Source of the DNA: an uncultured Clostridia bacterium
GTDB lineage: Bacteria > Bacillota > Clostridia > Christensenellales > UBA1242
DNA length: 45,881 nt
Direction of reading: 5' to 3'
Assembly (NCBI GenBank): GCA_947629745.1
Contig: CANREZ010000001.1
Coordinates: 79,300 to 125,180 of the forward strand
This document shows, one piece after another, positions 1 to 45,881 of the stretch. The number at the start of each line of letters is the position of its first letter. The first letter of the stretch is position 1. The translations under genes were made by a program, and so were the position numbers. The notes under the pieces were generated by a model. It worked only from the letters and a program-made list of their open reading frames with translations. It was not told the origin of the DNA and ran no database searches.

Positions 1-764
1 CAGCGGAACTTTTTAGTAAAGCGGGTGACATCGTCTGCCACCTATCCCTAGATAATCCAGACGGTGTAGATAACTTCTACGAGTGCGATGTGACAAAGCA
101 GGATATGGTAAGTGCTGCAATGGACGCAATTGGCGCAAAGTATGGAAAGATTGATATACTTATCAACAACGCAGGATACGGCCTTAGTGGTGTGACTGAA
201 CTCGTTCCACTAGAGCGCGCTCATGCTATATTTGACGTCAATTTCTTTGGAGTGCTTGCTTGCAGTCAAGCTGCGCTAAAGTATATGAGTGCAGGTAGCA
301 AGATAATAAATATCGCTAGTGCGTGCGCACTATTTCCTCTACCCTTCCGCTCACTCTACTGTGCTAGCAAGTCAGCTGTCAATATGCTATCCCTATCTAT
401 GAGACTAGAGTGCAAGGATAGCGGCATAGAGATATGCTCGGTATGCCCAGGGGACGTGCGAACTAATTTCACCGCAAACCGCGAGAAACATTTTGACACT
501 ACTGATAGATATGGCGACCGACCAAGAGTGGCCGCTAGCCGCATTGACTCAAAGAACGACAAGCGTATGGACCCAAGTGTGATAGCAAAGCGCCTGCTAA
601 GGCTCTCCTACAAGAAGCATCTACCAGCGCAGACCATAATTGGTGCTAAGTACAAACTGCTCTACTTTGCTAACAAACTACTACCTATAGGGTGCTTGTT
701 ACATTTTGACGAAAAATTTATGGGTGGATTCACCAAAGGAAGTAAGTATGACCGAAACAATTAG
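1..764 (+). CDS. Short-chain dehydrogenase/reductase, 5' end cut by the window
   Basis: The reading frame is open from base 3, so the start codon lies upstream of the window; the GTG at 90 is internal. The classical SDR signature is visible: a D-V dipeptide after the second Rossmann strand, an I-N-N-A-G motif, a serine in I-A-S-A-C-A, and the catalytic Y-C-A-S-K (Tyr and Lys spaced by three). A P-G-D-V-R-T stretch follows, as in classical SDRs. The glycine-rich cofactor motif is missing because it lies off the window. It is an NAD(P)-dependent oxidoreductase; the substrate cannot be read from sequence. Its 3' end overlaps rmuC by 17 bases, so the two are probably co-transcribed. Confidence 0.9.
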   Translation, partial: AELFSKAGDIVCHLSLDNPDGVDNFYECDVTKQDMVSAAMDAIGAKYGKIDILINNAGYGLSGVTELVPLERAHAIFDVNFFGVLACSQAALKYMSAGSKIINIASACALFPLPFRSLYCASKSAVNMLSLSMRLECKDSGIEICSVCPGDVRTNFTANREKHFDTTDRYGDRPRVAASRIDSKNDKRMDPSVIAKRLLRLSYKKHLPAQTIIGAKYKLLYFANKLLPIGCLLHFDEKFMGGFTKGSKYDRNN

Positions 765-1950
765 TATCATCATGATAGTTATCCTAGTGCTAATACTCGT
801 AGTGCAATTGTACATCGTGTTCCGTCCTAGTGCTAGACAGGACAGCAGCAGGCTCGAGTCCAGCATCAAGGAAGAATTTAGCCACACACGTGAAGAGATC
901 AATAACGTGCTAGGCAACCGCATTGACAATATGACAAAAATCAATGAGGAAAAACTAGAGAATATCCGCCGCAGTGTCGAGGATAGACTAACGCATATAG
1001 AAAAAGACAATGGTGAGAAACTGGAGAAGATGCGTGAAGTGGTGGATGAGAAGTTAAATTCCACACTGGAGGAACGCCTATCAAAATCCTTCTCCCTAGT
1101 CAATGAGAGGTTAGAGTCAGTCTACAAGGGGCTTGGCGAAATGCAGACCCTTGCAAACGGCGTGGGCGACCTAAAGCGAGTGCTGACCAATGTGAAGACT
1201 CGTGGCACATGGGGTGAAGTGCAATTATCCAATATCCTATCTGAATTCATGCACCCTGACCAATATGAAAAGAATGTGAAGATCAAGCCTAGATCCAGTG
1301 ACTTTGTCGAGTTTGCAATTAAAATTCCATCAAGGAATGATGACACATTCATGTATCTGCCAATAGATAGCAAATTCCCAATAGAGTCGTATGAGAAATT
1401 GGTGCAGGCTAGTGAGGCTGCCGATGCGCACGCTGTGAAACTAGCAAAGAGCGAACTTGCGCAATCTATCAAGATATTTGCAGGACAGATTAGAGATAAA
1501 TACATCGACCCACCAAAGACTACGGACTTTGGCATAATGTTCCTACCTATCGAGAGCCTATACTGTGAAGTGGTGAGCAATACTACCCTATGCGAGACAT
1601 TGCAACGCGATTACCACGTAGTGGTGACTGGCCCTACCACATTTACCGCAATTATAAATTCCTTGCAACTAGGTTTCACCACCCTTGCTGTGCAGAAGAG
1701 AACAGGCGAAGTTTGGGAATTACTTGGGAAAATTAAGACTGAGTTTGGGAAATTCGGCGACTTGCTAGACAAGACGAATAAGAAGATATCCGAGATCGGG
1801 CACACCATCCGTGACGCTGCAGCCAAGAGCAGGAATATTGAGCGAAAGCTAAAGAATGTCAATGCTCTGCCTCTCACTCCAGCTGATGAAATAGAATTTA
1901 ATAGTATCCCATTTAGTGATGACGATGACGATGCAGGAGAGGACGAATAA
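748..1950 (+). CDS. rmuC: DNA recombination protein RmuC
   Basis: A 400-residue protein with an N-terminal membrane anchor (about residues 3-23), a long charged coiled coil (about 40-125) and the conserved RmuC domain. That domain includes a T-R-G-x-W-G-E-V-Q-L segment and a L-P-I-D-S-K-F-P segment, both typical of the family. RmuC proteins are nuclease-fold proteins linked to limiting DNA rearrangement at inverted repeats; the mechanism is not well established. The frame extends up to 706, but the ATG at 748 has AAAGGAAG just upstream and begins the membrane helix, so I chose it. The C-terminus is very acidic (Asp/Glu run). The stop codon overlaps the ATG of the next ATPase gene (TAATG). Confidence 0.9.
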   Translation: MTETISIIMIVILVLILVVQLYIVFRPSARQDSSRLESSIKEEFSHTREEINNVLGNRIDNMTKINEEKLENIRRSVEDRLTHIEKDNGEKLEKMREVVDEKLNSTLEERLSKSFSLVNERLESVYKGLGEMQTLANGVGDLKRVLTNVKTRGTWGEVQLSNILSEFMHPDQYEKNVKIKPRSSDFVEFAIKIPSRNDDTFMYLPIDSKFPIESYEKLVQASEAADAHAVKLAKSELAQSIKIFAGQIRDKYIDPPKTTDFGIMFLPIESLYCEVVSNTTLCETLQRDYHVVVTGPTTFTAIINSLQLGFTTLAVQKRTGEVWELLGKIKTEFGKFGDLLDKTNKKISEIGHTIRDAAAKSRNIERKLKNVNALPLTPADEIEFNSIPFSDDDDDAGEDE

Positions 1951-4619
1951 TGTATAGATTATCCGAAAATGAGGTGCTAGCCGAGCTCGACACCACGCGA
2001 GACGGACTATCATCATCTACTGCAAAAAATAGACTTGCCATGCAGGGCAAGAATATTATCGAGGGAGTGAAACCTACCCCAAAGTGGAAGAAATTCCTTT
2101 ATCAATTCAAGGACCTACTAATTATCATCCTCATAATTTCTGCGATTGTATCACTATCCATTGCTATATACACGAAAAATTCTGAGGACTTCATAGATGC
2201 AGGCGTTATCCTATTCGTTGTGACAATCAACGCAATTGTGGGATTCATCCAAGAGAACAAAGCCGATGCGGATATGGAAAAGTTAAAAAATATGACCAAG
2301 CCTTTCTGCTACGTCATTCGAGACAAAAAGACTATCCGCATACCTACTGAGGACTTAGTGACAGGAGATATAGTGGTGCTAGAAGCAGGCAATATCATTC
2401 CTGCCGACCTTAGGATAATTGAGTCTGCACACATAAAGATAGAGGAATCCGCTATCACAGGCGAAAGTGTGCCAGTGGATAAAATATCTGGGGCACTGGA
2501 TGTGGATAACCTCCCACTAGGTGATCGCACCAATATGGCATACCTTGGCACAGTAGTTACTTATGGCCGAGGCCTAGGTGTGGTCGTTGCTACTGGCAAG
2601 AATACCGAGATGGGAAAGATTGCCTCCGCCCTTGGTGAGAACAAACCTGAGCGCACAATCTTGCAACGCCGAATTGATAAGACCTCTAAGATTATATCAA
2701 TATCCGTGCTTATTATAAGCGTGATAATATTCTTGCTATACACATTTGCCTATCACCATGACCCGATCAAAGCATTTGTCGTCGCTATATCCATCGCGGT
2801 CTCGGCAATTCCTGAGGCCTTGCCTGCTAGTGTCACAATCACCACAGCACTTGGCGTCAAGCGTATGAGTAAGAAGCGTGCAATAGTGAGGCGCTTGTCT
2901 AGTATCGAATCTCTCGGCAACACCGAGATAATATGTTCCGACAAGACTGGCACTCTGACCCTAAACAAAATGACAGTAAAGCGTGTGTACAATCTAAATG
3001 GAGAGACTGATGACACCCCGACCGATATACTAATCCGTTGTATGCTACTGTGCAATGACACGAAGAGCACAATCACCGATGAGACAATCAACGACATTGG
3101 TGACCCAACTGAGACTGCCCTTGTATCCTACGCTAGAACGAAAAATTTTGAGAAATCCACATTTGACCAGATGTTCCCACGCATCAACGAGATTCCTTTT
3201 GATTCGGAAAGAAAACTCATGACCACCATAAACATGGTGGATGGTGTGGCCATTGCCCATACAAAAGGTGCAGTGGACAATATCCTTGTCAGGTGCAATA
3301 AGATATTATCTGGTAGCAAAGTAATCCCTCTAACTGAGGAGATGAAGATGCATATCACTGACATAAACTTTGACTTCTGCAAAGACGCGCTAAGAGTTCT
3401 AGGGTATGCAGTAAAGACCTTATCAAAGGACCCTGCTGATATCAACCTTGACGACGTCGAGCATAATATGACATTTGTTGGATTATCCGGCATGATTGAC
3501 CCACCTAGAGAAGAGGTGAAAGCCTCTATCAAGGAGTGCAGAGATGCAAGTATCATGGTCTCCATGATAACAGGTGACCACAAAGATACCGCGTTTGCAA
3601 TCGCTAAGGAACTAGGAATTGCAAACAAGGAAGATAGTGTGATAACCGGCGCCGAATTATCCAATATGAGCGATGAGGACTTGATAAATAATATATTTAA
3701 TTATCACGTATTCGCCCGCGTTAGTCCGGAGCACAAGGTGAGGATAGTGAAGGCTTATCAAGCGCACAACTTAGTGTGTGCCATGACAGGTGATGGCGTG
3801 AATGACGCTCCGTCGCTGCGTGCAGCCAATGTCAGTATAGGCATGGGCATCACAGGCACTGATGTGACAAAAGACGTGTCGGATATCATCCTCACTGATG
3901 ACAACTTCGCGACAATCACAGGTGCAGTAAAGGAAGGTCGCACAATATATCAAAATATTCTAAACATAGTGCAATATTTGATGCAAACATGTATGACCGA
4001 ATTGATCTTGCTCGGAATCATTGTGGGCATCATGGGAAGAGAATTATTCTCCCCTGCCCTGTTGCTGTGGAATAACTTCGTATCCGACTGCTTCCCAGCC
4101 TTAGCTCTAGGCGTGGAAGGTCCAAGTCCAAATATAATGAAACGCCCACCTAATACTTCAAAGAAAAATCTTTTCTCCGGCGTAATCGGATTAAATATAT
4201 TAGTTGGCGCAGTCATTCAGAGCATCCTAATTGGTCTAGTATACTTCCTATCGGCCGATGTGTGGCACTTGCCACAGACCGAGGTCATCACTCTAACATT
4301 CCTAGCACTAGCACTGGTCGAAATATTCCACGTGCTAGATGCACGAAATAGCGAGATCAGTCTATTCAAACTAGGACTATTTAGCAACAAGATGATGATA
4401 CTTGCCTGCTTCGCATCCGTTGGACTATCCCTACTACTCATCCTCGTGCCAATCCCAGTGGTGCAGAGCGCACTAAACCTCGGCCCACTAAACGGCATGG
4501 AATGGCTATTTGTGCTTGGGATATCCATATCCATTATCCCAATATTCGAAGTGTACAAACTGATTAAAAATCTCTACTTCAAACACAAAGCAAAGAAACA
4601 AGCAGAGATCTCTAAATAA
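1950..4619 (+). CDS. Cation-transporting P-type ATPase, calcium-type (P2)
   Basis: An 889-residue P-type ATPase. Motifs in order: an N-terminal cation-ATPase domain, actuator T-G-E-S at about 170-173, P-E-A-L-P in the fourth membrane helix (about 288-292), phosphorylation D-K-T-G-T-L-T with Asp331, nucleotide-binding K-G-A at about 439-441, T-G-D-G-V-N-D-A-P at about 613-621, then six C-terminal helices. The glutamate in the M4 proline motif and the overall length fit the P2A/P2B calcium-pump group (PacL/YloB-like), so calcium export is the likely role. That is family knowledge and inference; the ion is not proven. It is translationally coupled to rmuC (overlap TAATG) and ends about 240 bases before a strong hairpin terminator. 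Confidence 0.93.
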   Translation: MYRLSENEVLAELDTTRDGLSSSTAKNRLAMQGKNIIEGVKPTPKWKKFLYQFKDLLIIILIISAIVSLSIAIYTKNSEDFIDAGVILFVVTINAIVGFIQENKADADMEKLKNMTKPFCYVIRDKKTIRIPTEDLVTGDIVVLEAGNIIPADLRIIESAHIKIEESAITGESVPVDKISGALDVDNLPLGDRTNMAYLGTVVTYGRGLGVVVATGKNTEMGKIASALGENKPERTILQRRIDKTSKIISISVLIISVIIFLLYTFAYHHDPIKAFVVAISIAVSAIPEALPASVTITTALGVKRMSKKRAIVRRLSSIESLGNTEIICSDKTGTLTLNKMTVKRVYNLNGETDDTPTDILIRCMLLCNDTKSTITDETINDIGDPTETALVSYARTKNFEKSTFDQMFPRINEIPFDSERKLMTTINMVDGVAIAHTKGAVDNILVRCNKILSGSKVIPLTEEMKMHITDINFDFCKDALRVLGYAVKTLSKDPADINLDDVEHNMTFVGLSGMIDPPREEVKASIKECRDASIMVSMITGDHKDTAFAIAKELGIANKEDSVITGAELSNMSDEDLINNIFNYHVFARVSPEHKVRIVKAYQAHNLVCAMTGDGVNDAPSLRAANVSIGMGITGTDVTKDVSDIILTDDNFATITGAVKEGRTIYQNILNIVQYLMQTCMTELILLGIIVGIMGRELFSPALLLWNNFVSDCFPALALGVEGPSPNIMKRPPNTSKKNLFSGVIGLNILVGAVIQSILIGLVYFLSADVWHLPQTEVITLTFLALALVEIFHVLDARNSEISLFKLGLFSNKMMILACFASVGLSLLLILVPIPVVQSALNLGPLNGMEWLFVLGISISIIPIFEVYKLIKNLYFKHKAKKQAEISK

Positions 4620-4685
4620 GATTGCAATTTGGAGTTAGTATCTAGAGTAGTGTTAAATAATAATGTATTTATCCAATGCTAAAAT

Positions 4686-4815
4686 ACTCTACTAAATTCT
4701 ATTGTTTGTAACTAAACTGTCAAATATTAAATTACTCTACTAACCTAGATTGTTCATAGGTAAATTGTTAAATTATAAATTATTTTACTAATTTAGATTG
4801 TTTGTAACTAGATAT
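4686..4815. repeat. Imperfect 48-bp tandem repeat, about 2.5 units
   Basis: The word actctactaa starts at 4686 and recurs at 4734, with a degenerate form at 4782, a strict spacing of 48 bases. The following segment (…attgtttgtaacta… / …attgttcataggta… / …attgtttgtaacta) repeats in step. The block is noncoding and very AT-rich. It lies between the P-type ATPase and the downstream terminator, so it would form part of the 3' untranslated region. The rest of the 4620-5133 gap holds two hairpins and nothing coding. Confidence 0.6.
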
Positions 4816-4858
4816 ATTTGGTCAGTAGATATAGTGACAACGAGCATCTATTGACATA

Positions 4859-4890
4859 AAAAATCCACGAATATTACTTCGTGGATTTTT
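4859..4890. terminator. Rho-independent terminator, probably bidirectional
   Basis: A perfect 13-bp stem, AAAAATCCACGAA with TTCGTGGATTTTT, closes a 6-base loop. It has A-runs on the 5' side and T-runs on the 3' side, so it could stop transcription from either direction: the ATPase operon on the + strand and spoVG read-through on the - strand. Confidence 0.85.
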
Positions 4891-5076
4891 CTTCGCATAG
4901 AGTATGGACCGCACCTGTTAGACAAATATATTTATATAGTATAGACCGACAATATAGATAATTTTTACCTATATTCCTACTAAGTAGTTTCTATCAATAT
5001 ATTTCTACTATAGATAATCTATCTATACATTATAGACAATTTATCATCTAGGATCATTTAGGCCCAAAAACAATAT

Positions 5077-5097
5077 TTGTGCAAACCTGTTGCACAA
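5077..5097 (-). terminator. Hairpin downstream of spoVG, likely terminator
   Basis: A perfect 8-bp stem (TTGTGCAA / TTGCACAA) with a 5-base loop lies about 37 bases past the spoVG stop. On the minus strand it is followed by ATATTGTTTTT, a modest T-tract. Confidence 0.55.
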
Positions 5098-5133
5098 TAA
5101 TTGCTAGATATTAAGATAATTATACAATATGAA

Positions 5134-5409
5134 TTATTGTTGATTGGATAATTCTTTCTCGTATGCAGCAAGGACCTTTGCCTGTAATTCCTCACGGGTC
5201 TGGGTGTCAATTGGGTGTGCAATATCGGTGAACTTGCCATCCGAAGTCTTGCGATTTGGCATCTTGATGTAGTTGCCGCTAGTACCCTCTAAGACACGGA
5301 TGTCATGGACGACAAAGCAATCATCGATGGTGATGGATGCGCGTGCCTTGACTTTGGTCTCTTCCTTGTTGACTAATCGTACTCTGATGTCTGTGATGTT
5401 TAAACTCAT
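5134..5409 (-). CDS. spoVG: Septation/regulatory protein SpoVG
   Basis: A 91-residue protein with the SpoVG-family opening (I-T-D-I-R-V-R-L-V), the central K-A-R-A-S-I-T-I-D-D-C-F-V-V-H-D segment and the conserved G-N-Y-I-K-M-P-N-R-K followed by D-I-A-H-P. Length matches the family (about 85-100). SpoVG is a small nucleic-acid-binding regulator. In spore formers it affects asymmetric septation, but it also occurs in non-sporulating Bacillota, so its presence alone does not show sporulation. AAGGAGA lies six bases before the ATG. The gene is divergent from murC and monocistronic, closed by hairpins at 5077-5097 and 4859-4890. Confidence 0.95.
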   Translation of the reverse strand: MSLNITDIRVRLVNKEETKVKARASITIDDCFVVHDIRVLEGTSGNYIKMPNRKTSDGKFTDIAHPIDTQTREELQAKVLAAYEKELSNQQ

Positions 5410-5575
5410 TGTTTCTCCTTTGAGTACTACGGCTGACTAAATATTGCTGTCATTATCCTTAGACTCAACTATATTTTATCAAAAAAGATTGATGTATTAC
5501 AAACATTTTATAGCATTTTGTCTAAGTGATGCTGGGATTATTCAATATTTGAGGGAATTTCGCATATATAAGACT

Positions 5576-6910
5576 ATGAGCGATATAGATAGTTTGTCAA
5601 AAATTCACTTCATAGGCATAGGCGGGGTGAGCATGAGTGCCCTTGCTAGATTTTTTAAAAAATTTGGCCATATTGTAACGGGCAGCGATAGAGCGCACGG
5701 CATATACATAGATAGTCTTGCAGGTGATGGATATGACGTGTATGTGGGGCAATCGGAGGAGTATATCAAGCGTTGCGACGCGGTTATTATTAATAGCGCC
5801 ATCCACGAGGATAATCCCGAATTAATCTATGCTAGGAAGTATCATAAACCTGTATTTACTAGGTCGGAGGCTCTAGCGTATATTTCCACATTGTATCCTC
5901 ACACAGTCTCGGTGGCAGGCACACATGGCAAGACCACTACCACGGCTTTTATCCATCACCTGCTAGGGTCACTCAATCCCTCTCTACACCTTGGTGGCAG
6001 GCTAAAGGATAATGGATGCAATGCAATCGCAAGTGACGGTGAATTTTTCATCACTGAGGCGTGTGAGTATATGAGGAATTTCACCACCCTAACATCCGAG
6101 TGTGTGATCATTACCTCGATTGAGGCCGAACACATGGATTGCTACCAAGATATGGAAGACATACTTGACGCATACACCACTTTTGCAAGGGGTGCAAAGT
6201 ACGCTATTGTATACCAAGATTGCCCAATAAATTTTGACAAGTCCACACGGGTTATTAGATTTGGGCTAGACCCTGAGTGCGACATATATGCATTCAATAT
6301 CACGCAGGTGCGTGGCGTGTATAGTTTTGACATCAAATATTTTGGCAATTATTTAGGACATATTCGCCTATCTATCCCAGGATCTTATAGTGTGCAAAAC
6401 TGTCTTTGTGCCATAGCCGTAGCACTAGTATATGGGATCGATCTATCCACAATAATTGATAGATGCAGGTCGTTCCACGGCACAATGCGGCGCGACGATA
6501 TGATAGGACATATCAATAATATCCCAATCATCTGTGACTACGCGCACCACCCTCACTCAATAGATCTATGCATATCTAGTATGCTAGAGCGCTACACTCA
6601 CCCGCTATTCGTATTCGAGCCTCATACATATTCTAGGACGCGCACACTATTTGGTGACTTTGTCACTACACTATCTCGAGCACGGGATCTCGTGCTGCTA
6701 CCGACTTATCCTGCACGCGAAGTGTATGACAAGCTTGGTGACTGCATCAGGCTTTATGACGTACTTCATAGATCTAATCGCCGCGTGATGTATCTATCAA
6801 GTTATGACCAACTATATGAATATATCCGAGGGATTTCGGGTTATGACGCCATAATTATCCTTGGTGCAGGCGGTGCGTATAACTATTTCTTAGATAGAGT
6901 AGATAAGTGA
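5576..6910 (+). CDS. murC: UDP-N-acetylmuramate--L-alanine ligase MurC
   Basis: A Mur ligase of 444 residues from the chosen start. Visible are the N-terminal G-I-G-G-V-S-M-S-A dinucleotide-like motif, ATP-binding G-T-H-G-K-T-T-T, the E-A-C-E-Y motif specific to MurC, D-Y-A-H-H-P in the third domain and F-E-P-H-T-Y-S-R. It adds L-alanine to UDP-MurNAc in the cytoplasm, the first step of the peptidoglycan stem peptide. The frame is open back to 5444, but those 44 extra residues have no family counterpart. The ATG at 5576 gives normal length. No Shine-Dalgarno sequence precedes it; TATATA sits only five bases upstream, so the mRNA may be nearly leaderless. It is divergent from spoVG. Confidence 0.95.
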   Translation: MSDIDSLSKIHFIGIGGVSMSALARFFKKFGHIVTGSDRAHGIYIDSLAGDGYDVYVGQSEEYIKRCDAVIINSAIHEDNPELIYARKYHKPVFTRSEALAYISTLYPHTVSVAGTHGKTTTTAFIHHLLGSLNPSLHLGGRLKDNGCNAIASDGEFFITEACEYMRNFTTLTSECVIITSIEAEHMDCYQDMEDILDAYTTFARGAKYAIVYQDCPINFDKSTRVIRFGLDPECDIYAFNITQVRGVYSFDIKYFGNYLGHIRLSIPGSYSVQNCLCAIAVALVYGIDLSTIIDRCRSFHGTMRRDDMIGHINNIPIICDYAHHPHSIDLCISSMLERYTHPLFVFEPHTYSRTRTLFGDFVTTLSRARDLVLLPTYPAREVYDKLGDCIRLYDVLHRSNRRVMYLSSYDQLYEYIRGISGYDAIIILGAGGAYNYFLDRVDK

Positions 6911-6967
6911 GTATTGCACTTTTTATAGTAATTTTTCCTAATTAATTAGATATTTCACAAATTTATG

Positions 6968-6996
6968 TTGACTAACCAACTTTTGTAATGTATAAT
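6968..6996 (+). promoter_or_regulatory. Sigma-A-type promoter of rpmE
   Basis: TTGACT (6968-6973), a 17-base spacer and TATAAT (6991-6996). This is near consensus and sits about 50 bases before the rpmE ATG. Confidence 0.85.
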
Positions 6997-7046
6997 TGAA
7001 AAGCAAGTTGATAGTACTACCCTGTACTATTTAAAGGAAGGTTATT

Positions 7047-7253
7047 ATGAAGAAAGATATTCACCCAAATTATCATGAAGTGGAAGTCGTATGTGCTTGC
7101 GGCAATACTTTTAAGACCCGTTCAACCATTGCAGGCGACCGTATGAGGATAGATATTTGTGGCAAATGCCATCCATATTATACTGGTAAGCAAAAATTGG
7201 TCGACACCGCAGGTCGTGTGGATAAGTTTAAGAAGAAATACAATTTAGATTAG
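7047..7253 (+). CDS. rpmE: 50S ribosomal protein L31, zinc-binding type
   Basis: A 68-residue protein starting M-K-K-D-I-H-P. It carries four cysteines at 16, 18, 38 and 41 (C-x-C … C-x2-C), the zinc ligands of the type A (C+) form of L31, followed by H-P-Y-Y-T-G-K-Q-K. It is a large-subunit protein at the subunit interface. Family knowledge: such C+ paralogues can serve as zinc stores. AAAGGAAGG precedes the ATG, with its own strong promoter upstream and a long hairpin terminator right after the stop, so it is a single-gene unit between murC and prmC. Confidence 0.97.
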
Positions 7254-7261
7254 TTAAAATT

Positions 7262-7343
7262 AATTCCCGTACTACTATGTAGTACACTTTTTGCATAAGT
7301 TGCAAAGAGTGTTGTAGCGCATATTAGTATGGGAATTTTTTAT
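7262..7343 (+). terminator. Long nested hairpin terminator after rpmE
   Basis: The outer stem pairs AATTCCCGTACTA (7262-7274) with TAGTATGGGAATT (7325-7337), with one G-T wobble, followed by a T-run. Inside, ACACTTTTTGCA (7284-7295) pairs with TGCAAAGAGTGT (7301-7312) around a 5-base loop. The whole 76-base segment folds as one long, nearly continuous hairpin, longer than a usual intrinsic terminator. Confidence 0.75.
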
Positions 7344-7355
7344 TTGTAGGATAAT

Positions 7356-8171
7356 ATGAAGACAAAGGAATGTGTAGCACAGTTAAAGAGTCTTGGCATA
7401 GACCACAGGACATCTAGGTATCTACTAAAGGAAGTAGCTGGGGTGTCAAATTTTTTGTTGGACCCAGAAGTGCCGGATAGTACGTGTAGGAAAATATTTA
7501 GATATGCGAAGAAGATTAGCACGGGCTACCCTGTACAATACGCCTTAGGATACAGTTATTTTTACAAAAACAAGTTTAAGGTAAATCGCCATGTACTAAT
7601 CCCTCGTTTCGATACCGAGAGACTAGTGGAAGAGGCTCTAAAATACATTGAGCCAACTAGCCGAGTGCTAGATTGTTGCACAGGCAGTGGATGTGTAGGG
7701 CTTAGCATCCTATGTGAGAAGCATTGCGACATGACACTATCGGATATATCACGTGGGGCACTGCGTGTAGCAAAGAGCAATGCAAAGTCCCTTCACCTTG
7801 ACCCGCATATCACAAGATCGGATATGCTAAGTGATCTTACAAAATACGATGTCATCGTGTGCAATCCTCCATACATTAAGAGTGGGGATATAGCCTCACT
7901 TGATAGCGCGGTGCAGCACGAGCCAATACTTGCACTAGACGGTGATGTCGATGGTCTAAAATATTATAGGATACTAAAAGACCAGGTGCGAGAACACTTG
8001 CGCCCACATGGCGTAATGCTAGTGGAGATTGGATATGACATACAGGATAGTGTAATAGAGTTATTCAAGGATACATTTAGAGATATATCCACCGTCTATG
8101 ACTATGGCAATAATCCACGCGTGGTAATACTCACAAATCTAATTAATCCTAACATAGGAGAATGGTTATGA
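7356..8171 (+). CDS. prmC: Peptide chain release factor N5-glutamine methyltransferase PrmC
   Basis: A 271-residue protein with a helical N-terminal domain and a Rossmann methyltransferase domain. Family markers are P-R-F-D-T-E, the SAM-binding D-C-C-T-G-S-G-C and the catalytic N-P-P-Y. PrmC (HemK) methylates the glutamine of the GGQ loop in release factors. Its partner RF1 is encoded immediately downstream with an ATGA overlap, a common and functionally coherent pairing. A GTAGGAT sequence precedes the ATG. The last base of the rpmE hairpin region lies about 12 bases upstream, so its promoter is either read-through or within that hairpin region. Confidence 0.95.
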   Translation: MKTKECVAQLKSLGIDHRTSRYLLKEVAGVSNFLLDPEVPDSTCRKIFRYAKKISTGYPVQYALGYSYFYKNKFKVNRHVLIPRFDTERLVEEALKYIEPTSRVLDCCTGSGCVGLSILCEKHCDMTLSDISRGALRVAKSNAKSLHLDPHITRSDMLSDLTKYDVIVCNPPYIKSGDIASLDSAVQHEPILALDGDVDGLKYYRILKDQVREHLRPHGVMLVEIGYDIQDSVIELFKDTFRDISTVYDYGNNPRVVILTNLINPNIGEWL

Positions 8172-9244
8172 TAGAGAAATTGAAGAAAATTAAAGCAAGG
8201 CAAGTAGAGCTGGAGACACTCACCGCTGACCCAAATATTATATCCGACCAAAAGAAATATGTGGAGTACATGAAGGAACTATCAAGCATAGCCGATGTGT
8301 GCGAAGCGTATGACAAGTACACCAAATTGGAGTCAGATCTAGCAAGCACTAAGGAGATACTCTCCATGGAGACTGATCCCGAGATGATCGAGATGTGCAA
8401 GGGCGAGATTGCAAGTATTGAGCAAAAATTGGCCCAGATGGATGAGGATATCAAAGTATTACTCCTGCCAAAAGACGAGAATGATGACAAGAACGTCATC
8501 ATGGAGATTCGTGCAGGCGCAGGCGGAGAGGAGAGCGCTCTATTTGGGCATGACTTGCTTAGAATGTATCAGATGTATTGCGACAAAATGGGTTGGAAGC
8601 TGGATATCACAGATATCAACGAAACCGAACTTGGTGGCATAAAGGAGTGTACTTTTGTCATAAAAGGCAAAGGTGCGTACGCAAAGCTAAAGTACGAGAG
8701 TGGTGTACACCGTGTACAACGTGTGCCGGAGACTGAGTCGAGTGGGCGTATCCACACATCTACCGCAACGGTGGCAGTGCTTCCTGAGCGCACAGATATC
8801 CAAGTGGAGATTGACCCAAAGGATATCCAGATCGACACATATCGGGCAAGTGGTGCGGGTGGACAACATATCAATAAGACTGACTCAGCTGTGCGTATCA
8901 CACACTTACCTACAGGAATAGTTGTGGCCTGCCAAGATGGTAGGAGTCAGATACAAAATAGAGAGCGCGCCTTTGAGATACTTAAGTCCAAACTCTATGA
9001 CAAGTATCAACAGGAGGCTGATGCTGAATACGCTAATCGTAGACGCACACAGGTTGGCACGGGCGATAGGAGCGAGCGCATCCGCACATACAATTTCCCA
9101 CAAGGTCGCATCACCGATCACCGCATTGGATTCACCGACTACAATTTGCTCTCATTCCTAAATGGCAATATGGATACTTTGATAGAAAATCTGCAAATTG
9201 CTGACCAGAAAGCGAAGTTGGAAGCCGGCATTGGCGTAGAATAA
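8168..9244 (+). CDS. prfA: Peptide chain release factor 1
   Basis: A class I release factor of 358 residues. The GGQ loop reads G-A-G-G-Q-H-I-N-K-T, and the stop-codon recognition tripeptide is P-E-T within R-V-P-E-T-E-S. That is the PxT type of RF1 (UAA/UAG), not the SPF type of RF2. Two ATGs are possible (8162 and 8168). The AGGAG at 8156-8160 is seven bases before 8168 but only one before 8162, so I chose 8168. That makes an ATGA overlap with the prmC stop and implies translational coupling. A terminator-like hairpin lies 317 bases downstream. Confidence 0.97.
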   Translation: MIEKLKKIKARQVELETLTADPNIISDQKKYVEYMKELSSIADVCEAYDKYTKLESDLASTKEILSMETDPEMIEMCKGEIASIEQKLAQMDEDIKVLLLPKDENDDKNVIMEIRAGAGGEESALFGHDLLRMYQMYCDKMGWKLDITDINETELGGIKECTFVIKGKGAYAKLKYESGVHRVQRVPETESSGRIHTSTATVAVLPERTDIQVEIDPKDIQIDTYRASGAGGQHINKTDSAVRITHLPTGIVVACQDGRSQIQNRERAFEILKSKLYDKYQQEADAEYANRRRTQVGTGDRSERIRTYNFPQGRITDHRIGFTDYNLLSFLNGNMDTLIENLQIADQKAKLEAGIGVE

Positions 9245-9560
9245 TTATATAATCAGTGAAAAGAATAATTATATAAATACTAGAAATAATATTTATATAA
9301 ACGCTATAAATAACAATTAAATTGTGTATAGTAATAGTAGTTTATAATGATTAGACACGCTATTCGTAAACAGTAATGTTATTCAAACTGTATAATAATT
9401 AGTTGTTAAAATTAAGTTATAATGGTCAAATTATATATAATTATTGTTATCATTATAATTAGTTGTAGTTATCAAGTTATTATATTTTGTTATAAATAAT
9501 TATAGTTATTATATATAAATTACAGATAATTATAGTTTATGCTAGATAAATATTAAAATT

Positions 9561-9584
9561 AGAGCAGCAACCCTGCTCTTTTTT
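9561..9584 (+). terminator. Rho-independent terminator
   Basis: AGAGCAG (9561-9567) pairs with CTGCTCT (9573-9579) around CAACC and is followed by six Ts. It lies 317 bases past prfA, far for its 3' end, so it may close a separate short transcript. Confidence 0.75.
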
Positions 9585-9685
9585 ATGCAAAATTGCTATA
9601 TGCTTCCCACTAATAGAGTTTTATGCGTATGTTTATAATATGCACTTTTTATCACATCGCTCTTCACAACTAAAAATATTGGGTA

Positions 9686-9713
9686 TTGACAAATTTTCTC
9701 ATCGTGTTACAAT
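9686..9713 (+). promoter_or_regulatory. Promoter of the small membrane protein gene
   Basis: TTGACA (9686-9691), a 16-base spacer, and TACAAT (9708-9713) with an extended -10 TG one base before it. The gene's ATG is 18 bases downstream, with TTGAGG as ribosome-binding site. Confidence 0.75.
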
Positions 9714-9731
9714 TAAATTGAGGTAATAATT

Positions 9732-10313
9732 ATGGCAAATAACAAAAAGAGTAATACCGATTTAGAAAAATTGTTTAAGAAAGAAGTTAGACGCGAAGTG
9801 CGTAGTTTCACGAGTAATATACTAGGATGCCTATTCTCAGTGCTTGCAATGGCGCTTGGGATAGTCTGCACAGTAGTAGCATTCACTATGCCCGAGCTTA
9901 GTTTCCCTGTAATATTCGCAGCACTTGCTTTCCTTGGTTCGTCCACGGCACTTGCAGGATATGTGACATATCTCACTTGCAAGAAAGGTTGCGAAGTACG
10001 CCACGCGCTAGTCAACGATAAGAATTTCCGCATGGAAGATGCGAAGAGACGCCGCACAAAGCGCACCAATACTAAGGAGAAAGCATCAACCAAAGAAAAT
10101 AAAAAGCAAACATCCTACTTAGACAAAAAGAGTGAGATTGTGGATGATATCATCAAAAGTTCTGCTAAGAAGAAGCAAGCACCTGCTACGTGTACTAGCA
10201 TCGTAGCCGAAGCCTTGGCCCGCATCCAGTCCGACAAATATCTACGCCTCACCAATAATGCATCTCAAGATATCGAGCCTCTCGACACTCCACAAGACGA
10301 GATGGGAAGATAG
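9732..10313 (+). CDS. Small membrane protein with a long basic cytoplasmic tail, function unknown
   Basis: 193 residues that I do not recognise. A basic amphipathic N-terminus (1-25) precedes two adjacent hydrophobic helices (about 29-51 and 58-82). A highly charged Lys/Arg-rich tail follows (about 100-150, with R-R-R-T-K-R and a long K/E/T run), then a less charged C-terminus. The topology suggests a hairpin in the membrane with both ends in the cytoplasm. The tail could contact nucleic acid or acidic lipids, but this is inference only. It has its own strong promoter and terminator and is thus a single-gene unit. The pattern suggests a structural or envelope-associated role rather than an enzyme. 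Confidence 0.7.
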   Translation: MANNKKSNTDLEKLFKKEVRREVRSFTSNILGCLFSVLAMALGIVCTVVAFTMPELSFPVIFAALAFLGSSTALAGYVTYLTCKKGCEVRHALVNDKNFRMEDAKRRRTKRTNTKEKASTKENKKQTSYLDKKSEIVDDIIKSSAKKKQAPATCTSIVAEALARIQSDKYLRLTNNASQDIEPLDTPQDEMGR

Positions 10314-10346
10314 TTTATATTTAGAATATGAAAATTGAATAAAATG

Positions 10347-10377
10347 AGAAGACCCCAAATTAAGGGTCTTCTTTTTT
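10347..10377 (+). terminator. Rho-independent terminator
   Basis: AGAAGACCC pairs with GGGTCTTCT around an 8-base loop, followed by a T-run. It lies 33 bases past the stop of the small membrane protein. Confidence 0.9.
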
Positions 10378-10385
10378 CTTCTATT

Positions 10386-10530
10386 AAGGCGCCCACTCAT
10401 GCATTGAACTAACAATTTTAATTTTTCATTTTAAGGCGCACACAAGTGAAATATTTATCTTATTAATTTCATCCATATAAGGCGCCCCGCAAATCCAAAT
10501 ATTATCTTTTTTAACCTCATTAAGGCGCCC
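10386..10530 (+). repeat. Four spaced copies of an AAGGCGCCC-like motif
   Basis: AAGGCGCCC or a one-base variant occurs at 10386, 10433 (ending CA), 10479 and 10522, with spacings of 47, 46 and 43 bases and unrelated AT-rich DNA between. The last copy is also the left end of the REP-like element that follows. The same motif opens the repeat at 14307 and closes the one at 21345. Confidence 0.6.
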
Positions 10531-10740
10531 ACAAGTTCGGGGAGCTGTTGGCTTTGCCAACTGAGGGGATTGTACTTAATAAATAACCTTTTCTCTAGGC
10601 CGCCCTTAGTAAGGGGGGCTGGCAACTTTCGTTGCCTGAGGGGATTGAGCAGGCTCTTTGCTAATCTCACGTACCAATTATATTCCCTCTAAGTGATTAT
10701 ATAAATACCCTTTATTATTTTAGGTCACTGGCGTGTCACT
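10522..10740 (+). repeat. REP-like repeat element, copy A (two hairpins)
   Basis: Starts with TAAGGCGCCCACAAGTTC and ends near a GTCACTGGCGTGTCAC motif. It contains two hairpins framed by the same words (GGGGAGCTG or GGGGGGCTG before, CTGAGGGGATTG after). One has a GTTGGC/GCCAAC stem (10547-10561) and the other a GGCAAC/GTTGCC stem (10621-10636). The layout matches copies B and C. It lies between the 3' ends of two convergent genes. No transposase is present, so it would be a non-autonomous element. Confidence 0.7.
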
Positions 10741-10741
10741 C

Positions 10742-11491
10742 TCAAATAAACAAATTAACAATTGCTATAACTACTAGATACACTACAAATGGCAGATAGT
10801 GGCCACGGCGAGTGAGCTTGGTCATGATGTTTATCGCAAGCAGTCCAAATATGAACGCTGTGACTAATCCCAAAAGTGTGGCAGGAATAGTAGCAGGAGA
10901 TATGCTTAGTATCTCCCCTGCATCAAATACAAGAGAGCCTAGTATTGCAGGGATGGACATGAGAAAAGCAAATTTTGTGCTACCCTCAGCATCTAGTCCG
11001 CACATACGCCCACCAAATATAGTAGATCCGCTACGTGACACGCCTGGGATGATTGCCACACTTTGCATCACTCCCATAACAACGCTATCTAGATAGGTTG
11101 GAGTCGAATAAATATCCTTACTTTTCCTAAATTGCAATATGAGTAGCATAATAGCGGTAACCATAAATGCGAGTGACAGATACTTCCCGCTAAACACGCT
11201 ATCTAGGCTATCTCTAAATACTAGTGCCGTAATTACAGCAGGAATAGTCGCAACTATTAGCTTTAGCACATAGGGAATATTCTTTAGTCTTAGCATCTCC
11301 CAAATATCCCGCCTATAATACACGAGTACAGCAAGCAGTGTGCCAACGTGCAGGAGCACAGTAGTCGGCATCATATTCTCGTCAATTCCAAATATTCGCA
11401 TCATCATCACTAGATGACCGCTGGACGATATTGGCAAAAATTCCGACAGACCCTGTATAATCCCAAGCACTATAAATATTAGATATACCAT
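10742..11491 (-). CDS. uppP: Undecaprenyl-diphosphate phosphatase UppP (BacA)
   Basis: A 249-residue integral membrane protein of the BacA family with about eight hydrophobic helices. It has the two family signatures: E-F-L-P-I-S-S-S-G-H-L near residue 17 and P-G-V-S-R-S-G-S-T near residue 150, which form the phosphatase active site. It recycles the lipid carrier C55-PP to C55-P for peptidoglycan and wall polymer synthesis, and family members confer bacitracin tolerance. The length is slightly below the usual 260-275. It has its own promoter and runs codirectionally behind tex. Copy A of the repeat sits directly at its 3' end, with no separate terminator recognised. Confidence 0.95.
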   Translation of the reverse strand: MVYLIFIVLGIIQGLSEFLPISSSGHLVMMMRIFGIDENMMPTTVLLHVGTLLAVLVYYRRDIWEMLRLKNIPYVLKLIVATIPAVITALVFRDSLDSVFSGKYLSLAFMVTAIMLLILQFRKSKDIYSTPTYLDSVVMGVMQSVAIIPGVSRSGSTIFGGRMCGLDAEGSTKFAFLMSIPAILGSLVFDAGEILSISPATIPATLLGLVTAFIFGLLAINIMTKLTRRGHYLPFVVYLVVIAIVNLFI

Positions 11492-11512
11492 AATATATAT
11501 TATTAAATTATA

Positions 11513-11541
11513 TTATTAGATATGCAAGTTGCGTAGGTCAA
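11513..11541 (-). promoter_or_regulatory. Promoter of uppP
   Basis: On the minus strand: TTGACC (plus 11536-11541), a 17-base spacer, and TAATAA (plus 11513-11518), about 22 bases before the uppP ATG. Confidence 0.7.
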
Positions 11542-11637
11542 TAATTTTATTTGAATTTTATTATTGTTTGAGATTATGTAAATATACAAAAATTGAAATG
11601 GTTTAAGATAAATTCCTATATAACTTTTTTCCATAAT

Positions 11638-11670
11638 AAAAAAGCAACTACACTTTGTAATTGCCTTTTT
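11638..11670 (-). terminator. Terminator of tex
   Basis: On the minus strand AAAAAGGCAATTAC pairs with GTAGTTGCTTTTTT (one G-T wobble) around a 5-base loop, ending in a T-run. It lies 51 bases past the tex stop. Confidence 0.85.
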
Positions 11671-11721
11671 ATTTTGTTATTTTATAATAATAATTTTAAT
11701 TATTAGAATATTCTTATCTTA

Positions 11722-13863
11722 TTATTCGGCATCCTTGATAGTTAACGAGATGCGGCGTTTTGGCAGGTCGACACCGATGACTTTTACTTTCACACGGTCA
11801 CCGACTTTTAGTACTTCACTTGGGTGCTTGATATAATCCTTGGATATCTGGGAGATATGGACGAGTCCATCTTGGTGCACGCCAATATCTACGAATACAC
11901 CAAAGTCCACGACGTTTCTCACAACGCCGTCTAGCACCATGCCTTCTCTTAGGTCTTTGATATCCAGCAGTTCACTCTTTAGCACAGGTTTTGGCAACTC
12001 CTCACGGATATCTCTACCTGGCTTGCTAAGCTCGGTGATAATGTCCTCAAGTGTTGGCACACCCACGTTGATAGTGCTTGCCACTTTCTCAATGCCGGTT
12101 AGTTTCACCATGCTTTGGAGTTTGTCTATATTGCCGCTGCCGATATCGCTCATCTTCATATTGAAGTATTTTAGCAAGCGTTTTACCACGTCGTAACTTT
12201 CTGGGTGCACAGCGGTGTTATCCAGTATATTATCTCCATCACTGATACGTAGGAATCCTGCGCACTGGGTGAAGGCTTTATCTCCAAGTTTGGATACTTT
12301 TAATAGATCCTGTCTATCCTTAAACTTGCCATGCTCCTCGCGGTATTGCACAATATTTTTTGAGATGCTGCTATTTAGTCCAGCCACATAATTTAGTAGA
12401 CTTGGGCTTGCGGTATTTAGATCCACGCCTACACTATTGACGCAATCTTCCACCACACCTTCAAGCACACTTGTGAGCCTTGCCTGTGGCATATCGTGCT
12501 GATACTGCCCGACACCGATCGATTTGACATCAATTTTAATGAGCTCACTCAGTGGGTCCTGCAGACGTCTTGCAATGCTCACAGCTGACCTTAGTGCCAC
12601 GTCATAGTCTGGGAATTCCGCAGCGCCGAGTTTGCTTGCAGAGTACACACTAGCACCAGCTTCGTTCACCACGGCGTAGCTCACTGGTCGGCTGAGTTTT
12701 GGCAGCAGTTTTGCCACAAATATCTCGCTCTCCTTAGTTGCCGTGCCATTGCCAATGCTAATGACGTCCACTTTGTCCTTAGTGACAAGTGCAGATATTT
12801 TCTCTTCCGCATCCGCAATTTTATTTTGTGGAGGGGTTGGATATACCACTGTGGTGTCTAGCACACTGCCGTTCTTGTCTATAACTGCTATCTTGCAGCC
12901 TGTCCTGTATGCTGGGTCTAGACCTAATATCACTTTGTCTTTGAGTGGAGGTTGCATGAGAAGCGGTCGCAAGTTCACTTCAAACATCTTGATTGCCTGC
13001 TCATTTGCTTTGTCGGTGAGCTCTCCCCTCACTTCGTTTTCCACACTTGGGAAAATGAGGCGCTTGTATGCATCAAGGATTGTTGCTTCCATGAGCTCAG
13101 CATATGGGCTATTTTTCTTCAAATATTTCTTCCTAATGATATCCAGTGCAATATTTTCGTCTAAGACAAGGTCGACTTTTAAGCAATCTTCCTTCTCCCC
13201 ACGATTGATGGCAAGTATCCTGTGATCAGGAGTCTTAGAGATAGGTGACTTGTAGTTGTCATACATCTCATAAGTTGCGGAATTTTCTGCTTCCTTTAGC
13301 TTGGTTGCAATCTCTCCACGCTTGGATAAGGTCTCACGCAGAGACTTCCTAATCTCGGCATCGTCACTAATCATCTCGGCAATTATGTCGCAAGCGCCGG
13401 CAATCGCATCCTCTACTGTCTTCACTTCGTCGGATAGATATTTGCTTGCCTCGCTATTTATATCCTTGCCTGATTGTGCTAAGATGTCATCAGCAAGTGG
13501 CTGGAGCCCCCTTGCAATTGCTATGCTTGCACGAGTCTTCCTCTTTGGCTTGTAAGGTCTATAGATATCCTCCACTTCAGTGAGCGTCAATGCGTGATTT
13601 AGCGCATCTAGGATATCCTTGGTCATCTTGCCCTGCTCGTTTATGAGGGAGTAGACTTCCTGCTTCCTCTTATCGAGTGACCTTAGATACTTTAGTCTAT
13701 CGTCAAATGCGCGCAGCACTTGGTCGTCACAGGAGCCAGTCAGCTCCTTGCGGTAACGGGCGATAAAAGGTATTGTGCAGCCCTCGTCTATTAGTGAAAT
13801 GATGTTGTCGGTATGTGTGGGAGTGATCCCAAATTCTATGCTTAGTATTTTGCTAATTTCCAT
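11722..13863 (-). CDS. tex: Tex-family RNA-binding transcriptional accessory protein
   Basis: A 713-residue protein with the full Tex layout: helical N-terminal domain (C-T-I-P-F-I-A-R-Y-R-K-E near residue 30), a YqgF/RNase H-like domain (G-L-D-P-A-Y-R-T-G-C-K near 320), helix-hairpin-helix repeats (about 480-560; S-I-G-V-G-Q-Y-Q-H-D and N-T-A-S precede and enter them), and a C-terminal S1 RNA-binding domain (about 640-710; G-V-V-R-N-V-V-D-F-G-V-F-V-D-I-G). Tex is a conserved nucleic-acid-binding protein related to eukaryotic Spt6; its exact bacterial role is unsettled. The length is usual. CAGGAG precedes the ATG. It is divergent from the Cys-rich mini-protein, and the two promoters stand back to back. 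Confidence 0.96.
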   Translation of the reverse strand: MEISKILSIEFGITPTHTDNIISLIDEGCTIPFIARYRKELTGSCDDQVLRAFDDRLKYLRSLDKRKQEVYSLINEQGKMTKDILDALNHALTLTEVEDIYRPYKPKRKTRASIAIARGLQPLADDILAQSGKDINSEASKYLSDEVKTVEDAIAGACDIIAEMISDDAEIRKSLRETLSKRGEIATKLKEAENSATYEMYDNYKSPISKTPDHRILAINRGEKEDCLKVDLVLDENIALDIIRKKYLKKNSPYAELMEATILDAYKRLIFPSVENEVRGELTDKANEQAIKMFEVNLRPLLMQPPLKDKVILGLDPAYRTGCKIAVIDKNGSVLDTTVVYPTPPQNKIADAEEKISALVTKDKVDVISIGNGTATKESEIFVAKLLPKLSRPVSYAVVNEAGASVYSASKLGAAEFPDYDVALRSAVSIARRLQDPLSELIKIDVKSIGVGQYQHDMPQARLTSVLEGVVEDCVNSVGVDLNTASPSLLNYVAGLNSSISKNIVQYREEHGKFKDRQDLLKVSKLGDKAFTQCAGFLRISDGDNILDNTAVHPESYDVVKRLLKYFNMKMSDIGSGNIDKLQSMVKLTGIEKVASTINVGVPTLEDIITELSKPGRDIREELPKPVLKSELLDIKDLREGMVLDGVVRNVVDFGVFVDIGVHQDGLVHISQISKDYIKHPSEVLKVGDRVKVKVIGVDLPKRRISLTIKDAE

Positions 13864-13893
13864 ATTTACTCCTGAGTATTTTTCATCCCTTTT

Positions 13894-13956
13894 ATCTTAG
13901 CACAAGTTAGTGTCATATGTCTAATCATTTGCATAAAATGTAGTGCATAGCAATAT
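13894..13956. promoter_or_regulatory. Back-to-back promoters of tex (-) and the Cys-rich ORF (+)
   Basis: Minus strand: TAGACA (plus 13918-13923), an 18-base spacer, and TAAGAT (plus 13894-13899) with an extended TG. Plus strand: TTGCAT (13929-13934), a 16-base spacer, and CAATAT (13951-13956). The two -35 boxes are only five bases apart, so one bound regulator could affect both. Confidence 0.5.
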
Positions 13957-13984
13957 GCAAAAATACATTTTTAGGAGTATCAAT

Positions 13985-14146
13985 ATGAATATTTTTTCAA
14001 GACTATTTGGTGGTAACAACAATGGATGTTATTGCGGTGGGTGCTTCTCATGCACTGTGTGCGAGAACTACTTCGCTTGTCCTAGTATCAATATACTTGA
14101 GAGCGCTCTTCCTATCGCTCGTGCTAACTTCACTTTCCCACAATAA
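13985..14146 (+). CDS. Six-cysteine 53-residue protein, unknown
   Basis: A small protein with cysteines at 15, 17, 20, 23, 26 and 32 (C-x-C-x2-C-x2-C-x2-C-x5-C) between a basic/hydrophobic N-terminus with a G-G-N-N-N-G stretch and a non-cysteine C-terminus. I chose the ATG at 13985 because TAGGAG lies seven bases upstream; the in-frame ATG at 13943 falls inside the promoter. It has its own promoter and a hairpin terminator about 110 bases downstream, which argues that it is real. It could be a metal-binding or disulfide-rich peptide. No RiPP-type modifying enzyme or exporter lies nearby. I do not recognise the family. Confidence 0.6.
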   Translation: MNIFSRLFGGNNNGCYCGGCFSCTVCENYFACPSINILESALPIARANFTFPQ

Positions 14147-14256
14147 TATCTATGAATGTGGTTTAAGGAATGATCAATAAAGATTACAATAGATAAAACG
14201 ATATAATAAATAAAAAAACTATTAACAATTTATAATTTGATTAAATGTTAATATTA

Positions 14257-14288
14257 AAAAATAGGCTACTTTGAAGTAGTCTATTTTT
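14257..14288 (+). terminator. Terminator of the Cys-rich ORF
   Basis: AAAAATAGGCTACTT pairs with AAGTAGTCTATTTTT (one G-T wobble), with a tight loop opened at the apex. The A/T-rich ends could work in both directions. Confidence 0.75.
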
Positions 14289-14306
14289 ATATTATAATAA
14301 ACCGCA

Positions 14307-14494
14307 TAAGGCGCCCACAAGTTCGGGGAGCTGCCACCGAATAGGTGGCTGAGGGGATTGAGCAAGCTACCCTGCCCATGTTAAGTGCCAACTATTTTGC
14401 TCTCTATCTATGTTCATCCACCAAACATAAATGATAAAAATATAGTAATTTAGTAAAGTTAAAATAATTATTAACTAGACCAGTGGCGTGCCAC
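14307..14494 (+). repeat. REP-like repeat element, copy B
   Basis: Opens with AAGGCGCCCACAAGTTC, then GGGGAGCTG, a GCCACC/GGTGGC hairpin (14333-14349), CTGAGGGGATTGAGCAAGCT, an AGTGCCAACT…CTCTCTATCTATG segment and a CATAAATGATAAAAATA segment. It ends at the palindrome GTGGCGTGCCAC. Copy C repeats this order closely in inverse orientation. It sits between two convergent genes, and its right end abuts the jag terminator. Confidence 0.75.
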
Positions 14495-14523
14495 AAAAAA
14501 GACCCTCGATAGAGAGTCTTTTG
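14495..14523 (-). terminator. Terminator of the jag transcript
   Basis: On the minus strand AAGACTCTC pairs with GAGGGTCTT (one wobble) around TATC, followed by six Ts, just past the jag stop. Confidence 0.8.
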
Positions 14524-14530
14524 TTATTCA

Positions 14531-15286
14531 TTATTCCTCATCTGTCTCAGTCTCATGTGGGACGTAGTCGATGATAAGATGTCTATCCTTGCCATCGCCC
14601 TCAGAGTGAGTGGAGATATTAGCATAGCCTTGTAGTGCGGTGTGGATAATGCGGCGCTCATAGCTATTCATTGGCTCTAGGCTATAAGACTTCTTATTCT
14701 TCACCACAACTTTTGCCATGCGCTTTGCGAGGTCTTGCAGAGTCTTAGCGCGCTTGGTCTTGTAACCTTGCACGTCTAGGAATATTCGGCCCTTGAAATT
14801 GAATTTGTTAGCAAGAGTGGAATTTAGTATCACTTGGAATGCCTCTAACACTTCACCGTGATAACCGATGAATACGGATAGATCGTCACCCTTTAGGCTA
14901 GCGGTGTAATTAGGACCATCCTGCATGACTTCCACTTCGCCCACTTGGTTGTATAGATATAGTAGGTCATTTAGATACTTTGACACATACTTTATTATAT
15001 CGCTAGACGTATATGTTACTTTTTCCTTTTCTGGTTCGGTAAAAGATGATACATCTTCTGCTTTTGCCTCAAGCTTTGTCTCTTTCTCCTCATGTTTTGC
15101 CTTAGTCTTCTTTGGCTCTTCCTTGACCTCAGGCTCGGATAGAGTGAGCCTCACTTTTGCTTTCTTGAATAATCCACCCTCGGATAGGATCTCCACATCT
15201 ACTTCATCTAGGCCTACTCCTAGTTCGTTTAGACCGGCATTTATTGCAAGCTCAATAGTCTTGCCTGTGCTCTCAATACTTTTCAT
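14531..15286 (-). CDS. jag: RNA-binding protein Jag/KhpB (SpoIIIJ-associated)
   Basis: 251 residues in three parts. An N-terminal Jag_N domain (about 1-50) is followed by a charged linker rich in Lys/Glu (52-100). A KH domain (about 105-180; D-L-S-V-F-I-G-Y-H-G-E replaces the usual GxxG region with a G-Y-H-G loop) and an R3H domain with the N-S-Y-E-R-R-I-I-H core (about 223-231) complete it. KhpB binds RNA and, with KhpA, influences cell elongation and division in Gram-positives. AAGGAGA lies in front of the ATG. It follows yidC by 11 bases, the conserved order rnpA-yidC-jag, and a terminator closes the unit. Confidence 0.95.
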   Translation of the reverse strand: MKSIESTGKTIELAINAGLNELGVGLDEVDVEILSEGGLFKKAKVRLTLSEPEVKEEPKKTKAKHEEKETKLEAKAEDVSSFTEPEKEKVTYTSSDIIKYVSKYLNDLLYLYNQVGEVEVMQDGPNYTASLKGDDLSVFIGYHGEVLEAFQVILNSTLANKFNFKGRIFLDVQGYKTKRAKTLQDLAKRMAKVVVKNKKSYSLEPMNSYERRIIHTALQGYANISTHSEGDGKDRHLIIDYVPHETETDEE

Positions 15287-15297
15287 TTGAATTCTCC

Positions 15298-16392
15298 TTA
15301 TCTACTATAAATTGGTTTCTTTGGTTGCTTCTTCTTTGATGTCTTGGATGCAAGCCATTCAACCAAAAGTGTCATAAATGGTGCAGTGAGCATATTGAAT
15401 ATTGCGCCAATTACGACGTATATTGCAAATATTGATGTATACAATATTGTGAATATCGCAAGGATGACTGGCATGATAAATGCCATGATCTTGTGCTGAG
15501 ACATTGGGTCGACATATGGCTGACCTTTCCTCTTAGCACGGAGCATTCCAACGAATGCTGACACCCTAGTGGATAGCCAAGAAATTAATGCGGCTAACAC
15601 TGGGAGTATGTAATATCCATTCCACTGGCCTTGATAATTCACACCAACGGAATTGGTCATTATGTCTTTGTAAGTCTGTTCGCTGATATATGTCTCGTCC
15701 TCAGGATTAGTAGATTGGTGAGTCTCCCCCATAAACGATGAGTAGGATAGCACTACAGCCTCGCTATTGTCCTTGCCCCACACATTCTTGATCCATAGGA
15801 ATGATTGCTTGATCTGTGCATATTTAGCACGGACTGCTTCCTCTGCAGCGGCCTTAGCACCCTCGTCCAATTCGAATCCATCTGAATTGTCCTCAGTGTC
15901 TAGTGCACGATTGAGCTCGTACTGTTGCAGACCATTCTCATCTGCATAATTATTGTATGTAGTTACATATGTGTCCTGAAGTATATCATACTCCTGCCAA
16001 ATTTTGTAGGACGACATATCTCTAAGTGATCCCCATAGTGTTAAGAATATTACACTGGATGCTACAAGGTAGATGATGGACATTCCCACAGTAATTATTG
16101 GGTTGTAACCTGCGCTCTTGTATAGCTTTAGAGTCTCTTCATTGCGCTTCTGTGGATTATTTGCAAATTTCTTATTTACAGCCTCTATCTTTGGCTGGAT
16201 AGCAGCCATCTGCTTTGAACCCCTGGTAGTAACATATCTATTTAGGAAATCTAGTGGCAACATGACAGCCTTGATGATAAGTGTCATGAGGATGATAACG
16301 ACAGCGTAGTTCGCCACACCACCTGATATCCAATTGATAATATCGGCCCATAATCCAGTTGGTGCCGACACTGCTAGCATTGTATTTAACAT
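15298..16392 (-). CDS. yidC: Membrane protein insertase YidC/Oxa1, with a large extracytoplasmic insert
   Basis: A 364-residue insertase. The first hydrophobic segment (about 28-50) contains the family's V-I-I-L-M-T-L-I-I-K-A-V-M-L-P-L. It is followed by the cytoplasmic helical loop (Q-P-K-I-E-A-V-N-K-K-F near 66-76) and a second helix (about 97-120). Further helices lie at about 257-275 and 300-345, and the tail is basic (K-K-K-Q-P-K-K-P). Between the second and third helices is about 130 residues of acidic, soluble sequence where typical Gram-positive YidC has only a short loop. No lipobox cysteine follows the N-terminus, although many Bacillota YidC proteins are lipoproteins. CGGAGAG precedes the ATG. 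yidC and jag form an operon. Confidence 0.92.
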   Translation of the reverse strand: MLNTMLAVSAPTGLWADIINWISGGVANYAVVIILMTLIIKAVMLPLDFLNRYVTTRGSKQMAAIQPKIEAVNKKFANNPQKRNEETLKLYKSAGYNPIITVGMSIIYLVASSVIFLTLWGSLRDMSSYKIWQEYDILQDTYVTTYNNYADENGLQQYELNRALDTEDNSDGFELDEGAKAAAEEAVRAKYAQIKQSFLWIKNVWGKDNSEAVVLSYSSFMGETHQSTNPEDETYISEQTYKDIMTNSVGVNYQGQWNGYYILPVLAALISWLSTRVSAFVGMLRAKRKGQPYVDPMSQHKIMAFIMPVILAIFTILYTSIFAIYVVIGAIFNMLTAPFMTLLVEWLASKTSKKKQPKKPIYSR

Positions 16393-16483
16393 ATTCTCTC
16401 CGGAAAAATTTTTTGTCTATCTATATAGTAATACAAAAGTACTACTTTTTCCAAATATTATTGAGTATTTAGATACTTTAGCC

Positions 16484-16819
16484 CTAATTTTTTGTCACTT
16501 TTTGTAATAAATATATAATTGTTTGCTCTATATCCTGATAGCTTAGGTCAATAATTGTTGGGCGTGCCACAAATACGTAATTGTACTTAGGTGACACGAG
16601 TGCAATATTTGCCCTAGTCGCTGCACGCAGCCTGCGCTTAATAAGGTTCCTCGTATGTGCCTTGCCTATCTTCTTTGACACGACGAAGCCTATCTTTGGC
16701 GTCTTCAAATTATTTGGCACATACACGACGGATAGACTAGGTGTAGACACACGTGATCCTGTCCGATATATATAGTTAAAAGATTTCCTCTTCCTTAGTC
16801 TATACTGTCTCTGTAACAT
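16484..16819 (-). CDS. rnpA: Ribonuclease P protein component
   Basis: 111 residues, the usual size. It starts with the basic Y-R-L-R-K-R-K-S-F and carries the conserved F-V-V-S-K-K-I-G-K-A-H-T-R-N-L-I-K-R-R-L-R, the RNR motif that contacts RNase P RNA. It is the protein subunit of the tRNA 5'-processing enzyme. It lies between rpmH and yidC, the classical order. Because rpmH is followed by its own terminator, rnpA may use a promoter in the 16822-16890 gap, where the minus strand shows an extended -10 TGCTAATAT. Confidence 0.96.
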   Translation of the reverse strand: MLQRQYRLRKRKSFNYIYRTGSRVSTPSLSVVYVPNNLKTPKIGFVVSKKIGKAHTRNLIKRRLRAATRANIALVSPKYNYVFVARPTIIDLSYQDIEQTIIYLLQKVTKN

Positions 16820-16892
16820 AATTACCTCTAGTTAATATTAGCATAAAATAACACATTTTGCTATCAAAATTATTTTGTAGCATAGAAGTTAT

Positions 16893-16921
16893 AAAAAAAA
16901 CTAGTCAATCTCTCGACTAGT
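16893..16921 (-). terminator. Terminator or attenuator between rpmH and rnpA
   Basis: On the minus strand ACTAGTC pairs with GACTAGT around an 8-base loop, followed by a run of Ts. It begins 10 bases past the rpmH stop and would limit rnpA read-through. Confidence 0.85.
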
Positions 16922-16930
16922 TCTTATCTA

Positions 16931-17077
16931 TTAATAGTTGGTTGATGGGGCAAGTTGCTTTCTGCCACGATTGCGTCTACGCTTTAAGACACGACGGCCG
17001 CTAGCTGTCTTCATACGTGCACGGAAGCCATGAACTTTGTTTCGTGCCCTCTTCTTTGGCTGATATGTTCTCTTCAT
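16931..17077 (-). CDS. rpmH: 50S ribosomal protein L34
   Basis: A 48-residue, extremely basic protein: M-K-R-T-Y-Q-P, then [17 protein letters not shown] and R-R-R-N-R-G-R-K. This is the textbook L34 sequence, with about four extra C-terminal residues (P-S-T-N-Y end). AAGGAGTG lies upstream of the ATG at 17077. In most Bacillota rpmH diverges from dnaA. Here it follows dnaN on the same strand, which is unusual. Confidence 0.97.
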
Positions 17078-17195
17078 AATTTCACTCCTTTTATATTCCA
17101 AGCATCACGCATATAACGCTGCTATATTATCTTTGCTGATTGATTATATCCAATAAGAAGTCCGCTTGTCAAGACTTTTTTAGAAAACTTTTCTA

Positions 17196-18299
17196 CTACA
17201 ATCTCCTAAGTGGGATTATTAGATAGGTAAAGTCGGTATCCTCCACACCGGTTATTGTACATGGGGCAATGCCATTGAAATTCAATTTTAGGAACTCACA
17301 ATCTATCACCCTCAGTGCCTCGGTGAAGTACCTTGCGTTAAAGTCTAGTGACACATCATTTCCCTCGAGGGATATTGTAATATTCTCTTTGAAATCTCCA
17401 AGGTCGCTCTTGGCTGACACTAACATCACTTTGTCTGTGACGTCGAATCGTACTAAGTTGTTCCTCTCAATCCTAGATAGCAGTCCTGCACGGTCGAGAG
17501 TATTGGTTAGTTGTTCCTTATTGATAGTAACAACAGTTGAGGCTTGGCTAGATTTCTCTAAGACTTGCTTGTACTCAATGAATTGACCGTTTAGCAGTCT
17601 CGTTGTAATAGATGTATTGTCTATCTGGAGCATCAAGTAATTTGGCTCGACATACACTGTGATGATATCTTCGTCGTCTTCGAGAAGCTTGCTAATCTCA
17701 GAAAGGGACCTTGCTGGGATTATAGCGCTCATGTCTCCGCTTGCCTTCTGCACAGTGCGCTTTAGAAGTGCTATACGGAATCCGTCCACTGCTACTGAGG
17801 AGATGCTACTGCCCTCAATCTCAAATAGTGCACCCTTTAGCACCGGTCTATTGTCGTCGGTTGCTACTGAGAAAATTGTCTTGTCGATTAATTCCCTTAA
17901 GTCCTTTGAAGTGATATCAAAATAATTATCTCTAGATAAGCTCTTCATTGTAGGGAATTCATTTGCAGGCAAGCACTGGATTGTGACCACGCTATCGGTG
18001 TAGCTGATGGATAACACGTTCCTGTCATTGAGGTTTAGCTCAATTTGCTCGCCCGAGAGTTTCTTGATAAACTCACAGAAGAATTTGCCTGGGACGACGG
18101 TGGAACCTTCTAATTTCACCTCAGCACGAATCTGCTTCTCTATATATAGTTCCTGGTCGGTGGCAGATAGAGTGAGAGTATCATCCTTTGCCTCTAGCCT
18201 AATTCCTTCCAAAATAGAATTCGTCGTCTTAGATCCTAAAGCTTTGCTAACCTTTAGTACTGCATCACTTAGTTCTAATCCATTACATACAATTTTCAT
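17196..18299 (-). CDS. dnaN: DNA polymerase III beta sliding clamp
   Basis: 367 residues, the normal size for the three-domain clamp. It has the M-K-I-V-C-N…L-x-x-A-V-x-x-V-S-K-A-L-G start and the C-terminal Y-L-I-I-P-L-R, typical of DnaN (the usual end is MPMR/L). Two such subunits form the ring that holds the replicative polymerase on DNA. The ATG at 18299 has only a weak upstream site; a better AAGGAG lies 13 bases further. The gene lies directly after dnaA across the proposed origin and before rpmH, all on the minus strand. Confidence 0.97.
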   Translation of the reverse strand: MKIVCNGLELSDAVLKVSKALGSKTTNSILEGIRLEAKDDTLTLSATDQELYIEKQIRAEVKLEGSTVVPGKFFCEFIKKLSGEQIELNLNDRNVLSISYTDSVVTIQCLPANEFPTMKSLSRDNYFDITSKDLRELIDKTIFSVATDDNRPVLKGALFEIEGSSISSVAVDGFRIALLKRTVQKASGDMSAIIPARSLSEISKLLEDDEDIITVYVEPNYLMLQIDNTSITTRLLNGQFIEYKQVLEKSSQASTVVTINKEQLTNTLDRAGLLSRIERNNLVRFDVTDKVMLVSAKSDLGDFKENITISLEGNDVSLDFNARYFTEALRVIDCEFLKLNFNGIAPCTITGVEDTDFTYLIIPLRRL

Positions 18300-18309
18300 T
18301 TTCGCGCTC

Positions 18310-18506
18310 GTGCTCCTTCATGATTATTTTTTATTATTTTTAAATTATTATTGTTATTATTACTCTTGTGGAAAAGTGGACAAGTCCAAAATTTTCTAAT
18401 TTACTATCTTATTTTATAAAAAATGATGCATTTTGTCCATTAAATTTAGTAATCAAATTGTGAATAAGTGGTGTACAAGTAGTGAGAGTTTCTTCACATA
18501 TCCACA
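18310..18506 (-). other. Putative oriC: DnaA boxes plus DnaA-trio-like run between dnaA and dnaN
   Basis: Within 140 bases are four DnaA-box-like 9-mers: TGTGGAAAA (18367-18375), TGTGAATAA (18459-18467), TTCTTCACA (18490-18498) and ATATCCACA (18498-18506). Their complements are one or two mismatches from TTATCCACA. A TTGTCCAC half-box is beside the first. On the minus strand TTTTCCACA is followed closely by (TAA)n-type triplets (18342-18364) and then an A/T-only stretch to about 18312. This resembles the DnaA-box/DnaA-trio unwinding layout described for Bacillus subtilis, also located between dnaA and dnaN. Transcription is outward on both sides apart from dnaA-recF. Confidence 0.65.
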
Positions 18507-19847
18507 TTAGGCGTGTTCAATAGTATTTTTTATATCCTCGATAGTGACACGCATCCTGTTGCTGTCCTTGATGTTATTAGTAATCTTTTCTCTAGCATGG
18601 ATCACTGTGGTGTGATCTCGTCCACCAAATATCTCACCGATGGATGCTAGTGGCAGGTCAAGCATATCGCATATCAGATACATTGCAATCTGCCTTGGCT
18701 CGACTATCTCTTTATTCTTTTTCTTGCCTACTAGATCACTCTTTTCTATTCCAAAATATTTGCACACAGCCATGATTATCTTGTCTGGAGTGATGGACTT
18801 CTTGGTGGATATTATCTGATCCTTTAGTGCTTCGGACACATCCTCCATAGTGGCATGAGTCTTGCCAGATAAATTGGCATAGAATACTACTTTGCACAGC
18901 ACTCCCTCCATCTCACGCACGTTGGAATTGCTGCTGGAGGCTATGTAGTCTATGACATCTTCGTCTATATTGTAATGTTCCTGCTGAGCTTTCTTTTGGA
19001 GAATTGCAAACCTTGTCTCATAGTCTGGGAATTGAATATCCTGTATCAGTCCCATTGAGAATCTGGACCTAAGCCTCTCCTCGAGAGTCTCTATCTCCTT
19101 TGGTGATCTATCTGATGCAATTATAATCTGCTTATTATTCTGATACAATTCGTTAAAAATATTGAAGAATTCTTCCTGCGTCGATGTACGCTTTGAGATG
19201 AATTGGATATCGTCTATCATGAGCACGTCGACATTGGTGTATTTATTCCTAAAATTAGCGATTGCTCCGATCTTGTCTGGCGAGACCATGCAGTCTGTGT
19301 AATCTGTAGTAAACTTGTTGCACGTGACATACATCACTTTAAGATCCGGTCTAGTCTTTTGTAGATAATTGCCAACGGCGTGGAGCAAGTGAGTCTTGCC
19401 TAGTCCCACTCCGCCATATATGTATAGAGGATTGATCTTGGTCACTGGATTTTCCGCCACACCACGAATTGCGGCATAGACGTATTTATTCGAATTTCCT
19501 ACAACGAAGTTATCAAAAGTGAATTTCTCATTAAACTTGCATATCGGACTTGCGACGCTCTCAGACTTTTGCTCCATAGTAGACTCAAATTGCTTTAGCT
19601 CAGTAGGGTCTAATATTACAAAATTGGTGAGGGATTCCTCAGTCTTCTTTAGTGCATTCCGGATAGTTTCCTCATGCATCTTTATCACCCTATTCTTCGC
19701 AGTCTCACTAGTGGTCGATAGATATATCACGCTATCTTTGATCGTCACAGGCTCCAGTGTGCGTATCCATAGGTCAAATGAGACTGTAGGGATCTCACGC
19801 TCAAGTATGGCAAGTGCGCTATTCCAGATTTCTTTAATATCTCTCAT
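18507..19847 (-). CDS. dnaA: Chromosomal replication initiator DnaA
   Basis: 446 residues with the four DnaA domains. The N-terminal interaction domain starts with I-W-N-x-A-L. A short variable linker (about 82-105) follows, then the AAA+ domain with Walker A G-G-V-G-L-G-K-T (145-152) and Walker B L-M-I-D-D-I-Q-F (about 209-216). The C-terminal helix-turn-helix carries the signature G-E-I-F-G-G-R-D-H-T-T-V-I-H-A. It binds DnaA boxes and unwinds oriC in the ATP-bound form. It has its own promoter in the 65-base gap after recF and an AAGGAA site. DnaA-box-like sequences begin one base beyond its stop codon. Confidence 0.98.
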   Translation of the reverse strand: MRDIKEIWNSALAILEREIPTVSFDLWIRTLEPVTIKDSVIYLSTTSETAKNRVIKMHEETIRNALKKTEESLTNFVILDPTELKQFESTMEQKSESVASPICKFNEKFTFDNFVVGNSNKYVYAAIRGVAENPVTKINPLYIYGGVGLGKTHLLHAVGNYLQKTRPDLKVMYVTCNKFTTDYTDCMVSPDKIGAIANFRNKYTNVDVLMIDDIQFISKRTSTQEEFFNIFNELYQNNKQIIIASDRSPKEIETLEERLRSRFSMGLIQDIQFPDYETRFAILQKKAQQEHYNIDEDVIDYIASSSNSNVREMEGVLCKVVFYANLSGKTHATMEDVSEALKDQIISTKKSITPDKIIMAVCKYFGIEKSDLVGKKKNKEIVEPRQIAMYLICDMLDLPLASIGEIFGGRDHTTVIHAREKITNNIKDSNRMRVTIEDIKNTIEHA

Positions 19848-19868
19848 AGTATGTTCCTTATAAAAAAT

Positions 19869-19897
19869 AGATTACATATATATTGTATATTTGTCAA
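19869..19897 (-). promoter_or_regulatory. Promoter of dnaA
   Basis: On the minus strand: TTGACA (plus 19892-19897), a 17-base spacer, and TAATCT (plus 19869-19874). It is 21 bases before the dnaA ATG, inside the recF-dnaA gap. I saw no DnaA box overlapping it. Confidence 0.75.
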
Positions 19898-19912
19898 GCA
19901 AACCGCTGACTA

Positions 19913-21001
19913 CTAATTGGTAGTTTTTGTTATCTTGCCTGCATTTACTAAATATTTTGTGCATGGCACATCGTATTCAAAATGTGTGCAAGTGAGTATT
20001 GTCTGGATATTTTGGATCCTATCAAGCAGGGCATGTTTCCTCTCCTCATCCAGCTCACTTAGCACATCATCTAGTATTAGCACAGGATATGTGCCAAGTT
20101 CGGCACGGAATATCTCAAGCTCAGCTAATTTTAGCGATAGCGCAGTTGAGCGCTGCTGGCCTTGTGAGCCGTAGTATCTCACATCAATATCATTTAGAGT
20201 GATCTTAATATCGTCACGGTGCGGTCCAGTGGTAGTGTATCTTAGCTCAATATCCTTTGCTGTGCTCTCCTCGAGTCTTAGTAGCAACTTTGAAGTAATT
20301 TCGTCCACACTCTGTCCCACTACTCCCGTGTAGGATAATTTTAGTGTCTCCTTGCCTTTTGAGATAATGTCATGCTCACGAGCAGCAAAGTCCTTTAGTT
20401 TATCTATGAATTTTAGTCTAGAATACACGATGTATGCACCGGTCTTTGCCAGTTGCTCATTCCATATAGGCAGTGTGCGGTGCAGATCGGCCTCGCTTGT
20501 CACAGTCTTTAGGAGCTTGTTCCTCTCAGATAAAATCTTGTTGTACCTAGATAGTGCGTAGAAGTAATTGCGGTCGAATTGGGATAAGTCAATATCCATG
20601 AATCTCCTGCGCTCATCTGGGCTATCTTTTATTAGTTTCAGCTCATCTGGGCTAAAATACACAGCGTTGAAATTGCCAAGCAACTCCCCCATTTTGAGGA
20701 TTGGGATGCCATTTATCTTGATGGATTTATTCTTATTTGGGAATAGATAGATGGAGATATTCTTTCGGCCTTTGTTTTCGACAGATAAGTCCACCCTTGC
20801 AAATTCTTTGTCCCAAAGTATTAAATCACGGTCGCGATTGGTCCTCATACTCTTGCCAATTGCGCACAAAAAAATTGCCTCGGCTAGATTGGTCTTGCCT
20901 TGAGCATTATCCCCGACAAGAACATTTAAGCCGCTAGAAAGGCTTATGGATAGGTCGGAATAATTCCTATAGTTTTTCAGTTTAATCGAAGCAATTTTCA
21001 T
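19913..21001 (-). CDS. recF: DNA replication/repair protein RecF
   Basis: 362 residues, normal for RecF. An L-K-N-Y-R-N-Y start, Walker A G-D-N-A-Q-G-K-T-N (30-38), the ABC-like signature region S-Q-G-Q-Q-R-S-T-A-L-S-L-K (near 280) and Walker B P-V-L-I-L-D-D-V-L-S-E-L-D are all visible. RecF loads RecA at single-strand gaps with RecO and RecR. It usually follows dnaN; here it precedes dnaA. The ATG has no ribosome-binding site. A TATAAT box ends only nine bases before the ATG, so the message would be leaderless or nearly so. Confidence 0.96.
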   Translation of the reverse strand: MKIASIKLKNYRNYSDLSISLSSGLNVLVGDNAQGKTNLAEAIFLCAIGKSMRTNRDRDLILWDKEFARVDLSVENKGRKNISIYLFPNKNKSIKINGIPILKMGELLGNFNAVYFSPDELKLIKDSPDERRRFMDIDLSQFDRNYFYALSRYNKILSERNKLLKTVTSEADLHRTLPIWNEQLAKTGAYIVYSRLKFIDKLKDFAAREHDIISKGKETLKLSYTGVVGQSVDEITSKLLLRLEESTAKDIELRYTTTGPHRDDIKITLNDIDVRYYGSQGQQRSTALSLKLAELEIFRAELGTYPVLILDDVLSELDEERKHALLDRIQNIQTILTCTHFEYDVPCTKYLVNAGKITKTTN

Positions 21002-21010
21002 AACTATAAT

Positions 21011-21016
21011 ATTATA
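21011..21016 (-). promoter_or_regulatory. Extended -10 box directly in front of recF
   Basis: On the minus strand TGATATAAT ends nine bases before the recF ATG. A TTGAAA lies 15 bases upstream as a weak -35. The predicted transcription start falls two or three bases before the start codon. Confidence 0.5.
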
Positions 21017-21174
21017 TCAAAAAGTTGCATATTTCAAAAGTGAAACGCACCCAATTTGTCTAGTTATTTTGCACTAATGTGGCAAGTCACTGACCTCGTG
21101 TGACGATAAAGAATATTTATTTAAAAATTAAGAGAGCGTAAAGTAGGTAGAAAGAGAGATACAAGTCGGCTCAA

Positions 21175-21345
21175 TGTGGCACGCCACTGTCCTAGTTTAT
21201 AATTATTTTTTTATCATTTATGTTTAGTGCATAGATAGAGATAGAGAGTATAAGAGTTGGCACTAAGACTAGACCAAGAGCTTGCTCAATCCCCTCAGCC
21301 ACCTATTCGGTGGCAGCTCCCCCTACTACGGGGCGCCTATTAAGG
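21175..21345 (-). repeat. REP-like repeat element, copy C (inverted)
   Basis: Read on the minus strand it has the same order as copy B: AGGCGCCCC, GGGGGAGCTG, a GCCACC/GGTGGC hairpin (21298-21314), CTGAGGGGATTGAGCAAGCT, AGTGCCAACT…CTCTCTATCTCTATCTATG, CATAAATGATAAAAA, and the end palindrome GTGGCGTGCCAC (21176-21187). A second related end, GTGGCAAGTCACTGACC, lies about 100 bases further left (from 21077). It occupies the divergent recF-mnmE gap (21002-21535), which otherwise holds only the recF and mnmE promoters. Confidence 0.75.
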
Positions 21346-21479
21346 AAGAAATTAAAAATGCAAGTTCAATGCACGAGCGGTCACCTAAATAAGGTCGAAA
21401 GTAAAAATAGATTTAAACTTATTTGTGTATTACATGATTAGAGCAAATAGCGAATTTTACGAAAGGAATTTTAAAAATA

Positions 21480-21508
21480 TTGTATAAAATGCCACACTAT
21501 GATATACT
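21480..21508 (+). promoter_or_regulatory. Promoter of mnmE
   Basis: TTGTAT (21480-21485), a 17-base spacer, and TATACT (21503-21508) preceded by an extended TG, 27 bases before the GTG start of mnmE. Confidence 0.7.
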
Positions 21509-21535
21509 ATTTAGGCAAAAGGTAGGAGGATAGTC

Positions 21536-22876
21536 GTGGAAGATACAATTGTAGCTATCGCAACACCTAGCGGCGTGGGCGGAATAGCAATTGTAAGGCT
21601 GAGTGGACAGAAGTCGTATGAGCTAATGCGACAGGTTTTTTCATGCGGAAAAGTGAAAAATTTTGAGCCACGACACGCATATCTTGGGCTATTTGACGCA
21701 AAAGATTTGACCGACCATTGCATAATGATATACTTCAAGGCTCCTAGCAGTTACACAGGCGAGGACGTGGTGGAATTCCAATGCCACGGCGGAAACGTCG
21801 TCGCGATGAAAATAGTGGATAGACTGACTGAACTTGGCGCTAGGATTGCCCAAGCTGGAGAATTCACCAAACGCGCATTCCTAAATGGAAAAGTGACCCT
21901 GGACGAAGCCGAAGGTGTGATAGATATAATCAATGCTACATCGACTGCTGAGGCTCGTGCAGGATATGAATTAACTAATGGCGCATTGTCTAGCAAAATT
22001 GGTGCTCTGCAGGATAGGCTAAAAAATGTAGCTGCTACAATTGATGTCGTGATGGACTACCCAGATGAGAGTGTGGATGACGATGCAAATATCGACCTAA
22101 GCCGCGAAATAGGCGAAATTAGACACGAAATATCTCACTTATTAGATGGTGCGAAGAGTGGAAAGATTATAAAATCCGGCTATAGAATTGCCCTAGTCGG
22201 CAAGCCAAATGCAGGAAAAAGCAGCTTATTTAACAACTTGCTTGCCTATAATAGGTCAATTGTGACTGATATATCTGGCACTACTCGAGACACGATAGAG
22301 GAAGCATATGAGTATCGCGGGATAAAATTTGTGATAATAGACACCGCGGGTGTGAGAAGTACAGATGACACAATAGAGAGGATCGGCATAGACCGCTCTA
22401 TTGATGCGATAAATAGTTGTGACCTAATATTATTCCTAATCGACGGCGCAGATAGTATCACAAAAGAAGATATTGACATTTACAATATTATTAAAGACAA
22501 AAATTACATAATAATTGTCAACAAGTGTGATATTTCTGACAAATGCGATGTATCTCAGTTTAATGGAGAGAAATTGTATCTATCTGCAATCACAGGAAAG
22601 GGCGTAGATGAGTTAAAGGAAAAATTGTACACCCTTGCTACTAGTGACATGAGACAGGACACATTAGCACTGGTGAATAAGAGACATATTAGTATACTAT
22701 TTGATGCAGTGAAGTCGTGTGATGCAATTATAGATAAGATAAAGATGGGTGAAAGCGCAGATATTCTATCCATCGAAGTCGATCAATTGTGGCAAAAACT
22801 CGGCCAGATCACGGGGAATTGTGACAGACGTGACATAATCGATGAGATATTCGATAAATTTTGCGTAGGGAAATAA
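21536..22876 (+). CDS. mnmE: tRNA modification GTPase MnmE
   Basis: 446 residues. The N-terminal folate-binding domain starts D-T-I-V-A-I-A-T-P-x-G-x-G-G-I-A-I-V-R-L-S-G. A helical domain encloses a G domain: G1 G-K-P-N-A-G-K-S (222-229), D-T-A-G-V-R and N-K-C-D. The C-terminal F-C-V-G-K carries the catalytic cysteine. With MnmG it installs the carboxymethylaminomethyl group at U34 of certain tRNAs. The start is GTG, preceded by GTAGGAGG. mnmG, its partner, follows after 243 very AT-rich bases in which I recognise nothing else. Confidence 0.97.
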   Translation: MEDTIVAIATPSGVGGIAIVRLSGQKSYELMRQVFSCGKVKNFEPRHAYLGLFDAKDLTDHCIMIYFKAPSSYTGEDVVEFQCHGGNVVAMKIVDRLTELGARIAQAGEFTKRAFLNGKVTLDEAEGVIDIINATSTAEARAGYELTNGALSSKIGALQDRLKNVAATIDVVMDYPDESVDDDANIDLSREIGEIRHEISHLLDGAKSGKIIKSGYRIALVGKPNAGKSSLFNNLLAYNRSIVTDISGTTRDTIEEAYEYRGIKFVIIDTAGVRSTDDTIERIGIDRSIDAINSCDLILFLIDGADSITKEDIDIYNIIKDKNYIIIVNKCDISDKCDVSQFNGEKLYLSAITGKGVDELKEKLYTLATSDMRQDTLALVNKRHISILFDAVKSCDAIIDKIKMGESADILSIEVDQLWQKLGQITGNCDRRDIIDEIFDKFCVGK

Positions 22877-23119
22877 TATATAATATTGATAATTTTTATA
22901 TAGAAATATAGATATATACTTATTTATATAAATATATTATTTGATGATATTTTATATATGAGTATAATAAGATGTTATTTTTATATAAGATGAATTTTAA
23001 TATATGAGATAAATTATATTACTAAAGATAATTTATCTATTGATAATATTTACTAAATATTTAATATTTTGTTAATTTTATAATTATTTAATTTAAAATA
23101 ATTTGTATAGGAAAAATTT

Positions 23120-24982
23120 ATGAGGAAAAAGTATGGAGTGATCGTGATAGGTTCGGGCCACGCGGGATGCGAGGCGGCTCTTGCATGCGCTAGAATGGGC
23201 GTAAAAACTCTGCTTTTGACCCTAAATTTGGACAGTATTGCATATCTTGCTTGCAATCCATCAATTGGTGGGACGGCAAAAGGCCAATTGGTTAGTGAGA
23301 TTGATGCGCTTGGTGGGCAGATGGGCATAATTGCGGACAAGACTACCCTGCAACTTAGGATGCTAAATAGTAGTAAAGGTCCGGCTGTGAGAAGCTTGCG
23401 TGCGCAAGTTGATAAAAATAGATACCATATTGAGATGAAAAAAGTGTTGGAAAACACCAAAAATCTGGATATTAAGCAAGCTGAAGTCTCTAAAATTCTG
23501 ACTAACGATGGCAAAGTGTGCGGGATCTGCACCGCTCAAGGGGCAAAATACCTTTGCGATTGTGCTATAGTTTGCACCGGCGTTTATCTAAAAAGCAAAG
23601 TTATTATTGGAAAATACCACGCAAATAGCGGTCCAAATGGGTTCATGCCGGCAAATAAACTTACTAAATCACTAATAACACTTGGAATTCCAGTAAAAAG
23701 GTTCAAAACTGGTACACCAGTGCGCATCCACGGTGACACTATAGATTATTCGAAACTTGAGGTGCAACATGGTGATCATGTGTTTCCATTCAGCACGATG
23801 ACAAAACGTCAAGCAAAGAACGTGAAAGATTGCTATCTGACCTACACAAACTTAAAAACTCATGAGATTATCTTAAAAAATCTCGACCGATCTCCTCTAT
23901 TTAATGGAACTATTAAGAGCACTGGGCCTAGATATTGCCCAAGTATTGAGACAAAAGTGGTGAAATTTGCTGATAAAGACCGTCATCAACTCTTCCTTGA
24001 GCCTGAGGCTGGAAATACAAAGGAAGTATATTTGCAAGGATTATCCACCAGTCTGCCTATAGATTTGCAGGAAAAGATGGTTCATTCTATCGCAGGACTT
24101 GAAAATGCCCACATTATGCGCGATGGGTACGCTATCGAGTATGACTGTATAGATAGCTTATCTTTGTATCCAACTTTGGAGTCAAAGATTGTAAATGGAC
24201 TCTATTTTGCAGGACAAGTCAATGGAACTAGTGGATATGAAGAGGCAGGGGCGCAAGGAATTTTAGCCGGAATAAATGCAGCGCTAAAACTAAAAAACCG
24301 CGAACCACTAATCCTCGATAGGTCAAATAGTTATATAGGTGTGCTTGTGGATGACCTTGTGACCAAAGGTTGTGACGAACCATACAGGATGATGACCAGC
24401 CGTGCGGAATATAGACTACTACTGAGACAAGATAACGCCGACCAGAGATTGACCGAGATTGGCCGCAATGTGGGGCTGGTGAGTGATGCTAGGCACAAAC
24501 TCTTTAGAGAAAAAATGTACACTTTATCCTCAATGTACGAAATTTTAGATCAAAAACCTGATTTTAGTGAGCTAAAAGCATTTTTTATCAAGATGAATGA
24601 GAGTATTCCACAATCTAATATGACTTATCGCGCTATGCTTAGTAGGAGTAATATTGGAATAAACGACATCTGTAGTCATTTTGATATTCTAAATAGTTAT
24701 CCTCAAAATTATAAAGATATCATTGAAACTGAGGTAAAATATGCGGGATATATCAAAATTCAGCGTGACGAGATTGAAAAAGCAAGGAAAATTTATGATG
24801 AAGTAATTCCTGATGATATCAACTACAATAATATTAAGGGACTTAGAATTGAGGCGCAATGTAAACTCGATGCGATACGACCACACACTTTAGGTCAAGC
24901 TTCACGAATTAGTGGAGTAAACCCAGCTGATATATCTGTATTATCTGTTTATCTAAAAGTCCTAAAATCTAAGAAGAAATAA
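23120..24982 (+). CDS. mnmG: tRNA uridine-5-carboxymethylaminomethyl modification enzyme MnmG (GidA)
   Basis: 620 residues. The FAD-binding signature V-I-G-S-G-H-A-G-C-E-A-A is at about 9-20. C-N-P-S-I-G-G-T-A-K-G follows, then K-T-G-T-P-x-R, G-Q-V-N-G-T-S-G-Y-E-E-A-x-x-Q-G and the C-terminal helical domain with R-x-S-G-V-N-P-A-D. It is a flavin enzyme acting as a complex with MnmE on wobble uridine 34. TAGGA is seven bases before the ATG. The gap from mnmE (22877-23119) is almost pure A/T and contains no clear promoter match, so the two may be one operon despite the distance. A terminator appears only 400 bases past the stop. Confidence 0.97.
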   Translation: MRKKYGVIVIGSGHAGCEAALACARMGVKTLLLTLNLDSIAYLACNPSIGGTAKGQLVSEIDALGGQMGIIADKTTLQLRMLNSSKGPAVRSLRAQVDKNRYHIEMKKVLENTKNLDIKQAEVSKILTNDGKVCGICTAQGAKYLCDCAIVCTGVYLKSKVIIGKYHANSGPNGFMPANKLTKSLITLGIPVKRFKTGTPVRIHGDTIDYSKLEVQHGDHVFPFSTMTKRQAKNVKDCYLTYTNLKTHEIILKNLDRSPLFNGTIKSTGPRYCPSIETKVVKFADKDRHQLFLEPEAGNTKEVYLQGLSTSLPIDLQEKMVHSIAGLENAHIMRDGYAIEYDCIDSLSLYPTLESKIVNGLYFAGQVNGTSGYEEAGAQGILAGINAALKLKNREPLILDRSNSYIGVLVDDLVTKGCDEPYRMMTSRAEYRLLLRQDNADQRLTEIGRNVGLVSDARHKLFREKMYTLSSMYEILDQKPDFSELKAFFIKMNESIPQSNMTYRAMLSRSNIGINDICSHFDILNSYPQNYKDIIETEVKYAGYIKIQRDEIEKARKIYDEVIPDDINYNNIKGLRIEAQCKLDAIRPHTLGQASRISGVNPADISVLSVYLKVLKSKKK

Positions 24983-25337
24983 TAATAGCAGAAGTTTAAT
25001 AGAATTAATGTAATTGTAGAGTTGAAGTCGATAATGAGTTAATGATTGTGTAAATACAAATAGAATAAAAAACATATAGAATTACTAGAAATATAATATT
25101 AATATTACTCTAATGTACTAATATCATATAATACGATAGTTTTGAATTCTAAGTGAAATATAATTTAATCCAATATTTGCAATACTATTCAAAGTATTTA
25201 TACATTAGATCTTAAAATTTTAAATAAAACTAATCAAACTAAACTGTATAATACTACTCAAATAATAATACATAGTACTATTCTATCTGTAATGTAAAGT
25301 ACTATTCGTAATGATTATTATTATCTTAAAAACAAAT

Positions 25338-25353
25338 TGTTTCACGTGAAACA
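25338..25353. promoter_or_regulatory. parS: parS site 1 (ParB binding)
   Basis: TGTTTCACGTGAAACA, the exact 16-bp Spo0J/ParB consensus, within a 20-bp perfect palindrome (25336-25355). parA and parB lie 2.3-3.2 kb downstream. Confidence 0.95.
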
Positions 25354-25382
25354 ATATGCAAAATTATTTATAACTCTCAAAC

Positions 25383-25410
25383 AAAAAACGGCTAGTTATA
25401 GCCGTTTTTT
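25383..25410 (+). terminator. Perfect hairpin terminator inside the AT-rich region
   Basis: AAAAAACGGCTA pairs with TAGCCGTTTTTT around GTTA, 12 perfect base pairs that work in either direction. It is 400 bases past mnmG and 29 bases past parS site 1. A degenerate look-alike (GGCCAATTATAGGC then Ts) follows parS site 2 at about 25761-25785. Confidence 0.85.
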
Positions 25411-25721
25411 AGTTGTTGAATAGTATGTTTTATATTATTGAATAGATTGATGTTATTCTATAAAGATATAGAATTTTATAAATAAACTAACTGAAAAGAT
25501 GATATATAGACGAGTTAACAAGATAAATTTATTTGTTTATTAGAAAATGTAAAATATTTATCTTAGATTCATAATATGAGCCGTTTATAATGAATTTGTG
25601 ATCATTTGATCTCTATATATTAATAATTATCACGTTATCATTTAAATACTTAATACCTCTTCAAGTAAATTCTAATAAGTTATATTGTAAGATAAGTTTA
25701 TAAATTAGTTAAAATACTAAA

Positions 25722-25737
25722 TGTTTCACGTGAAACA
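25722..25737. promoter_or_regulatory. parS: parS site 2 (ParB binding)
   Basis: TGTTTCACGTGAAACA again, exact match to the ParB consensus, 384 bases from site 1. Confidence 0.95.
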
Positions 25738-25802
25738 ATATGGAATAAAATCGCACAGAATGGCCAATTATAGGCATATTTTTAAGATAAACGAATAAAT
25801 AC

Positions 25803-25853
<51 letters not shown>

Positions 25854-26549
25854 GACAGTTAGCTAAATAATTACCTAAATATTATTTAATAAGCTAGAAT
25901 CCATATATAATAATAGTTCTTAAGGTATTTAGGTGTGATTGTACACGATATTTAGGTAAAATAGCAAATTTTATTACTAATACATTATCTAATACATAAT
26001 AATTAAGTATAATAATTCGATATTTAATTAATTAATAAAATAATATTGTATAGAAATGATATTCTAAATATTACATTAGATACGCAATATATTTTATATG
26101 CGCGTCTAATTAAAAATAATATGAAGGCGCATTAATATATAAGATAATTTACTTTGCGCCTAATTTAGTAAAATTTGGTGTTGATTGTTAAATAAATAAT
26201 GATATTATCTATTAAAGTCTCCTAAAATATGTAAATTTATGATTAATGAGCTAATTGATCAATAAATTTATAATATTTAGTACTTACTTGTACAAAATTT
26301 GTATATTTTAACTAAATGTATTTTATATTTCGCCATTTATTCTATTGTTTTTTATTGAATACTTTAGTTTATGTCAATAACATCGCAGTTATTGACATAA
26401 ATAATGAAATAAGTAAACTCAAATTAATAAAATAATTAGTGTAACTAGATTCAAATTATTTTGCGAATAGTTGCAATAACTATTTTTTAATAATAAAATA
26501 TGGTGGTGGTATTTAGTGAAATAATGTAATATTTGTTAAGATAGATAAT

Positions 26550-26677
26550 AACTAAGATAGTTAGTAACTAATATCTCAAATAACTAATATCTCAAATAAT
26601 TAAGATCTCTAATAATTAAAACCCTAAATGATTATGGTCGCTAATAATTATTATCCCAAATAATTATAGTATCAAAA
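26550..26677 (+). repeat. Iteron-like array of eight 16-bp units
   Basis: Consecutive 16-base units start at 26550, 26566, 26582, 26598, 26614, 26630, 26646 and 26662. Units 2 and 3 are identical (aactaatatctcaaat); the others diverge around a consensus like aattaatatctcaaat. The register is kept without insertions. It lies about 225 bases before parS site 3. Confidence 0.75.
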
Positions 26678-26854
26678 GATTAATGGATATCTATGTTACT
26701 AACTGATATCAATATAATATTAACTAATATGTTGGATACAATCTTGCAATTAAAGTTTAATATATGTTTTTGTAAATTTTTTATATTTTATACAAATATA
26801 TTATGCGCCACCAAATTCTTACTTGTAAATAATTTTCTATATAGATAAAAATGT

Positions 26855-26882
26855 TTGTAATGCAGGGCTTTTGTGCTATAAT
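26855..26882 (+). promoter_or_regulatory. Promoter of the rsmG-parA-parB operon
   Basis: TTGTAA (26855-26860), a 16-base spacer, and TATAAT (26877-26882) with an extended TG one base before it. The expected start at about 26889 puts parS site 3 in the leader. Confidence 0.75.
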
Positions 26883-26901
26883 TAAGGTGAATTAAAAATT
26901 T

Positions 26902-26917
26902 TGTTTCATGTGAAACA
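26902..26917. promoter_or_regulatory. parS: parS-like site 3 in the rsmG leader
   Basis: TGTTTCATGTGAAACA, one base off the ParB consensus, located between the -10 box and the AGGAG (26921-26925) of rsmG. ParB bound here could block initiation or elongation of its own operon (inference). Confidence 0.8.
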
Positions 26918-26929
26918 ATCAGGAGTTAG

Positions 26930-27649
26930 ATGGAAGACATTCAAGAAATAGACGAGATTGTAGAGTGTTTCAAAAGTTTTAATTTGACCATTGATCGCGA
27001 TCAGGCGGATAAGCTGTATAGGTACTATCTGATGCTAGTACAGGCTAATGAGGAATTCAACCTCACTAGTATCACAGGCTTCCACGAAGTGTTGTACAAG
27101 CATTTCCTAGATAGTGCGTTCGCATCTAATTTGTTACCTCTTGGTGCGCGAGTGGCCGATGTCGGTACAGGCGCAGGATTTCCTGGAATGGTACTTGCTA
27201 TCATCAGGCCAGATCTAAATATCACACTCGTGGATAGTTTGTCAAAGCGAACTAATTTCCTAATCGACGTCAGTGTGAAGCTTGAGATCAGCAATGTGTC
27301 TATCATCCACGCTCGTGCTGAGGATTTTGGCCGAATGGATGGATATAGAGAGTCTTTTGACTACGTAACATCCCGTGCACTTGCCCCTATGAGGACGTTA
27401 CTTGAGTACGACATCCCACTACTAAGGGTAGGCGGAATGCTACTAGCATTTAAGGGTGCAAATGTGGAGGAGGAACTAAATCTCGCACAAAATGCGTTTT
27501 ATGAGCTAAGGTGCAAAGTGACAGAGACTAATACATTCAGTGCGCCAGGATACTTTGATGGTCACAAGATACTAACTATAAAGAAATTGGCTCCAACAAT
27601 TCAAAAATATCCAAGACTAGGGAATAAGCCAAAAACTAATCCCTTGTAA
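26930..27649 (+). CDS. rsmG: 16S rRNA (guanine527-N7)-methyltransferase RsmG (GidB)
   Basis: 239 residues, the normal size. The SAM-binding motif V-A-D-V-G-T-G-A-G-F-P-G lies at about 75-86. The upstream N-E-x-F-N-L-T-S-I segment and the downstream V-T-S-R-A-L-A-P segment are RsmG hallmarks. It methylates G527 of 16S rRNA; loss gives low-level streptomycin resistance in other species. It is the first gene of an apparent rsmG-parA-parB-radC unit (12 bases before parA). This order is conserved near many origins. A parS-like palindrome sits in its 5' leader. Confidence 0.97.
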   Translation: MEDIQEIDEIVECFKSFNLTIDRDQADKLYRYYLMLVQANEEFNLTSITGFHEVLYKHFLDSAFASNLLPLGARVADVGTGAGFPGMVLAIIRPDLNITLVDSLSKRTNFLIDVSVKLEISNVSIIHARAEDFGRMDGYRESFDYVTSRALAPMRTLLEYDIPLLRVGGMLLAFKGANVEEELNLAQNAFYELRCKVTETNTFSAPGYFDGHKILTIKKLAPTIQKYPRLGNKPKTNPL

Positions 27650-27661
27650 AATAGGAGGAAT

Positions 27662-28477
27662 ATGGGAAAAATTATTTCGTTTATCAATCAAAAAGGTGGT
27701 GTCGGTAAGACAACAACTTGCGTTAATATGGCAAGTTACCTAGCCGTATTCGGTAAAACAGTACTGCTAGTAGATATGGACCCACAAGGCAACGCTAGTT
27801 CTTCTCTTGGCATATCCAAAGAGGAGAAACATAAGACCATATACGAAGTCATTGCCGACGAATGCAGTGTGGAAGATGTCATCGTTCATTCTGAGCTAAG
27901 GGGACTGGATATCATCCCAAGTGATGTCGACCTTGCCGGTGCGGAAGTGGAAATGGTGCAGATGAATCACCGTGAAAAGATACTAAAGAGAATTCTCTCG
28001 CGCATCAAAGATAAATATGACTACATTTGCATAGATTGTCCACCATCGCTAGGGCTTCTTACAGTTAACTCACTCACCGCAAGTGATAGCGTGCTGATAC
28101 CATTCCAGTGCGAATATTTCTCACTAGAAGGGCTTAGCCAATTGATGTACACGATAAAATTAGTTATCAAGCACCTAAATGAAGACCTAAAAGTCGAGGG
28201 CGTGGTGCTGACTATGAAAGATAATCGTAGCAACTTAGGCAATTCCGTTGCACAGGATATCCAAAAATACTTCGGCAACACCGTGTATGAGACTGTGATC
28301 CCAAGGAATATTCGTCTCGCTGAGGCCCCAAGTTTTGGCGAACCAATATGCATATATGACCCAAAATGCACAGGAGCATTTGCGTACAAACTGCTAACGG
28401 AAGAATTCTTAGCAAGGAACAAAGATAGCTACTACATGATGGAAGCTGTCCGTGCAAAAAGTAAGAGTAAAAAGTAG
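27662..28477 (+). CDS. parA: Chromosome partitioning ATPase ParA (Soj)
   Basis: 271 residues, a small Soj-type ParA without an N-terminal DNA-binding domain. The deviant Walker A K-G-G-V-G-K-T-T is at 11-18, D-M-D-P-Q-G-N-A-S follows at about 39-47, and the Walker B C-I-D-C-P-P-S-L is near 120. ParA dimers bind DNA when ATP-bound and, stimulated by ParB, move or separate origins; in Bacillus Soj also regulates DnaA. AGGAGG precedes the ATG. It lies 49 bases before parB. The last 20 residues are basic (K-S-K-S-K-K end). Confidence 0.97.
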   Translation: MGKIISFINQKGGVGKTTTCVNMASYLAVFGKTVLLVDMDPQGNASSSLGISKEEKHKTIYEVIADECSVEDVIVHSELRGLDIIPSDVDLAGAEVEMVQMNHREKILKRILSRIKDKYDYICIDCPPSLGLLTVNSLTASDSVLIPFQCEYFSLEGLSQLMYTIKLVIKHLNEDLKVEGVVLTMKDNRSNLGNSVAQDIQKYFGNTVYETVIPRNIRLAEAPSFGEPICIYDPKCTGAFAYKLLTEEFLARNKDSYYMMEAVRAKSKSKK

Positions 28478-28526
28478 TATAATTTGTCACAAAATATATA
28501 AATTTTGACAATAATTAGGAGGAAAA

Positions 28527-29396
28527 ATGGAGAGAAAAGGTTTAGGTAGAGGAATTAACGCTCTGATGGGGAGGTTTGACGACGAGGACTTTGACCTCGA
28601 TAGCAAGCCAGGTGACAAGGTCGTAGAGATAGAGATAGGAAAAGTCGACCCAAATCCAAATCAGCCAAGAAAGAAATTTGAGCCAAATGCACTAAATGAC
28701 CTCGCTGATAGCATCAAGACTCATGGAGTGTTCCAACCAATCATCGTGTCTAAAAATGGCGATAGGTACACAATCATTGCAGGTGAGAGAAGATTCCGTG
28801 CATGTATGAAACTAGGGCTAAAGACTATCCCTGCTATCATCCGCGATTACGATGCAAGGACTATATCTGAGGTATCCTTGCTAGAAAATATCCAAAGAGA
28901 AGATCTCAATCCTATTGAGACCGCGCGCGCAATGCAAGCACTCATGGACGTATATGATTGCACACAGGAAGAGTTGTCTAAAAGGATCGGCAAGTCACGT
29001 CCAGTGATAGCCAATTATCTAAGGTTACTATCACTATGCCCAGAGGTAATAAACATGGTGGAGGAGGGCAAGCTCTCAGCTGGTCATGCTAGGAGTCTCG
29101 TCATAATAACCAATCCTGAGATGCAGCTAAAGATGGCAAATCTCGCAGTCTCTAGGAAAGTGACTGTCCGTGACCTAGAAAAAGCTGTGAAATCCGCAAC
29201 TAATCCAAAGAAATCTAAGGCAAAGCCTACCCATAGTGCTGAGCTGGACGAGCTAGTCGAATTGATGCAAAGATGTTTCTCCACAAAAGTAAACGTCATT
29301 GGCAACGACAAAAAAGGTCGTATCTACATAGATTATTACAGTCGTGAAGATCTGGATAGGATTCACGCATTCCTAACAAGCAAAAAGACTAGATAA
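28527..29396 (+). CDS. parB: Chromosome partitioning protein ParB (Spo0J)
   Basis: 289 residues. The opening M-x-x-K-G-L-G-R-G-I-N-A-L is standard. The CTP-binding/hydrolysis box G-E-R-R-F-R-A is at 86-92, L-L-E-N-I-Q-R-E-D-L-N-P-I-E-x-A follows, and the helix-turn-helix (S-K-R-I-G-K-S-R-P-V-I-A-N) reads parS. A C-terminal dimerisation domain ends the protein. Its expected targets, TGTTTCACGTGAAACA sites, are present 1.6-3.2 kb upstream. AGGAGG precedes the ATG. No second ParB-like gene (noc) is present in this neighbourhood. Confidence 0.97.
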   Translation: MERKGLGRGINALMGRFDDEDFDLDSKPGDKVVEIEIGKVDPNPNQPRKKFEPNALNDLADSIKTHGVFQPIIVSKNGDRYTIIAGERRFRACMKLGLKTIPAIIRDYDARTISEVSLLENIQREDLNPIETARAMQALMDVYDCTQEELSKRIGKSRPVIANYLRLLSLCPEVINMVEEGKLSAGHARSLVIITNPEMQLKMANLAVSRKVTVRDLEKAVKSATNPKKSKAKPTHSAELDELVELMQRCFSTKVNVIGNDKKGRIYIDYYSREDLDRIHAFLTSKKTR

Positions 29397-29406
29397 GGTT
29401 TTTCGT

Positions 29407-30138
29407 ATGGCAAAAGAAGAAAAGAATATCCACGCCGGACATCGTGATAGACTGAGGAACAAGGCGCTAAATTCCAGTGCAGATAATCTTGAAGAGCATG
29501 AGATATTAGAGATCATGCTTTCTTTTGTTATTCCTTACAAGGATACTAATCCTTTGGCTCACGAATTAATCAGTGTGTTTGGAAGTCTTGCGGGTGTCAT
29601 TGATGCGAATATGGAAGACTTGGTAAAAATAGATGGCATCGGCGAGAAGACCGCAAAATATCTGGCCCTGCAAAAGACATTCTTCCACGCAATAAATGAG
29701 TCTAAGAAGGCAGCAGGAGTCATTATCAACAACACGAAAGACGCGGTGGATTATTGTGTAAAATTGTTTGACGATGATGCTGTAGAAAAATTGTATCTCA
29801 TCTGCATGAATCCTCACAACAAAGTGATATTCACCAAACTCGTCTCATCAGGGGATTACAATAAAGTCAATATAGATATCAAGAAATTAACGCAACTGGC
29901 CCTATCCCATAATTCGTATAGAATAATACTGTGTCACAATCATCCCGATGGGCGTGCTTTGCCATCATATGAAGACAACAAATTCACTCGCGCAATCACT
30001 ATGAATATGTATATAAATGATGTGCAACTAGTCGACCACATAATCCTTGGCAAGGGTGATTACTATAGTTATCACCTATCCAATGTGATGAGTGAATATG
30101 TCGAGGAAGCAAAGAAATTCTTTGATAAAAATAATTAG
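29407..30138 (+). CDS. radC: RadC-family JAB-domain protein
   Basis: 243 residues. The N-terminal part contains a helix-hairpin-helix (V-K-I-D-G-I-G-E-K-T-A near 73-83). The C-terminal JAMM/MPN+ domain has its metal-binding H-N-H-P-D-G (177-182) and the S-x-x-D (187-190). The family was once thought to act in repair, but its biochemical role is unproven. The start at 29407 is 10 bases after parB. Only a weak ribosome-binding site is visible, so it is probably co-transcribed and perhaps translationally coupled with parB. radC in a par operon is less usual than the rest of this block. Confidence 0.93.
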   Translation: MAKEEKNIHAGHRDRLRNKALNSSADNLEEHEILEIMLSFVIPYKDTNPLAHELISVFGSLAGVIDANMEDLVKIDGIGEKTAKYLALQKTFFHAINESKKAAGVIINNTKDAVDYCVKLFDDDAVEKLYLICMNPHNKVIFTKLVSSGDYNKVNIDIKKLTQLALSHNSYRIILCHNHPDGRALPSYEDNKFTRAITMNMYINDVQLVDHIILGKGDYYSYHLSNVMSEYVEEAKKFFDKNN

Positions 30139-30146
30139 GAGAAATT

Positions 30147-30737
30147 ATGAGGAAAAGATCAAATTTAGTAGTAATTATATGTTCGTTGCTAATAATTATA
30201 GGTGTCATTGCTGGTTCGGTGACCACTAAATACGCAAGCGAGATCGCAACCGTCGCAACTACAGTCACAGCAATTGTGGGTGCACTTGGTCTATGGATAC
30301 AATTTAGAATAGATGGAGATCTCAACAAATCTTCCTTTATATTCAATTTTTATGAAAAATTCTATGTCAACGAAGGCAATGACAGAGTCTTGGATGTGCT
30401 AAACAAAAAAGCGAATGGACATAGTGATGAAGAATTGAAGAATATGTACAACGATGTCATCACCTATCTATATTGGGTAAGGACGCTGTGTGGACTAATC
30501 GAGCGCAATGTGCTAAATTATGAATCGATTGACGATATGTTCTCATTTAGATTCTTTGCAATCCTAAATAACAAAATTGTTCAAGAAATGGAGATAGAGA
30601 AAAACAAAGAGTACTATAAAATAATTTATAGGCAGCATCGCAAATGGAGTGCATGGAGGAAACGCCATCACCTAGATGTCATATTCCCAGACGAAGATTT
30701 AGCAAAAGTCGAGGGATATGATGTGCTTAGCAAATAA
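30147..30737 (+). CDS. Membrane-anchored protein in the par operon, function unknown
   Basis: 196 residues. Two N-terminal hydrophobic helices (about 8-26 and 34-52) are followed by a soluble helical domain. That domain has F-I-F-N-F-Y-E-K-F-Y, a Y-L-Y-W-V-R-T-L-C-G-L-I-E segment and a basic Y-R-Q-H-R-K-W-S-A-W-R-K-R-H-H patch. The pattern of two helices plus a domain with N-F-Y/F motifs recalls DUF4760-type proteins, but that is a tentative resemblance. AGGAGA is in front of the ATG. It starts eight bases after radC, and a terminator follows directly, so it is the last gene of the rsmG-parA-parB-radC unit. Confidence 0.75.
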   Translation: MRKRSNLVVIICSLLIIIGVIAGSVTTKYASEIATVATTVTAIVGALGLWIQFRIDGDLNKSSFIFNFYEKFYVNEGNDRVLDVLNKKANGHSDEELKNMYNDVITYLYWVRTLCGLIERNVLNYESIDDMFSFRFFAILNNKIVQEMEIEKNKEYYKIIYRQHRKWSAWRKRHHLDVIFPDEDLAKVEGYDVLSK

Positions 30738-30740
30738 AAT

Positions 30741-30770
30741 AAAAACACGGGAAGTTAAACCCGTGTTTTT
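30741..30770 (+). terminator. Terminator closing the rsmG-par operon
   Basis: AAAAACACGGG pairs perfectly with CCCGTGTTTTT around an 8-base loop, starting three bases past the last stop codon. Confidence 0.92.
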
Positions 30771-30948
30771 TATTGTTTATTCCTATATTATTTGATTAAA
30801 GATTTCTAATTAGTGATATCAGATTAACTATTTATATAGCCTTTACATTATCATACTAACTATATATACTTTTTACATTTCGAATTAGTGAAATGTGATT
30901 ACAATGTTAATAGAAATTAACATTTTTGTTTGTTGTTTAGACTAAAAT

Positions 30949-31854
30949 TTATTTCTCCAAGAATTCCCATAGTAGGGAGTTGTCTGGAAGGACGGATTTG
31001 TCGAGGGAAACGGATTTTTCCACCAATGTTGCAAAAGGCATTTCGGCACGTGAAGTCGGATATTCCTCTAGTAGTTTTAAGAAATAATCCCTATAAATTG
31101 CCACTTCGTTTGCGTGAGTAGTATTGATATATGCATCGGCTGTGTCCTTGTATGGGACGATGAATTCATCCTCGGCACGCACAACATTTTTCCACATATC
31201 GAGAGTCTCTAGTGGGTCATAACCGCGCTTCTTGTAGTCACGCACGGTGCGACGAAGCAGTCTAAAATCTCGTGTGGACATCACATTATTTCCAATCTTA
31301 AATCCCGATAGCGCACTAGCGTATATCCTAAAGCACTTGATAAACGAGAATTTCTCAAAGAATATCGGGTTTAGTGCATGAAGTCCCTCTAGTATTATTA
31401 TGGTCTTGTCGGACATAGTCAGGTGATATACGTTTGGGATATTCTTGCCCGTCAAGAAGTCGTATTTTGGGAAATCTGCCTCACCTTCGGTGAATAATTT
31501 CCTAAAACATCTAGTCATATCATCGGCGTTTATAGACCTTGGGCTCTCTAGATCTTTCTTGCCATTTGGCAGATCTGGGGTATCATCATAGTTGTAGAAG
31601 AAGTCATCCATTGAGACTGTGAGCACCCTATAGCCATATTTTGATAGATCTTCGGATAAAAGCTTTGCAGTAGTGGTCTTGCCTGCGCAAGTAGGCCCTG
31701 CTAGGAACACCATTTTTACTGCAGAGGTTACTATCTCCTTTGCCACTTTGTCTAATTGGTCATGATATTTTTTCTCACAACTTGCGACGAAAAATTTAGC
31801 ATCGTCCTGCAGTTCGTGGTTTATTTCCTGTAAATTTAAAGTATCTCTTTTCAA
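30949..31854 (-). CDS. Uridine kinase / phosphoribulokinase-family protein
   Basis: About 301 residues from the proposed TTG start. An N-terminal helical stretch (about 1-45) is followed by P-loop G-P-T-C-A-G-K-T-T (about 53-61), S-M-D-D-F-F-Y-N (uridine-kinase-type acceptor site), then S-P-R-S-I-N-A-D-D, I-I-I-L-E-G-L-H-A-L-N-P, and R-x-x-R-R-T-V-R-D-Y-K-K-R-G. It likely phosphorylates a nucleoside or a related small molecule; the substrate is uncertain. The frame is open up to ATG 31980, but that stretch contains a terminator and a promoter. The promoter's expected start falls on the ATG at 31878. TTG 31854 has GTGAGGG in front, so I prefer it. Confidence 0.82.
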   Translation of the reverse strand: MKRDTLNLQEINHELQDDAKFFVASCEKKYHDQLDKVAKEIVTSAVKMVFLAGPTCAGKTTTAKLLSEDLSKYGYRVLTVSMDDFFYNYDDTPDLPNGKKDLESPRSINADDMTRCFRKLFTEGEADFPKYDFLTGKNIPNVYHLTMSDKTIIILEGLHALNPIFFEKFSFIKCFRIYASALSGFKIGNNVMSTRDFRLLRRTVRDYKKRGYDPLETLDMWKNVVRAEDEFIVPYKDTADAYINTTHANEVAIYRDYFLKLLEEYPTSRAEMPFATLVEKSVSLDKSVLPDNSLLWEFLEK

Positions 31855-31880
31855 ATTGCCCTCACTAATCTTGCACATAT

Positions 31881-31910
31881 ATATTAACACAAACGACTTC
31901 GATGTATCAA
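31881..31910 (-). promoter_or_regulatory. Promoter of the uridine-kinase-like gene
   Basis: On the minus strand: TTGATA (plus 31905-31910), an 18-base spacer, and TAATAT (plus 31881-31886). It lies inside the N-terminal extension of the longest frame and so argues against the upstream start. Confidence 0.6.
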
Positions 31911-31944
31911 ATAATTTTATGTCACACAAGATATTTTTGTGACG

Positions 31945-31971
31945 AAAAAAGCACGAATTGTTATCGTGCTT
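31945..31971 (-). terminator. Terminator between the membrane protein and the kinase gene
   Basis: On the minus strand AAGCACGA pairs with TCGTGCTT around a 7-base loop, followed by six Ts. It begins about 13 bases past the stop of the upstream gene. Confidence 0.85.
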
Positions 31972-31983
31972 ATATTTCATATC

Positions 31984-32685
31984 CTATATATTATCTAATG
32001 ACGTAATATCCACTTTGTATACACTGAATATTGATGAGAGTAATTCCTCTTTTTCCATTTTCACTAATTTGTCACGGTTGTCATCCACATAGCATCTAAT
32101 CATCTTGTAATATGCATTGATATCACTGATAGATAGGCTATGTCGCATGCAGCGCGCGACCTTGTAATTTAGTTTATAAAATGATGTAAGCTTGCTATAG
32201 AATGAGAATTCCTTTAGTTTGTCTAATAGATCACGGTTGTTATCTTCCCACTCATTATTGATAGGGAATCTAAATGACGTGTAGATGATCTCAAGACACA
32301 GACATATTGAGACTAAGTCAAAGCAGCATGTGCCTATATTGTCTATTGGGTCGGTTAACTCAATGTGATAGTATAGCAAGAACCATTTCATGACGAAATT
32401 GAGGATGATCAGTACTACGCTATATATCATGTAGCGTCTAAATACTGAGTAAGTATTCTTTGATACTCCTACTACCAGTGCGATGGCAAGCACTATAATG
32501 CTTGTGATACTCATTTGCCACAGCATATCCATGAATATGACGGATATTAACACATATAATATCGCGCATAGCCAGAGCAAAGATTTCACCATATTCCTTG
32601 CTAGGAACACAAAGGCCAGTGTCGAGCAAATCACAAATATTGCAATGTAGACACCCCACATGAGAGGGTGGTTGAAATTCATCAT
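31984..32685 (-). CDS. Multi-pass membrane protein, function unknown
   Basis: 233 residues that I do not recognise. Four to five hydrophobic helices occupy the first 140 residues (about 10-28, 34-53, 58-75, 85-104, 118-136). A cytoplasmic C-terminal domain of about 95 residues rich in charged and aromatic residues follows, with several Tyr/Lys pairs and a C-C-F-D-L-V…L-C-L-C-L cysteine cluster in the last helix. Two adjacent ATGs open it, with AAGGATGG upstream. It is divergent from the P-type ATPase, and a terminator follows, so it is a single gene. A transport or sensor role cannot be decided from sequence. Confidence 0.7.
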   Translation of the reverse strand: MMNFNHPLMWGVYIAIFVICSTLAFVFLARNMVKSLLWLCAILYVLISVIFMDMLWQMSITSIIVLAIALVVGVSKNTYSVFRRYMIYSVVLIILNFVMKWFLLYYHIELTDPIDNIGTCCFDLVSICLCLEIIYTSFRFPINNEWEDNNRDLLDKLKEFSFYSKLTSFYKLNYKVARCMRHSLSISDINAYYKMIRCYVDDNRDKLVKMEKEELLSSIFSVYKVDITSLDNI

Positions 32686-32841
32686 GAGTAATCCATCCTT
32701 TACTATATAGATTGTACAAAAAGCGGCTACCTTGTGTCAAGAATTTGCATTTAAGATAAGGATAATATTTCTTAACATTATTAGACTTTAAATAATATAA
32801 ATAAAAAGTATTCAAAAATAGTTAAAAGTAGTGTAAACTTG

Positions 32842-32850
32842 TGATATAAT
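32842..32850 (+). promoter_or_regulatory. Extended -10 promoter of the second P-type ATPase gene
   Basis: TGATATAAT (32842-32850), with only a weak -35 (TTAAAA), 21 bases before the ATG; GAGGAT serves as ribosome-binding site. Confidence 0.55.
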
Positions 32851-32871
32851 ATCAAAGAGAAATAGAGGATT

Positions 32872-35649
32872 ATGGCAGAAATAAAGAAGAGTAATAATCA
32901 ATCAAAGTCAAAGGTGGCAGCATCTACTAAGCAAAAAGCTGATGTCAAGACTAGTACGGCAGATACTAGCAAGGCAAACAATCCTGCTAAAGTAGTAGCT
33001 AGTAAACCTGCAAAAGCAAGTGTTAGCGAGATAAAGACTGCAAAGAGTGCTGTGTCAAACTCCAAGGCAACTGGTGAAGTCGTGACCAAGAAGCGCGGCA
33101 GACCGAGTAAGTCTGACACTGCACAAGGCGAGAAACTAGAGCAGATGAGCCTAGATATGGTCTTTGACAAAACTACTGGGATTGCCGAGAAACACGAGGA
33201 AGTCGAAGTAGAGCAAAATACTCCAGGTGTCAGGATTATCCCAAAAGAGGAATTCGATAGGAAATCATTAAACATCAAGAAGCGGGATAAGAAGAAAAAA
33301 GAAGCGCCGGAGATCGAGAGGTTTGTCGCGGGCAAAGCCGGACTCACTAGCGAGCAAGTAGCATTGAGAGTGAGCCAAGGTCTTACCAACCACATAGACA
33401 ATAAGAATACGAAGACGTACAAGAGAATATTCTTCTCCAATATATTCACGTTCTTTAACCTATTATGTTTTGTAGTAGCAGGGGCACTAATATATGTGCG
33501 TGCATGGACGAATCTATTATTCCTAGGTGTGACCTTTGCCAATATGTTCATTGGAATATATCAGGAGATTAAGGCAAAGAAGACTATTGAGAAGATCACA
33601 TTAGTCACCGCGCCTACTGCTAGAGTCATTAGGGATAAGAAGCCTATAGACATACCAGTTAGCGAAGTGGTGCTAGACGATATAGTGGAGTTTTCACTTG
33701 GCAAACAAGTGTGTGCAGATAGCGTGATCATCGATGGCGAAGTAGAGGTCAATGAGAGTCTGCTCACCGGTGAGAGTGTGCCTATCAAGAAAAAGAAAGG
33801 GGATATCATCTTATCCGGCAGTTTCATCGCTAGTGGCAAGTGCCTCGCGCGTTGCGATAGAGTAGGTAATAGCAGTTACACTGCCGAACTTGCTGCTAAG
33901 GCAAAGGCTTATGCTAGGCCAAAGAGCGAATTGCTCCACTCATTGCAATTCACCATCAAGTGCATTGGTGTGATAATTGTGCCACTTGCAATACTGATGT
34001 TCTACAACAATATGTCAGTCTTTGGCGGAGAATTATCCAACATGGACGACGTGACGAATATTATCAAGCGCACAGCAGGGTCAATAATTGGAATGATCCC
34101 ATCAGGAATGTTCCTGCTCACATCGCTTGCTCTTGCAACTGGTGTGGTGAAATTGGCAAAGAAAAGGACTCTAGTGCAAGACCTATATAGCATTGAGATG
34201 CTAGCACGTGCAGATGTGTTGTGTCTAGATAAGACAGGCACGATCACCGATGGAACTATGAAAGTGAATAATGTGGTGCAGCTCAATTCGGATTATGCAC
34301 CGCATCTAAACGATATAATAGGGTCGATGCTAACAGCACTCGATGACAATAATCAGACGAGTCGTGCCCTTGCTACACACTTTGGTTATAGCAAGGAATA
34401 CACCGCAAAGGAAATTTTGCCATTCTCCAGCAGTAGGAAACTATCGGCTGTCACATTCAAAAATGGTGACACATTCGCATTTGGTGCGCCGGAATTTGTC
34501 TATCGTGGCAAAGATCCGAATATTGACAAGCAGGTGAAAGCGTTCGCACAAAAAGGTTTCCGCGTGCTGCTACTTGTAAAATGCAAGGGTATAGTAAAAG
34601 ATAAGCTATCGCTCGAGCGTGAGCCAATCGCAATTATTGTGATACAAGACCACATCAGGGAAGACGCGTTTGAGACCATTAGTTGGTTCAAGGAAAACAA
34701 CGTCGAGATCAAGATTATCTCAGGTGACAACCCAATAACCGTTAGCGAAGTGAGCAAGCGTGTTGGGGTGGAAAACGCAGATAAATTCATCTCACTTGAG
34801 GGACTCAGTGAGCAACAAGTGATCGATGCTAGCACGAAGTACACGGTGTTTGGCAGAGTTAGTCCGGAGCAAAAATGTATCCTTGTGAAAGCACTAAAGA
34901 GCAAGGGTCACAAAGTGGCAATGACTGGTGATGGTGTCAACGACATTTTAGCACTAAAAGAGGCTGATTGTAGCATAGCAATGGCTAGTGGTAGTGAAGC
35001 TACTAGGAATGTGAGTCACCTAGTCTTGCTTGACTCCAACTTCTCCTCCATGCCAAGCGTGGTAGCTGAGGGAAGACGAGTGGTAAACAATGTGCAAAAG
35101 TCCAGCTCGCTATTTCTCATGAAGACGCTATTCTTCATATTCACAGGATTATTCTGTTGTATAGTGAAGACCGCAACGCCATTCAATACTATGCAGATGA
35201 TGTTGCTTGAGGTATTCGTCATTGGCCTGCCGTCATTCTTCCTAGCACTGCAACCAAACAAAGATAAGATTAAGGGTAATTTCATGCGAAACTTGATCTC
35301 GAAGTCTTTGCCGGGTGCTATAATATTCACACTCAATGTGATAGCCTGCTACATATTTGACCAAGTAGTAGGCACTAATGGACAATTTATCACCATGTCC
35401 GCACTCATCGTTACATTCTCAGGACTGCTTGTGTTATACTACACTTGCCAGCCATTTGATGTGTATAGAGCAGCGTTATTTGGATGTATGCTAGTGGGAG
35501 TGATACTGATACTCACATTCGTGCCGTTTAGTTTCTTTGAATTCACTACACTAAGTCTACAGAATGTGCTCTTTATGATAGTCATGGTGCAATTATCCTA
35601 CCCACTTTACTCCTCGGTGGTCAAAGTGTGCGATAGGATCAATATTTAG
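32872..35649 (+). CDS. P-type ATPase (CtpE-like) with a basic N-terminal extension
   Basis: 925 residues. The first 150 or so are low-complexity Lys/Ala/Ser/Thr, with the AT-hook-like K-K-R-G-R-P-S-K at 73-80 and a K-K-R-D-K-K-K-K-E run. The ATPase core begins at about 157 (G-L-T-S-E-Q-V), with T-G-E-S (299-302), M4 motif M-I-P-S-G-M (about 408-413), phosphorylated D-K-T-G-T-I-T at 453 and T-G-D-G-V-N-D (685-691), then about six C-terminal helices. The core resembles CtpE-like pumps (calcium uptake reported in mycobacteria), so a divalent cation is likely; the ion is inference. Its stop is 17 bases before glyS. Confidence 0.9.
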   Translation: MAEIKKSNNQSKSKVAASTKQKADVKTSTADTSKANNPAKVVASKPAKASVSEIKTAKSAVSNSKATGEVVTKKRGRPSKSDTAQGEKLEQMSLDMVFDKTTGIAEKHEEVEVEQNTPGVRIIPKEEFDRKSLNIKKRDKKKKEAPEIERFVAGKAGLTSEQVALRVSQGLTNHIDNKNTKTYKRIFFSNIFTFFNLLCFVVAGALIYVRAWTNLLFLGVTFANMFIGIYQEIKAKKTIEKITLVTAPTARVIRDKKPIDIPVSEVVLDDIVEFSLGKQVCADSVIIDGEVEVNESLLTGESVPIKKKKGDIILSGSFIASGKCLARCDRVGNSSYTAELAAKAKAYARPKSELLHSLQFTIKCIGVIIVPLAILMFYNNMSVFGGELSNMDDVTNIIKRTAGSIIGMIPSGMFLLTSLALATGVVKLAKKRTLVQDLYSIEMLARADVLCLDKTGTITDGTMKVNNVVQLNSDYAPHLNDIIGSMLTALDDNNQTSRALATHFGYSKEYTAKEILPFSSSRKLSAVTFKNGDTFAFGAPEFVYRGKDPNIDKQVKAFAQKGFRVLLLVKCKGIVKDKLSLEREPIAIIVIQDHIREDAFETISWFKENNVEIKIISGDNPITVSEVSKRVGVENADKFISLEGLSEQQVIDASTKYTVFGRVSPEQKCILVKALKSKGHKVAMTGDGVNDILALKEADCSIAMASGSEATRNVSHLVLLDSNFSSMPSVVAEGRRVVNNVQKSSSLFLMKTLFFIFTGLFCCIVKTATPFNTMQMMLLEVFVIGLPSFFLALQPNKDKIKGNFMRNLISKSLPGAIIFTLNVIACYIFDQVVGTNGQFITMSALIVTFSGLLVLYYTCQPFDVYRAALFGCMLVGVILILTFVPFSFFEFTTLSLQNVLFMIVMVQLSYPLYSSVVKVCDRINI

Positions 35650-35666
35650 ATATTTTGAGGTTTGTT

Positions 35667-37040
35667 ATGGAAAATTTAATGGATAAATTAGTCGCCTTAT
35701 GTAAGACTCGTGGGATAATCTTCCCAGGTAGCGATATATATGGTGGCATGGGAAATACTTGGGACTATGGCCCAATTGGTGTTGAGATAAAGAATAATAT
35801 AAAGCGCGCTTGGTGGAAACAATTTGTGCAATGCGCCCCAAATACTTTTGGCGTAGATGCAGCGATCCTTATGAATAGTAGGGTGTGGGAAGCTAGTGGA
35901 CACGTATCCAGTTTCTCTGATCCAAAGATGGATTGCAAGGTGTGCAAGAGTCGTAGCCGTGCTGATGAACTGATAGAGGAATTCTGCGAGAAGAATGACC
36001 TATCCATGGATGTGGAGGGCATGAGCAATGAGAGTATGCAAGACTTCATCAATGCTCATCAGATAAAGTGCCCAAAGTGTGGCAATTTTAGCTGGACTCC
36101 AATTAGGCAATTTAACCTGATGTTTGAGACCAGCAGAGGTGTCACGGATGACAATCAAAATAAGATTTATCTAAGGCCAGAGACTGCACAAGGTGAGTAT
36201 GTCAATTTCTTGAATATTCAGCGCTCAATGCGTGCCAAAGTGCCGTTTGGCATTGCACAAATTGGCAAAGCATTCCGCAACGAAGTGACCCCAGGAAACT
36301 TCATTTTTAGGACAATAGAGTTTGAGCAAATGGAGCACCAGTGGTTCTGCAAGGAAGGCACGGACATGGACTACTATAATGAGTTTAAGCAGAAAGCCTT
36401 TGACTTCCTACTCTCCCTTGGTTTCAAAGCTGAACATTTGAGGTTCCACGATCATGAGAAACTAGCTCACTATGCAAAGTGTGCCTGCGATATCCAATAT
36501 CTCTATCCAATGGGTTGGAGTGAACTCAATGGTATCCACAATAGGACAAATTTTGACCTATCCGCACATGAGAAATTTAGTGGCAAGAGCATGAGTTATC
36601 TTGACCCATTTACAGGCGAGCGCTATGTGCCATATGTCATAGAATATTCTATCGGAGCAGATAGATTGATGCTAGCAGTACTATGCGAGGCATATGATGA
36701 GGAGATAGTGGATGGCGAGACCCGAGTGGTGCTACATTTGCATCCAAGCATTGCTCCATACAAGGTGGCAGTACTCCCATTGCAAAAGAATTTGTCTAGT
36801 AAAGCACAAGAGGTGAAGGATATGTTATCCCGAGACTTCATGTGTGTGTATGACGACGCAGGATCTATCGGGAAACGTTATAGGAGATACGACGAGATAG
36901 GTGTGCCATATTGCATCACAATAGACTTTGACACATTAGAGGACGATACGGTCACCATCCGCGATCGCGACACAATGCAGCAAATTCGTCTAAAAATTAG
37001 CGAACTAAAGAATTATTTATCCGATAAAGTCAACTTGTAA
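35667..37040 (+). CDS. glyS: Glycine--tRNA ligase, dimeric type
   Basis: 457 residues from ATG 35667. Class II synthetase of the alpha2 type (the form also named GlyQS), not the separate alpha/beta genes of many bacteria. Visible are G-G-M-G-N-T-W-D-Y-G-P-I-G near the start, R-P-E-T-A-Q-G-E-Y-V-N-F, motif 2 F-R-N-E-V-T-P-G-N-F-I-F-R-T-I-E-F-E-Q-M-E, and a C-terminal anticodon-binding domain (P-Y-K-V-A-V-L-P-L). Two cysteine pairs (C-K-V-C … C-P-K-C) in the insertion may bind zinc. TTG 35655 also opens the frame, but TTGAGG is the likely ribosome-binding site of ATG 35667. Probably co-transcribed with the preceding ATPase. Confidence 0.96.
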   Translation: MENLMDKLVALCKTRGIIFPGSDIYGGMGNTWDYGPIGVEIKNNIKRAWWKQFVQCAPNTFGVDAAILMNSRVWEASGHVSSFSDPKMDCKVCKSRSRADELIEEFCEKNDLSMDVEGMSNESMQDFINAHQIKCPKCGNFSWTPIRQFNLMFETSRGVTDDNQNKIYLRPETAQGEYVNFLNIQRSMRAKVPFGIAQIGKAFRNEVTPGNFIFRTIEFEQMEHQWFCKEGTDMDYYNEFKQKAFDFLLSLGFKAEHLRFHDHEKLAHYAKCACDIQYLYPMGWSELNGIHNRTNFDLSAHEKFSGKSMSYLDPFTGERYVPYVIEYSIGADRLMLAVLCEAYDEEIVDGETRVVLHLHPSIAPYKVAVLPLQKNLSSKAQEVKDMLSRDFMCVYDDAGSIGKRYRRYDEIGVPYCITIDFDTLEDDTVTIRDRDTMQQIRLKISELKNYLSDKVNL

Positions 37041-37190
37041 AATAAGTGAGTATGATTACTGCGTCTGAAAGATGTAAAAACTAGTGATTTGCAAAAATAA
37101 ACTTGATTAAAATATAACTGGTGTTATATATTGGCTAATATTATTCAAAAAAGTTAATTTTGTATAGTTAAAGTAACCATAGAAAATAAA

Positions 37191-37225
37191 ATATCCTTGG
37201 CAAATATTGGCCAGGGATATTTTTT
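37191..37225 (+). terminator. Terminator after glyS
   Basis: ATATCCTTGGC pairs with GCCAGGGATAT (one wobble), followed by six Ts, 150 bases past the glyS stop. Confidence 0.85.
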
Positions 37226-37260
37226 GTATAAAAAGTGCGGTGTGAGTGAAAAATTATTGT

Positions 37261-37374
37261 ATGAGAGATATATCAAAGGATATCACCTTGCACTTTGAGG
37301 ACGATAATACTTGCCCACACTGTGGAGCGAAACTGCAAAAAGGGGAGTGTCCTATGTGCAAATGCATTAGATAG
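37261..37374 (+). CDS. 37-residue zinc-ribbon mini-protein
   Basis: A short frame from ATG to TAG with C-P-H-C-G … C-P-M-C-K-C, a classic two-knuckle zinc ribbon of about 15 residues between knuckles, after an acidic N-terminal half. The ribosome-binding site is weak (GGTGTGAG). It lies 27 bases before a small membrane protein gene. Zinc ribbons are often fused to such membrane domains in one protein, so this may be a split pair or a translational unit. It is too short to be certain. Confidence 0.5.
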   Translation: MRDISKDITLHFEDDNTCPHCGAKLQKGECPMCKCIR

Positions 37375-37401
37375 GAAGTTATATAAGATTTGAGGATAGA
37401 T

Positions 37402-37749
37402 ATGAGAGAACTTAAGCGAACAGCAGATATAAATGTATACACTAAGTCCAACGATAGATATTTCGCATGGACAGCCTATATACTATTTTTCCTGCCTGTA
37501 ATTTTCTCAAAGTCCGCACTTTGCACCTGCCATATGCGAAATGCTATGAAGCTGCATTTGATGGATCTAGTAGGGGCTGGAATGTTAGCCATCGGCATAC
37601 TATTTAGGAATACTGGCTCGTCCATACTACTAATATTTATTGCCCTAGCACTACTTGGCGGGGTGATACTAATTGCTAGCCTTATCACCAAGATGTATCT
37701 AATATTCTACTCCATACAAGGTCAGTCTGTCTCTTTGCCCCTAAGATAA
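37402..37749 (+). CDS. Small membrane protein, Tic20/DUF4870-like pattern
   Basis: 115 residues from ATG 37402, chosen because TGAGGA sits six bases upstream; TTG 37390 is in frame but coincides with that site. Hydrophobic helices lie at about 20-33 (F-A-W-T-A-Y-I-L-F-F-L-P-V-I), 54-68 and 74-96. The spacing of L-P-V-I-F-S-K … M-R-N-A-M-K-L-H resembles DUF4870/Tic20-like proteins, where a helix ending with a loop is followed by an H-A/N-Q/A-x-x-L pattern. This is a weak, motif-level resemblance. It probably forms a unit with the zinc-ribbon ORF just upstream. Confidence 0.65.
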   Translation: MRELKRTADINVYTKSNDRYFAWTAYILFFLPVIFSKSALCTCHMRNAMKLHLMDLVGAGMLAIGILFRNTGSSILLIFIALALLGGVILIASLITKMYLIFYSIQGQSVSLPLR

Positions 37750-37920
37750 AAAATATAGTAGAATACGAAAAATACAATACAAGAAAATATTATATGTTAC
37801 TATGATTAAATAGATAAAAATATAAGCGAGATATATAAAATAAATGTACAGATAATAGTAAATTTAATAAAAAAAATTAAACGATATATTATAAGAAAAA
37901 CACAAATTAGATAACACAAC

Positions 37921-37947
37921 AAAAAAGCCACGGAATTAACCGTGGCT
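37921..37947 (-). terminator. Terminator of the Ser/Asn-rich protein gene
   Basis: On the minus strand AGCCACGG pairs with CCGTGGCT around a 6-base loop, followed by six Ts, 17 bases past the stop. The rest of 37750-37963 is A/T-rich with nothing recognised. Confidence 0.88.
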
Positions 37948-37963
37948 ACTTTTACTTACTTAA

Positions 37964-39082
37964 TTATCTTTCTGCTTCGTCTTCAACGACATTTTGTACT
38001 GTTAGACCAAAGTTAGCAGCAAAATCTTTTACACTTATGTTGTAGAATTTAGTATCATCTGCCTCAGTAACTTGGGATACAGTAATGTTGTTGTCGGTCA
38101 AGAACTTTGCCATATTGCCTTTGTTATTTAGATATGCCTCAACTGTCTTTGTTAGGGTATTGGTACCATACTTTGAGAAATCCAAATTCATATTGACATA
38201 TGCATATGGCTCAGCTACACCTTCGTTGTTCTTTTCAGCAATGATTTTGAATATCAATTTGCCTTGGTCGTTACGGCCGTGCATGACAAGCACATTGGTA
38301 TTAGATACATTTGCATTTGTATCATTGAATAATTGTTGTACGAGGTCGTTATTGTCGGCATTTTCGAATAACTCACTTGCCTTGCTGTAGTTTAGTTTCT
38401 TTACAGTTGAATAATTGCTTGGTTTGAAGTTATCACTTAGAGCACTTGTGATCTCAGCATTATTTGTATAGTTAGACTCTTCGATGCTACCAATTATATT
38501 CTTGACATTAGTCTTTTGTGCGTCAGATAGATTAAACTGTGCAAGTGCGATAGCACTAGTTATATTCTCATTTGACCCCACACTGATGTAGTAGGTGAGA
38601 GCAGAATTTTCTGCATCGATATCTGATAGGACCACATTGTCAGCCTTAATTACTTTACCGACAGTGTTACGATATAGATCACTTCCCCACTCTTGTAGTG
38701 ATGCATTTAGAGGGATAGATTGCTCTTCACTAGAGCTAGTAGGATTATTCTCGCTAGAGCCAGTAGAAGAATTGTTATCAGTACTTGTGAAACCTTCACT
38801 TGAACTACTAGAATTAGTGTCATATGATGAGTTACCAGAATCTTGTGTCGGACTTCCTATCACAGTACCTGTACCAGACTGTGTGCCATTATCTCCACTT
38901 ACATGCACATCGACATTTGTGTCATTCGATGATTGGGAAGATGAGTCAGTACCGCTATGATTACCGGTCACAATTTGTGCAGCAAGTGGATTTTGATTAT
39001 CCAATGCTTTTATGCCTACAGCAATCGCGCCTGCAGCACCAAGGAAAGAGCACGCAGCTATTATTAAACGTTTAATTGCCAT
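37964..39082 (-). CDS. Exported or anchored protein with a Ser/Asn-rich linker, unknown
   Basis: 372 residues. A basic N-terminus plus one hydrophobic segment (about 5-24, L-I-I-A-A-C-S-F-L-G-A-A-G-A-I-A-V-G) acts as signal peptide or anchor. No clear lipobox or cleavage motif is certain. Residues about 40-125 are a linker rich in Ser, Asn, Thr, Gly and Asp, typical of wall-spanning regions. The remaining 245 residues form a soluble, acidic domain with alternating hydrophobic positions that I do not recognise. AGGAGG and a consensus promoter precede it, suggesting strong expression. It could be a cell-surface protein. No LPXTG sorting signal is present. Confidence 0.75.
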   Translation of the reverse strand: MAIKRLIIAACSFLGAAGAIAVGIKALDNQNPLAAQIVTGNHSGTDSSSQSSNDTNVDVHVSGDNGTQSGTGTVIGSPTQDSGNSSYDTNSSSSSEGFTSTDNNSSTGSSENNPTSSSEEQSIPLNASLQEWGSDLYRNTVGKVIKADNVVLSDIDAENSALTYYISVGSNENITSAIALAQFNLSDAQKTNVKNIIGSIEESNYTNNAEITSALSDNFKPSNYSTVKKLNYSKASELFENADNNDLVQQLFNDTNANVSNTNVLVMHGRNDQGKLIFKIIAEKNNEGVAEPYAYVNMNLDFSKYGTNTLTKTVEAYLNNKGNMAKFLTDNNITVSQVTEADDTKFYNISVKDFAANFGLTVQNVVEDEAER

Positions 39083-39147
39083 AAATATTTCCTCCTACAA
39101 GTTATTATTTTAGTATAGAAAATAGTAAAACTATTTTTCTATATAAC

Positions 39148-39176
39148 ATTATACCAAATATTAGTAGATATTTCAA
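39148..39176 (-). promoter_or_regulatory. Promoter of the Ser/Asn-rich protein gene
   Basis: On the minus strand: TTGAAA (plus 39171-39176), a 17-base spacer, and TATAAT (plus 39148-39153), 65 bases before the ATG. Confidence 0.75.
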
Positions 39177-39274
39177 TAGTTATCTAAAAAATCTTTTTTG
39201 GTGATAATGTTATCCTCTACACATATTATTATATCACATTTGTGACAAAAAGTGAATAGTTCTCGGCATATATA

Positions 39275-40564
39275 TTATTTTGAGTCTTTGACAATCTTTG
39301 TCTTGCCACCCATATATGGTTGGAGCACCTTTGGGATATTGATAGAGCCATCAGCATTTAGGTGATTCTCAATCAGTGCTATTAGCATCCTTGGTGGAGC
39401 TACCACAGTGTTATTTAGAGTGTGAGCGAGTTTGTTGCCCGATGCAGTCTTGTATCTAATACCAAGGCGTCTAGCTTGTGCATCCGTCATATTAGTGCAA
39501 CTGCCGACCTCAAAATATTTCTTTTGTCTTGGGCTCCATGCCTCGACGTCGCAGCTGCGATATTTTAGATCAGCTAGATCTCCACTGCAACATTCGAGCT
39601 TCCTCACCGGTATCTCCATACTGACGAATAATTCAACTGTGAGATTTAGCATCTTGTCATACCAAGCTTCGCTATCCTCAGGCTTGCAGACTACGATCAT
39701 CTCCTGTTTCTCAAATTGATGGATACGATATATTCCACGTTCCTCAATGCCGTGTGCTCCCTTTTCCTTCCTAAAGCATGGGGAGTAGGAGGTGAGTGTG
39801 ATAGGGAGCTTTGCTTCATCGATAATTTGTCCTTGGAATCTGCCTATCATGCTATGCTCACTAGTACCTATGAGATATAGGTCTTCACCCTCAATCTTGT
39901 ACATCATGTCGTCCATTTCGGTGAAACTCATCACTCCTGCTACGACATCACGCCTTATCATATATGGTGGGATGACATAGGTGAATCCATGGTCAATCAT
40001 AAAGTCTCTAGCATATGTGAGTACGGCTGAATGCAACCTTGCTATATCACCGATTAGATAATAAAATCCTTGACCTGATGTGCGCCTTGCACTATCTAGG
40101 TCTAGCATACCTAGATTCTCTAATATATCCACATGATATGGGATATCAAAATCATATTTAGTAGGCTCTAAGTACCTTGCAATCTCCACATTCTCAGTAT
40201 CGTTCTTGCCGATAGGGGTATCGGGGCTGATAATATTTGGGATACGCATCATGCATTCCTTGATGCGCGCATTGATAGAGTCTAGCTTGGTCTCACTGTC
40301 CTCTATTGTCTTATTAATATCTACGACCTCGGCTCTGATACTATTGGCCTCATCTTTCTTTCCTTGCTTCATAAGACTTCCGATACTAGCGGACTTATTA
40401 TTTCGCATAGCGCGCAAATTGTCTATCTCGGTCTTTAATTTCCTTGCCTCATCATCGAGATTCTTCACCTCGTCGACAAGAGGAAGTTTCTCATCTTGGA
40501 ATTTCTTTCGGATATTCTCCTTAACTAATTCGGGATTGGTCCTAATAAGATTTATGTCGATCAT
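39275..40564 (-). CDS. serS: Serine--tRNA ligase
   Basis: 429 residues, normal for SerRS. It starts M-I-D-I-N-L-I-R-x-N-P-E-L-V, followed by the N-terminal coiled-coil arm (about 25-100) that binds the tRNA variable arm. Class II motif 2 is C-F-R-K-E-K-G-A-H-G-I-E-E-R-G-I-Y-R-x-H-Q-F-E-K. Motif 3 is A-H-T-L-N-N-T-V-V-A-P-P-R-M-L-I-A-L-I-E-N. It charges tRNA-Ser and, in most bacteria, provides the first step to selenocysteine. AGGAGAA and a strong promoter precede it. It is transcribed toward the origin. I found no T-box leader in front. Confidence 0.97.
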   Translation of the reverse strand: MIDINLIRTNPELVKENIRKKFQDEKLPLVDEVKNLDDEARKLKTEIDNLRAMRNNKSASIGSLMKQGKKDEANSIRAEVVDINKTIEDSETKLDSINARIKECMMRIPNIISPDTPIGKNDTENVEIARYLEPTKYDFDIPYHVDILENLGMLDLDSARRTSGQGFYYLIGDIARLHSAVLTYARDFMIDHGFTYVIPPYMIRRDVVAGVMSFTEMDDMMYKIEGEDLYLIGTSEHSMIGRFQGQIIDEAKLPITLTSYSPCFRKEKGAHGIEERGIYRIHQFEKQEMIVVCKPEDSEAWYDKMLNLTVELFVSMEIPVRKLECCSGDLADLKYRSCDVEAWSPRQKKYFEVGSCTNMTDAQARRLGIRYKTASGNKLAHTLNNTVVAPPRMLIALIENHLNADGSINIPKVLQPYMGGKTKIVKDSK

Positions 40565-40587
40565 AGTGTTCTCCTAAAAATTACTTA

Positions 40588-40616
40588 ATTATAGACAATT
40601 ATACGAGTTTTTGCAA
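40588..40616 (-). promoter_or_regulatory. Promoter of serS
   Basis: On the minus strand: TTGCAA (plus 40611-40616), a 17-base spacer, and TATAAT (plus 40588-40593), 24 bases before the ATG. Confidence 0.78.
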
Positions 40617-40807
40617 CTATAATGGGATAGTATGTATCTAACTTTTTTGATTTACTATGGGATAAAAGATTTTTGTGCAGGATGCATTAGCCATCTATAA
40701 ATGCAGCAATACTGCGACAATGTGGGTATAATGCTTTCAAATTTAACAATCTAGCTATACAAATTTTACAAATTTTTGCATAAAATACATACTATATTTA
40801 CACGAAC

Positions 40808-40834
40808 TATATACTTTGTGACAAAAAGTATATA
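40808..40834. other. 10-bp inverted repeat in the serS/trio divergent gap
   Basis: TATATACTTT (40808-40817) and AAAGTATATA (40825-40834) are perfect inverted repeats separated by seven bases. It lies about 48 bases before the -35 of the exported-protein trio, so it could be an operator or a hairpin. The overlapping word TTTGTGACAAAAAGT (40815-40829) also occurs at 39239-39253. The remainder of the 373-base gap 40565-40937 holds only the two promoters. Confidence 0.45.
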
Positions 40835-40881
40835 TTTACTAAGAAATGTGTAATTTTGGGCTAAAATTTTGATAAACGCTA

Positions 40882-40910
40882 TTGACGAGTGGGACTTTCG
40901 GTGATACAAT
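40882..40910 (+). promoter_or_regulatory. Promoter of the exported-protein trio
   Basis: TTGACG (40882-40887), a 17-base spacer, and TACAAT (40905-40910) with an extended TG. The first ATG is 27 bases downstream behind TAGGAGG. Confidence 0.82.
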
Positions 40911-40937
40911 AAGTTGTAATTATTATAGGAGGCAACT

Positions 40938-41108
40938 ATGAACTCAATTGTGAAGAAATTTACTATAGTTACGATTATATGTGCAGTGCTCGTAGTTTTC
41001 TTTTTAGGTTTTGGTGCTTACTATCGATATTATACACTAAACGCCGAAATGGATGCATCAAACGAAGAAGTGAATGCATGGATTACGGGCAATGATGAGG
41101 CAAAGTAA
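40938..41108 (+). CDS. 56-residue anchor-only paralogue (trio member 1)
   Basis: M-N-S-I-V-K-K-F-T-I, then a hydrophobic helix (about 9-29), A-Y-Y-R-Y-Y, and a short acidic tail (M-D-A-S-N-E-E-V-N-A-W … G-N-D-E). It is a miniature of the N-terminus of the third gene, which reads A-M-D-E-S-N-R-E-I-Q-Q-W … G-N-D-E before its Pro/Asn linker. The stop falls where that linker would begin. It has an excellent ribosome-binding site (TAGGAGG) and promoter, so it is likely expressed. It may be a truncated duplicate or a functional micro-membrane protein. The next gene starts two bases after its stop. Confidence 0.7.
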   Translation: MNSIVKKFTIVTIICAVLVVFFLGFGAYYRYYTLNAEMDASNEEVNAWITGNDEAK

Positions 41109-41110
41109 TT

Positions 41111-42091
41111 ATGAACTGTAAGAAATTTACTATATTATCTTGCATTACGCTTTTTGTTTTTGTTATATTCTATGCTTTTTCTGCTTACTACACTCATGTG
41201 AAATTGGGTGAGTTAAATGCAAAAGCTGTGGAAGAGGCAAAGGTCGAGTGTGATGAATATAATAGGAATAACGCACAGGGTGATGGATCTACTGAAGATG
41301 GTGGAACAAATCCAGATGTCGACCCGTCTGAGTCATTCCCAACATTCCTTAGTATATTCAATAACGCACTAGACTATATGAATAATGCTGAGGGATATGT
41401 CACTAGGATTTCTCCGGGAATGGGGAAGTTTAATGCTAAGGTCAATCCACATGTAGCAGGTATTGATAATATAAGTTTACTGACAACTGTGGAAGTGGAG
41501 CAGATACGTGACAAATCCGGTAAGACTCTATTAAATTATTATCAGCATGGGCAGATGCCTCCTGAGTATGCAGATTTCTTCGATAACTCGACATACTTCC
41601 GTGCAGTGCAGGATAAGGACCAATATTATTACTACAAGACTATGAACAAAGCCGAGCTCAATGGTTCACTTGAGGATAAGTGGATTAAGCTCAGCAAACG
41701 TCAATATCTAGAGCAATTCGCTCAATATCCAGATCAATTCTTATACGATATCAACGCAGATACCATTGACTACATATCTTATTACAATTTGCCAAAATCT
41801 AATGGTCGTGGATATTCCGCTAAGATTAGGCTAAAGAGTGAGGGTGCCAAAGGATATGGCGCTATGCTATCCAAGATTGCAGACTTCTACAATATGACTA
41901 TAGACAATATTGATATAGAATTCACATTTGACGCAAAAGGACATTTCACTACTATGCGCGTTAATGAGACTATGACGATGAAATATTCCGTCGTAATCCT
42001 TGGACAAAATATTACAGCCGACATCAGTACGGCAAACCAATATTATATGACTTTCCAAGATTTCAATGGAACAATTAATGAAAAAATATAG
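41111..42091 (+). CDS. Membrane-anchored exported protein (trio member 2), unknown
   Basis: 326 residues. The N-terminus K-K-F-T-I-L and hydrophobic helix (about 7-27) end in A-Y-Y-T-H-V, as in its neighbours. A Gly/Asp/Asn/Pro-rich linker (about 50-75) and an extracellular domain with mixed beta-type pattern follow. Shared with member 3 are V-E-Q-I-R-D-K-S-G-K-T (E-Q-Q-K-D-K-A-G-N-T there), an aromatic Y-Y-Y-Y-K-T segment, and I-E-F-T-F-D-A-K-G-H-F near the end (I-S-W-K-F-D-A-Y-G-Y-L there). The layout resembles surface lipid- or cell-wall-interacting folds (LppX/LolA-like), but only by general pattern. There is no lipobox cysteine at the expected place. Confidence 0.75.
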   Translation: MNCKKFTILSCITLFVFVIFYAFSAYYTHVKLGELNAKAVEEAKVECDEYNRNNAQGDGSTEDGGTNPDVDPSESFPTFLSIFNNALDYMNNAEGYVTRISPGMGKFNAKVNPHVAGIDNISLLTTVEVEQIRDKSGKTLLNYYQHGQMPPEYADFFDNSTYFRAVQDKDQYYYYKTMNKAELNGSLEDKWIKLSKRQYLEQFAQYPDQFLYDINADTIDYISYYNLPKSNGRGYSAKIRLKSEGAKGYGAMLSKIADFYNMTIDNIDIEFTFDAKGHFTTMRVNETMTMKYSVVILGQNITADISTANQYYMTFQDFNGTINEKI

Positions 42092-42105
42092 ATTAGAGGA
42101 CTAAG

Positions 42106-43050
42106 ATGAAAAGCATTGCTAAGAGATTCAACGTAATAGGCATAATCACCGTGATAGCCTTTGTGCTATTTGCGGGAGTTTTTGCTGCTTACAGGAATAG
42201 TGTGCTTAGCACTAGTAGAGACTCAGCAATGGATGAGAGCAATCGTGAGATCCAGCAATGGGATACCGAACACAATATAGGGAACGATGAGAATAGCACG
42301 AATCCTAGTAATCCTAATAATCCAAATGGTGACACATCAAGCACCCCTACCGTTATGCCAAATTTCAAAAACTTTGATGAGATATATAATAATTGGGAAG
42401 GACTACTCGAGCAGAGTGAGTCATTCAAGATGAGCACAACAGGTAATGCCGACGTCACGGGCAAACTCGGACCAATCGGCGCATCTATCAATAGACCTAT
42501 GGCTATGGAGCAACAGAAGGACAAAGCAGGCAACACTTATTTTGTCCTAAAGTTTAATGGTGGTGAAATATTAGGTTATAGTGCTAATGCTAACAATAGA
42601 TATTATTGGGACAACAAAGCACAAAGATTTAGAATAGGTGAGTGGGAATTCAATTACAACTATACTGAGGCTGAATATATGAGGAAGTATGGTTGGAAAG
42701 TTGGAACAACCATGCTGTACAAAGTAAAGAACAATGTGACCAAGGTTGAATCATTTAATAAAACCGCAACGGGATACGAGGCCGTAACAGTGCTAAATAA
42801 TAGAGCAGGACAAAACTTGATCCGATTCCTAGAGAAAATGGTGATGGTCGACCTCAGTGTGAAATACAATACTTGCAAGATTTCTTGGAAGTTTGACGCA
42901 TATGGTTATCTGCAGGAATACACTGCAGAGGAGACTTATGATCTAAATATGCACTTCGGACCAGTATCTGGTACAGCATCGGTAAAATCCGTGTTGCGCA
43001 CTGTTGTCCGTGGATTCAATAGCAATGTCACGATCATTCCTAGCGTGTAA
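42106..43050 (+). CDS. Membrane-anchored exported protein (trio member 3), unknown
   Basis: 314 residues with M-K-S-I-A-K-R-F, a hydrophobic helix (about 9-29), the acidic neck D-E-S-N-R-E-I, then an N-P-S-N-P-N-N-P-N-G linker (about 66-80) and a domain that parallels member 2. Conserved points are E-Q-Q-K-D-K-A-G-N-T, an aromatic N-R-Y-Y-W-D-N segment and K-F-D-A-Y-G-Y-L near the C-terminus. AGAGGA precedes the ATG, 14 bases after the previous stop. A strong terminator follows, so the three genes form one operon. Probably tethered outside the membrane, partner unknown. I do not recognise the family. Confidence 0.75.
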   Translation: MKSIAKRFNVIGIITVIAFVLFAGVFAAYRNSVLSTSRDSAMDESNREIQQWDTEHNIGNDENSTNPSNPNNPNGDTSSTPTVMPNFKNFDEIYNNWEGLLEQSESFKMSTTGNADVTGKLGPIGASINRPMAMEQQKDKAGNTYFVLKFNGGEILGYSANANNRYYWDNKAQRFRIGEWEFNYNYTEAEYMRKYGWKVGTTMLYKVKNNVTKVESFNKTATGYEAVTVLNNRAGQNLIRFLEKMVMVDLSVKYNTCKISWKFDAYGYLQEYTAEETYDLNMHFGPVSGTASVKSVLRTVVRGFNSNVTIIPSV

Positions 43051-43067
43051 TAAAAATTTAATTAGAT

Positions 43068-43103
43068 AAAAAATGACACCCGATTATAGGTGTCATTTTT
43101 TTT
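43068..43103 (+). terminator. Terminator of the trio operon (also usable by gyrA)
   Basis: AAAAATGACACC pairs with GGTGTCATTTTT around an 8-base loop, with a run of eight Ts on the + side and As on the other. It lies between two convergent transcripts. Confidence 0.9.
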
Positions 43104-43126
43104 ATTAACTAAATTATTTATATTGC

Positions 43127-45673
43127 CTACAGTAGGTCATTGTCGGAGGAAGTCTGTGGAGCAGTGGATGATTCCTCGTCTTGCTCGATCTTTTCCTCTA
43201 GCTCTTGTTCCAATTTCTCGTCATCCTCACTAGGTGCGACAGCGACACAAACTATCTTGCAATCTTTCTTTAGCTTCATGATGCGCACACCCTTTGTGTT
43301 ACGTCCGATGATGGATATCTCGGTGGACTTCACCCTAATTGCGGTGCCATCGTCGGCTATTATCATGATGTCATCATTGTCGCTGACTTGCTTTAAGTTG
43401 ACCAGTCCCCCAGTCTCATCGGTAAATACTCCGGCCTTGATACCTTTTCCAGCACGGCCTTGCAATCTATAATCATCTGGGCTTGTGCGCTTGCCATATC
43501 CATATTCAGAAATGGTCAGCATATAGTGGTCAGGCAGTATCTTTGCCATATCCACGATGTATTCACCTGGGTCTAGATGCATAGATTTTACGCCCTTTGT
43601 GTCACGGCCCATGGACCTTACTGCACTCTCATGGAATCTGATGCACTTGCCGGTGGAACTTGCCATAATGATCTCGTCATTGCCAGTTGTGTACTGCACG
43701 GAGATTAATCTATCGTCATCCAGTAGGTGAATTGCGATCTTGCCATTTCGGTTGATCCTTGCGAATTCCTTCACATCGGTTTTCTTGATTAACCCTTGTG
43801 ATGTAGCCATCATGAGATAACCTTCGTTATTCTCTAGTTGCTCATCGCTAGCAGGGATGATTGCGGTGATCCTCTCGCCTGCAGATAGATTGAGTAGGTT
43901 CACAAACGCACGACCCTTGCTATTCTTCGTGCTCTCAGGCACTTCGTATGCACGCATGGTGTATACTCGTCCGCTAGAACTGAAGCAGAGTAGTAGGTCA
44001 TGAGAATTGGTGATGTAGATATCCTCTACGAAGTCTTCTTCCTTGGTCTTGTGTGTGATCACACCCACTCCACCTCGGTGTTGACTCTTGTATTCACTAG
44101 CAGGCATACGCTTGATGTAGCCTTCGTGTGATAAGGTGATAACCACAGTCTCACGAGGTATTAGGTCAGCTATGTCAATATCTCCATAATCTATACTCAT
44201 CTCGGTCTTGCGTGGCACGCCATATTTTTCCTTAATTGTAGATAGGTCTGCCTTGATAATAGCATCCACTTTCTTTGGGTCAGCTAGTATTGCATGATAT
44301 TCAGCAATCTCGGCTTGCACAGCTGCAAGATCTTCTCTTACCTTGTCAATCTCAAGGCTAGTGAGCTTTTGCAAACGCATCTCAAGTATAGCATTTGCTT
44401 GCTTGTCGGATAGGTCAAAATTTGTCATCAAATTGTTACAAGCATCGGCTTTGTCGGAACTTGCTTTGATCACCTTGATCACAGCATCGATATCTTCTAG
44501 GGCTTTAAGTAATCCAAGTAAGATATGCTCGTGTTGCTCCGCTTTATTTAGGTCATATTGTGTGCGTCTGGTTATCACTGATTGTTGGTAGGTGACATAT
44601 TCCTTTAGCACGTCAAGCAGAGGTAAAATCTTTGGTTGCTTGCCCACTAAGGCTAACATTATCATACCAAAGTTCACTTGTAGCTCGGTGTGCTTGTACA
44701 ATTGATTTAGCACTACTTGGGCATTGAAGTCACGCTTGATATCTATCACCACGCGCATACCGTTCCTGCCACTCTCATCACGGATATCGCTTATTCCCTC
44801 GATCTTCTTATTTCGCACATGATCGGCGACATTCTTCACCCATTGAGACTTAATCACCTGATATGGTATCTCGGTCACAATGATGCGAGTCTTGCCGCTT
44901 GGGCTTTCCTCAATCTCGGCACGTCCGCGGATGATGAAAGTACCTTTGCCAGTCTCATAAGCTTTCCTAATCCCTGAGTGTCCTAGGATGAACCCTCGGC
45001 TTGGGAAGTCAGGTGCTGGCATTATCTGCATTATCTCATCTAGTGTAATATTAGGATTGTCGATGTATGCAATAGTTGCGTTGCAGGCCTCAGCTAAGTT
45101 GTGAGGAGGAATATTCGTTGCCATACCGACAGCGATACCATCACTGCCATTGACAAGTATATTTGGGAATCTCGATGGCAAGGATACTGGTTGCACACCC
45201 GAGTCATCGAATGTTGGATAGAAATCTACTGTCTCCTTGTCGATATCTCTTAGCATTTCTCCGCCGATCTTTGACATACGGCACTCAGTGTAACGCATAG
45301 CAGCGGCGCTGTCTCCGTCCACCGAGCCAAAGTTTCCGTGCCCGTCAATTAATGGGGCGTTGATACTAAAATCTTGTGCTAGCCTCACTAATGCGTCATA
45401 TATGGAGCTATCCCCGTGTGGGTGATAGTGACCCATAACGTCTCCGACGACGGTCGCACATTTCCTATAAGGTTTGTCATTGAATAGACCGCTCTCGCCC
45501 ATAGCGTAGAGTATTCTGCGGTGCACAGGTTTTAGTCCATCACGCACATCAGGGATGGCACGTGATACATTGACTTCCATAGCATATTTGATGAAGCTAT
45601 CTTCTAGTTCACCTTTTATTGGCGTGAATTTCAGTCTCTCAATTGGTTCTTCATTATTCATATTCTCGTCCAT
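43127..45673 (-). CDS. gyrA: DNA gyrase subunit A
   Basis: 848 residues. The catalytic tyrosine is in A-A-A-M-R-Y-T-E (Y128). The quinolone-determining region reads H-P-H-G-D-S-S-I-Y-D, with Ser89 and Asp93 at the positions of E. coli S83 and D87, so the wild-type (sensitive-type) residues are present. The GyrA box Q-H-R-G-G-V-G lies near residue 530, which marks this as GyrA rather than ParC. Beta-pinwheel repeats (I-M-x-x-S-S-x-G-x…) fill the C-terminal half, and the tail is acidic. It introduces negative supercoils with GyrB. AAGGAG precedes the ATG, 10 bases after the gyrB stop. It is transcribed toward the origin. Confidence 0.98.
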   Translation of the reverse strand: MDENMNNEEPIERLKFTPIKGELEDSFIKYAMEVNVSRAIPDVRDGLKPVHRRILYAMGESGLFNDKPYRKCATVVGDVMGHYHPHGDSSIYDALVRLAQDFSINAPLIDGHGNFGSVDGDSAAAMRYTECRMSKIGGEMLRDIDKETVDFYPTFDDSGVQPVSLPSRFPNILVNGSDGIAVGMATNIPPHNLAEACNATIAYIDNPNITLDEIMQIMPAPDFPSRGFILGHSGIRKAYETGKGTFIIRGRAEIEESPSGKTRIIVTEIPYQVIKSQWVKNVADHVRNKKIEGISDIRDESGRNGMRVVIDIKRDFNAQVVLNQLYKHTELQVNFGMIMLALVGKQPKILPLLDVLKEYVTYQQSVITRRTQYDLNKAEQHEHILLGLLKALEDIDAVIKVIKASSDKADACNNLMTNFDLSDKQANAILEMRLQKLTSLEIDKVREDLAAVQAEIAEYHAILADPKKVDAIIKADLSTIKEKYGVPRKTEMSIDYGDIDIADLIPRETVVITLSHEGYIKRMPASEYKSQHRGGVGVITHKTKEEDFVEDIYITNSHDLLLCFSSSGRVYTMRAYEVPESTKNSKGRAFVNLLNLSAGERITAIIPASDEQLENNEGYLMMATSQGLIKKTDVKEFARINRNGKIAIHLLDDDRLISVQYTTGNDEIIMASSTGKCIRFHESAVRSMGRDTKGVKSMHLDPGEYIVDMAKILPDHYMLTISEYGYGKRTSPDDYRLQGRAGKGIKAGVFTDETGGLVNLKQVSDNDDIMIIADDGTAIRVKSTEISIIGRNTKGVRIMKLKKDCKIVCVAVAPSEDDEKLEQELEEKIEQDEESSTAPQTSSDNDLL

Positions 45674-45683
45674 TCTATACTCC

Positions 45684-45881
45684 TTAACCGTCGAGCTCGG
45701 TCACGCGGTGTGCGTTCTCTTCGATAAATATTCGTCTTAACTCTACATCGTCGCCCATGAGCCTTGAGAATGTCTCATCAGCCTCAATAGCGTCATCCAT
45801 TGTCACACGGACGAGTATTCTATTAGCCGGGTTCATAGTGGTCTCCCACAATTGTTCTGCAGCCATCTCACCTAGACCTTT
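45684..45881 (-). CDS. gyrB: DNA gyrase subunit B, C-terminal 65 residues only
   Basis: The gene runs off the right edge; the first codons seen are K-G-L-G-E-M, followed by Q-L-W-E-T-T-M-N-P, the Toprim-side hallmark of GyrB (usual context Q-Y-K-G-L-G-E-M). The end is [18 protein letters not shown], a standard type IIA topoisomerase B-subunit terminus. Without the rest I cannot formally exclude ParE, but the following gene is a clear gyrA with 10-base spacing. Confidence 0.95.

Follow-up and report, generated by a model that had tools for sequence, protein, structure and literature searches.

Two membrane-anchored proteins with a predicted LolA/LppX-like fold and a small anchor-only companion in an operon of an uncultured Christensenellales bacterium

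The window, meaning the whole 45,881-nt stretch of DNA analysed here (positions 79,300 to 125,180 of contig CANREZ010000001.1, assembly GCA_947629745.1), comes from an uncultured gut Clostridia bacterium of the Christensenellales whose genome is small, at 0.97 Mb, and 95% complete. Between serS and gyrA, a single operon of three genes, M1, M2 and M3, stands alone, with gyrA convergent with M3. It possesses a good promoter, three ribosome-binding sites (each read from the sequence) and a strong terminator, all located as a preliminary description had stated. The promoter is of the sigma-A type with an extended -10 element (40882..40910, +; TTGACG-17-TACAAT, TG before the -10), and is followed by AGGAGG (40927..40932, +), the ribosome-binding site of M1 and, in agreement with that description, the strongest of the operon. 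M1 (40938..41108, +) is an open reading frame for an anchor-only protein of 56 aa with a basic start, one transmembrane segment (TM) and an acidic neck. Its stop lies 2 nt ahead of the ATG of M2 (41111..42091, +), an ORF for a membrane-anchored protein of 326 aa, and the likely M2 ribosome-binding site, GAGG, falls within the last M1 codons (41097..41100, +), an arrangement that suggests translational coupling between M1 and M2. M3 (42106..43050, +), preceded by AGAGG (42095..42099, +), follows M2 after a gap of 14 nt and encodes a membrane-anchored protein of 314 aa. The intrinsic terminator in the gap between M3 and gyrA (43069..43100, +) has a 12-bp stem, a U-run, an MFE of -15.7 kcal/mol and a z of -5.3; this hairpin came from separate folding, and the automatic terminator scan reported none. 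Codon-usage scores place M2 and M3 around the 25th percentile of the training genes, and M1, which scores 0.014 per 55 codons in frame and negative in the other five frames, just under the 5th percentile (0.030). On the other side of serS, an exported protein with an N-terminal TM and a long low-complexity linker (window 37964-39082, -) has only about 23% identity with the protein at the syntenic position in the sister and no family match.

Judged by sequence comparison, all three genes share a common ancestor. The homology of M2 and M3 runs the length of the two proteins (BLASTP E = 3e-8; profile-profile E = 1.8e-13 over 268 columns), and M1 is 45% identical to the first 62 residues of M3, with a Z over TM-preserving shuffles of 10.0 against M3 and 5.5 against M2. 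The kinship initially put forward for the three members is thus upheld by BLASTP, profile-profile and shuffle tests alike, and the landmarks named with it, EQxxDKxGxT, a Tyr-rich stretch and FDAxG, are present. In the structural models, M2 is divided into a TM-neck helix (residues 2-55), a linker (about 56-78) and a half-barrel (about 79-316), and M3 into one TM-neck helix (2-56), a linker (about 57-89) and a half-barrel (about 90-302). M1 nearly equals the M3 helix alone: the last block aligned between them is GNDE, M3 residues 59-62, bearing out the claim that M1 stops where the M3 linker begins, and its ORF ends after the neck, without the extracellular half-barrel domain. The alignment clearly marks M1 as an anchor-only copy homologous to the M3 anchor. 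Inspection of M2 and M3 found no lipobox cysteine at the end of the N-terminal TM in either sequence. M1 shares with FtsL and DivIC a short cytoplasmic end, one TM and a charged extracellular helix, but its faint matches to FtsL/DivIC profiles (E about 0.05; 13.8 bits against a curated cut-off of 28.9, and 13.6 against 42.45) fall far below the cut-offs, and the clear homology of M1 is with M3. An FtsL/DivIC assignment was rejected, as was a spanin or holin identity, for which only faint composition matches were obtained.

Within the genus, comparison is with one other genome, that of the only sister species. Its serS-gyr interval carries orthologues of M2 and M3 at 36% identity each; M2 and M3 thus evolve fast, since the two species share 75% identity in serS and 81% in gyrA. 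M1 was not found in this interval, where the promoter (TTGACT-17-TAAAAT, spacing kept) drives M2 directly and M2 has its own ribosome-binding site directly behind it. An open frame of 73 aa at C22 of the sister was discarded by eye as a different TM coiled-coil ORF. Nor was a short relative found upstream of a full-length M gene in any of 29 other clusters, the sister and 28 more. M1 is therefore known from one genome only and is itself not conserved. The comparison of the two loci would fit either a loss of M1 in the sister or its gain in the lineage of the window, by insertion behind the promoter and ahead of M2; gain is favoured because the other M clusters have no M1. With the sister and the 28 clusters lacking M1, the initial suggestion of a surface complex in which M1 is a small membrane adaptor is not supported as a conserved arrangement for this operon. 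Duplication with truncation, the other initial suggestion, is the better fit, yet M1 has not decayed.

The preliminary description had set a decaying full-length gene against its own reading, and M1 does not have that appearance. Its frame and ribosome-binding site are intact, and its comparison with M3, in which dS is saturated as in all comparisons made, gives a pN of 0.37 against a pS of 0.85; the corresponding stretch of the M3 orthologues gives 0.47 and 0.87. As a one-pair argument rather than a branch-specific one, this argues that M1 has been protein-coding for most of its life, since an unconstrained M1 branch would have raised pN further. The main rival to a packing or coupling role for M1 is passive persistence, in which M1 would be the by-product of a partial tandem duplication, a harmless leader ORF that carries a ribosome-binding site, and only M2 and M3 would matter. 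The restriction of M1 to one genome, its low codon-usage score and a similarity to M3 as high as that among M3 orthologues in the same region are all consistent with such an origin; the intact frame and a pN that, against saturated pS, is far from neutral are harder to reconcile with it, as is the conservation of anchor-only genes elsewhere, described below, and we consider it somewhat unlikely. M1 might also act mainly in cis, its translation opening the M2 start and setting the dosage of M2 and M3, with a dispensable peptide. Such a function would suit the short distance between the M1 stop and the M2 ATG, the M2 Shine-Dalgarno within M1 and the placement of the strongest ribosome-binding site on M1, but in the sister M2 is served by a site of its own behind the promoter, and coupling alone would not preserve neck residues common to M3, which makes a purely cis-acting M1 doubtful.

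Beyond the genus, relatives of these proteins are numerous. A profile of M3 orthologues finds them in 24 of the 309 genomes of the window's family and a profile of eight sequences in 96 of the 309, and a profile of 31 sequences extends the count to 166 of 396 genomes and 54 of 143 genera of the order; a single-sequence scan of genome contigs with M3 gave no match. In the window's family the relatives are mostly anchored proteins of 290-430 aa, and in other families of the order most matches lie inside open frames of 1,000-6,000 aa, the family thus taking the form of single anchored proteins of ~320 aa, tandem pairs or trios, and modules in giant ORFs. Tandem pairs or trios occur in seven genera (g1, g25, g30, g66, g21, g28 and g60); in g60, full-length pairs or trios directly follow leuS in seven genomes (L250-L255, L259). 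In a tree of 31 sequences, the orthologues of M2 and those of M3 fall into two supported groups, each joined by a different copy from G031 (83/85 and 87/88). Since each lineage has its G031 relative, the pair is old, and M2 and M3 probably parted before the genus arose. The g66 and g28 pairs look like separate duplications in the same tree, whose deep branches are weak. This genome also has a fourth M gene, of 316 aa, followed by a gene for a 1,999-aa exported protein (L249:1651-8665, contig C11), and a similar pairing with a giant protein is seen in G031 (324 and 1,996 aa) and G065 (295 and 1,884 aa). No family in Pfam, NCBIfam, PHROG or PADLOC, nor any among PDB sequences, covers the M proteins, in keeping with the initial statement that no described system of this form was known. 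Among 31 members scanned against Pfam and NCBIfam, none exceeds a curated cut-off (DUF6612 reaches E 0.03 with one member), no PDB sequence matches at E up to 10, and no sequence-profile link to LolA or LppX was found. By these searches the family is unnamed and new to databases; within the order, made up of gut Clostridia, it is both old and widespread.

Structure prediction provides a link that sequence profiles do not. AF2 models of M2 and M3, built from the same seven alignment rows, have mean pLDDT values of 75 and 63.8, the latter modest. With VIA, the M3 model matches LppX best (Z 10.6), followed by LprG and LprF, and the M2 model LprG best (Z 10.3), followed by LppX and LprF; over both models the ranges are 10.2-10.6 for LppX, 9.4-10.3 for LprG and 8.5-10.6 for the three together. 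RseB, LolA and MucB rank lower (M2 against RseB Z 8.4, against MucB 6.3), and unrelated barrels such as OpcA reach 8.4-8.8, only 1.5-2 under the best matches at about 10. Foldseek alone is less clean, led by microsomal triglyceride transfer protein, LprG and LolA for M3 and by an ApoB chain and MucB for M2. Unrelated folds for M2 and M3, named at the outset as an outcome that would count against the shared plan, were not obtained, the same three proteins leading the VIA matches of both. The case for a cupped half-beta-barrel with covering helices of the LolA/LppX type is good but not certain, and this fold stands as a prediction from the models.

Comparison with known proteins of this fold helps to define what M2 and M3 may do. 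In LolA-fold domains, the concave face accommodates acyl chains or peptides. The best fold matches, LppX, LprG and LprF, share with the predicted M2 and M3 structures a cupped antiparallel sheet with helices, but they carry a lipid anchor where M2 and M3 are TM-anchored with a long neck, they show no sequence-profile match and only 5-9% identity in structural alignments, and the M2 and M3 genes have no adjoining partner transporter. LprG binds and transfers triacylglyceride (PMC4709180), and the cavity of MucB senses lipids, upon which the anti-sigma factor is released (PMC7400510). RseB and MucB, LolA-fold regulators of sigma-E/AlgU, resemble the family in fold and in that a member in g9 lies divergent from a sigma/anti-sigma pair. 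They differ in having a second C-terminal domain; moreover, the g9 anti-sigma factor is RsgI-like and not RseA-like, the window's operon includes no sigma/anti-sigma genes, and no g9-type sigma was found in the genome. GerS is a LolA-like clostridial lipoprotein of Clostridioides difficile that activates the amidase CwlD (PMC8496864). Like M2 and M3 it is clostridial and extracytoplasmic with a LolA-like half-barrel, but it is a lipoprotein that belongs to sporulation and acts on CwlD, it is not known to occur in tandem copies, and it is set beside M2 and M3 by description only. By analogy with GerS, M2 and M3 could be enzyme activators or surface-protein chaperones rather than lipid carriers or sensors. 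Members adjoin LRR or giant surface proteins in g25, g59, g6, g31 and g13, as does the fourth copy here, which would suit such a role, but the operon includes neither an enzyme nor a surface-protein gene and M2-M3 stand alone between serS and gyrA, so we regard it as unlikely. A carrier or sensor role is preferred. By fold the proteins are of a known kind; for the sequence family, the TM-anchored tandem and the anchor-only derivatives, a limited literature search found no description.

Anchor-only genes are also present in other genera. In five species of g14, proteins of 61-66 aa with the same TM-neck plan adjoin pepF, each with a ribosome-binding site (L042:3926-4111, L043:10248-10448, L044:9803-10000, L094:9635-9832 and L041:9754-9942). 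They are under coding constraint, as indicated by pN values of 0.27-0.41 against pS of 0.69-0.92. Compared with the full-length g9 and G031 anchors they give TM-preserving Z values of 2.5-12, and a profile of the five, run over 309 genomes, has its best matches outside g14 in these anchors (E 8e-9 to 4e-6). These small proteins also have a C-terminal SGxTNxESK-like motif. Short family-profile matches outside g14 (e.g. G312, G021, G224) were set aside for unconvincing gene contexts. In g9, a full-length M gene is divergent from a sigma factor and its RsgI_M anti-sigma. The place of that gene is taken by a 53-aa anchor-only ORF in G249 (g14; L274:3134-4346) and by one of 64 aa in G008 (g8; L281:913-2484), each divergent from a sigma gene whose product shares 57% (G249) or 54% (G008) identity with that of g9, and serS follows at the G008 locus, as in g9. 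The anti-sigma factor is 475-480 aa long in g9, 193 aa in G008 and 97 aa in G249, the latter two without an RsgI_M match, and it is possible that anti-sigma and M ectodomains were lost together at these loci. Read by eye, the intergenic regions have TATTGAC-N17-TANAAT in common, standing ahead of the M-type or anchor-only gene in three further genera. No M-type gene was found upstream of this genome's LRR/RsgI_M operon. The genome also encodes an orphan RsgI_M membrane protein of 268 aa (L236:1393-2199, contig C4), flanked by the genes for an LRR-like surface protein and a guanylate-kinase-like product, without an adjoining sigma gene; in g14 and g25, similar orphan RsgI_M proteins have M-type or anchor-only genes as neighbours.

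The recurrence of such genes outside the window's genus leaves room for a genuine role of the anchor by itself. The best reading of these sequences is that the anchor has been retained alone several times in the family. One version, which we hold to be quite improbable, is that the TM-neck anchor works as a unit by itself: LolA-fold members tied to an RsgI-type anti-sigma factor would repeatedly have been reduced to it, and it would then serve as a small membrane partner or decoy, either for full-length members or for the anti-sigma factor.

The explanation proposed here, that M2 and M3 are TM-anchored ligand-binding or sensing paralogues of the LolA/LppX fold accompanied by a retained duplicate anchor, has, taken as a whole, about an even chance of being correct. 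An uncleaved N-terminal helix would fix M2 and M3 in the cytoplasmic membrane, continued outward by the acidic neck, a flexible linker and the half-barrel, whose concave face, next to the membrane, most likely binds a hydrophobic or peptide ligand in a carrier or sensor function. By analogy with other proteins of this fold, they probably act on the outer side of that membrane in ligand binding or sensing. An RseB-like ancestral role is attractive from the g9 arrangement, which recalls RseB and MucB, and the sensor idea is not directly transferable here, since no g9-type sigma was found in the genome of the window or of its sister. M1 would be a lineage-specific duplicate of the anchor part, placed between the old promoter and M2, and kept as a small membrane protein that probably packs against the M2 or M3 anchors and whose translation is probably coupled to that of M2.

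For these bacteria, in which no such system was found described, the finding points to an unnamed, order-wide extracytoplasmic family with a LolA/LppX-like predicted fold, one of whose members may be an RseB-like sensor beside an RsgI-type anti-sigma factor. The family also provides a domain annotation for a region, now unannotated, in many of the giant surface proteins that gut Clostridia encode. Repeated retention of the anchor alone would amount to a natural experiment on what an anchor does without its domain, and, if the anchor works as a unit by itself, M1 would be the case in which anchor and full-length proteins are found in one operon.
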